A DNA stretch of 36,847 bases, taken from positions 1-36,847 of the forward strand of contig PXRY01000099.1 of NCBI GenBank assembly GCA_003022925.1. The letters are read 5' to 3'. This DNA comes from Halobacteriales archaeon QS_8_65_32. Its GTDB lineage: Archaea > Halobacteriota > Halobacteria > Halobacteriales > Halococcaceae. Numbering within the stretch: position 1 is the stretch's first letter; every line of letters starts with the position of its first letter. The position numbers and the translations under genes are program-made. The notes under the pieces are model-generated. The model searched no databases, was not told the origin of the DNA, and worked only from the letters and a program-made list of their open reading frames with translations. Below, piece after piece: positions 1-36,847 of the stretch.

Positions 1-125
1 TCCACGTCCCGTTCTCCCATACCCAGGCAGCTCATCGGACTGAGCCGGTCTCAAGTATGTCGGCTACTGCAATGGAGACGGGCATCTCCGCTATGCTACG
101 GAGGCTTGCCGAGGATACCTAAACG

Positions 126-725
126 CTACTCCGACGCTCGATGTGCCCGCAACTCCTCAATGAACGCCACCGCGTTCGCGACAATATATTCGTGAAGTTC
201 TTCACCTTTCGCTTCGGTCGCCAGCGTCGGGTCGCCGACGTGCCCGAGGTCACCCGCTGTCGGGGAGTGCCGGGAGCTGGGACTAAGAATGGAATCGCCC
301 GTCTCAACGAGGTCGTTCGTCTGGAACTGTGAGAACCCCTCGTGGGTCTCCTTCTCGACCTGTTCTTCCTGAACGAGGCTCGTGATCGTATTCGAGGGGT
401 TGTCGCCGTGGTCGCGGAAGACGATCTCGACGTCGCGACCGTTGATACCGCCGTTCTCGTTGACCTGCTTGACGGCGAGTTCGGCCGATGCGCGTGAGGA
501 CGCGCCGAGGGCTTCTGCGATCCCCGATAGCAGGTAGAACCCGCCGATCCTGATCGGACCGTCCCCACCGCCACCGCCGCCGCCACCGCCCCCCAGGCTC
601 CCGACACAGCCGGCGAGCGACGTCGCCGCCGCCCCTGCCCCGATCGTCCGCAGGAACCGCCGCCGCCCGGCCCCCGTCGATCTTCCGCTGTCACCAGCCG
701 CCGACCCACTCCGATTGCGTGCCAT
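126..725 (-). pseudogene. Chimeric remnant: Liv-type substrate-binding lipoprotein N-terminus joined to a creatininase-like C-terminus
   Basis: The first ~40 residues form a twin-arginine lipoprotein signal (RRRFLRTIGAGAAATSLAGC) followed by the Gly-run spacer usual in haloarchaeal binding lipoproteins. Residues ~45-105 match the start of LivJ/LivK-type branched-chain amino acid binding proteins (IRIGGFYLLSGIAEALG; AVKQVNENGGINGRDVEIVFRD). After about VEKE, near base 350, the similarity stops. The rest (GHVGDPTLATEAKGEEL then a helix) looks like the end of the creatininase/MftE amidohydrolase family. At 199 aa it is half of either family, so it reads as a deletion fusion and neither function should survive. 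I start it at 725 because the earlier in-frame ATG at 755 lies inside the TATA box. It diverges from livH across a repeat element. The binding-protein half is confident; the creatininase half is my recognition of a motif. Confidence 0.65.
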
Positions 726-751
726 AGCGTACCGATACCCAGAGAGCACAC

Positions 752-760
752 CCATATAAA
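752..760 (-). promoter_or_regulatory. TATA box of the livJ-like remnant
   Basis: On the minus strand the sequence reads tttatat about 30 bases before the ATG at 725. This is the normal archaeal TATA spacing for a leaderless or near-leaderless transcript, and it rules out the in-frame ATG at 755, which sits within the box. Confidence 0.6.
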
Positions 761-920
761 CTACCGTGTGAAATCGACTGACACTACGCTACATCGATAG
801 GCGGAGCCGACCGCCCGATCCCCATTGTAAATTCCCGTTCTCGGTCGTCAGAGAGGGCGAGCATGCTCCGAGCGGCGGCGTGACGGGACAGCGAGGTTCG
901 ATCGGTCGGCGAAGGGCGAT

Positions 921-1033
921 GGCGGTGTTTGATTTGGCGATGAAGACCAACCGAGACCGGTTCGGGTGGGACTGGGAAGGGGGCTTCCAAAACGGGCTCG
1001 GCGGCTTTTTCCCGAAAGCTGCCAAACTAAGCA
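921..1033 (-). repeat. Hairpin-element family, copy 1 (minimal form without hairpins)
   Basis: Read on the minus strand, this copy begins GCAGCTTTCGGG, then AGCCGCCGAGCCCGTTTT, GGAAGCCCCC, and passes directly into CTTCCCAGTCCCACCCGAA and on to AAACACCGCC. The left part matches the left end of copy 5 (29118-29153) and the right part matches the right ends of copies 3 and 5, but the hairpin-rich core is missing. This copy therefore defines both ends. A 70-residue frame reads through it on the plus strand, but I take that as a by-product of the repeat. Confidence 0.75.
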
Positions 1034-1085
1034 CGACCGGGGCGATCGGCGAAAGGCTTAATCGCCCGCCAACGGAGGTGCCGGT

Positions 1086-1964
1086 ATGGTAGATGTTGGC
1101 TTAGTCGGCGATCAGATCATTACCGGCCTCAGCATCGGCAGCCGGCTCTTTCTCATCGCTATTGGACTGAGCCTCATCTTCGGCGTTCTCGACGTGCTCA
1201 ACTTCGCGCACGGCTCGTTATATATGATCGGCGCGTACGCCGCGATCGTCGCCGTCCAGAACGCGGTTGGCAACTTCTGGGTCGGTGTCCTCGTCGCGGG
1301 CCTGGTCGTTGGCCTCGTCGGCGTCGTCCTCGAAGCGGGCTTCATCCGCCGGGTCTACGACCGCGACCACCTCGATCAGTTGTTGTTGACCTTTGCGTTC
1401 GTGTTGATCCTCACCGACGTCGTCCGGACGATCTTCGGCTCGGGATCGAACGTCATCAATCCCCCGGCGCTGCTTCAGTTCACGATCGACTTCACCGACG
1501 GTCTCGCTATCCCCGCCTACCGCGCGTTCGTCATCGTCGCGTCAGTGGCCGCCCTCGGATTGTTGTTCCTCGTGCTCCGGACGACGAACATCGGCCGGGT
1601 CGTTCGGGCGACGTCGAGCGATCGGGAGATGGCGTCGCTGCTGGGCATCAACGTCCCGCAGCTCTATACCGGCGTTTTCTTCGTCGGAAGCGTCCTGGCA
1701 GGTATCGGCGGCGCGTTCGCTGCACCGCTGCAGGCGGTGACGCCCGAACTCGGCAACCAGGTCATCATCAACGCCTTCATCGTCGTGGTCATCGGCGGGC
1801 TCGGTTCCTTTACCGGGGCGTTCGTCGGGGCCTACGTTATCGGCTTGCTCATCGCACTGGGAAGCCTCGTCGTCGCCGGGGCCGGCCAGCTGCTTCCCTT
1901 CGTCGCCATGATCCTCGTACTCGTTTTCAAGCCACAGGGCCTGTTCGGAGGGGCCGAAACATGA
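1086..1964 (+). CDS. livH: Branched-chain amino acid ABC transporter permease LivH
   Basis: Inner-membrane permease of the Liv/HAAT family, which pairs with LivM to form the channel driven by LivG and LivF. The 292-aa protein is full length, with 8 or so hydrophobic segments and the family signatures GLSLIFGVLDVLNFAHGS near residues 27-45 and GGLGSFTGAFVGAYVIG near 238-254. A GGAGGTG ribosome site sits 6 bases before the ATG. Its stop overlaps the ATG of the livM remnant (ATGA). Since its partner LivM is missing here and LivG is broken, the permease probably cannot work unless copies elsewhere replace them. Confidence 0.93.
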   Translation: MVDVGLVGDQIITGLSIGSRLFLIAIGLSLIFGVLDVLNFAHGSLYMIGAYAAIVAVQNAVGNFWVGVLVAGLVVGLVGVVLEAGFIRRVYDRDHLDQLLLTFAFVLILTDVVRTIFGSGSNVINPPALLQFTIDFTDGLAIPAYRAFVIVASVAALGLLFLVLRTTNIGRVVRATSSDREMASLLGINVPQLYTGVFFVGSVLAGIGGAFAAPLQAVTPELGNQVIINAFIVVVIGGLGSFTGAFVGAYVIGLLIALGSLVVAGAGQLLPFVAMILVLVFKPQGLFGGAET

Positions 1965-2056
1965 ACGGGAGAACGCTCGCACCCGTGTCCGTATCCACGC
2001 CCGCAGTTGGACGCGCCTGCAAACCCCGCCGACTTGCAGGGAGGGTAACGAGATGA
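1961..2056 (+). pseudogene. livM: livM remnant: 31-codon ORF coupled at both ends
   Basis: In Liv operons livM lies between livH and livG and encodes ~300-350 aa. Here the space is only 88 bases. An ATG overlapping the livH stop opens a frame (MNGRTLAPVSVSTPAVGRAC...) that runs 31 codons and stops in the ATGA shared with livG. I infer an internal in-frame deletion that took essentially all membrane segments but kept the translational coupling on both sides. The peptide itself has no livM signature; the call rests on position and overlaps. An alternative is that livM moved elsewhere and this is filler. Confidence 0.5.
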
Positions 2057-2951
2057 CAACCGTTCTCGAAACCGACGGCCTCAGGCGGGAGTTCGGGAAG
2101 CTGGTCGCCGTCGACGACGTGACGGTCGACATCGACTCGGCGGACATCACGAGCATCATCGGCCCGAACGGGGCGGGCAAGACGACCTTCTATAATCTGC
2201 TCGCCGGCCAACTAGAACCGACCGCCGGCCGGGTTCGCATCAAGCCGCGTAACGGGGACGGCCTGACCGAAGTTACGGGGATGGATCCGTACGAGATTAC
2301 CGAACTCGGCCTCGCCCGGGCCTTCCAGATCAACAACCTCTTCGAGGGCCTCACGGTGCTCGACAACGTCCGTATCGCCCGGATCAGCCGCGACGGGCGC
2401 ACGCTCGATCTCACCGCGCGGGCGACCGGCGACGAGCCGAGACGAAATGTGCAAACCTCTCACACGGCGACGCCCGGAAGGTCGAGATCGCCCTGGCGCT
2501 CGGGACCGACCCGTCGGTGGTGTTGCTCGACGAACCGACCGCCGGGATGAACGCGAGCGAGACGAACCGGATGGTCGATCTCGTTCGCGATCTGAACGCG
2601 AGCACTGACACCACCTTCGTGCTCACCGAGCATGACATGGAGGTCGTCCTCGGCATCTCCGATCGCATCGTCGTACTCGACAACGGGGGCGTTATCGCCG
2701 CGGGCACGCCCGAGGACGTAATGGCCGACGAGCGCGTCCGGGAAGCCTACCTCGGGGGCGACAGTGAGGGGGACAGCGGAGACGGCGCGAGCGGGGACAG
2801 CATGCGCGCGGACAGTCCGGGCGCGAACGAGGACAACGGCGCGACGAGCGGGCATGAGGGAAGCAACGAGACCGGCGGCGACGGGAACGGCAGGAGCACC
2901 GGAAGAGACGGGGACGACGGCGAGGGCGGCGACGGCGGTGAGCGTTCGTGA
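2053..2951 (+). pseudogene. livG: Broken livG: branched-chain amino acid ABC transporter ATPase with deletion and frameshift
   Basis: The first frame (2053 to ~2440) has Walker A GPNGAGKTT, the Q-loop region (ARAFQINNLFEGLTVLDNV) and ends in sense at RATGDE. Family similarity resumes in another frame from ~2448 with the signature stretch NLSHGDARKVEIALALGTDP, then Walker B VVLLDEP, the H-loop TEHDMEVVL and the C-terminal VMADERVREAYLGG. Comparing with normal LivG, some 35 residues before the signature motif are missing and the reading frame shifts at ~2441-2448. The original frame reads junk to a stop at 2550. The second frame ends with a ~60-residue Gly/Asp/Ser/Glu-rich tail not found in the family. 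The start overlaps the livM remnant and the end overlaps livF by GTGA. Confidence 0.85.
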
Positions 2952-3724
2952 GCGTACTCGACGTCGAGGGGATCGACACCTATTACGGCAACAGCCACGT
3001 GCTTCACGACCTCTCGCTCTCGCTCGAGGAAAACGAGATCGTTGCACTGCTCGGTCGTAATGGCGCGGGCAAGACGACGACGCTACGATCGATCACCGGC
3101 ACGGTGTCGCCCCGGTCGGGCGCGATTCGCTATCGCGGCGAGGACGTCGCCGGCCGCTCGGTCGACGCGATCAGCAATTCGGGCATCAAGCTCGTCCCCG
3201 AGGAACGCCGGGTCTTCCCGACGCTCACCGTCGAGGAGAACCTCTTGGTCGCCGCCGAGTCGTGTGCGAACCCGCGGGAGATCGGGGAGATGTACGAGGT
3301 CTTTCCGGTGCTCGACGACCTGCGCGAGAACCGCGGTCGGAACCTCTCGGGCGGCGAGCAGCAGATGCTGTCGGTCGCCCGCGCGCTCGTCCAGAACCCC
3401 GACCTGTTGTTGTTAGACGAACCGACCGAGGGGCTCGCGCCCGTCATCGTCGAGGACCTGCGGAAGGTCTTCAGAGAGGTCGTCGAGCGCGACGTGACGG
3501 TGCTCATCACTGAACAGAACGTCGAGTTCGCGCTCGATCTGTCCGAACGCGGCTACATCATCGAGAAGGGCACGAACGCCTGGGAGGGAAGCATCGACGA
3601 CCTCCAGCAGCGCGAGGACCTCTTGGAGCAGTACCTCTCGGTTTCGATCGACGAGGGCGACGGCGAACGCGAGACCGAAACCGGAAGCGACGCCGAGGGG
3701 AGCACCGACAGCGCTCCGTCCTGA
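2948..3724 (+). CDS. livF: Branched-chain amino acid ABC transporter ATPase LivF
   Basis: Cytoplasmic ATPase of the Liv transporter. All ABC motifs are present: Walker A GRNGAGKT at residues 36-43, signature LSGGEQQ at ~133-139, Walker B LLLLDEP at ~153-159 and the H-loop TEQNV. The Liv-specific EGLAPVIVEDL follows Walker B. At 258 aa it is slightly long because of an acidic tail after QYLSVS. The start is GTG at 2948, overlapping the livG stop. The gene looks intact although livM and livG upstream are not, so it is either recently orphaned or serves another Liv system. Confidence 0.92.
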   Translation: MSVLDVEGIDTYYGNSHVLHDLSLSLEENEIVALLGRNGAGKTTTLRSITGTVSPRSGAIRYRGEDVAGRSVDAISNSGIKLVPEERRVFPTLTVEENLLVAAESCANPREIGEMYEVFPVLDDLRENRGRNLSGGEQQMLSVARALVQNPDLLLLDEPTEGLAPVIVEDLRKVFREVVERDVTVLITEQNVEFALDLSERGYIIEKGTNAWEGSIDDLQQREDLLEQYLSVSIDEGDGERETETGSDAEGSTDSAPS

Positions 3725-3775
3725 TCGAACCGACCGATCCGACTCGGCCCAGCCCCGTTGGGTCGCCGTTACTCG

Positions 3776-3782
3776 TTTTTTT
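3776..3782 (+). terminator. T-run terminator after livF
   Basis: Seven consecutive T about 50 bases past the livF stop, in the short convergent gap before 3831. Archaeal transcription commonly ends at such T-runs; no strong hairpin is needed or seen. Confidence 0.45.
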
Positions 3783-3830
3783 AGCCGTCCGGCGTGCGGC
3801 CCGATCGGCAATCGGTGCGGTAGCGATGGG

Positions 3831-4907
3831 TTACGGCCGGAGCAAGCGTACTCGTATCGGCTCGCTCTCGCCGGTATCGACGAGCGCGGCGTCGGCGAGC
3901 AGTGCGCCACAGGACTCACAGGTCGCGCTAACGACGCGGTGGGGTTTCTGACAGCACGGGTCGACGCGGTCTTGTTCAGTTGTGATCGGGCCGTCACAGG
4001 ACGGACATCGAGTTGCGAACAGCCGCAGTCCGGTGAGCGTGGCCGTCCGGTCGTCCTTCCCGAAGCCCGCCCAGGAGTCGAGGCGCTCGCGGAGCAGCGA
4101 GGCGGCGGCGACGTCGGCGACGAGCGCGGCCGCAGAATCCCAGCGGACCGACGCGCTCCCGTCGAGCACGAACGACCGCTCGCCGGTCCGTCTGGCCTCC
4201 CCGGCGTCGAACAGCTTCGTTACGTCCGCCGGTTCGACGTCCCGTTCCCGGACGGACTCGATCCGCTCGCGCCACGCCTCGCGAAACGACGGTTCGAGGA
4301 CGACTTCGCCCGACTCGTCGCGGGTGACGACGCCGGCTGCGAACAGCGGCCCGTCGGCTTCAGCGTCGGCGTCCGTGCTTCCGGTTGCCAGGGATTCGGC
4401 CGCCGTCCCGGTTCCGTCAGCCGTCCCGCCCTCGATCGGTTCGGATCGTGTCGTCTCCATTCCGGCCGTCGCCGTTGCAGCCACCGCTGCCGGTCGATCC
4501 TGGCTGGCCGCTTCGCTCGCTGTCCGATTGGCGGTCGCCATCGATCCGTTCGCCATCGCTTCGGCGGTTCGGTTAGCGTTCGAGTTCTCGGTCGTCGCCG
4601 ACCGCTCGCTCACGTCGAAGACGTTCCGCGCGACCGGCTCCTTGCCGAACAACGCGAGCAACCACGGCGGGAAGTACCGCTTCGTGAGTTCGGGTGTGCC
4701 GGGGACGAGATAGCCCCGGAGGTAGATCACGACCAGCGAGGCGAGAAAGGCGACCACGCCGATCGGCGTTACCAGGACGAACGCCAGTCCAATGGCCAGG
4801 ACGGCCGCGATCGCCACGTTCGTTGCCGTACAGGGGACACAGCGGTTCTCGCCGGTGTACTCGGGTTGGCGAGCCTCCGTAAGAACGTCGGCGATACGTG
4901 TACTCAT
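3831..4907 (-). CDS. Membrane protein with N-terminal CxxC and C-terminal cysteine-rich (zinc-ribbon-like) domain
   Basis: A 358-aa protein I do not recognise by name. Residues 22-27 read RCVPCT (C23, C26), followed by two adjacent membrane helices (~28-70) ending in YLRGYLVPGTPELTKRYFPPW. Residues ~105-180 are an Ala/Thr/Asn/Gly-rich low-complexity stretch. A soluble C-terminal domain ends with Cys pairs (CPSCDGP, CCQKPH, CESCGALL), a zinc-ribbon-like arrangement. The layout (metal-site cysteines at both ends, membrane anchor near the start) suggests a cytosolic metal-binding domain tied to the membrane. It stands alone between convergent livF and the binding-fold cluster, reading the same way as the latter with 129 bases between. 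A 582-aa frame on the other strand is antisense. Confidence 0.75.
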   Translation of the reverse strand: MSTRIADVLTEARQPEYTGENRCVPCTATNVAIAAVLAIGLAFVLVTPIGVVAFLASLVVIYLRGYLVPGTPELTKRYFPPWLLALFGKEPVARNVFDVSERSATTENSNANRTAEAMANGSMATANRTASEAASQDRPAAVAATATAGMETTRSEPIEGGTADGTGTAAESLATGSTDADAEADGPLFAAGVVTRDESGEVVLEPSFREAWRERIESVRERDVEPADVTKLFDAGEARRTGERSFVLDGSASVRWDSAAALVADVAAASLLRERLDSWAGFGKDDRTATLTGLRLFATRCPSCDGPITTEQDRVDPCCQKPHRVVSATCESCGALLADAALVDTGESEPIRVRLLRP

Positions 4908-5036
4908 TCTATCGTATGCTCTTTGAAGGGTGCGCTACGGCATAACGACTGCCGTTCGGGCGACTCGATGTTCCCGACTCCCGTTCCGGATCCGGCCTCC
5001 GAACTCGCCGCGATACTTTGCCTGGTCATCAGTCAG

Positions 5037-6008
5037 TCATCGGTCGATAAGCGCCGCGTAGTTGCGGATCGCGTCGGCGTCGGAATCGACGTACTCGTTG
5101 GTCCAAACTCCCGACGGATCGATCGAACCCTCCAAGAGGTCGGTTTCGCTCAGGGTCTCGCCGAGGCGACGCCACCGATCGCCGTCGTGATTCCCCCAGC
5201 CGGCTTCCCTGACGTGTTCGGTGAACTGGAGCACCTCGGCGGCGGTCTCGAATTTCAGCAGCTCGATGTCCGCGTTGCGTTCGAGCGTCGCGTTGCGCGA
5301 AACGAGCGCGTCGATCGCGCTTGCGGGATCGTTCGTCGCCTCGACCCAGCCCCGCGCGGTCGCCCGAAGGAACCCCCGCACGGTCTCGGGGTTCTCGGCG
5401 GCGAACTCGGGGTTCGTCACCAGCGTCATCCCGTAGATCGCAAGGTAATCGCCGATCGGGAGTTCGTCGGCGATCCGGTCGTGTTCGCGCTGGAGTTCGA
5501 GGCCGTTCGTGACCACGCCGACGGCGGCGTCGACCGACCTCTCCAAGACCTTGTGTTCGACCCGGTGGTGGGTGTGGGGATCGACGTCGAGCAGGTCGAC
5601 CTCCTCGCGGATGCCGGCGTCTTCGAGCAACTGAGCGGTCAAGATGCGCGTCTTCGTCGCCGACGGCGCGACGGTCCGTCCTGCTAACTGTCCTGGCTCC
5701 CGCAATTCCTCGCCGAAGACGTCCCTGAGGGTATAGATCGCCGCGGGGGTCTTCTGGGTGACCGCGGCGACCGCGAGCGGGTCGAGTCCCTGACTTTGAA
5801 TCGACAGCACTGCGCTCGCCCCGGCCAAGCCGAACTCCCGGCGGCCGCGGGCGGCTTCCTCGGCGGCAAACGGCGAGCCGTGGCCCTCGACGAACCTGAC
5901 CTCTAAGCCCTCCTCGTCGTAAAATCCCCGTTCGCGCGCGAGGAAGTAGGGTGCCTGAAAGCCATTGGGCTCCCAGTTGAGCTGGAAGTCGACCTCGGTC
6001 GCTTTCAT
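5037..6008 (-). CDS. NMT1/THI5-like binding-fold protein without signal peptide (third gene of cluster)
   Basis: The 323-aa protein begins MKATEVDFQLNWEPNGFQAPYFLARERGFYDEEGLEV, the classic opening of the NMT1/THI5-like (thiamine-precursor, SsuA/TauA) group of binding-fold proteins. The domain spans the whole protein, with QLAGRTVAPSATKTR in the hinge region and NPETVRGFLRATARGW near residue 205. It starts directly with the first beta strand: no signal peptide, lipobox or Tat motif. It begins 3 bases after the stop of the preceding paralogue, so the two are co-translated. No permease or ATPase lies near. THI5-type family members are cytosolic enzymes, so an enzymatic or ligand-sensing role is as likely as transport. 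Confidence 0.8.
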   Translation of the reverse strand: MKATEVDFQLNWEPNGFQAPYFLARERGFYDEEGLEVRFVEGHGSPFAAEEAARGRREFGLAGASAVLSIQSQGLDPLAVAAVTQKTPAAIYTLRDVFGEELREPGQLAGRTVAPSATKTRILTAQLLEDAGIREEVDLLDVDPHTHHRVEHKVLERSVDAAVGVVTNGLELQREHDRIADELPIGDYLAIYGMTLVTNPEFAAENPETVRGFLRATARGWVEATNDPASAIDALVSRNATLERNADIELLKFETAAEVLQFTEHVREAGWGNHDGDRWRRLGETLSETDLLEGSIDPSGVWTNEYVDSDADAIRNYAALIDR

Positions 6009-6011
6009 TAC

Positions 6012-6995
6012 TTAGGCCCCCGGTCGGAAGGTGCCGTCGGGAACCGCCTCGACGCCGAGTGCGTCCGCGCCAGCGACCTCTAACAGGTGTGCGAAGAGCC
6101 GTCCCATCCCCGCGATCGTCTCCTTGTCCCAGTCGGCGACGACCATGTCGCGCCAGCCGTCCCTGACTGCACGCATCACGACCGGATCGTCGTACGTCAT
6201 CAGATCCGCCGCGATCGCCTCCCAGAGGTCGTCTTCGTCCACTAACCGCGAGACCGCCTGCTTGTACGCTCCCCTGAACCGCTCGACCGTTTCGGGGTTG
6301 TGATCGAGGAAGTCCTCGCTCGTCAGGAACGTCGAGATCGGGAGCTTGCGATCCACACCTGAGAGGTCCTGGACGAGCTGCGAGACCGGTAGGACTTCGG
6401 TGAACGGGCCGGTTTCGGTGATCTCGGGGACGATCGGCCAGAACTGGAGCACGCCGTCGACTTCGCCTTCGCGGATCATCCGGGTGAGTTCGACCTTCGA
6501 GCCCGCTTCTACTGGGGTCGCCTCGTCGTCGGGGTCGAAGCCATGGAACTGCCGGCAGGCCGCCCGGACGAGGATCCAGTTCTTGTCGAGCCGTCGGACG
6601 ACCCCGATCCGCTTTCCGGGGAGGTCCTCTAAACTACTGATCTCGGTGTCCTCGGGGGCGACCAGGCCGCCGACGGTCCGACCGTAGGGATGGATCGCGA
6701 CGATCCCGGCTCCTTCGGCACGCTCGCGCGCGGTCGAGATGTAATCGATGTCGATGAGGTCGGCCTCGCCGTCCTGAAGGCGGGCTTCGACGGTCTCCAT
6801 GCCGCCTTCTAACTCGTCCGACACCAACTGGACGTCCAGGTGAAAATCGTGTGCAACGTCGAGCCCGAGGCGTTTGATCGTGTAGAGCATGTACCGGGGA
6901 CTGCCGTTGTGCTCGAAGCGAGCGCGCATCACCGGCAGGTCGCCCGGGTCGTCGTGATGGGCGTCCAAGGCGCTCTGTTGGGAGTCGATGCTCAT
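6012..6995 (-). CDS. NMT1/binding-fold protein without signal peptide (second gene of cluster)
   Basis: A 327-aa protein of the same fold as its two neighbours but diverged from them. Recognisable parts are the ligand-pocket style IDIDYISTARERAEGAGIVAI, the hinge DLPGKRIGVVRRLDKNW and NPETVERFRGAYKQAV. The N-terminus is polar (MSIDSQQSALDAHH), so it is not exported by any visible signal. It lies 7 bases after the stop of the first gene and 3 bases before the start of the third. The spacing says that the three products are made together, perhaps as a complex or as successive steps. I cannot assign the ligand. Confidence 0.72.
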   Translation of the reverse strand: MSIDSQQSALDAHHDDPGDLPVMRARFEHNGSPRYMLYTIKRLGLDVAHDFHLDVQLVSDELEGGMETVEARLQDGEADLIDIDYISTARERAEGAGIVAIHPYGRTVGGLVAPEDTEISSLEDLPGKRIGVVRRLDKNWILVRAACRQFHGFDPDDEATPVEAGSKVELTRMIREGEVDGVLQFWPIVPEITETGPFTEVLPVSQLVQDLSGVDRKLPISTFLTSEDFLDHNPETVERFRGAYKQAVSRLVDEDDLWEAIAADLMTYDDPVVMRAVRDGWRDMVVADWDKETIAGMGRLFAHLLEVAGADALGVEAVPDGTFRPGA

Positions 6996-7002
6996 CGACG
7001 AA

Positions 7003-7914
7003 TCACCGCACGGGCGCGACCGAGGCGACGATCGCGTCGATGTCGGCCTCGTCGTCGATCAGCCGGCGGCGTTTCATCCAGTCCAACTGGCCGTCGAGTT
7101 CCGCGCCGTCGGCGAGTTCGGGCACCGCGTAGGTCGGCACCGTGAGGTCCGCGCGGAGTTCGTCCATATCGACGTCCTCGAACAGGTCGGGCGCGACCCC
7201 GGCGCTGGCTTCGGCTTTCAACATGTCGAGGTAGGCCTCGCGGTACGCGTCGGGATCGGCGTTGATCTCCTCGACCGCGCGCCCGTACCCTCGCATGAAC
7301 TTTTCTAACGTGTCGTCGTCGATCGCCTCGCCGCCGACCATGCCCATGTGGTTCGCGAAGTCCATGACCGGCCGGAACCCGAGGTGGCGCGCGAGCGTGC
7401 TCTGGGGTTCGAGCAGCGTCACGGCCGCCACCTCGCCGTCGCGCAGCGCCCGGAGCCGGTCGGTCGGCATCCCACAGTGGGTCAGCTCCACCTCCTCGGG
7501 ACTCATGTGTTCCTCCAGGGCCCTGATCGCGGTGTATTCTTGACCCGTGCGCCGGTTGACGCCGACCGGAACGCCCGCGAGGTCCCCTGGTGCTTCGATC
7601 GCGCTGTCCCCGCGAACGAAGACGGTGTAGGGTTGATCGGCGAAGGTGCCCTTCGCGACGATCTTCCCGTCGCCCATGTCCCAGGTGCGCTTGATGCTCT
7701 CCCACTTACAGATCGGGTACATATCGACGCCGTGATCGGTGGTCAGGTTTTCCTCGGCGGGGATGTACTTCCAGTCGACCGACTCCCGGTCGCGTTCGAC
7801 TAACTCGACATCCAAGCCCTCCGCGGCGAAGTAGCCCTGCTCGCTCGCGACCTGCTGGGGAAGCATGAACGAGAAGGGAAGGTGAAACAGTCGGATGGTG
7901 TCATCCGTTCCCAT
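7003..7914 (-). CDS. NMT1/THI5-like binding-fold protein without signal peptide (first gene of cluster)
   Basis: The 303-aa protein opens MGTDDTIRLFHLPFSFMLPQQVASEQGYFAAEGLDVELVE, again the NMT1-type first strand and helix, with APGDLAGVPVGVNRRTGQ at the hinge and a C-terminal half typical of the binding fold. It lacks any signal sequence. Its TATA box at 7941-7949 puts the transcript start close to the ATG at 7914, so the message is leaderless and the cytosolic start is the real one. It heads an operon of three paralogues and is divergent from a cupin gene, suggesting shared control and possibly a shared small-molecule substrate. Confidence 0.78.
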   Translation of the reverse strand: MGTDDTIRLFHLPFSFMLPQQVASEQGYFAAEGLDVELVERDRESVDWKYIPAEENLTTDHGVDMYPICKWESIKRTWDMGDGKIVAKGTFADQPYTVFVRGDSAIEAPGDLAGVPVGVNRRTGQEYTAIRALEEHMSPEEVELTHCGMPTDRLRALRDGEVAAVTLLEPQSTLARHLGFRPVMDFANHMGMVGGEAIDDDTLEKFMRGYGRAVEEINADPDAYREAYLDMLKAEASAGVAPDLFEDVDMDELRADLTVPTYAVPELADGAELDGQLDWMKRRRLIDDEADIDAIVASVAPVR

Positions 7915-7940
7915 AGCAACGGAGGGACGCTCGGGGACAG

Positions 7941-7970
7941 TATAAAAATTCCGAATGAATGTTTATATAC
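7941..7970. promoter_or_regulatory. Divergent TATA boxes between the binding-fold operon and the cupin gene
   Basis: Minus-strand box TTTTTATA (7941-7949) lies about 30 bases before the ATG at 7914. Plus-strand box TTTATATA (7962-7969) lies about 35 bases before the ATG at 8002. The two boxes are only ~12 bases apart, so polymerase complexes on the two sides would compete, and one regulator bound between them could control both genes. Confidence 0.65.
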
Positions 7971-8001
7971 GACCCGTTCGTCGGCCGGGGTAGAGCAAAG
8001 G

Positions 8002-8412
8002 ATGGACCGGATCAGCGAGGCCGAACGCGAACCGGCGGCAGTCGCAGAGGGCGTCTACCTGGCCGACCTCGCGGCGGGCGAGCGGACGAGCATGAAACAC
8101 TGGCGCATCGAACCGGGCGCGACGCTGCCAACACACCGCCACGACAACGAGCAGATCGGCTACGTGATCAGCGGGGCGCTCGTCGCGCGCGTCGGGGAGG
8201 GTACCGACGCCGAGGAGTACCGCCTCGAACCCGGCGACTCCTACGTCCTCCCGAGCGACGAGCGTCACGGTGCGGAAAACCGCGGCGACGAACCCGCGAC
8301 CGGCGTCGGGATCCTCAGCCCGCCACGCGGTGACCCGGACTGGAAGCAATCGACATCAGCGCGCGCAGAAGCGCAATCGCCCGACGGAACGTCGGCGGAG
8401 TCCGACGACTAA
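8002..8412 (+). CDS. Cupin-domain protein
   Basis: A 136-aa small single-domain cupin. Motif 1 is TLPTHRHDNEQIGYVISG (H45, H47, then an acidic residue) and motif 2 is EPGDSYVLPSDERHGAEN with a third metal-site His, so a mononuclear metal site is likely. Residues after ~118 are a Ser/Ala-rich tail. I use the ATG at 8002, ~35 bases after a TATA box, rather than the upstream in-frame codon at 7882 that would overlap the divergent operon. Its promoter is back-to-back with the three binding-fold genes, which suggests a linked role. Substrate unknown. Confidence 0.82.
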   Translation: MDRISEAEREPAAVAEGVYLADLAAGERTSMKHWRIEPGATLPTHRHDNEQIGYVISGALVARVGEGTDAEEYRLEPGDSYVLPSDERHGAENRGDEPATGVGILSPPRGDPDWKQSTSARAEAQSPDGTSAESDD

Positions 8413-8514
8413 TCGGCCCGAAGACGAAAGATGGAGGGGGAATCGAACGACGCTTTGTCATCCGAAGTATAGGGATCGGATCGGTCGCCTTTAGCTAAAC
8501 GAACCTCGATCGGT

Positions 8515-8705
8515 CAACTGCTGTGGGTGGGACTGAAAGGGGCCCGACCGCTCGGCGAAGGCGGGCGAAGTAAGCACCGTAGGGAGGGAGCAGCGCGACC
8601 GACCGAGGAGCACAGCGAGCCCCCCGAGTCGAGCGCGTCGGGGGCTTTCGAGAACGCCGCGTCGGTCTGATCGACGCACTCTGCTACGCTAAACACTACT
8701 GCCGG
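8515..8705 (-). repeat. Hairpin-element family, copy 2 (core without hairpins)
   Basis: On the minus strand: CGAAAGCCCCCGACGCGCTC, then GGGGGGCTCGCTGTGCTCC, GGTGCTTACTTCGCC, GAGCGGTCGGG and CCCCTTTCAGTCCCACCC. The left motif matches the other copies. The middle segment (GGCTCGCTGYGCTCCTCGG ... GTGCTTACTTCGCC) also occurs in copy 6 at 32506-32557. There are no clear triloop hairpins, so this is a core variant. It fills most of the 350-base gap between the cupin and VOC genes. Confidence 0.72.
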
Positions 8706-8730
8706 ATCGTCCCGTGAAGATCGTCCTGCG

Positions 8731-8738
8731 AACCTATA
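8731..8738 (+). promoter_or_regulatory. TATA box of the VOC gene
   Basis: CCTATATG about 28 bases ahead of the ATG at 8764, consistent with a leaderless transcript. Confidence 0.5.
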
Positions 8739-8763
8739 TGGCCCTCGCGCGAGAGCGACGCAC

Positions 8764-9192
8764 ATGGACGGGGTAGATCACATCAACGTCGATGTGGACG
8801 ACCTGGAAGCGTGTTACGACTTTTACCGCGAGTCACTCGCGCTTACCCTCGTGCGTCCGCCCGAGGACTTCGACGGCGCACACGCGATGTTCCGCACCGG
8901 CGAGACTGTCGTCACGCTCGCCGAGACCGGTCGCGCCGAGAAGTGGCACGAGACGGATATGAATCACCCACTCGACAAGGCCCACATCGCGTTCGAGACC
9001 GATCGGGCGGAGTACGAACGGATGGTCTCGGCGTTGGACGACCAGTTCCCGAAACAGGGACCGTACGACTGGGGCGAGTTCGAGGGATTCTATTTCCTCG
9101 ATCCGGACGGCAACCTCCTAGAGGTCATCACCCGCGACCCGCCCGCGCCCGACGTTTCCCGGACGCTGCTCATACACGACGACGTGGAGTAA
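8764..9192 (+). CDS. VOC-family (glyoxalase/dioxygenase fold) protein
   Basis: At 142 aa this is the normal size for a single VOC protein made of two beta-alpha-beta3 modules. Metal ligands expected in the family are visible: His in DHINVDVDD at the start, His in DKAHIAFETD at mid-protein, and Glu in FYFLDPDGNLLEVI near the end. It could be a glyoxalase I-like lyase or a ring-opening dioxygenase; the sequence does not say which. It has its own TATA box and is followed after 83 bases by the acetyltransferase gene. Confidence 0.85.
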   Translation: MDGVDHINVDVDDLEACYDFYRESLALTLVRPPEDFDGAHAMFRTGETVVTLAETGRAEKWHETDMNHPLDKAHIAFETDRAEYERMVSALDDQFPKQGPYDWGEFEGFYFLDPDGNLLEVITRDPPAPDVSRTLLIHDDVE

Positions 9193-9275
9193 GACTGACA
9201 ACCGTTCGTTCAGCCTCGGTCGTCGCTTGCACGGCCCACGGCAAAGACTATTGACGCGCTGATCGATTCGAAGGC

Positions 9276-10145
9276 ATGACCGGACCGTCCGAGTTGACCT
9301 TCGAGAACGATGTCAGACAGCGGATCTACGAGTACGTCGAGCGAAACGGCACTGCGTCGCCGAGCGAGATCCGCCATCAGGTGCGGATCGACACTGGACC
9401 GCCGGCGTCGAAACCCGCCCGGTCGAGCGGCCTCACCGCGGAACGAACTCCCATGCCCGTCGCCCAGGTCCGCGAGCACCTGCAGGGGCTCGAAAGCGAG
9501 GGGTATCTCGCACAGGACGGCGGAACGTACCGCGTCGCCGTCGGGGACGACCGAGCCACTCACGAGGTCGAGGGTGGGACCGTCACCGTTCGGCCGGCCC
9601 GCCACGAGGACCTCGCTGATCTCGCCGCGGTCGTCGAAGAAGTCGCGAGCGAGGAGACCTACGTCGACGCCCGGACCATCGCGGCGGTGATCGACCACGA
9701 GGAGACCCCCACGCGCCACAACGAACGCGAGTCGCGGGTCTTTTTCATCGCGACGCACTCACCCGACGGCGGCGACGCCGGGACGGACGACGCCGACGGG
9801 AACAACGGGGACGGGGGCGATGGCGGGGACGGGAACGGCGAAATCGTCGGCTGGGTCCACCTCGAGGGACTGCGGCTCGCGGAGCTACGCCACGTCGCCG
9901 AACTCACCGTCGGCGTCGTCGCTCCCCATCGCCGCGAGGGGATCGGGAAGCGACTGCTTGACCACGGCTTGGAGTGGGCCGGCGGCGCGGGCTACGAGAA
10001 GCTCTATCAGACCCTGCCGGCGACGAACGAGGAAGCCATCTCCTTTCTCGAATCGGAAGGCTGGGAGCGGGAGGCCACCCACGCCGACCACTACCGGATC
10101 AGCGACGAGTACGTTGACGAGGCGCTGCTTGCGATCTGGGTGTAA
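9276..10145 (+). CDS. GNAT acetyltransferase with N-terminal winged-helix-like domain
   Basis: A 289-aa protein. Residues ~1-80 look like a winged helix (RIYEYVERNGTASPSEIRHQV; VREHLQGLESEGYLAQDGGTYRV). From ~95 on it is a GNAT fold: TVRPARHEDLADLAAVV, then the acetyl-CoA pyrophosphate loop ELTVGVVAPHRREGIGKRLLDHGLEWA, and the C-terminal EEAISFLESEGWERE. About 20 residues of Gly/Asp (residues ~170-190) are inserted into the loop before GEIVGWVHLEG. The fusion suggests a DNA-binding acetyltransferase, or simply a wHTH-type dimer domain. Acceptor unknown. Confidence 0.85.
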   Translation: MTGPSELTFENDVRQRIYEYVERNGTASPSEIRHQVRIDTGPPASKPARSSGLTAERTPMPVAQVREHLQGLESEGYLAQDGGTYRVAVGDDRATHEVEGGTVTVRPARHEDLADLAAVVEEVASEETYVDARTIAAVIDHEETPTRHNERESRVFFIATHSPDGGDAGTDDADGNNGDGGDGGDGNGEIVGWVHLEGLRLAELRHVAELTVGVVAPHRREGIGKRLLDHGLEWAGGAGYEKLYQTLPATNEEAISFLESEGWEREATHADHYRISDEYVDEALLAIWV

Positions 10146-10188
10146 CGTCTCCCGGGAGGTTTTTGCGTCGGGCGGGAGTGAACGAAAC

Positions 10189-10575
10189 ATGGACGAGATA
10201 TCGCTCGCCGTGCCCCGGGACGTGGTCGACTCGCTGCCCGACGAGGAGGGCACCGCCGCCCTCGACATGCAGCGGTCGGTCGAGGGTATCGAAGCCCGGA
10301 TCAACCAGGCGATCGCCGACGCCGACGACGAGGCCGAAGCCGCCGGCCGGATCGCCGACGCCATCGAACGGATGGAGACCCATCTCGAACGGTACGACGA
10401 GTTCGTCCCCGAACTACGTGCGTGGGGCCAGTCGCCGATCTACGCCATCGCGTGGCGGAACCTTCAGGCGGCGTTACTCACCCAGCTCTACGAGGTCGGG
10501 TGGCTCACGACCTACCTCGACCGCGAGCGCAACTACCGCCTCGTCGAGGACGGCATCCGACTCGGCGATCAGTAA
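10189..10575 (+). CDS. Conserved-looking haloarchaeal protein of unknown function
   Basis: 128 aa, acidic and mainly helical (RINQAIADADDEAEAAGRIADAIERMETHLERY), with aromatic-rich helices in the second half (SPIYAIAWRNLQAALLTQLYEVGWLTTYLDRERNY). No motif I recognise. It follows the acetyltransferase by 43 bases with a GGGAG ribosome site upstream, so the two may be co-transcribed. I chose the ATG at 10189; in-frame sequence upstream lies in the preceding gene. Confidence 0.65.
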   Translation: MDEISLAVPRDVVDSLPDEEGTAALDMQRSVEGIEARINQAIADADDEAEAAGRIADAIERMETHLERYDEFVPELRAWGQSPIYAIAWRNLQAALLTQLYEVGWLTTYLDRERNYRLVEDGIRLGDQ

Positions 10576-10775
10576 GCGTCGGCAACCGACTGCCGAACCG
10601 ATCGTCGCCTCGCTATCAGGCATACACCGGTTGGCACCCACATCCGGTGCTCGGAACCGACACGCCCCCACCTATCAGCAATCGAATACGAGCGTGACGA
10701 AATAGCCAGGACGCTCTTGCAGGGCGGCGGTTGGTTCCCGGACGCTTTTTGTACTATCACGTTCAATACCGAGGT

Positions 10776-11054
10776 ATGAACCTGAAGTGTCGGTTCTTCG
10801 CGACCTTTCGTCAGGCGGTCGGTTCGAAGACGATCGAGCGGGAAGTCGAGGACGAAACGACCGTCGGTGACCTGCTGAGCGCGCTCGAAACCGAGTACGA
10901 CGGGCTCGAAGGCCAGTTGCTCGACGGCGAGAGCCTGAAGCCGAGCATCAACGTGTTGCGAAACGGCCGCGAGGTGCTTCACATGGACGGCTCGGCAACC
11001 GAACTCGCGGACGGCGATACTGTCAGTGTGTTCCCGCCGGTGGCCGGTGGATGA
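10776..11054 (+). CDS. SAMP3/MoaD-like ubiquitin-fold protein ending in Gly-Gly
   Basis: 92-aa beta-grasp protein: RFFATFRQAVGSKTIER at the start, DETTVGDLLSALETEYDGLE, then INVLRNGREVLHMDG, and the end FPPVAGG. The C-terminal Gly-Gly is adenylated by an E1-like enzyme (UbaA) in haloarchaea, for sulfur transfer in molybdopterin synthesis or for isopeptide tagging of proteins. Length and the VAGG end fit SAMP3 of Haloferax better than SAMP1 (87 aa). Its stop overlaps the ATG of the next gene (ATGA), and a tungsten/molybdenum-pterin aldehyde oxidoreductase lies 2 kb downstream. It could supply sulfur for that enzyme's cofactor. Confidence 0.82.
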   Translation: MNLKCRFFATFRQAVGSKTIEREVEDETTVGDLLSALETEYDGLEGQLLDGESLKPSINVLRNGREVLHMDGSATELADGDTVSVFPPVAGG

Positions 11055-11305
11055 CACGCGAGAGGTCCTACCGGGGTATCTCCGAGCGCCTCGCGATCCA
11101 CTACTTGACCAATCTCGGTGGGGAGCAGACGGAAGCGGACGTCGTCGAAGCCGACGACTGGCGGGCGACGCTCGATTCGGAGAAGGTGAGCATCGGCTCG
11201 ACGCTTTCGCTCACCGAGGTCACGATCCGCTTCGAGGGCGACGAGGCGGCACTCGATCCGCTCGTCGAGCGCTTCAGTCAAAAGGCGATGCGCGCCGGCG
11301 GATAA
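11051..11305 (+). CDS. Small protein coupled to the MoaD/SAMP gene, also ending in Gly-Gly
   Basis: 84 aa, start ATG inside the stop of the SAMP-like gene. It reads TRERSYRGISERLAIHYLTNLGG ... GSTLSLTEVTIRFEGDEAALDPLVERFSQKAMRAGG. The overlap and the position recall MoaD-related proteins in which a C-terminal domain of this size (DUF1952 type) is fused to MoaD; here it would be the split form. This assignment is from memory of that architecture, not from a match. The terminal Gly-Gly may be chance or mean that it can be processed like its neighbour. Confidence 0.65.
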   Translation: MTRERSYRGISERLAIHYLTNLGGEQTEADVVEADDWRATLDSEKVSIGSTLSLTEVTIRFEGDEAALDPLVERFSQKAMRAGG

Positions 11306-11341
11306 CATCGAAGGGTGCGTCGAAAGGATGAGACACTGAGT

Positions 11342-11704
11342 ATGCGTGGCGATCCGATCGACGGTCAGGTCCTGTTGCTCGCTGGATCGACTGCGAGCGT
11401 CGCGCCCGAACGCCTGCCCGACCTGATCGACCACGTGCAAGAAGACCTCGCCGATCGTTTACCCGAGTACGAACGCCGGTACGAACGCGTATACGGGACC
11501 GACGACGCGGCGTACTTCTTCGTCGAGGCGGGCCACTGGGAGGACGTCGGCGAGCGACTCGGTTTCGACCGACGGGAGACGAGCGCGGTCGAGCGCGCTC
11601 ACCGCGAGCAGTTGCGCCGCGTCGGCCGTCGGATCGACCGGCGCGAGGAGTTCGACGCGGCCTTTGACGTGCGCGAATGTGTCGTCATCAGTCACAGCGA
11701 GTAA
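11342..11704 (+). CDS. Unknown protein downstream of the SAMP-like pair
   Basis: 120 aa, no family recognised. Features seen: VLLLAGSTASVAPERLPDLIDHVQEDLADRLPEYERRYERVY, then DAAYFFVEAGHWEDVGERLGFDRRETSAVERAHREQLRRVGRR, and a final ECVVISHSE. It looks cytosolic and alpha/beta. I used the ATG at 11342; an in-frame GTG at 11315 would add nine residues. It is 36 bases after the preceding gene on the same strand, so probably in one operon with the modifier genes. Confidence 0.65.
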   Translation: MRGDPIDGQVLLLAGSTASVAPERLPDLIDHVQEDLADRLPEYERRYERVYGTDDAAYFFVEAGHWEDVGERLGFDRRETSAVERAHREQLRRVGRRIDRREEFDAAFDVRECVVISHSE

Positions 11705-11794
11705 CGATCGAGGTTCGAGATTCGAACTTCCGGTCGGGCGGTCGATATCCGATACCTCCCGCCAGAACGCGACGAAAAGGGCTCGTTGTCGAGC

Positions 11795-12220
11795 TTAGTT
11801 TTCGACATCGTGGTCGATCGTATCGAGCGCGCGACTCGAGAACTCGACTTCGGTGAGGTCGTCATCGGCGAGCGCGCGCAGCCAGCCGGCTTCGGCGTGC
11901 CACGTCCCGACCGGTTCGCCTTCCAGATCGGTGACGGTCGCTTCGATACGCCTGTATCCGCTTCGGTCGCTGCTGCCGTCTCCGTCCTCGTTCCCGTCCA
12001 TAATCCCGGCCTCGGTCCCGTCCCTGCCTTCGTTTTCATCGACCAACTCGCGGTAAACGTTGATAACGCGTCCCATCTCTTGGTGGGGGACCTCACCGAT
12101 GCTTCCGGCGTCGATCGACTCGTACTCAACGGCGAGCGTGTCGCCCCTTCGCTCGATCGTCGTAACGTAGACGCCGTCGCTCATCAGCCGGGCTTCGAAC
12201 CGATCGTCGTCAATGGTCAT
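11795..12220 (-). CDS. Haloarchaeal protein of unknown function
   Basis: 141 aa. The two halves FEARLMSDGVYVTTIERRGDTLAVEYESI and RIEATVTDLEGEPVGTWHAEAGWLRAL ... LTEVEFSSRALDTI look like a small beta-rich domain followed by a helix. Between them lies an acidic low-complexity loop (ENEGRDGTEAGIMDGNEDGDG). I recall similar uncharacterised haloarchaeal proteins but cannot name a function. It converges on the SAMP operon and is divergent from the 12313 gene. Confidence 0.65.
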   Translation of the reverse strand: MTIDDDRFEARLMSDGVYVTTIERRGDTLAVEYESIDAGSIGEVPHQEMGRVINVYRELVDENEGRDGTEAGIMDGNEDGDGSSDRSGYRRIEATVTDLEGEPVGTWHAEAGWLRALADDDLTEVEFSSRALDTIDHDVEN

Positions 12221-12312
12221 GTTACCAGTTCAGGAGCGAAACCCATAGCGATTACGTCTCACAGGGATATTCATGGGGAAGCCTTTAGTCGACCGTAGTC
12301 ATCCGACCCGTT

Positions 12313-12663
12313 ATGCTCGTGCATCTGCACCAGTACAAACACGAGTCGGTCGACTTCGACGACAACAGAACGACCGGCGAGTCCCAGACCGAGGATTCAG
12401 TTGACAAGGACACCAGCGAGTACTTCGCCCAGCGTGACCTCGACGCAGAAGAGTGGGAAACCGTCGAGTACGAGAACGACCCGATTCAGCGACGGTCCAT
12501 CACGGTTGGCGAGGTCACCGCCGTATCGGTCCCCCAAGAGCCCGCCGAGAGCGACGATCCCGACCTGCCCGGTCTGACGATCCAGCTCCGTCTCGCCGGC
12601 GGCGATACCAAATACGTCGGTCAGACCGAGATCGTCGAAGTCCAGGACGAGCAACCTCAGTAG
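12313..12663 (+). CDS. Acidic protein of unknown function
   Basis: 116 aa, strongly acidic (DFDDNRTTGESQTEDSVDKDTSEYF), ending in a possible small beta domain (RRSITVGEVTAVSVP; LTIQLRLAGGDTKYVGQTEIVEV). No family recognised. Codon pattern (GC-rich third positions) and acidic composition support it as real. The remaining doubt is whether it is conserved. Confidence 0.55.
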   Translation: MLVHLHQYKHESVDFDDNRTTGESQTEDSVDKDTSEYFAQRDLDAEEWETVEYENDPIQRRSITVGEVTAVSVPQEPAESDDPDLPGLTIQLRLAGGDTKYVGQTEIVEVQDEQPQ

Positions 12664-12983
12664 TAACGTTAACGGTTACCGTCCGGCAGCTTCGATCGCG
12701 CTCCCCTTTCCCGGCCGCTGCCCGGAGGTAAGGGCCCGATACGATCCCTCCCGAAGCGCACCTGACTACCCTTCTACGCCGGCGAGATGCATTATTGGAT
12801 TACCGGACATCCACAGCTACGATCGGAACGACCGGGCTGGCTTGTGTCCGCACCTACGTTCGCGGTTCGCTCACTCTCACAGACCTTCGGTGTCGGGGAC
12901 TTATCGCTCGTCGTACAGTGGCGGCGCAATAAAACGCGTGTTTAGATTACGGTTCCCGGTTCGGTCGCGGGCTTGCGCTTCGA
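12664..12983. other. Gene-free stretch (320 bases)
   Basis: Convergent gap between the 12313 gene and the aldehyde oxidoreductase gene. No plausible gene, hairpin element or repeat was seen. It contains some locally A/T-richer bits (gcattattggat near 12790) but no clear TATA-plus-start arrangement. Confidence 0.5.
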
Positions 12984-14918
12984 TCAGTCGTCCGCGGGTG
13001 CTTGGCCGCCCGAGCTGCTGACACCCGTACCGGGACCGACGTCGATCGCGAGCTCTTCGAGTTTCTCGTCGGGCACCACGCCGTCGACCCAACCGCGCTC
13101 GGCGTAGTACTCCTCTTTCATCTCGGGGAGTTCGCAGTACTCGCCGTCCGACGCGCCCTGGCCGCGGATGCCGTCCTCAAGGAACTTCCAGGGCAGCGAG
13201 TCGTCTTCGCCATCGAAGCCCGCGAGGTTGTTGTAGTATCGCTCCAAGTTGTAGACGCGCTCGCCGGCACGCATGAGGTCGTCTTCGGTGACGTCGAGGC
13301 CCGTCATACCGTTGTATTGCATGACGTACTCCTCGATACCTTCGGCGAAGGCGTTGAACTTGCAGATGTCGAAGCTGTCGGAGATCGCGTGCAGGTCCTG
13401 GAACAGGGCCGTGAGTTCGCCCTTGCCTTCCCACGCGTAGGGATCGACCTTCTCGGGAATCCCCAAAATCTCCGCAGCGGGCGTGTAGCCGCGCAGGTGA
13501 CACGCGCCGCGATTGGACGTGGCGTAGGCGATGCCCATACCCTTCATGCAGCGCGGGTCGTAGGCGGCGATCGACTGGTTCTTGACGTCGAGGCGGCTCT
13601 CGTGGCCGTCGGTTTCATCGGCCATGTGGGTCTGACCGCCGGCGATCAAGTCACCGAGAGCGCTTGACCGGTTGCCGATCTCCTCGATGAGGTCGATCAT
13701 CTCGTCGTCGTCGCCCCAGTCGATGCCCTGGCCGAGGTCGTCGAGTTTGCCTTCTTCGGTGAGTTCCATCGCCATCGCGATGTTGTTGCCCACTTCGATG
13801 GTGTCCATGCCCAGCTTGTTACACTGATCGATCATGACCGCGATCTTGTCCCGGCCGTCGTTTGCCGCGTTCGTGCCGAGCGCCCAGGCGGACTCGTACT
13901 CGAACGACTCCATGTGGACGTTCATCTCCTCGCCCTTGTGGTTGGCCTGGACCTCGACTTCCTTTTTGCAGGCCACCGGACAGGAGTGACAGGTCGGGTC
14001 GTTGACGAGGATGTTCTCCTCGACGTTCTCTCCGGAGATGCGCTCTGCGTCGAGATCGGCGGGTCGGTTGGCCTCGTCGTCGTTGTACGCGTTCGAGGAG
14101 GTGTACTGGCCGTTCTTCGTGGGGTGGCCGTCCATCTCTTCGGTGACGTTCATGAGCACGTTCGTGCCGTACACCGACAGGCCGCCCTCGTTGGGCGCGG
14201 TAACGTCCGATTCCTGGATGACCTGCATCGCCTGCTTGTGGCCCTCCATGAACGTCTCCTGATCCTCCGGTTTGGGCATCCTGGTGCTCGATTTGATGAT
14301 GACTGCCTTCAGGTTCTTGTTACCCATCACGCAGCCGGTGCCGCCGCGGCCCGAGACGCGGTCGTCCTCGTTGACGATCGAGGCGAACTTGACCGTGTTC
14401 TCCCCGGCCTGGCCGATGCCCATGTACGACATGTTCTTGCCGTACGCGCCCTCGTGGCGCTCCTCTAAGGTCTCGCGGGCCTCGTGGGTGCTCATGCCCC
14501 AGAGATCGGAGGCATCGTGCAGTTCGACCTCGCCGTCCTCGACGACGGCGTAGACCGGCTCGTCGCTCTCGCCTTCGAACAGGAGACCGTCGAAGCCCGA
14601 CCACTTGAGCCGCGCGCCCGACCAGCCGCCGTGGTGGCTGTCGGTCACCGTGCCCGTCAGGGGCGATTTGGTACAGATCGCGATCCGGCCGCTCATCACG
14701 GTCTGGGTGCCCGTGAGCGGGCCGTTCATGAATGCAAGCAGGTTCTCGTCGCTCATCGGGTCCACGTCGGGCCCCTGGTCGAAGACGTACTTGACACCGA
14801 GGCCCCGCGCCCCGATGTACTTCTTCGCGTCCTCGTCGTCGATGCTCTCGTAGTTCACATCGCCCGACGAGAGATCGATGCGTGCTACATTGTCTTGGAA
14901 GCCGCCGAGTTCGGTCAT
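12984..14918 (-). CDS. aor: Aldehyde ferredoxin oxidoreductase (tungsten/molybdenum-pterin enzyme)
   Basis: Full-length 644-aa AOR-family enzyme, which oxidises aldehydes to acids and hands electrons to ferredoxin using a bis-pterin tungsten (or molybdenum) cofactor and one [4Fe-4S] cluster. The cluster ligands are C310, C313 and C317 (CHSCPVAC) and distal C519 (FDICKF). The pterin-binding segment RGGTGCVMGNKNLKA lies at ~191-205, and domain 1 has the usual ARGLGVKYVFD and GPLTGT. The SAMP/MoaD-like protein 2 kb away may serve its cofactor. The sequence does not tell which member of the family (AOR, FOR, GOR) or which substrate. Palindromes lie between its TATA-like box and the start. Confidence 0.95.
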   Translation of the reverse strand: MTELGGFQDNVARIDLSSGDVNYESIDDEDAKKYIGARGLGVKYVFDQGPDVDPMSDENLLAFMNGPLTGTQTVMSGRIAICTKSPLTGTVTDSHHGGWSGARLKWSGFDGLLFEGESDEPVYAVVEDGEVELHDASDLWGMSTHEARETLEERHEGAYGKNMSYMGIGQAGENTVKFASIVNEDDRVSGRGGTGCVMGNKNLKAVIIKSSTRMPKPEDQETFMEGHKQAMQVIQESDVTAPNEGGLSVYGTNVLMNVTEEMDGHPTKNGQYTSSNAYNDDEANRPADLDAERISGENVEENILVNDPTCHSCPVACKKEVEVQANHKGEEMNVHMESFEYESAWALGTNAANDGRDKIAVMIDQCNKLGMDTIEVGNNIAMAMELTEEGKLDDLGQGIDWGDDDEMIDLIEEIGNRSSALGDLIAGGQTHMADETDGHESRLDVKNQSIAAYDPRCMKGMGIAYATSNRGACHLRGYTPAAEILGIPEKVDPYAWEGKGELTALFQDLHAISDSFDICKFNAFAEGIEEYVMQYNGMTGLDVTEDDLMRAGERVYNLERYYNNLAGFDGEDDSLPWKFLEDGIRGQGASDGEYCELPEMKEEYYAERGWVDGVVPDEKLEELAIDVGPGTGVSSSGGQAPADD

Positions 14919-14919
14919 G

Positions 14920-14994
14920 GTAACGTACGTTGATTGTATACGGGCGGGAGGCCGTTAGACCCTTGTACCGAAACGTAACCGAGGGTAGTTACGT
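14920..14994 (-). promoter_or_regulatory. Promoter/operator region of the aldehyde oxidoreductase
   Basis: A perfect 10-base palindrome AACGTACGTT (14922-14931) lies 3 bases before the start, beside a TATA-like GTATACAA (14935-14942, minus strand). Further out is the inverted repeat ACGTAAC-N8-GTTACGT (14973-14994). The first would sit on the transcript start and the second upstream of TATA, a reasonable layout for repression and activation. Confidence 0.45.
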
Positions 14995-15360
14995 CGGTCG
15001 GGACGGGCACCTCATGACCGGCCTCCGCTGTCCGTCTTATGGCCTACCTAAACTTCTTGGAAACGGGCGTTCGTCCCCATGAACGGGTTCTTTCTGCGAA
15101 CGACCCGGACGTAAATGGCTATGGTATCACTCCACCGACGTTTTCGACCGGCAATCGGGGCCAGTGATCTTGCTCGTCACCGGCCCGATACGATCGTTGT
15201 GGGGCAGCACCGATGAGGGCGTTGCGGTCGGGAGCCGCGATTGCTCCGTGAGCGTCGCCGTCCGGCCGTGGTCGGATCGGTGGCGACATGCGAGGAACTC
15301 GGGGATGGGTCGGGCCGGCGATGCAGTGTCGTTTTGGGTGCCCGGGAACTGGTATTGGTA
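14995..15360. other. Gap between aor and RaSEA (366 bases)
   Basis: Divergent spacer. Apart from the aor promoter elements listed separately, I see no gene, hairpin element or clear TATA box for RaSEA. A long frame on the minus strand covering this gap is the antisense of RaSEA. Confidence 0.5.
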
Positions 15361-16431
15361 ATGAGCACGCCCAGTCCCGAGGTCTACGAGCAGGGCCGCG
15401 GTATGGACGCATACAACCGGGTGATGCGCGAGATCCGCGCGCGCAACGACCGGACGTACGACCCGCGCGAACCGACCCGCGTCTGGCTCGACGAGGACAA
15501 CACGCCCGAGGGGGTAAAAGAGTCGCTCACGATCATCCTCAACACCGGCGGCTGTCGCTGGGCGCGCGCGGGCGGCTGTACGATGTGCGGGTATGTCGCC
15601 GAGAGCGTCGACGGCGGTACCGTTGCTCACGACGCGCTGATGACCCAGATCGAGACTTGCCTCGATCACGAACGCGAGAACGCCGAGGAGCCGGCACCGC
15701 TGATCAAGATCTACACCTCGGGAAGCTTCCTCGACGAACGGGAGGTGCCCGCGGAGACGAGAGCCGCGATCGCCGCGACCTTCACCGACCGTGAGCGGAT
15801 CGTCGTCGAGAGCTTGCCCGACTTCGTTTCCCACGAGCGCCTCGCCGACTTCACCGACGCCGGCCTGGCAACCGATGTCGCGGTCGGGTTGGAGACCGCG
15901 ACCGACCGCGTGCGCCACGACTGCGTGAACAAGTACTTCGACTTCGAGGACTTCATCGCCGCGAGCGAGGAGGCTGAGGCCGCTGGTGCGGGAATCAAAG
16001 CCTATCTCCTTTGCAAGCCCCCCTTCCTGACCGAACGCGAAGCCATCGCGGACATGAAATCGTCGATCCGCCGGTGTGCGGAGTACGCCCACACCGTCTC
16101 GATGAACCCCTGTAACGTTCAGCGCCACACAATGGTCGAGGAACTCTTTTTCGACGGGGGGTATCGCCCGCCCTGGCTGTGGTCGGTCGCCGAGATCCTC
16201 GAAGACACGGCTGACGCGCCGGCGATCGTCGTGAGCGACCCGGTAGGGCATGGCTCCGATCGGGGGCCACACAACTGCGGGGAGTGTGACGACCGGGTGC
16301 AGAAGGCAATCAAGGACTTCAACCTCCGACAAGATATAACAGTATTCGAGCAGGTCTCCTGTGAGTGTGAGTACACCTGGGAGGAAGTCACGAAGCGTGA
16401 GACGAGTTACAACCAGCCGCTCGCGCGCTAA
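15361..16431 (+). CDS. raSEA: Archaeosine synthase radical SAM subunit RaSEA
   Basis: 356-aa radical SAM enzyme. With ArcS it turns preQ0-lysine at position 15 of archaeal tRNA into archaeosine. The cluster-binding cysteines are C65, C73 and C76 (Cx7Cx2C in GGCRWARAGGCTMCGY), the unusual spacing seen in the Elp3/RaSEA-like group. Other recognisable parts are LIKIYTSGSFLDEREVP, VVESLPDFV, VAVGLETATD and MNPCNVQRHTMVEELF, with three more cysteines near the C-terminus (NCGECDD, CECEY). Length and motifs fit the family well. ATG at 15361 chosen as the first in-frame ATG; the frame is open further upstream but without features. Confidence 0.9.
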   Translation: MSTPSPEVYEQGRGMDAYNRVMREIRARNDRTYDPREPTRVWLDEDNTPEGVKESLTIILNTGGCRWARAGGCTMCGYVAESVDGGTVAHDALMTQIETCLDHERENAEEPAPLIKIYTSGSFLDEREVPAETRAAIAATFTDRERIVVESLPDFVSHERLADFTDAGLATDVAVGLETATDRVRHDCVNKYFDFEDFIAASEEAEAAGAGIKAYLLCKPPFLTEREAIADMKSSIRRCAEYAHTVSMNPCNVQRHTMVEELFFDGGYRPPWLWSVAEILEDTADAPAIVVSDPVGHGSDRGPHNCGECDDRVQKAIKDFNLRQDITVFEQVSCECEYTWEEVTKRETSYNQPLAR

Positions 16432-16545
16432 GCCAGGAGATCAGTCGACTACCTGAGTACAGTATCGGTTTCCCTCTATCGGCCTCCTTCACTCTCAGCC
16501 TGTTATCCTACCAAGTGTTTTCCCGATCCCGCCGGGAGTGTGAAT

Positions 16546-17241
16546 ATGTCCGATCGAAAGGTGATAATCTTCGAGGTGAACGACATTGATGCCGAAGAGC
16601 GGCTGATACGCGAGTACGTCATTCCGGCCTTTCGTCGGCTGAACGGTCGCGACGAGGTACGCTGGCTCGTGTTCAACCGATACGGCCACGATCCGTCCGT
16701 CGAAGGTGGGGAAGTCACGTTCTACGTCTTCGGCGACGTCGAGGCTGTCGCTGCCGACGAACGGAATCGGTGGGATGCGCTCGTAGAGGAAGGGTTCGCC
16801 GAGGAATGGTGGACCGACGACACCGAGGTTCGGATCGAGGACTTTGACAAACAGGAGCGACTCCGTCACCGGATGCGGGCGACAGCGAGTCGCATGAGCG
16901 TCGAGTTCTTCGAGGAGTTCGACGAGTTGCCCGACTCCATCGACGAATTCGAGGACGGGGAGAACTTCGGCGTTGGGTGGTGGATGTGTCTGCATCACCT
17001 CAACAACCAGCTCGGCTACCAGGCTAACGGAGGCGAAGAGGAGATCGATCTCCTCTTCGAAGACCTTCGCAATCGACTGTACGGTCTCACGGACGGCACC
17101 AACACGGCTCGTGTCGAGGACAAAGTCGAGGAGCTGGTCGTCGAACTCGAGTCTCATCCGGACGAGATACGTCGATTCCGCGAGGAACGCGGCGCACACG
17201 AACATCGCTATGCCGACCGAGAAGCGTTCGAGGAAGGATAG
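16546..17241 (+). CDS. Unknown protein, possibly related to the thiopeptide-type dehydratase small domain
   Basis: 231 aa. Segments RLIREYVIPAFRRL, EVRWLVFNRYGHDP, GEVTFYVFGD and, near residue 145, GWWMCLHHLNNQLGYQANGGEEEIDLL recall the order of SpaB_C-type (lantibiotic/thiopeptide dehydratase small) domains, which have a WFFIRY.DP-like strand and end in a LHHLNRLG-like motif. This is weak by-eye resemblance. No RiPP precursor or large dehydratase domain is visible nearby. The alternative is simply a haloarchaeal protein of unknown function. I start at ATG 16546. It is convergent with the ABC exporter, 51 bases away. Confidence 0.5.
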   Translation: MSDRKVIIFEVNDIDAEERLIREYVIPAFRRLNGRDEVRWLVFNRYGHDPSVEGGEVTFYVFGDVEAVAADERNRWDALVEEGFAEEWWTDDTEVRIEDFDKQERLRHRMRATASRMSVEFFEEFDELPDSIDEFEDGENFGVGWWMCLHHLNNQLGYQANGGEEEIDLLFEDLRNRLYGLTDGTNTARVEDKVEELVVELESHPDEIRRFREERGAHEHRYADREAFEEG

Positions 17242-17292
17242 ACTGTACAGGAGTGGACCATCAGATTTCAGGGCGTTCTCTCGAAGGATCGA

Positions 17293-19146
17293 CTACCTGC
17301 GTTGCTGGGTGCCGACTTCGATTTCGTCGGTCTGTGCACTCCAGAGGCTCGCGTACAGCCCGCTCGCTTCGAGTAGCTCCTCGTGGGTCCCGCGTTCGGT
17401 CACCTGCCCGTCCTCGATCACGAACACGCGATCGGCCTCGCGCACCGTCGAGAGTCGGTGGGCGATCACGAACGTCGTCCGGTCGGCGGTGAGGCGGGCG
17501 AGCGAGCGCTGGATCGCCGCCTCTGTTTCGGTGTCGACCGCCGAGGTCGCCTCATCGAGCACGACGATCACAAAGTCCCTAAGCATCGCCCGGGCGAGCG
17601 CGAGTCGCTGGCGCTGCCCGCCCGAGAGTTTGACGCCGCGCTCGCCGACCCTCGTATCGTACCCTTCGGGGAGCCGCTCGATGAACTCGTGGGCTTCTGC
17701 CGCCCGCGCGGCTTCTATTAGGTCCGCGTGCGTCGCGTCGAACGCGCCGTACGCGAGGTTCTCCCTGACGGTGGCGTCGAACAGGTAAGCATCCTGGCTC
17801 ACGTAGCCGACCACGCCCCGCAGCGACGTCGACTTCCCGGCTCCGGTCGGGCCGACCAACGCGGCCGTCTCGCCCGGCGGAACGGCGAGCGAGACGTCGT
17901 CGATCACCGACTTGCCCTTACCCTCGCTGCCGTTTTCGCCCCTGCTTTCGCTTTCGTCCTCGCTTCCGTCCCCGCTCTCGTCCTCGTAGGAAAATCGGAC
18001 CTCGTCGTACTCGACCCGACCCTCGACGTCGGAGAGCGGGCGTGCAGCCTCGCTGTCGGTGATGCGTGCAGGGATCGACATGAGGCCGAACACGCGCTCG
18101 GAGGAGGCTTTGGCGTTTTCGTACTGATCGACGATGTTCGAGACTTCGGCGAGCGGCGTGACGAACCGCTGGCTCAACAGCAGAAAGGTGACGAACGTAC
18201 CCGTCGTCAGATCACCGGAAAGCACCAAGGGAGCCTCGCCGGTCGCAAGCCACCAGCCGCCGACGACGAACGTCGCCGCAAAGGACAGGCCGGCAAGGAG
18301 TTCCATTCCCGGCCGGTAGACGTAGTTGAGCCGGAGCATCGCCATCGTCTTCCGGAAGTAGTCGAACGAGGCGTCGGTCACGCGCCCGGTCTCGTAGCTC
18401 TCGGTCCCGGCGGTCTTGACTAGCTCGATACCCCCTAAGCTGTTTTCGAGCCGCGTGTTGAGATCGCCGACGGACTCGCGCTGGGCGGCGTAGCGCGGTT
18501 CGACCGTTATCATGAACCAGCGGGTCAGGACCCACATGAGGGGCACGGCGAGCAGGGTTACGGCTGCGAGCTGGAGGTTCAACGAGACGAGGATCGCCGC
18601 GATCCCGCCGACCATCACGAGCAGCCGCGCCGAGTCGTGTAGCGCGTCGTCGAGGAACCGTTCCAAGTTGGTCGCGTCGTTGTTGAGAACTGCCATAACC
18701 TCACCGGTCTGCTTGTCGTCGAAAAAGGGCATGTCGAGTTCTTGCATCTTCGCGAACGAATCGACCCGGACGTCGTGCATTACCCGGTGGGCGAAGTTGT
18801 TCGCCGTCACCCCATAAACCCAGGTGAACGCTGCCGTCACGAGAAAGGCCCCGAGGATCAACGCGACCGACAGCGCGAACTGCTCGGAGCTGCCCGTTGG
18901 AAGCCAGGCGTTCGGGACGACCGGGAGCCGGTAGGGGGCGGCCGGGCCCTCCGCAAAGACCGAGTCGATCGCCGCACCGAGGACGATCGGCGGGAGCAGG
19001 CTCGCGCTCCGGGCAATCACGTTCGCGGTCATGCCGACGACGAACCACCGGCGATGGGCGAGCCCGTAGTCGGCGAACAGCCGGTAGATCGGGCGCTCGA
19101 CCCGACTTCGATACCGGTCGAACGCGCTCTCGGTGTCGGTCGCCAT
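17293..19146 (-). CDS. ABC exporter (fused membrane and ATPase domains) lacking ~28 residues after Walker A
   Basis: 617-aa MsbA/MDR-type half exporter. Residues ~30-350 are the six-helix exporter domain. The ATPase follows: VEYDEVRFSYED, an acidic insert of ~26 residues, then Walker A GPTGAGKST, signature KLSGGQRQR, Walker B IVVLDEATSAVD and the H-loop IAHRLSTV. Between GKST and the Q-loop (VGYVSQDAYLF) there are only SLRGV; the family has ~28 more residues here (the KLLLR-type helix, a turn and the DG-type strand, then the LR helix). The reading frame is kept. Loss of that stretch should unfold the nucleotide-binding core, so the protein is probably inactive, unless the sequence is misassembled here. 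Confidence 0.85.
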   Translation of the reverse strand: MATDTESAFDRYRSRVERPIYRLFADYGLAHRRWFVVGMTANVIARSASLLPPIVLGAAIDSVFAEGPAAPYRLPVVPNAWLPTGSSEQFALSVALILGAFLVTAAFTWVYGVTANNFAHRVMHDVRVDSFAKMQELDMPFFDDKQTGEVMAVLNNDATNLERFLDDALHDSARLLVMVGGIAAILVSLNLQLAAVTLLAVPLMWVLTRWFMITVEPRYAAQRESVGDLNTRLENSLGGIELVKTAGTESYETGRVTDASFDYFRKTMAMLRLNYVYRPGMELLAGLSFAATFVVGGWWLATGEAPLVLSGDLTTGTFVTFLLLSQRFVTPLAEVSNIVDQYENAKASSERVFGLMSIPARITDSEAARPLSDVEGRVEYDEVRFSYEDESGDGSEDESESRGENGSEGKGKSVIDDVSLAVPPGETAALVGPTGAGKSTSLRGVVGYVSQDAYLFDATVRENLAYGAFDATHADLIEAARAAEAHEFIERLPEGYDTRVGERGVKLSGGQRQRLALARAMLRDFVIVVLDEATSAVDTETEAAIQRSLARLTADRTTFVIAHRLSTVREADRVFVIEDGQVTERGTHEELLEASGLYASLWSAQTDEIEVGTQQRR

Positions 19147-19220
19147 TCGGTATCCCCGATCGGCCGGCCGCGCGAAAGAAGGCGTCGGTGCCGGTCGCTT
19201 CTAGTATTATTTACAAGTTT

Positions 19221-19703
19221 GAAACAGGACAGCGAGTCGAGGTGAACGGTTCGAAAGCCCCCTCCCGCTCGACCGACCGCGGCTCGTTGCGCGCGTTCGC
19301 TCCCTTCGGTCACTCACATGCTTGTGTCGTCACAGGATCGTGTCGCGATCCTGTTGGCTCACGAGAGTGCTACGAGAGACGCTTCGCGTCTCTCGGCACG
19401 ACAAGAGAGCTCCGCTCTCTTGAACCACTTCGCTCTCGTGAACGCGGTCGGAGCAAAGCTCTTCCCTGCTCTCGCCCGTCTCGCTCCGCTCGCTCGCGAG
19501 AACGCCGCGGCCGGACCGAGCGGGAGGTCGGCTCCGCCGACCGCGGAATCCGTGGTCGTTCGAAAGGCGCGGAGCGCCTTTCGTGATGAACGAAAGACGC
19601 CGGAGGCGTCTTTCGAACCACGGCGAAGCCGCCACGCGGTCGGCCCCTTCCAGTCCCCCCGAAGCGGTTCCCACCGGTCTTTATCCTTTGATTAAACACC
19701 GCC
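19221..19703 (+). repeat. Hairpin-element family, copy 3 (long form, 7 hairpins)
   Basis: Left end ACGGTTCGAAAGCCCCCT (as in copy 4), right end CCCCTTCCAGTCC (19644-) through GGTCTTTATC to AAACACCGCC (19694-19703). The core holds hairpins at 19332-19354 (loop TGTCG), 19373-19395 (TTC), 19402-19422 (TCC), 19526-19542 (TCC), 19561-19583 (GGA), 19591-19615 (GGA) and 19621-19631 (GAA). Stems are 4-11 bp and perfect. All loops except the first are trinucleotides closed by C-G. It occupies the 640-base gap between the ABC exporter and EamA genes. Confidence 0.8.
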
Positions 19704-19786
19704 TGGCTCAACGGGTGAGGGAAGGGGACAGAACGAGAGGAAGCGAGACGAGATGGGTGAAGCTGGGTGGCCGGGTTTCGCTCGTT

Positions 19787-20725
19787 CTATCGTCGATCAT
19801 GCTCGGACGGGAGCAGTCGTCGCACCGACGCGAACTCCTCGCGGAGGGCCTCGCGTTTCAAAAGCGCGAACCCGCCGGCGATGAGCGTGAAGCCGGCGAC
19901 CGTCACGACGCCGATCGCCTCGTTGAGGACGAGCCAGCCAAAGACGGCCGCTGGGATCGGCGTGACGTACGAGATGAGGTTGATCTCGATTGGGCCGAGT
20001 CGATCGAGCAGGTCGAAGTAGACGAAATAGCCGACCGCGCTCGCGAGCACGCCCAAGTACCCGACCGCGAACAGGACCTCGCCGGTCCACTGCGCCCGCG
20101 TGAGCGACTGCCCTGGAGTCGCGAGCGTCGTCGCGTGGAGCACGGCCGCACCGATCAGACACGCCCACGCTGTGGTGCCTTCCCCCGACATCCCGTCGTC
20201 GATCCGCCCGACGAGCACGCTCCCCAGCGCGACGCTCGCGGCCGCACCGACGATCAACAGTTGTGAATCTACGTCCGACGCGAACAATGCCGCCGACGCC
20301 GGCTGCGCGACGACGCCTACCCCGACGAACCCACAGCACAGTCCGGCGATACCGAGCGACGCGAGCCGTTCGTCGGGGAGCGCGACCCGCGAAAACGCCG
20401 TTGCGAGGATCGGGTTCGTCGCAACGAGGATCGCCGCGACTGCGCTCGTCACGCCCGCCTGGCCGACGAACAGGAAGGCGTTGTACGCGCCGATCACGAG
20501 CAGACCGTTGATGCCGACCGCGATCCAGTCCGCACGTGTCCGCGGTCGCCAATTGTCGGTGACGGCCGCGGCGTAGACGAGCATGATCGCCGCCGCGACG
20601 TCGTACCGGACCGCGGCGAACAGAACGGGTGGAACGTACGCGAGCCCGGCCTTGATCGCCACGAACGCCGTCCCCCAGAGGAGTGCCAGCAAGCAGAACA
20701 ACCCGCCGTTCCGGTACGTGCTCAT
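19787..20725 (-). CDS. EamA/DMT-family transporter
   Basis: 312-aa drug/metabolite transporter-type membrane protein with 10 predicted helices and the internal duplication of EamA proteins. Typical pieces are LFCLLALLWGTAFVAIKAGL at the start, VTSAVAAILVATNPILATAFSRVALPDERL at the end of the first half, and PIEINLISYVTPIPAAVFGWLVLNEAI in the second. Probably an exporter of a metabolite or amino acid; the substrate is unknown. Start ATG at 20725; the open frame extends far upstream into hisH but that is noncoding. It lies 104 bases after the Bat-like regulator on the same strand. Confidence 0.9.
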   Translation of the reverse strand: MSTYRNGGLFCLLALLWGTAFVAIKAGLAYVPPVLFAAVRYDVAAAIMLVYAAAVTDNWRPRTRADWIAVGINGLLVIGAYNAFLFVGQAGVTSAVAAILVATNPILATAFSRVALPDERLASLGIAGLCCGFVGVGVVAQPASAALFASDVDSQLLIVGAAASVALGSVLVGRIDDGMSGEGTTAWACLIGAAVLHATTLATPGQSLTRAQWTGEVLFAVGYLGVLASAVGYFVYFDLLDRLGPIEINLISYVTPIPAAVFGWLVLNEAIGVVTVAGFTLIAGGFALLKREALREEFASVRRLLPSEHDRR

Positions 20726-20829
20726 GAACACTCCGCCGTCGCCGGTCGAATAACGTGGGTGCCTGCTATGAGGGGTAGTCGTCCGAAGAGCGGACGCGTA
20801 GAACGCGGCTGGCCGTCGGAGCGCACCGA

Positions 20830-21558
20830 TCAGGAGGTATCCAGTAGTTTCGCTTCGGCCTTGTGCAGGTGTTCGTGGACGGTCGAGGTCGTCACGCCGA
20901 GTTCCGCGGCGAGTTCGTTCGCCGTCACCTCCCTGGGATGGGCGTAGTACCCGCGTCGGCGCGCCAGTTCGAGAACTTCGCGCTGGCGTGCCGAAAGCCG
21001 GTACAGCGGCAGGGTTTCCGCTTCGGCCCGACCATCGACCGACGAGATCCCGATGAGGTCGATTTCCGCGCCTGCCTCGTCGCGAACGTCGTCGAGCGCC
21101 GCCTCGATCCCGTGTCGATCGTCGTGGGTGAGCAACGTCCAGTGTTCGACGCCCTCGCGAATGTCCACCGGCGCGCCGTAGACGAATCCTCGGGAGGTAA
21201 ACGCATCGCTGACCTGTTTCGTCGGGTCGTGGGTCACGAGCAGTTCCCGGCTCGCCTTCCCCGGCGTCACGGGAACGGCCCGATCGCGCCCCGCCGTCAT
21301 CTCGGCGACCGAGACGGTGTGGCCCGACGCGCGGGCGACGTCGACCGCCTCGTCGAGCGCGTTCTTGCGGTCGGCCGACAGCGTGACGTGACTGTTCGCC
21401 CGCCGGTCGTCGATCCGGTAGACGCCCCGGCCGAGCACGTCGACCGCGGTTGCTGCGGAGACCTCGATGATCCAGCACTCGGGGTGATCCACCGTCAGAT
21501 CGACGCGCAGCGCGCCTTCTCGCCCTCCCGAGGTCTCACTCCGCCGGGACTCGCTCAT
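20830..21558 (-). CDS. Bat-like helix-turn-helix regulator (HTH_10)
   Basis: 242-aa haloarchaeal regulator. The C-terminal ~55 residues (LSARQREVLELARRRGYYAHPREVTANELAAELGVTTSTVHEHLHKAEAKL) are a clear HTH_10 domain. The first ~180 residues are the sensor part shared by many haloarchaeal Bat-type proteins. Its ATG overlaps the end of hisH by 23 bases, so the two are coupled. The adjacent EamA gene is a natural candidate target. Ligand unknown. Confidence 0.85.
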   Translation of the reverse strand: MSESRRSETSGGREGALRVDLTVDHPECWIIEVSAATAVDVLGRGVYRIDDRRANSHVTLSADRKNALDEAVDVARASGHTVSVAEMTAGRDRAVPVTPGKASRELLVTHDPTKQVSDAFTSRGFVYGAPVDIREGVEHWTLLTHDDRHGIEAALDDVRDEAGAEIDLIGISSVDGRAEAETLPLYRLSARQREVLELARRRGYYAHPREVTANELAAELGVTTSTVHEHLHKAEAKLLDTS

Positions 21559-22180
21559 CCCAGTATTCTTCCGCGTACCGCACGAAGTTTTCGAGCAGTC
21601 GTAAGCCGGTGTCGCCCGATTTCTCGGGATGGAACTGCGTGCCCACAACGTTGCCCGCCTCGTTCGCCGCGATGGCCGCGAAGGGGACCCCGTGCTCGCA
21701 GGACGCGATTGTGTGGCCTGCGATGGCCGATCCATAGGAGTGGACGAAGTAGGCGTACGCGCCCTCGGCGATGCCGTCCGTGAGCGGGTGGTCGCGCTCG
21801 ATAGATAGCTCGTTCCAGCCCATGTGTGGGATCTTCACCTCGTCGTTCGGCAGGCGCTCGACCCGCCCAGGTATCAGATCGAGGCCGGGAGTCGTCTCGC
21901 CGTCGGGCATCCCTTCGGTGCTCTCGGTGAACATGAGCTGGAAGCCGACACAGATACCTAATATCGGCGTGTCCTCAGCGGCGCTTCGCAGAACGTCGTG
22001 AAACGGCCGGGAGTTGCGAACGCACTCGCTGAAGGCTCCGACGCCCGGCAGCACGAGCGCGTCTGCCGCGGCGATTTCGGCGGGGTCGTCCGAGACCGCA
22101 ACCGAGGCTCCTGCCCGTTCGAGCCCGCGCCGGAGGCTCCGGAGGTTGCCCACCCCGTAATCGATGATTGTGACGTGCAC
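21536..22180 (-). CDS. hisH: Imidazole glycerol phosphate synthase glutaminase subunit HisH
   Basis: 214-aa class I glutamine amidotransferase, which supplies ammonia to HisF in histidine synthesis. The triad is C77 (GICVGFQ), H184 and E186 (TQFHPEKSG). The start region VTIIDYGVGNLRSLRRGLERAG and LPGVGAFSECV are typical. I start at the GTG at 22180 (HVTIIDYG follows at once), ~20 bases after a minus-strand TATA-like box at 22199-22207; a longer open frame upstream runs into repeat copy 4 and is not coding. Confidence 0.93.
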   Translation of the reverse strand: MHVTIIDYGVGNLRSLRRGLERAGASVAVSDDPAEIAAADALVLPGVGAFSECVRNSRPFHDVLRSAAEDTPILGICVGFQLMFTESTEGMPDGETTPGLDLIPGRVERLPNDEVKIPHMGWNELSIERDHPLTDGIAEGAYAYFVHSYGSAIAGHTIASCEHGVPFAAIAANEAGNVVGTQFHPEKSGDTGLRLLENFVRYAEEYWDERVPAE

Positions 22181-22248
22181 GCCGACCGTTCGCGCCCGGA
22201 TATCAAAGTCGTTTCGCGTCCCCGAACGACAGCGGTAACTTGACGACA

Positions 22249-22600
22249 CGAAATAGGGCTGTGAACCGTACCGAACGGTTCGAAAGCCCCCTGCGTTCTC
22301 GTGAGCGAGCGCGGGCGAGCGACCGAGAACGCGGTCGCAGCACAGCTGCTCCCTGCTCTCGTTCGCTCGTTTTACTCGCCTACGAGAACGCTGAGCGGAA
22401 GGTCGGCGAGCCGACCCTCGAAACCAGGTCGGTCGCGGGGGCTTCGGTCCCTTGTGAACGTGGTCGGAACGCGAAGCGTTTGAACGGCGGCGAAGCCGTA
22501 ACGCGTCCGACCCCCTCCGCTTCCACTCGACGCGGTTCGTGGCGGCCTTCGCCGGTCGAACGAGCACCGCTCCGGTGGCTACCGAAAGAGTAACGCGAAC
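22249..22600 (+). repeat. Hairpin-element family, copy 4 (diverged right end)
   Basis: Left end ACGGTTCGAAAGCCCCCTGC matches copy 3. Hairpins: GCGTTCTCG with CGAGAACGC far apart (22293-22332), GGTCGGC-GA-GCCGACC (22401-22416), AACGC-GAA-GCGTT (22468-22480) and CGGC-GAA-GCCG (22488-22498). The right end is degenerate: instead of CCAGTCCCACCC it reads CCTCCGCTTCCACTCGACGCGG. It lies between hisH and the first GT-C gene. Probably an old copy. Confidence 0.65.
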
Positions 22601-22636
22601 CGAGCGAGGTACTGAGGTCGTGTTCGGAGCGTGGCG

Positions 22637-24763
22637 ATGAGACGGCAGGCGGATGGGCCGATCGGGGCGATCCTCGCCGCCGTGTCGGCGTTTTGCCTCG
22701 CCGTGGTCGCGTACTACGAAGTCCTAAGCTACTGGTTCACGGGGACGGATACGATCCCGCTGATCGAGACGAGTCGCGTCGCGACGCTCGGCGGCGCGCT
22801 CGATATCTTCGCCGGGCCGCTGATGGAAGGCAGTCAGTTCACCGATCGGGCGCTGTTCTACCGACCGGTGTCGAGCCTGTCGTACGCGATCGACTACTGG
22901 GTCTGGGGGCTCGATCCGTTCGGCTATCACCTAACGGACCTCCTCGCCCACGCGACGGCGGCGGCGCTCGTCTGCTGGCTCGCCTACGAGATCATGGGCG
23001 ACGCGCTCGTCGCCGCGATCGCCGGTTGGGTCTTCGCGCTCCACCCGCTGTCGGTCGAGGTCGTCCCGACCCCCGCCCGCCGCCACGACGTGCTCGCAAC
23101 CGTCTTCGCGCTCGTTGCGCTCGGACTCTTCGTCCGGGCAACGAAGGCAACGCTCGGCACGGGAACGACGACCGCCGAAGCGGACGGGAAGACTGCGAAC
23201 GGGACGACAGCGGACGACCCGTCGGCGAGCGCGGGGACGACGGCAGTGACGACGCCGACGTCGGGACGACGGTGTGGGCTTTTCGTCGCTGGGTCGGTGC
23301 TCGCGTACCTGCTCGCGCTCGGCTCGAAGGAGATCGCGCTGATCGTGCCCCTCCTCGTCGGCACGTGGTTCCTCGCGAGCACCTACGGCGAGCGCCCACC
23401 GATCCGACGAGCGTTGCGAAGCCGAACGGCCCTGTTGGGTCCCTACGCGGTCGCGACGGCCGCCTACGTGGCACTTCGGCTCGTCGTGCTCGGGGGGATC
23501 GGCGGGTACGACCGGCCGGCCGCGGACCTCTCGGCCGACGCGATCGCGGTGACGGTCTCGCGATACGTGCTCAGCCTCGTCTATCCCGTCGACTTCCTCG
23601 GGGCGCTTTCCGCCATCGAGTTCCGGTTGATCCCTAACGGGCTCTACGTCGTGCTTGCGGGCGCGTCCGTGCTCGCCGTCCACAACGTCTCCCGCACCCA
23701 CCGTCACGGAAGCAGGTCGGTGCTCGAACACGCTCGGGGCCGCCTGCTCGCGTTCTCGGCGGTGTGGTTCGTGATCCCGGTCTGGCTGTTCGTCCGCGCC
23801 GGGAGGTATACCCTCAGAAGCGGGTACGTCTCGATCGTGCCGGTTTCACTCGTGCTCGCGGTGCTGCTCGTCGCATCGGCCCGCGACGTCGGGCGACGCC
23901 TGCGCGAGCGACGAAGCGAGGAAACTGGAACAGGGGCGGGCGAACGATACAGGACCGATAATCGGTACGGGACGAACGGACGATACGAGACGAACGGGCA
24001 GTACGGAACCACAAGCGAGCGCGACCGGACCGGCGACTCGGGTCCGGGAATCGCGACGCTCGTCGTCGTCTGCGTGCTCGTGGCGTCGCTCGTCGCCGGG
24101 TCGGCGCTGGTTCACTCCTACGACGAGTGGGAGCGCGCCGGGGAGGTCTCCGCGGACACCTTGGGGGCGATCTCGGGGGCGACCGAGGGAACGGCGGCGA
24201 ACGCCACGATCGACGTCGCGCCGGTACCCCATCCGAGAAGCGCCCGCCGGACGGGATCGTTCCCCCACGCCCAGTCGGTGACCTTCATCTGGGGCAACAC
24301 GATCGAGTCCTGGCTCCGGCTCCAGGGCCGGGCGGAAAGCCGGACGCTCTACATCAACGACACGGTAGTGCTGACGGAGGTCCCCCAGGAGACGACTGCG
24401 AGCGCTCGGGAGCGAAACGGTCGCGTGACGATACGGGTTCACTACGACGAGCGCTGTCCGCGGCGGGCGATCGGGGCCGACGGGGAGACGACCGGCACAC
24501 ACACTTTCGCCGAGACCGACGCGAGGACCGACGGAGCCGCGACCGCGTGTGAGACGCGCCCCGGAGAGCAGGACCAGGGCGAGCGAAGCGAGCAGTATCG
24601 AGGCGACGCGAAACCGACGGTGACGGGGGAACTGATCCTGGCGGCCGGAGACATCAGCGGCGTCGAAGCCGCGACGGAGTCGGGATCGGGGTCGGAACCG
24701 GGGACCGAACCGGTATCGACATCGGGATCAGGGCCGGAGCCGGCACGGTCGCCGGAGGGCTGA
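22637..24763 (+). CDS. GT-C-like polytopic membrane protein (TMTC/O-mannosyltransferase-like), first paralogue
   Basis: 708 aa. N-terminal helix, then a first outer loop with FTGTDTIPLIETSR carrying the acidic residue typical for GT-C enzymes, then FYRPVSSLSYAIDYWVWGLDPFGYHLTDLLAHATAAALV and further helices to ~residue 420, as in lipid-phosphate-sugar dependent O-mannosyltransferases. Low-complexity inserts at ~residues 175-210 and ~430-470 (an 18-bp tandem repeat) are unusual. The C-terminal ~220 residues are soluble and end in Gly/Ser/Glu-rich sequence. It is six bases before its paralogue. The glycosyltransferase function is inferred from topology and motifs. Confidence 0.7.
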   Translation: MRRQADGPIGAILAAVSAFCLAVVAYYEVLSYWFTGTDTIPLIETSRVATLGGALDIFAGPLMEGSQFTDRALFYRPVSSLSYAIDYWVWGLDPFGYHLTDLLAHATAAALVCWLAYEIMGDALVAAIAGWVFALHPLSVEVVPTPARRHDVLATVFALVALGLFVRATKATLGTGTTTAEADGKTANGTTADDPSASAGTTAVTTPTSGRRCGLFVAGSVLAYLLALGSKEIALIVPLLVGTWFLASTYGERPPIRRALRSRTALLGPYAVATAAYVALRLVVLGGIGGYDRPAADLSADAIAVTVSRYVLSLVYPVDFLGALSAIEFRLIPNGLYVVLAGASVLAVHNVSRTHRHGSRSVLEHARGRLLAFSAVWFVIPVWLFVRAGRYTLRSGYVSIVPVSLVLAVLLVASARDVGRRLRERRSEETGTGAGERYRTDNRYGTNGRYETNGQYGTTSERDRTGDSGPGIATLVVVCVLVASLVAGSALVHSYDEWERAGEVSADTLGAISGATEGTAANATIDVAPVPHPRSARRTGSFPHAQSVTFIWGNTIESWLRLQGRAESRTLYINDTVVLTEVPQETTASARERNGRVTIRVHYDERCPRRAIGADGETTGTHTFAETDARTDGAATACETRPGEQDQGERSEQYRGDAKPTVTGELILAAGDISGVEAATESGSGSEPGTEPVSTSGSGPEPARSPEG
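22855..22972 (+). repeat. 118-bp tract shared with 25024-25141, copy A
   Basis: Identical to 25024-25141 except at one base (A at 22933, G at 25102), offset 2169. The genes on either side of the tract are clearly diverged in DNA and protein. Confidence 0.95.
23945..24016 (+). repeat. 18-bp tandem repeat inside the first GT-C gene
   Basis: Four imperfect 18-bp units (23945, 23963, 23981, 23999). The middle two, CGGTACGGGACGAACGGA and CGATACGAGACGAACGGG, are closest. In frame they encode RYGTNG-type units in a loop between membrane segments. The 18-base length keeps the frame. Confidence 0.85.
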
Positions 24764-24769
24764 GCACCA

Positions 24770-26815
24770 ATGGACGACCCGATGGGAGAGCTGTCGACCG
24801 ATCGACCCGCACGGTGGAGGCGTTCGGCCATTCCGATCGCGCTCTGCGGGGCGGTAGTCGCGCTCGCGTTCGCGACGCACTACGAGGTCCTCACCTATTG
24901 GTTCACGGGGCCGGACACGCTTACGCTGATCGAGACGAGCCGGATCACGGACATGAAGACCGCGATCGACACGCTCACCGCGCCGTTGATGCACGGCACG
25001 AACTTCGTGGCGCTCACCGGCGAGTTCTACCGACCGGTGTCGAGCCTGTCGTACGCGATCGACTACTGGGTCTGGGGGCTCGATCCGTTCGGCTATCACC
25101 TGACGGACCTCCTCGCCCACGCGACGGCGGCGGCGCTCGTCGGCTGGTTCACCTACGACGTTCTCGATGGGAGCACCGAAACCGGGGTCAAGACCGGAAC
25201 TGGGGCCGGAACCGGAGCCGAGGCCGAACGCGAGCGAAGATCGGTGTGGTCGCGATCGCCGCGAACGATCGGCGGGACGCGGCTAACCGGCGCTCTCACG
25301 GGGGCGCTCGCGGGCGGGTTGTTCGCGCTGCACCCGCTCACCGCCGAAGTGGTGCCGGTTCCTGCCCGCCGCCACGACGTGCTCGCGACCGTCTTCGTGC
25401 TCGCGTCGCTCGTGGCGCTCGCCCGCGGCCTGCGAGCGTCCTGGCCCGAACCGCGGCTCCGATACCTCGGGCTATCACTTGTCGCTTACGCGCTCGCGCT
25501 CGGCGCGAAGGAAATAAGTGTGGTCCTCCCAGCGCTCGCGGTTACCTGGACGGCGCTCGACGTATACAGTCGAAGCGAGGGCGGGGGAGGACTGTGGCGG
25601 ACGATCCGGACGACGTTCGTCGTGGGTCTCGGCTACGCCGTCGTCTCGCTGAGCTATCTCGGGCTTCGGGTGAGCCTGTTAGGTGGGATCGGCGGATACG
25701 TCGGGCCCTTCGGCGGCGTGAAAAACGCCACCGCGGCGCTCGTTACCTCCCAGTACTTCCTGAGCCTCTTTTACCCGGTCGATCTCCTCGAATTCGGCGG
25801 CGCGGTGGCGTACGTCCCGGCAACGGTCTATGTCGTCGCCGCCGTTTGGACCACGCTCGCCGTTCTCGCGATCGTCGGGGCGGGCGGACTCGGGCCGCTC
25901 GTCCGCTCGGCGGCTGGCCGGCTCGCGGTCCTCTTCAGCGTCTGGCTCCTCGCCCCGATCCCGTTGCTCGTCAGGGTCGGTGAATACTCTCCCTGGACGG
26001 GCTACATCGCGCTCGTCCCGGTCGCGGGACTTTCGGCCCTTCTCGTGACGAGCGCCGCAGGGAGCGCGTATCAATGGACGAGCCGACTGGTCGGAGACGC
26101 CGGCGTCGCCGGTAGCGACGGGCACGCGAGCGGCGACAGTCCTGTCAGAAGCGACCGAACGAACGAGCGTATCGAGGACGGCGGTAGCAGGGACAGGGGG
26201 GCTAACGGGCGTCCGAACGGCATCGAGATGCTCCGGGCGGGGGTCGGGATCGGTGGAAGCGTCGTCGTGCTCGCGAGCGCCGCCGTCCTCGTACTCTCGC
26301 TCGTGTGGGTCTCGCCGCTGGCCTACGCGTACGACGGCTGGGACCACGCCAGTTCGGTCACCGAAGACGCCCTCACCGACGCGGAACGCGAGGCGAACGG
26401 ACTCCCGCCGGAGGCCGTTCTCAAAGTCGAAGGACTACCGAACGTCGTGACCCTCGGGCCGCCGACGGCCGAGCCGCGGGTCAAATCGCTGCGATACTTC
26501 TGGGCGCACAGCGTGCGCTCGTGGGTCCGCCTGCGCGAGCCGAACAGCCGGCTATCGACGTTTACCCACGGGATCACGACGCCGGTCGGAAACGGGCCGA
26601 CCGAGGTGCGGGTAGAGGCGGAACCGCGACCGAACGCTCCTACGGTGATGCGCTTTCGCTACGAGTCCCGGCCGTCGAGCCGGCAAAGCGGGACGGTCGG
26701 GCGCGCGGCGGCCAACGCCTCGTCCGCCGCGTCCCCGGGCGATCGAGACCGGGCCGAGGCCCGAGTTCGGATCCGGACCGAAATCGGCGACGACGGTCAA
26801 CCGAAGCGAGCGTGA
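24770..26815 (+). CDS. GT-C-like polytopic membrane protein, second paralogue
   Basis: 681 aa, same layout as the preceding gene: N-terminal helix, loop with FTGPDTLTLIETSR, the shared FYRPVSSLSYAIDYWVWGLD segment, PVPARRHDVLATVFVLASLVALARGL, many helices to ~residue 430, a helix near 500 and a soluble C-terminal domain (FWAHSVRSWVRLREPNSRLSTF). The equivalent domain of the first paralogue has FIWGNTIESWLRLQGRAESRTLY. Low-complexity inserts occur at residues ~130-150 and ~445-485. The start at 24770 follows the stop of paralogue one by six bases, so the two are co-transcribed. Possibly a two-subunit glycosyltransferase pair. Confidence 0.7.
   Translation: MDDPMGELSTDRPARWRRSAIPIALCGAVVALAFATHYEVLTYWFTGPDTLTLIETSRITDMKTAIDTLTAPLMHGTNFVALTGEFYRPVSSLSYAIDYWVWGLDPFGYHLTDLLAHATAAALVGWFTYDVLDGSTETGVKTGTGAGTGAEAERERRSVWSRSPRTIGGTRLTGALTGALAGGLFALHPLTAEVVPVPARRHDVLATVFVLASLVALARGLRASWPEPRLRYLGLSLVAYALALGAKEISVVLPALAVTWTALDVYSRSEGGGGLWRTIRTTFVVGLGYAVVSLSYLGLRVSLLGGIGGYVGPFGGVKNATAALVTSQYFLSLFYPVDLLEFGGAVAYVPATVYVVAAVWTTLAVLAIVGAGGLGPLVRSAAGRLAVLFSVWLLAPIPLLVRVGEYSPWTGYIALVPVAGLSALLVTSAAGSAYQWTSRLVGDAGVAGSDGHASGDSPVRSDRTNERIEDGGSRDRGANGRPNGIEMLRAGVGIGGSVVVLASAAVLVLSLVWVSPLAYAYDGWDHASSVTEDALTDAEREANGLPPEAVLKVEGLPNVVTLGPPTAEPRVKSLRYFWAHSVRSWVRLREPNSRLSTFTHGITTPVGNGPTEVRVEAEPRPNAPTVMRFRYESRPSSRQSGTVGRAAANASSAASPGDRDRAEARVRIRTEIGDDGQPKRA
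25024..25141 (+). repeat. 118-bp tract shared with 22855-22972, copy B
   Basis: Second member of the nearly identical pair; see the first copy. It codes for the same 39-residue stretch in both proteins. Confidence 0.95.
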
Positions 26816-26893
26816 CCGGGATTCGAAAGCTACGAGCACGACTCAGCCGGCACAACCGTTAGGCATCGCCGAATCGTGATAACTGACACTACC

Positions 26894-27640
26894 ATGTTCG
26901 AGAACCGGCTCGCGGCGGGCGAACGTCTCGGCGAGGCGCTCACGACCGGCGCGATCGACGAGGGGCGAGCGGTCGGGATCGACGTCGTGCTCGCGATTCC
27001 CCGTGGGGCGCTGCCGGTCGCTCGGCCCGTCGCCGACGCGCTCGGGGTGAATCTGGATGTCGTCGTCGCCTCGAAGATCGGCGCACCAGAGAATCCGGAA
27101 CTCGCGCTCGGCGCGGCCGCCGCGGACGGGACCGTCTGGCTCAACGACGAGCTGATCGAGGGGTTGGACGTCGACGCCGAATACCTCGATCGCGAGCGCG
27201 ACCGGGAGGCGACCGCCGCCGCCGAGAAGCGAGCGCGGTATCGAAGCGAGCCAGGCGAGGTAGAAACGCCGACCTCGAACGCGAACACGGACCCGAATTC
27301 GGGTGCGGAGCCGGATCTCGAGGGAGCGAGCGTACTGGTCGTCGACGACGGCCTCGCGACGGGCGCAACGGCGGTGGCCTGCCTGCGCCAGGTCCGAGCG
27401 GCGGGGGCGGCGTGGGTCGGGTTCGCCGCGCCCGTCGGGTCACGGAACGCAGTCGCCCGCGTCGAACGGGAGGCCGACGAGGTGATCTGTCTCGACGTCC
27501 CCGAGCGGTTCGGGGCGGTTGGACAGTTCTACCGCTCGTTCGGTCAGGTACCCGACGAGGAGGCGCTGCAGTACCTCGATCGCGGATCGGACTCGAACAC
27601 GGACCCGGACTCGGGCGCGAACGCGGGACCGCGCTCCTGA
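26894..27640 (+). CDS. Phosphoribosyltransferase-fold protein
   Basis: 248 aa. The first half has AIPRGALPVARPVADALGVNLDVVVASKIGAPENPELALGA, the type I phosphoribosyltransferase hood and strand 1, typical of the predicted haloarchaeal PRTases. The PRPP-binding motif VLVVDDGLATGAT lies at ~residue 150. Members of this subfamily often have an unknown role rather than purine salvage. Two near-copies of a SNTDPDSGA-like peptide occur, at ~residue 130 and at the very C-terminus. Start ATG at 26894 chosen over a GTG six codons upstream. Confidence 0.85.
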   Translation: MFENRLAAGERLGEALTTGAIDEGRAVGIDVVLAIPRGALPVARPVADALGVNLDVVVASKIGAPENPELALGAAAADGTVWLNDELIEGLDVDAEYLDRERDREATAAAEKRARYRSEPGEVETPTSNANTDPNSGAEPDLEGASVLVVDDGLATGATAVACLRQVRAAGAAWVGFAAPVGSRNAVARVEREADEVICLDVPERFGAVGQFYRSFGQVPDEEALQYLDRGSDSNTDPDSGANAGPRS

Positions 27641-27746
27641 TCCGACCGGATCGGGGCCGGAACTGGGGTCGGAGGATCGACGCCGAGGAGCGCCCCGAAA
27701 CCGCAAACACGGCTCCGTTACGATCGTTCGCCGAGCTGACCGCGCC

Positions 27747-28226
27747 GTGACGGACCTGGGGGGCGACGGCCGGCTAGCGTGGTTGGCGCTCGCCCGCTGG
27801 TTCGTCGCCGTTGACGGCGTCGGCTTTCAGATGCGTGGGGCGCTCCTGCCGGCGTTCGGTCGCCAGTTCGGCGTCGGGACGAGCGCGCTCGGCTTCGTCG
27901 CGCCGGCCGGTACGGTCGGCTTCATCGTCGCGCTCGTCGTTACCGGAGCGGTGGCCGGTCGCCTCGACGTCGAGCGAACGCTGTCCGCGAGCGCCATTCC
28001 CGTCGCACTCTCGATGGTTCTCTTGGGTCTCGCGCCCTCCTTCGTGGCCTTTCTCGGCGCGCTGTTCGTCCGGGGCGCTCTCACCGGGTGTTCCGCGGGC
28101 TCGATCGGCCTGTATTGAGCCACCTCTTTCCCGACCGTTCCACTGGGGCTGTTCGTCCTGATACTCCTCGCGACGCGAATCGCCGTTACGAGACGGCGGA
28201 CTGACGCTAAACATACCGCGGACTGA
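27747..28226 (+). pseudogene. Truncated and frameshifted MFS transporter
   Basis: The first ~115 residues are the N-terminal four helices of a major facilitator protein (LAWLALARWFVAVDGVGFQMRGALLPAFGRQFGV; GFVAPAGTVGFIVALVVTGAVAGRL). At ~28085 the frame changes: the continuation in the next frame reads VFRGLDRPVLSHLFPDR, a sequence expected at this point in the family, while the original frame stops at 28118. After that only a final helix remains, in the third frame (PLGLFVLILLATRIAVTRRRTDA). Normal length is ~400 aa, so most of the middle is deleted. Confidence 0.8.
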
Positions 28227-28347
28227 ACCGGATCGATCGAGTTCGAGCGGTTGCCGGATTGAACGCTACCGTCGAGAACCGGTCGCAGGGTCGCCGGGAA
28301 GAAGCACCGTCCTTCACTTCGGTCGGTGGGCCCATACTCTCCTTTCG

Positions 28348-28694
28348 TCATTCGACGTAGGGGTCGAGAACTTCTTTTCCGCGAAGCGCATCCCGGTCGC
28401 GATATTGGCCAACGAGTCGAAAGAGACCGTTCGCCATCGACTAGGCCGACAGCCGCTGATTGTAGACGATCACGATCCCTTCGTGCTCGTCGCCCGCGAG
28501 CGGTTTGAAATCGAGGACATTGTTCGTAACGACGATCAGGTCTTCCTGCTGGGCGTACGGATATCGTCGAAGTCGTCCGCGCCGGCGAACAGGATCCCGG
28601 ACACGTGTTCACTCCTGATACCTTCGGTTTCCAGGTAGGCGGCGGTCTAGCGCTCTAAGTTCTCGTCGATCAGAAATCCCCACTCGCTCGTCAT
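28348..28694 (-). pseudogene. Ruined PIN-like toxin (DUF5615 type) of a toxin-antitoxin pair
   Basis: Start 28694, three bases after the antitoxin stop. The conceptual product opens MTSEWGFLIDENLER (the DEN motif of DUF5615 PIN-like proteins), then a stop codon, TAAYLETEGIRSEHV, DDFDDI, a frameshift at ~28550, and YAQQEDLIVVTNNVLDFKPLAGDEHEGIVIVYNQRL (the TNN.DF catalytic region and the GIV strand), a second stop, and MANGLFRLVGQYRDRDALRGKEVLDPYVE. Length over all frames (~115 codons) equals the normal family length. Two stops plus one shift show it is dead. Confidence 0.75.
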
Positions 28695-28697
28695 CCG

Positions 28698-29003
28698 TTA
28701 CCGTTCGGGTCGAGACTGCGAGGGTGATTTCACTGCACGATCGTCGTTAGTGCGGTCGTCAGGGTCGACGTGAGAGGGACGATCAATCTCGTCGAGCAGT
28801 CCCTTGTAGGCCTGCTCGCGCTCGGCTCGAACCCGCTGCATCTCGCGTGGATGCTCGTGGCAGTACGCGAGAGCGCGATAGACGTCAGCACGGTCAAGGT
28901 CGTACCGATCCGCGACCGTCTCGGGTCGGAGGTCACGACCCTCGACACGCTCGTAAATTCCGAGCACGCCGATGCGTCGGCCCTCGACGTAGGGCTCGCT
29001 CAT
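28698..29003 (-). CDS. DUF433-type antitoxin
   Basis: 101 aa from the ATG at 29003. SEPYVEGRRIGVLGIYERVEGRDLRPETVADRYDLDRADVYRALAYCHEHPREM is a typical DUF433 antitoxin, with the Y-x-L-D helix-turn-helix-like part, paired in many archaea with a DUF5615 toxin. The in-frame sequence extends upstream (REQRIVRDL...), which resembles the family too, but no ATG/GTG/TTG lies between the promoter and 29003. Just upstream, at 29053-29047, a sequence like a former start (ATAGCACG, compare ATGAGCACG) suggests that the original initiator was lost. The tail after ~65 is acidic/polar and variable. The partner toxin is broken. Confidence 0.75.
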   Translation of the reverse strand: MSEPYVEGRRIGVLGIYERVEGRDLRPETVADRYDLDRADVYRALAYCHEHPREMQRVRAEREQAYKGLLDEIDRPSHVDPDDRTNDDRAVKSPSQSRPER

Positions 29004-29067
29004 GAGGTCCCGAACGATCCGCTGCTCGCGCTCGACGTCCGTCGTCGTGCTATCGTAGTCGAGCGAC

Positions 29068-29076
29068 CTATAAAAG
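29068..29076 (-). promoter_or_regulatory. TATA box of the toxin-antitoxin operon
   Basis: CTTTTATAG on the minus strand. The expected transcript start is near 29047, so the longer in-frame ATG at 29090 cannot be used by this promoter. Confidence 0.5.
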
Positions 29077-29107
29077 AGTAGCTCTGTCAAGTAGGATCGT
29101 GTCTCGT

Positions 29108-29469
29108 GTAGCAGCTTTCAGGAGAAGAGCCGCCGAGACCGTTTCGGAAGCCCTCAGACGCTCGACTTGGGGGGTTCGCTGCGCGCGCTCATTCACGCTG
29201 TCCGTTCGCGTGCTTGCGTCGCCCGCCGTCGTCGACCGTGAGGTCGGCTCCGCCGACCTCGGAATCCGTGGTCGTCAGAGACCGAAGGTCTCTCGTGATG
29301 TTGTCAGAACGCGAAGCGTTCTGACTGCGAGCGGGATCGGAGGTCCCGCACTGAACGAAAGACGCCTTCGACGTCTTTCGAACTACGGCTTCGCCGCCAC
29401 GCGGTCGGTCCCTTCCAGTCCCACCCGAAGCGGTTGCTGTCGGTCCTCGTCGTGCAACTAAACACCGCC
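29108..29469 (+). repeat. Hairpin-element family, copy 5 (long form, 6 hairpins)
   Basis: Left end GTAGCAGCTTTCAGGAGAAG, then GCCGCCGAGACCGTTTCGGA and AGCCCTC; right end CCCTTCCAGTCCCACCCGAAG (29410-) to AAACACCGCC (29460-29469). Hairpins lie at 29240-29260 (TCC), 29277-29293 (GAA), 29303-29325 (GAA), 29331-29349 (GGA, one G-T pair), 29356-29380 (TTC, one mismatch) and 29386-29396 (TTC). All are closed by C-G. The right end overlaps the last codons of the helicase gene. Confidence 0.85.
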
Positions 29470-32262
29470 CCGAAAGCGATCGCGGCGATCGTACCGGTCG
29501 CATACGACGCGCTCGTGGAACTCTTTTAGGACGCGGCTCTCGTCTTCGGCGAGAACCACGTCGCTCGCCGCGAGCGTCGCGATACCGAACGCCCGCGGGG
29601 TCGGCGAGGACAGCCGTCGATGTGTCACTGCAATCTCGCCTGTGTCGACGCCTCGCATTACCTCTTCGATCGCCCCGACGTCGAGTTTGTCCTCCAGTAA
29701 CTCACGATGGGTCTCTTCGATTACGGCGAACTCGCTCAGGTCCTCCGCGAAGCCCAACAACATCTCGCTCGATACCTGCTGCTGGCTCGCGGATTTCTCG
29801 TAGCCTTTGTATCGTTTGAGGATCATGAGCGCGCGCGTCGCGTTGATTCGGAAGTACCGCTTGAGCAGATCGGTGCCCCGAAGGCTCGCCCTGAGGTCCG
29901 CGCGAACCTCCGCGGGGTCGATGTCCTCGATGACGCCCTCTAGGTCGAGCTTTCGGTTGAGCGGCATCGAGAGCGAGAAACCGTTGTCGGCAACGGCGAC
30001 CGCGACGTTCGCGCCCGCTGCTTGGGCACAGCGGTACGCGAGCAGGCGCGAGAAACCGTCGTTGAACCGCCGACCGTAGTTCGAGTGGACGTAGTACCGC
30101 CGCTTGTACTCGGCGTGGTCGGTTTCTTCCTCGATTGCAAGCCTCGCCGGCGTGCTCACGCTCTCGGGGCCGGCGTACCTAATCTGCTCGTCGAACATCC
30201 GGGTGAGGGCACGCAAGGCGTCGTCGTCGATCGAAAACTCCCGGAGCCAGCGTCGTACGGCGGGCGGGCCCTCCTCCTCTAAGCGGGCGAGTAACTCCTC
30301 CTGATACGAGAGAATCGCTCGGCCGAGATCGTACGACAGCGGTAGGCGTTCGGCGAACCACGACGGAACGGTCGGCCGCGCGCCGGTCGGATCGACGTAG
30401 ACCTTCGGTCCTCTCCTATATCGGAACTCGTAGCGATCGCCGCCGAGGACGAACACGTCGCCCTTTTCCAAGGTATCGAGGTAGGCCTCGTCGAGCGTGC
30501 CGACCCGCTCGTCCCCGCCGCGGACGAACACCGAACACGAAAAGGAATCGGGGATCGTCCCGATGTTCGTCATGTAGATCACCCGGGCGAGCCGACCGCG
30601 TTTACCGATCAATGGCTGGCCGACGTCGAAGTCGGGGTAGTGGTGCTCGCCATCGGGCGCGTCGTTCGTGTCGCGCCAGATTTTCGCATAGACATTACGA
30701 TCTTCCAAGCCCTCGTAATCGGCCGTGAGATAAGAAAAGAGCAGTTCGAAGTCGGTGTCAGTGTAGTTCCGATACGGGTAGGCCCGCCGGAGGATCGCTC
30801 GTACTTCAGATTCGGGCCGGACGGCGTTGATCGCCATCCCATAGACCTGCTGGGCGGCGACGTCGTGGGCGTTTTCGGGGACGAAGACGCGATCGACGAA
30901 GTTTGCCTCGGCTTTCCGAATCATGACCGCGCACTCGACGAGTTCGTCGCGGTCGAGAACCAGTACTCGGCCCTTGACCGTCTGTCCCAAGCGGTGGCCC
31001 GCCCGGCCGACCCGCTGGAGGAGGCTGGCGACCGATTTCGGCGAGCCGACTTGTATCACTAAGTCGACGTGGGGCATGTCGATCCCGAGTTCTAAGCTCG
31101 TCGAGGTGGTAACCACATCGAGCGTGCCCTCCTTGAGTTTCCCTTCTACCTCCTGGCGGCGTTCTTTCGAGAGGCTGCCGTGGTGACACGCCGACTGCTC
31201 CTCGGAGAAACCGTGGTTCTCGCGAAGCGTCTGGAGCACGCGTTCGGCACCCGACCTGGTGTTGGTGAAGACGAGCGTGTTCGTATGCGACTCGATCAAT
31301 CCGGCTAGCTCGTCGTAAAAACGCCCGTGGACCACCTCGCGGGGCGTGTTGATGAGGTCGGCGGCGGGGCAGGACAGTTCCAAGTCGAGCTCGCGGGCGA
31401 AGCGAGCATCGACGATCTCGTACTCTCGTGGCGGGCCGCCGGGCTCGGCGCGGCCGACGAGGAATTCGGCGATCGTATCGAGCGGTTCGACGGTCGCCGA
31501 ACAGCCGATTCGCGTGGGCGACGTGTTACACATCGCTTCGAGGCGTTCGAGCGAGAGCGCCAAATGCGTGCCGCGCTTGTTGTCGGCGACGCTGTGGATC
31601 TCGTCGACGACGACGTACTCCGTGGTTCTGAGTTTCTCCTTGAACTTCGGGGAGTTGAGCAGGATGGCGAGCGTCTCAGGCGTGGTGTTGAGGATGTGTG
31701 GCGTGACCTCTAACATCCGCTGGCGGTCGGCGCTGCTCGTATCCCCGTGTCGGATAGCATGACGGATCTCGATCCCGTCGTCGACGTTCTCGTCGTCGGC
31801 GTCGGTTCCCTCATTGCTTCCATCGCTGTCGTTCTCGCTCTCGGCGGCGATGTCGGCGATGCCTTCTAAGGGGACGGTGAGATTACGATGGATGTCGTTC
31901 GCGAGCGACTTCAGCGGCGAAATATAGAGACAGTACACCGAGTTGTCGAGGCCCTCCTCGGTGTCGCGTTCGCGCCGATAGAGGTCGTCGATGATCGAGG
32001 CAAAGGCCGAGAGCGTCTTGCCGCTTCCCGTCGGCGCACAGACGAGCGTGTTCGTTCCGTCTTCGATGCGCGGGATCGCGCCGCGCTGTGGTGGGGTGAA
32101 GAAGCCGCCGTTTTCGGGGACGAACGCGGCGAACTGCTTCACCCACCACTCCCTGACCGCCGGTTCGAAGGACGATAGCACGTCTTCGTCGTCGATCTCG
32201 ACGGACGCAGGGTCGAACGAAAGGTCGGTGTCGATCCCTTCGAGCAACTCGCGTCCCGGCAT
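29458..32262 (-). CDS. Lhr-type DEAD/DEAH-box ATP-dependent helicase
   Basis: 934 aa from the ATG at 32262 (an in-frame TTG at 32289 would add nine). Superfamily 2 helicase of the Lhr group, found in archaeal DNA repair and remodelling. Motif I APTGSGKT at 76-83, Ia ISPLKSLANDI, II DEIH at 220-223, III CSATVEP, IV-VI with VFTNTRSGAERVLQTL, VTTSTSLELGIDMPHVDLVIQ and QRVGRAGHR. The Lhr-core winged helix and C-terminal domains follow (PDSFSCSVFVRGG; RYYVHSNYGRRFNDGFSRLLAYR). A ~25-residue acidic insert at 140-165 (ENDSDGSNEGTDADDENV) interrupts the first RecA domain. Its last four codons coincide with the end of repeat copy 5. Confidence 0.93.
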   Translation of the reverse strand: MPGRELLEGIDTDLSFDPASVEIDDEDVLSSFEPAVREWWVKQFAAFVPENGGFFTPPQRGAIPRIEDGTNTLVCAPTGSGKTLSAFASIIDDLYRRERDTEEGLDNSVYCLYISPLKSLANDIHRNLTVPLEGIADIAAESENDSDGSNEGTDADDENVDDGIEIRHAIRHGDTSSADRQRMLEVTPHILNTTPETLAILLNSPKFKEKLRTTEYVVVDEIHSVADNKRGTHLALSLERLEAMCNTSPTRIGCSATVEPLDTIAEFLVGRAEPGGPPREYEIVDARFARELDLELSCPAADLINTPREVVHGRFYDELAGLIESHTNTLVFTNTRSGAERVLQTLRENHGFSEEQSACHHGSLSKERRQEVEGKLKEGTLDVVTTSTSLELGIDMPHVDLVIQVGSPKSVASLLQRVGRAGHRLGQTVKGRVLVLDRDELVECAVMIRKAEANFVDRVFVPENAHDVAAQQVYGMAINAVRPESEVRAILRRAYPYRNYTDTDFELLFSYLTADYEGLEDRNVYAKIWRDTNDAPDGEHHYPDFDVGQPLIGKRGRLARVIYMTNIGTIPDSFSCSVFVRGGDERVGTLDEAYLDTLEKGDVFVLGGDRYEFRYRRGPKVYVDPTGARPTVPSWFAERLPLSYDLGRAILSYQEELLARLEEEGPPAVRRWLREFSIDDDALRALTRMFDEQIRYAGPESVSTPARLAIEEETDHAEYKRRYYVHSNYGRRFNDGFSRLLAYRCAQAAGANVAVAVADNGFSLSMPLNRKLDLEGVIEDIDPAEVRADLRASLRGTDLLKRYFRINATRALMILKRYKGYEKSASQQQVSSEMLLGFAEDLSEFAVIEETHRELLEDKLDVGAIEEVMRGVDTGEIAVTHRRLSSPTPRAFGIATLAASDVVLAEDESRVLKEFHERVVCDRYDRRDRFRGGV

Positions 32263-32329
32263 TGAATTCCCTTCGCCATCCAGCGACAAGGGCGTTCGGA
32301 CGGCGGCAGGGGTCGTGTTCGACTAAGTA

Positions 32330-32640
32330 ATTTGTTGCGGGGAGCCGCTGGAACCGTTTAGGAAGCCTCCGGACGCTCGGCTTCTGCTCACGGGTCGGAG
32401 GCCCGTTCGCATGGTCCGCGGGACTCGGAGCGTCCCGCGTGGTTCGGGAGAACGGAGTTCTCCCGTCATCACGAGAGAGCTTCGCTCTCTCGAACGACTA
32501 CCCGCGGCTCGCTGCGCTCCTCGGCTTCCTTCGGTCGCCTGCGATGCTTACTTCGCCGGGGTTCGTTGAGCGCCCGACCCCTTCCAGTCCCACCCGAACC
32601 GCTCTCCGGCGTAATTTCGTTTGAAATCGGCGGCGACTGA
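32330..32640 (+). repeat. Hairpin-element family, copy 6 (long form with copy-2-like segment)
   Basis: Left end GGGGAGCCGCTGGAACCG, TTTAGGAAGCCTCC. Hairpins at 32390-32406 (GGA, one G-T pair), 32417-32439 (GGA, one mismatch), 32445-32465 (GGA) and 32472-32492 (TTC), all closed by C-G. Then GCGGCTCGCTGCGCTCCTCG and ATGCTTACTTCGCCG, shared with copy 2. Right end CCCCTTCCAGTCCCACCC (32578-) with GAACCG. It lacks AAACACCGCC. It sits between the helicase start and the methyltransferase. Confidence 0.8.
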
Positions 32641-32730
32641 CCCGAAACCGAATCGGCGATCCGAGCCACGAGCCAGGACTACTTCAGCAGGGAGCAATGG
32701 GGCTAACTCGACTCGCGCCGACTAGAACAC

Positions 32731-33399
32731 ATGAGCCAGCAGGGAGGAAGCGAGACACCGGAGCGAAGCGGCGCGATCGACGGCCACCCGATCTTCGCCG
32801 CGGCCTACGATCGCTTGAGCGGGTTCGGCGAGGGATTCCTCGACGAGCACCGCGCGTTTCTCACCCGGGACTTAGACGGATCGGTACTCGACCTGGGGGC
32901 CGGAACCGGGGACCTGTTTCCCTATCTCGCAAGCGTCGCCGGCGAAAACCCTGACCCCTCGGTCCACGCCATCGAGCCCGACCTACACATGTATCGCCGC
33001 GCCGAACGAACAGCTGAAAAGGAAGGCCTCGACGTCGACCTCCGGCTCGCTCGCGCCGAGTCGCTGCCCCATGCCGACGATACCTTCGACGTCGTGATCG
33101 CCTCGGTCGTCCTCTGTACGATCGCCGACCCCGACCGTGCCCTCCGGGAAGTCGGTCGGGTGCTGCGCCCCGGCGGCGAACTGCGATTCCTCGAACACGT
33201 TCGGGCGGAGGGTTATCTCGGTCGGGCACAGGACCTCCTCACGCCGCTCTGGAAAATCCCCGCGGCGGGCTGTCACCTCGATAGGGACACGAGGACGACC
33301 CTGATCGAGAGCCCGCTAGAGACCACCGAGATCGAGCGGATCAGTGCGCCGCCGCCAGCGACGCCGATGCTGCGGGGTACGGCCGTCGAGCGACGGTGA
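32731..33399 (+). CDS. Class I SAM-dependent methyltransferase
   Basis: 222 aa. Motif I VLDLGAGTGDL at 52-62, acidic motif II in HAIEPDLHMYRRA, motif IV-like FDVVIASVVLCTIADPDRALREVGRVLRPGGELRFLEHV, all as in the UbiE/Methyltransf_11 group. The C-terminal part (GCHLDRDTRTTLIES) is typical for the haloarchaeal and bacterial small-molecule branch. Acceptor unknown. No operon partner; copy 6 lies directly upstream and could carry its promoter. Confidence 0.85.
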   Translation: MSQQGGSETPERSGAIDGHPIFAAAYDRLSGFGEGFLDEHRAFLTRDLDGSVLDLGAGTGDLFPYLASVAGENPDPSVHAIEPDLHMYRRAERTAEKEGLDVDLRLARAESLPHADDTFDVVIASVVLCTIADPDRALREVGRVLRPGGELRFLEHVRAEGYLGRAQDLLTPLWKIPAAGCHLDRDTRTTLIESPLETTEIERISAPPPATPMLRGTAVERR

Positions 33400-33712
33400 G
33401 ACGTGAGGCCACGCCCTCGAAGGCGACCGGTTCGAACACTCCGGGGGTCGATGGATACGGCATAACGGATACGCCATGGCGGACGTCGCGGGGCTTTACG
33501 GTTCGGTGATCGCCTCGTAGGTCGGCTCGCGATTCCCGTGGTCCGCTTGGTCCCGACGCTACTCGGACCGATCACGTTCGGGGTATCCGACGTCGGCGCG
33601 CTCGATCCGATCGACGAGGTAGCAAGGGGCAAACGACCGCTGGTATACGTCGAGCACGTAGCGCCACGACTGTCAAACGACGATCGACACGGGGCCGAGC
33701 GACGAGCGACGT
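33400..33712. other. Gap with a possible gene relic
   Basis: On the minus strand, between ~33665 and ~33550, a stretch reads WRYVLDVYQRSFAPCYLVD and RIERADVGYPERDRS before a stop, and after it REPTYEAITEP. This looks like decayed coding sequence (aromatic-rich, no start), but I cannot name the family. Otherwise nothing seen. Confidence 0.3.
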
Positions 33713-34897
33713 TTAGTCCGTAGCGAGGCGATAGACGAGGGCGAGGGCCCCGACGACGATCAGCGCGGTCAGGATCACGATCCCCACGGCCGTGCCGATC
33801 CCGTCCACCGGTCCGGTGTCGACCGGGCCGCCGATCGAGCCGGTCCCGCCACCGATTCCGGAGGCAGCGAGTTCGGGCGATCGCGGAGCGCCCGGCGGCG
33901 GCGACGGGTCGGGGTTCGTGCCGTACGTACCGTTGATGACGGGATCGACCCCGCCGGCCTCGTTTCGTTGTATCGGCTGGCCGGCGTCGATCCGCACGTT
34001 CCGGAGGTGCGTGATCGACGTCCAGCGCCGGCGCGGGGCGAGGTCGTCCTGGTGGTTGTTCAGCCGAATGCCGATGCCTTCCGTGACGATACTCACGTCG
34101 CGGACGAGCACCCCCTCGAAGGCGTCCGGGTGCTGATTCGGGTGTTTCCCGCCGGCGAACGTGTTCGCAACGGCCGGGCCGGTAGACGAGACGACAGTCG
34201 AGTTCGTGAGGTAGCTCCCGTCCGAGCCGAGCCGAACGCCGTAGCCCGCTTTCGGTCCCGTACCGACGTTTTTCACGTATGCTTGATCGAACCCGACGAT
34301 CCCCCCACCGCCCCGCTGTGGGGTAACCCTACTCGGGTTTCCCGGCCTCGACGCGTAGGCTCCGTCCTCACCGACCCGCAGAAAGGTCACTTCGTCGAAT
34401 CGTATCGTACCCCTGTGTGTCGCATGCACGAAAACCGCGTTCGAGTCGAGATCCGATGCCCAAACGTTCCGCACGAGCCCCACGCCGTCGCGCGATTCGA
34501 CGCGGAGATCGAGCGGTGAGTCGTCCGGTGCTCCGTGTCCCGTGATCGCGACGTTCCGGATCGTCCACCCCGAACCGCTTGCCCTGACGTCGATCTCCGC
34601 TCCCCGTGCTTTGAACCGGACGTTAGAGAGGATCTCGCCGTCCGAGAGGTCGATCGAGCAGCCGCCCCGAACGACGCGATAGTCCGGTCCCTCGCCGGTC
34701 GGGTTCCGTTGGACCTGCTCGCAAGCGACTACGGTAGGATCGCCCGACGCCGGCGCGGTCCCGTTCGTTCCGGTCCCGGTTCCGGTCGTTCCGGTCGATG
34801 CGACCGGTGCGCTCGCGATCGGAGCTACGGAGGGAGCGGCGACCGAGAAGAGCAGCGCAACGAGAAGCAACCGCGAGAGAGCCCGGCGAGAGCGCAT
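33713..34897 (-). CDS. Secreted parallel beta-helix protein with C-terminal membrane anchor
   Basis: 394 aa. A Sec-type signal peptide at 1-30 (SRLLLVALLFSVAAPSVAPIASA), a Thr/Gly/Asn spacer, then from ~55 a Cys pair (VVACEQV, GGCSIDL) that may form a disulfide. The body is repeated short strands typical of right-handed beta helices: ILSNVRFKARGAEIDVRASGSGWTIRNVAITGHG, DGVGLVRNVWASDLDSNAVFV, AYVKNVGTGPKAGYGVRLGSDGSYLTNSTVV, VLVRDVSIVTEGIGIRLNN. The end is a Gly/Pro-rich stretch and one membrane helix (GIVILTALIVVGALALVYRLATD). It is thus displayed on the cell surface; the role could be polysaccharide binding or cleavage. Confidence 0.85.
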   Translation of the reverse strand: MRSRRALSRLLLVALLFSVAAPSVAPIASAPVASTGTTGTGTGTNGTAPASGDPTVVACEQVQRNPTGEGPDYRVVRGGCSIDLSDGEILSNVRFKARGAEIDVRASGSGWTIRNVAITGHGAPDDSPLDLRVESRDGVGLVRNVWASDLDSNAVFVHATHRGTIRFDEVTFLRVGEDGAYASRPGNPSRVTPQRGGGGIVGFDQAYVKNVGTGPKAGYGVRLGSDGSYLTNSTVVSSTGPAVANTFAGGKHPNQHPDAFEGVLVRDVSIVTEGIGIRLNNHQDDLAPRRRWTSITHLRNVRIDAGQPIQRNEAGGVDPVINGTYGTNPDPSPPPGAPRSPELAASGIGGGTGSIGGPVDTGPVDGIGTAVGIVILTALIVVGALALVYRLATD

Positions 34898-35080
34898 GCT
34901 AACTGCTTGAATCTAGAAACTAATAAGCAGTGATCAACCGATACTGTCCGGCATCACGAATGCGAACCCAGCCGGCGGCGCTGTTCAGCGTTTGGCACGA
35001 CATCACCGGGCCGGTTCTCGAGACGTACTGGCCGCGCCGAAACGATCGATCGAAGTCGGTTGAAAACGGACTATCGGATC

Positions 35081-35956
35081 ATGTTCGATGTGACCTTCCT
35101 TGGCACGGGGAGCGCGATGCCCGACGGCGAGCGCGCACAGACCGGACTGCTGTTAGAACGCGTTCGCGGGGCCGAGGGCGGAGGTGAAACCGAGGGTGAA
35201 CGCGACGACATCGAAGCCGTCCTCATCGACTGCGGTAGCGGCGTCCTTTGTAATCTCGCACGGACCGATCCGGGCTACGAGGGAATCTCGACGCTTCTTC
35301 TGACCCATCATCACGTCGATCACGTCGCTGATTTGATGCCGCTGTGCAAGGCGCGGTGGCTCGCCGGCGCGACGGAATTGGAGATCGTCGGGCCGGCAGG
35401 TACTGAAGCACTCGTCGAGGGGCTGTTCGCCGTCCACGAATACATGAAAGGCAGGATCGACCTCACGATCCGGGAGGTCGGTCCCGGAGCGTTCTCGCTC
35501 CCGGGCTTCGACGCCCGAGCGATGGCGACGCGACATTCGATGGACTGTCTCGCCTATCGCTTCGAGGTTCCCGACGCCGACGACGGGGCCGAGGAGGGGA
35601 TCAGAAACGAGACCGACGACGAGGAAGGAACCGAAAACGGGACCGACGACGGGACGCTGGCGTTCGTCTTCAGCGGCGACAGTGAAGCCTTCCCTGAACT
35701 CGTCGAATTCGCCGACGGCGCGACGCTCGCCCACGACTGCTCGTTTCCCGACGAGGTCGACGTCTCGAATCACCCGACGCCCGCCCAGTTGAGCGAGGCG
35801 CTGGCCGCCGCAGACGCCGACCTCGATCGGGTCTATCTCACCCATCTCTATCCTCACACGCAAGGCCACGGCGAGGAAATGCTGAACTCGATCGCCGAGT
35901 CCTACGCCGGCGACGTGCGCTTCGCCCGCGACGGGCTCACGGTCGAGGTCGAGTAG
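35081..35956 (+). CDS. Metallo-beta-lactamase-fold hydrolase (RNase Z-like)
   Basis: 291 aa. Zinc motif HxHxDH at H76, H78, D80, H81 (TLLLTHHHVDHVADL), preceded by IDCGSGV, with further ligands ATRHS, FSGDSEAFPELVEFADGATLAHDCSF and YLTHLYPH. This is the RNase Z/ElaC-like branch: the beginning FLGTGSAMPDGERAQTG is typical. It may be a tRNA 3'-end nuclease paralogue or another phosphodiesterase. A ~25-residue Glu/Asp/Gly/Asn/Thr insert (residues ~165-190) lies before LAFVFSGDSEAF. ATG at 35081; a TTG seven codons upstream is less likely. Confidence 0.88.
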   Translation: MFDVTFLGTGSAMPDGERAQTGLLLERVRGAEGGGETEGERDDIEAVLIDCGSGVLCNLARTDPGYEGISTLLLTHHHVDHVADLMPLCKARWLAGATELEIVGPAGTEALVEGLFAVHEYMKGRIDLTIREVGPGAFSLPGFDARAMATRHSMDCLAYRFEVPDADDGAEEGIRNETDDEEGTENGTDDGTLAFVFSGDSEAFPELVEFADGATLAHDCSFPDEVDVSNHPTPAQLSEALAAADADLDRVYLTHLYPHTQGHGEEMLNSIAESYAGDVRFARDGLTVEVE

Positions 35957-35967
35957 CGTTCGGCCCG

Positions 35968-36847
35968 TCAGGGTCGGGGGGTCGGACCCGCGTCATGATC
36001 GGAATCGGACTCCGAGTCGGGGTCAGGGTCGGCCCCCGAGCGTGCGCCGGGCAGCCAGTCGAGCCAGTACAGCACACAGAGCGCCACGAGCACGACGCCC
36101 AGCCCGAGCGCGCCGACCCGAAAGATCGTCTCGAAACTCACGCCCCGGCCAACGAGCGCGCCGACGGCGACGCTGCCGGTCGCTTCGAGCGAGAGGGCAC
36201 CGCCGGAGTACACCGCATAGCCACTCGCGACGGCATCGGTCGGCAACGATCCCAACAGGAAGGCGTCGAGCGCCGGAAAGAGGCTGTGGATCGCATAGCC
36301 CATCGCCGCGGTGACGACGACCAGACCCACGAGCGAGGCGGCATAGGTAAGCACGAGCAGCGAGCCGGCGAACGAAGCGATGATAGCGAACACGAACGGG
36401 ACGTGGGGTAAGCGATCGGCGAGTCGGCCGCCGAACCAGAAGGCCGGCACGCCCGCGGCGACGACGGGGGTGAGAAGGGTGTTCGCGAGCGCCGGCGAGA
36501 GGCCCTTCGCACGGATCAGGTACATCGGATAGAAGTTGAACACGCCCTGCCAGACGAACCCTGCGAGGGCGACGAGGACGATCGCGGTTACGAGCAGCGG
36601 CCAGTGCGCTCGCACGGCGTCGCTGAACGTGCGATCGGGGGCCCGGGTACTCGACTCGGGGGCTTTTGTGACCGTTCGCGAGAGGACGAGCGTAGTAAGG
36701 ACGGCTCCGGCGGCGAGGGCGAGAAAGACCCTGCGCCAGGAGTCGATCGCGAGCACGGCGACGGCGAGCGTCGGCGCGGCGACGACGGCTCCGGTGGCGA
36801 GTGCCGCACCGGTAGCGAGGACGACCCGCTGCCGAGGGACGCGCATG
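35968..36847 (-). CDS. MFS transporter, partial (runs off the window)
   Basis: About 292 residues of the C-terminal part of a major facilitator protein. From the window edge: helices RQRVVLATGAALATGAVVAAPTLAVAVLAI and VFLALAAGAVLTTLVL, a central loop (RTVTKAPESSTRAPDRTFSDAV), then six helices beginning PLLVTAIVLVALAGFVWQGV. SFETIFRVGALGLGVVLVAL is the last. The cytosolic tail is Asp/Ser/Pro-rich (DPDPDSESDSDHDAGPTPRP). The first four helices are outside the window. Unlike the 27747 MFS gene it shows no break here. Confidence 0.88.
   Translation of the reverse strand, partial: MRVPRQRVVLATGAALATGAVVAAPTLAVAVLAIDSWRRVFLALAAGAVLTTLVLSRTVTKAPESSTRAPDRTFSDAVRAHWPLLVTAIVLVALAGFVWQGVFNFYPMYLIRAKGLSPALANTLLTPVVAAGVPAFWFGGRLADRLPHVPFVFAIIASFAGSLLVLTYAASLVGLVVVTAAMGYAIHSLFPALDAFLLGSLPTDAVASGYAVYSGGALSLEATGSVAVGALVGRGVSFETIFRVGALGLGVVLVALCVLYWLDWLPGARSGADPDPDSESDSDHDAGPTPRP

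Follow-up and report, generated by a model that had tools for sequence, protein, structure and literature searches.

The window, i.e. the whole stretch of 36,847 nucleotides analysed here, is one contig of a haloarchaeal genome of 3.28 Mb (127 contigs, 78% complete). The nearest named relatives of the source genome are the Halobacteriales archaea QS_3_64_16, QH_8_64_26 and QH_6_64_20. Alignment of the copies of an intergenic element gave two conserved ends, left GACCGTTTCGGAAGCCCCC and right CGGCCCCTTCCAGTCCCACCCG, and models of these ends matched six copies in the window. The copies and their main features are as follows.

944–994, minus strand: copy 1 (end models and hairpin list); minimal, left and right core ends nearly fused, without long hairpins
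8515–8655, minus strand: copy 2 (end models); short, with terminal repeats that are imperfect and, outside them, a duplication matching at 6 of 8 bases
about 19244–19703, plus strand: copy 3, read as a MITE from the left core end to the right terminal repeat; contains the region first described
19373–19395, unstranded: hairpin of copy 3, perfect 10 bp, TTC loop
19402–19422, unstranded: hairpin of copy 3, perfect 9 bp, TCC loop; L113:6182 has the same stem and flanks with a GGA loop
19526–19542, unstranded: hairpin of copy 3, perfect 7 bp, TCC loop
19561–19583, unstranded: hairpin of copy 3, perfect 10 bp, GGA loop; L105 and L114 have other stems in the same flanks
19591–19615, unstranded: hairpin of copy 3, perfect 11 bp, GGA loop; flipped to TCC in L102:4696
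19630–19680, plus strand: right conserved core end of copy 3 (CGCCACGCGGTCGGCCCCTTCCAGTCCCCCCG...), from the end model
19690–19703: right terminal repeat of copy 3, GATTAAACACCGCC, read in the sequence
22273–22548, plus strand: copy 4 (end models and hairpin list); diverged, with few GRA loops
29137–29469, plus strand: copy 5, read as a MITE; hairpins at 29240–29260, 29277–29293 and 29303–29325
about 29456–29469: right terminal repeat of copy 5, AACTAAACACCGCC
32353–32611, plus strand: copy 6; hairpins at 32445–32465 (GGA) and 32472–32492 (TTC)

Copy 5 is missing at the orthologous site of the relative G001, and copy 6 is missing at the orthologous sites of the relatives G002 and G003. For an open reading frame of an Lhr-type helicase (29458–32289, minus strand), the stop codon apparently falls within the terminal repeat on the right of copy 5; therefore, the insertion may provide the 3′ end of that gene.

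Number and placement of the elements

Genome statistics were obtained from 622 kb, with an order-3 Markov control; this sample was taken mostly around matches, and the element density in it is therefore overestimated. In this sample, the end models identified 84 right ends, and predicted coding DNA contained none of them. The 55 complete elements span 104–741 bp between the end models, and the lengths bounded by terminal repeats are 194–811 bp. Corrected from an unbiased motif count of 155, the genome holds about 300 intergenic copies. A role as terminators was rejected because the right ends are distributed among divergent, tandem and convergent gene pairs approximately as intergenic DNA is in general.

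Triloop hairpins

When all of the perfect hairpins in the window were listed, the long triloop hairpins clustered at approximately 19330–19615, 29240–29380 and 32417–32492, and their loops were TTC, TCC, GGA and GAA. The preliminary description had assigned such a loop to 18 of 20 hairpins. With perfect stems of at least 5 bp, 11 of the 21 hairpins in copies 3–6 have a GAA, GGA, TTC or TCC triloop, and four further ones have a C-GGA-G or C-TTC-G centre within a 7-nt loop, with a mismatch beside the loop; the higher count is reached only if stems of 4 bp or with loop-adjacent mismatches are included. The exception named at 19332–19354 (TGTCG) is present in copy 3, and the hairpins at 22263–22281, 22319–22338 and 19489–19500 have to be added to the exceptions. 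The rule itself was confirmed, and its signal at the genome scale is stronger than had been claimed. As folded single strands, copies 3 and 5 greatly exceed their shuffled counterparts in stability (z = −8.2 and −4.2, respectively).

The comparison of loop frequencies with a control, proposed as a check on the rule, was performed on the 622 kb: perfect hairpins with stems of at least 9 bp include 172 triloops, compared with 13 in the Markov control, while all other loop lengths account for 77 hairpins compared with 43. GAA, GGA or their complements occupy 135 of the 172 triloops (GAA/TTC, 71; GGA/TCC, 64; one each in the control). These hairpins are not copies of a single stem, since the inner 7-mers comprise 22 distinct sequences for GAA/TTC and 14 for GGA/TCC. 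The closing pair, which had been described as always C-G, is so in nearly all cases: a C closes approximately 95% of the GAA and 99% of the GGA hairpins whose stems have 7 bp or more. GCA and GTA loops are rare in the genome; therefore, the original reading of the rule as C-GNA-G holds in the narrower form C-GRA-G. In the orientation of the element, 58 loops read GNA and 42 read TNC. This nearly equal use of the two strands argues against an RNA and against a fixed single-stranded intermediate.

Most of the signal belongs to the elements. The complete elements make up 2.4% of the sampled DNA, and 126 of the 135 hairpins of the GAA/GGA type are no more than 450 bp away from an element end. Outside the elements, GNA loops are also in excess, but to a smaller degree: 13 were observed in the same genome (approximately 2 expected), and 27 were observed across 69 other haloarchaeal loci (approximately 5 expected). 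No such preference was found in a small sample of E. coli (150 kb).

Terminal repeats and target duplications

The elements end in degenerate terminal repeats, GGYRGTGTTYAG, with 8-bp target duplications. The inverted repeats lie outside the core ends and are clearest in genome G155, where the left one is GGTAGTGTTCAGATAAG and the right one is its complement; in most genomes outside this genus and G155 they are hard to see. A generic inverted-repeat search of the flanks missed most of them because they are degenerate. At fixed distances in the source genome, 43 of 84 right ends match the 14-nt repeat with at most three mismatches, compared with 4 of 84 random windows; for the left ends, the counts are 32 of 69 and 1 of 69. 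Duplications that match at 7–8 of 8 bases, such as ggcgaggt (L111) and gtcactcg (L114), flank 9 of the 29 elements having both ends, whereas shuffling gave a mean of 0.37 and a maximum of 3 in 2000 shuffles.

A review of the IS6 family describes 8-bp duplications, GG tips and a TGTT motif, and contains two MITEs only (PMC7986276). The terminal inverted repeats found here have GG tips and the TGTT motif, and the elements have no transposase gene or are too short for one. The search for an IS6 transposase in the source genome, which is 78% complete, found no intact copy. In the sister genome G001, an intact IS6 transposase of 211 aa (NF033587, E = 1.1e-56) is located between matching ends, as in an autonomous transposon of the same kind. 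From the repeats, the 8-bp duplications and the transposase within like ends, the elements are best read as IS6-type MITEs.

A conserved core in Halobacteria

The core of the element consists of GAAAGCCC, a covarying 13-bp stem and CCCCTTTCAGTCCCACCC. The right-box motif is present in 161 of 294 Halobacteria genomes, while the reversed motif, used as a control, has a single match across all 294. In other genera, the core reads GAAAGCCC, an outer stem of approximately 13 bp, an interior of typically 40–130 nt, the second arm and CCCCTTTCAGTCCC(A/G)CCC. The outer stem has 61 distinct arms and is 96% Watson-Crick paired, compared with 52% after shuffling of the columns. Position 9 is T-A in 65 of 75 stems and is nearly invariant amid an otherwise freely covarying stem. 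The mismatches as written include 27 A.C and 12 G.T, and the wobble type amounts to approximately 3% of the pairs.

Rfam gave no match for the element or its core at either threshold, only a neighbouring tRNA, and the motif text retrieved no relevant record in the literature searched, with subscription papers outside reach. No match was found in the viral contigs searched. The core is new here, in that it has neither an Rfam entry nor a description in the literature searched. It may be an original part of the MITE or may have been captured by it.

Two cores often stand head to head with their right boxes 16–26 nt apart (L206, L239, L174, L173, L210 and others), and at L210 IS6-like repeats are located at both outer ends, a layout that suggests a larger palindromic MITE. 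On the opposite strand of the core ends (e.g. 19630–19680 and 19244–19263), the consensus is GGGTGGGACTGGAAGGGG ... GGGGGC with four G-runs. The outer stem would join these runs, and from the letters a G-quadruplex is conceivable. A tentative possibility is that the core, carried by the MITEs, is an undescribed structured element of Halobacteria and that some factor of the host or the transposon recognises it when folded, as DNA or as RNA. If true, recognition of the core by such a factor would account for both the success of the MITEs and the loop rule.

Loop inversion and stem change between copies

Hairpins were compared in pairs that share their stem and agree at 27 or more of the 30 bases of each flank. 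Their loops are identical in 25 pairs, exactly inverted in 13 and different by one substitution in 9; three of the others combine inversion with one substitution, and one has three substitutions. Exact inversion therefore makes up 13 of the 26 loop differences at 90% flank identity, although the pairs are mutually dependent and these are not counts of events. To invert a loop by point mutation, three specific changes are required. Between copy 6 and L094:1365/1392, two adjacent hairpins are both flipped while their order and flanks are the same. At homologous sites with differing stems, the loops are still GNA.

Inversions are also found elsewhere. Genome G155 has a TCC loop in one copy and a GGA loop in another (L247 and L259). 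In an orthologous, apparently protein-coding stretch of Halorubrum, the hairpin CGCGAGCG-NNN-CGCTCGCG has the loop CGT in one species (L071) and ACG in L054, L057, L060, L063, L072 and L078; this is an orthologous inversion among isolate genomes. Since flips are seen in G155 and in Halorubrum isolates, faulty assembly of this MAG does not explain them.

Compensatory stem changes between copies, which the preliminary description had proposed to look for, were found: two-sided compensated arm changes number 30, compared with approximately 4 expected (computed by hand from the per-arm change rate). However, 130 one-sided, pair-breaking changes were counted at homologous hairpins. The stems thus undergo both decay and repair, without strict conservation; either the repair is incomplete or the copies are decaying. 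The statement that the stems vary freely is somewhat overstated in view of these uncompensated changes. Published work describes inverted loops combined with homogenised arms as the signature of template switching in replication (PMC8794818, PMC8604942).

Discussion

The use of either strand for the loops, the stem covariation and the inversions in place support the proposal that the rule acts on folded DNA. On balance, we think it probable that the elements are IS6-type MITEs whose hairpins fold in vivo, that template switching repairs the arms and flips the loops, and that stable loops are favoured. An IS6-type DDE transposase would work on double-stranded DNA at the terminal repeats and would leave the 8-bp duplications. 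The MITEs would carry the core (two conserved boxes and a covarying stem) and, in this genome, extra hairpins, which would fold during replication, as the pattern of changes suggests. The polymerase may then switch template to the opposite arm and copy one arm over the other. Such copying would keep the stems nearly perfect while their sequence drifts, and the loop would often be recopied in reverse, from GAA to TTC and from GGA to TCC. As a mutational mechanism, template switching explains the flips and the arm homogenisation without selection. Functional selection is not needed for the loop rule, even if it may also act.

The preference for particular loops can be related to published chemistry. 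GNA loops closed by G-C pairs are reported to be extraordinarily stable in DNA (PMC4686876), and the link to the d(GCGAAGC) mini-hairpin drawn in the preliminary description is apt in this respect. Because C-GNA-G is exceptionally stable, such hairpins would fold more readily, and these would be the ones maintained and recopied. Nearest-neighbour DNA energies have one value for all 64 triloops and are blind to loop identity; therefore, it is the literature that carries the stability step. GCA and GTA loops are reportedly stable as well and are rare here, so that stability is insufficient to explain the choice of GAA and GGA, and descent also matters. Common descent with an A/G transition could account for this choice.

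The fixed loops had been taken to hint that the element passes through single-stranded DNA or that a protein recognises its structure. Selection of this kind, through recognition of folded C-GNA-G DNA by a protein or by the machinery of transposition, as with HUH transposases and attC recombination, seems to us rather unlikely. It would explain why the loop is fixed while the stems differ, and the strongly covarying outer stem of the core, its nearly invariant T-A pair at position 9 and the invariant flanking boxes are all in its favour. However, the IS6-type ends, the 8-bp duplications and the transposase of G001 favour ordinary DDE transposition over a single-stranded stage, and no Y1 (HUH) transposase was found in the 78%-complete source genome or two relatives. 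Strand-specific recognition of single-stranded DNA would not give equal strand use and frequent flips, and many of the stem changes are uncompensated. The part of the original interpretation that stands is that the DNA appears to fold; for the rest, template switching in IS6-type MITEs fits better than a single-stranded transposition stage.

It is improbable that the element is a structured RNA, such as a regulator or a transposon guide, whose hairpins are selected in the transcript. The boxes are conserved throughout the class, the stem covaries, and the excess of A.C over G.T mismatches (27 to 12) would read as G.U on the opposite strand; however, wobble-type mismatches are very few in the outer stem, the loops occur in both senses, Rfam has no match, and the orientation relative to genes is not fixed. 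That the rule is a mere copying of a few ancestral hairpins in an amplified repeat, with folding irrelevant, is very improbable: one repeat family does hold most of these hairpins and many copies share a stem, but there are 36 distinct inner stems among the GAA/GGA hairpins of at least 9 bp, homologous sites have differing stems with GNA loops, loops are inverted in place, and the preference extends beyond the elements (13 compared with approximately 2) and to 69 other haloarchaeal loci (27 compared with approximately 5).

Hundreds of natural hairpins are thus available in a single genome for scoring loop inversions against changes in the stems and flanks. Two questions thereby become directly testable, namely the formation of DNA hairpins in living cells and whether template switching or selection keeps stems paired. 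The GNA mini-hairpin, a test-tube curiosity, is tied to a genome-wide pattern, and a conserved haloarchaeal element without a record in Rfam or the literature searched is brought to light.

Comparison with known systems

The elements resemble the IS6 MITEs (IS6/IS26 type, archaeal clade; PMC7986276) in their GG-tipped TGTT repeats, their 8-bp duplications, their gene-less length of a few hundred bp and the presence, in a sister species, of an autonomous IS6 counterpart with the same ends. In contrast to the two MITEs in that review, they occur in hundreds of copies, have an interior built from numerous hairpins of a fixed loop class, and possess a core common to many genera.

The PATEs of Haloquadratum (PMC3119063) are likewise abundant haloarchaeal elements with palindromes and without a transposase. 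However, the relatives of PATEs are IS605-type transposons, and PATEs have neither terminal repeats nor target duplications; because both features were found here, a PATE or IS605-type derivative was ruled out. The REP, BIME and REPIN sequences with RAYT (PMC2817692, PMC3116915) are also abundant intergenic palindromes, but they are tied to Y1 tyrosine transposases, whereas the stems here are not conserved and a search for PF01797 found none in the source genome (G000), G001 or G002, all of which are incomplete. Mobilisation of the HUH/REP type was rejected because no Y1 transposase was detected in the 78%-complete source genome.

The hairpins share the loop and the closing pair with the d(GCGNAGC) mini-hairpins (PMC4686876 and work cited there), which are known from synthetic DNA, while the rule described here is found in natural genomic hairpins. 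They share arm homogenisation and clean loop inversion at nearly perfect inverted repeats with the template-switch hairpins (PMC8794818). Those cases come from inference on RNA genes, and pure loop inversions form a small fraction of their patterns; in the present elements, the hairpins are non-coding DNA of one loop class, and inversion is the commonest loop change.
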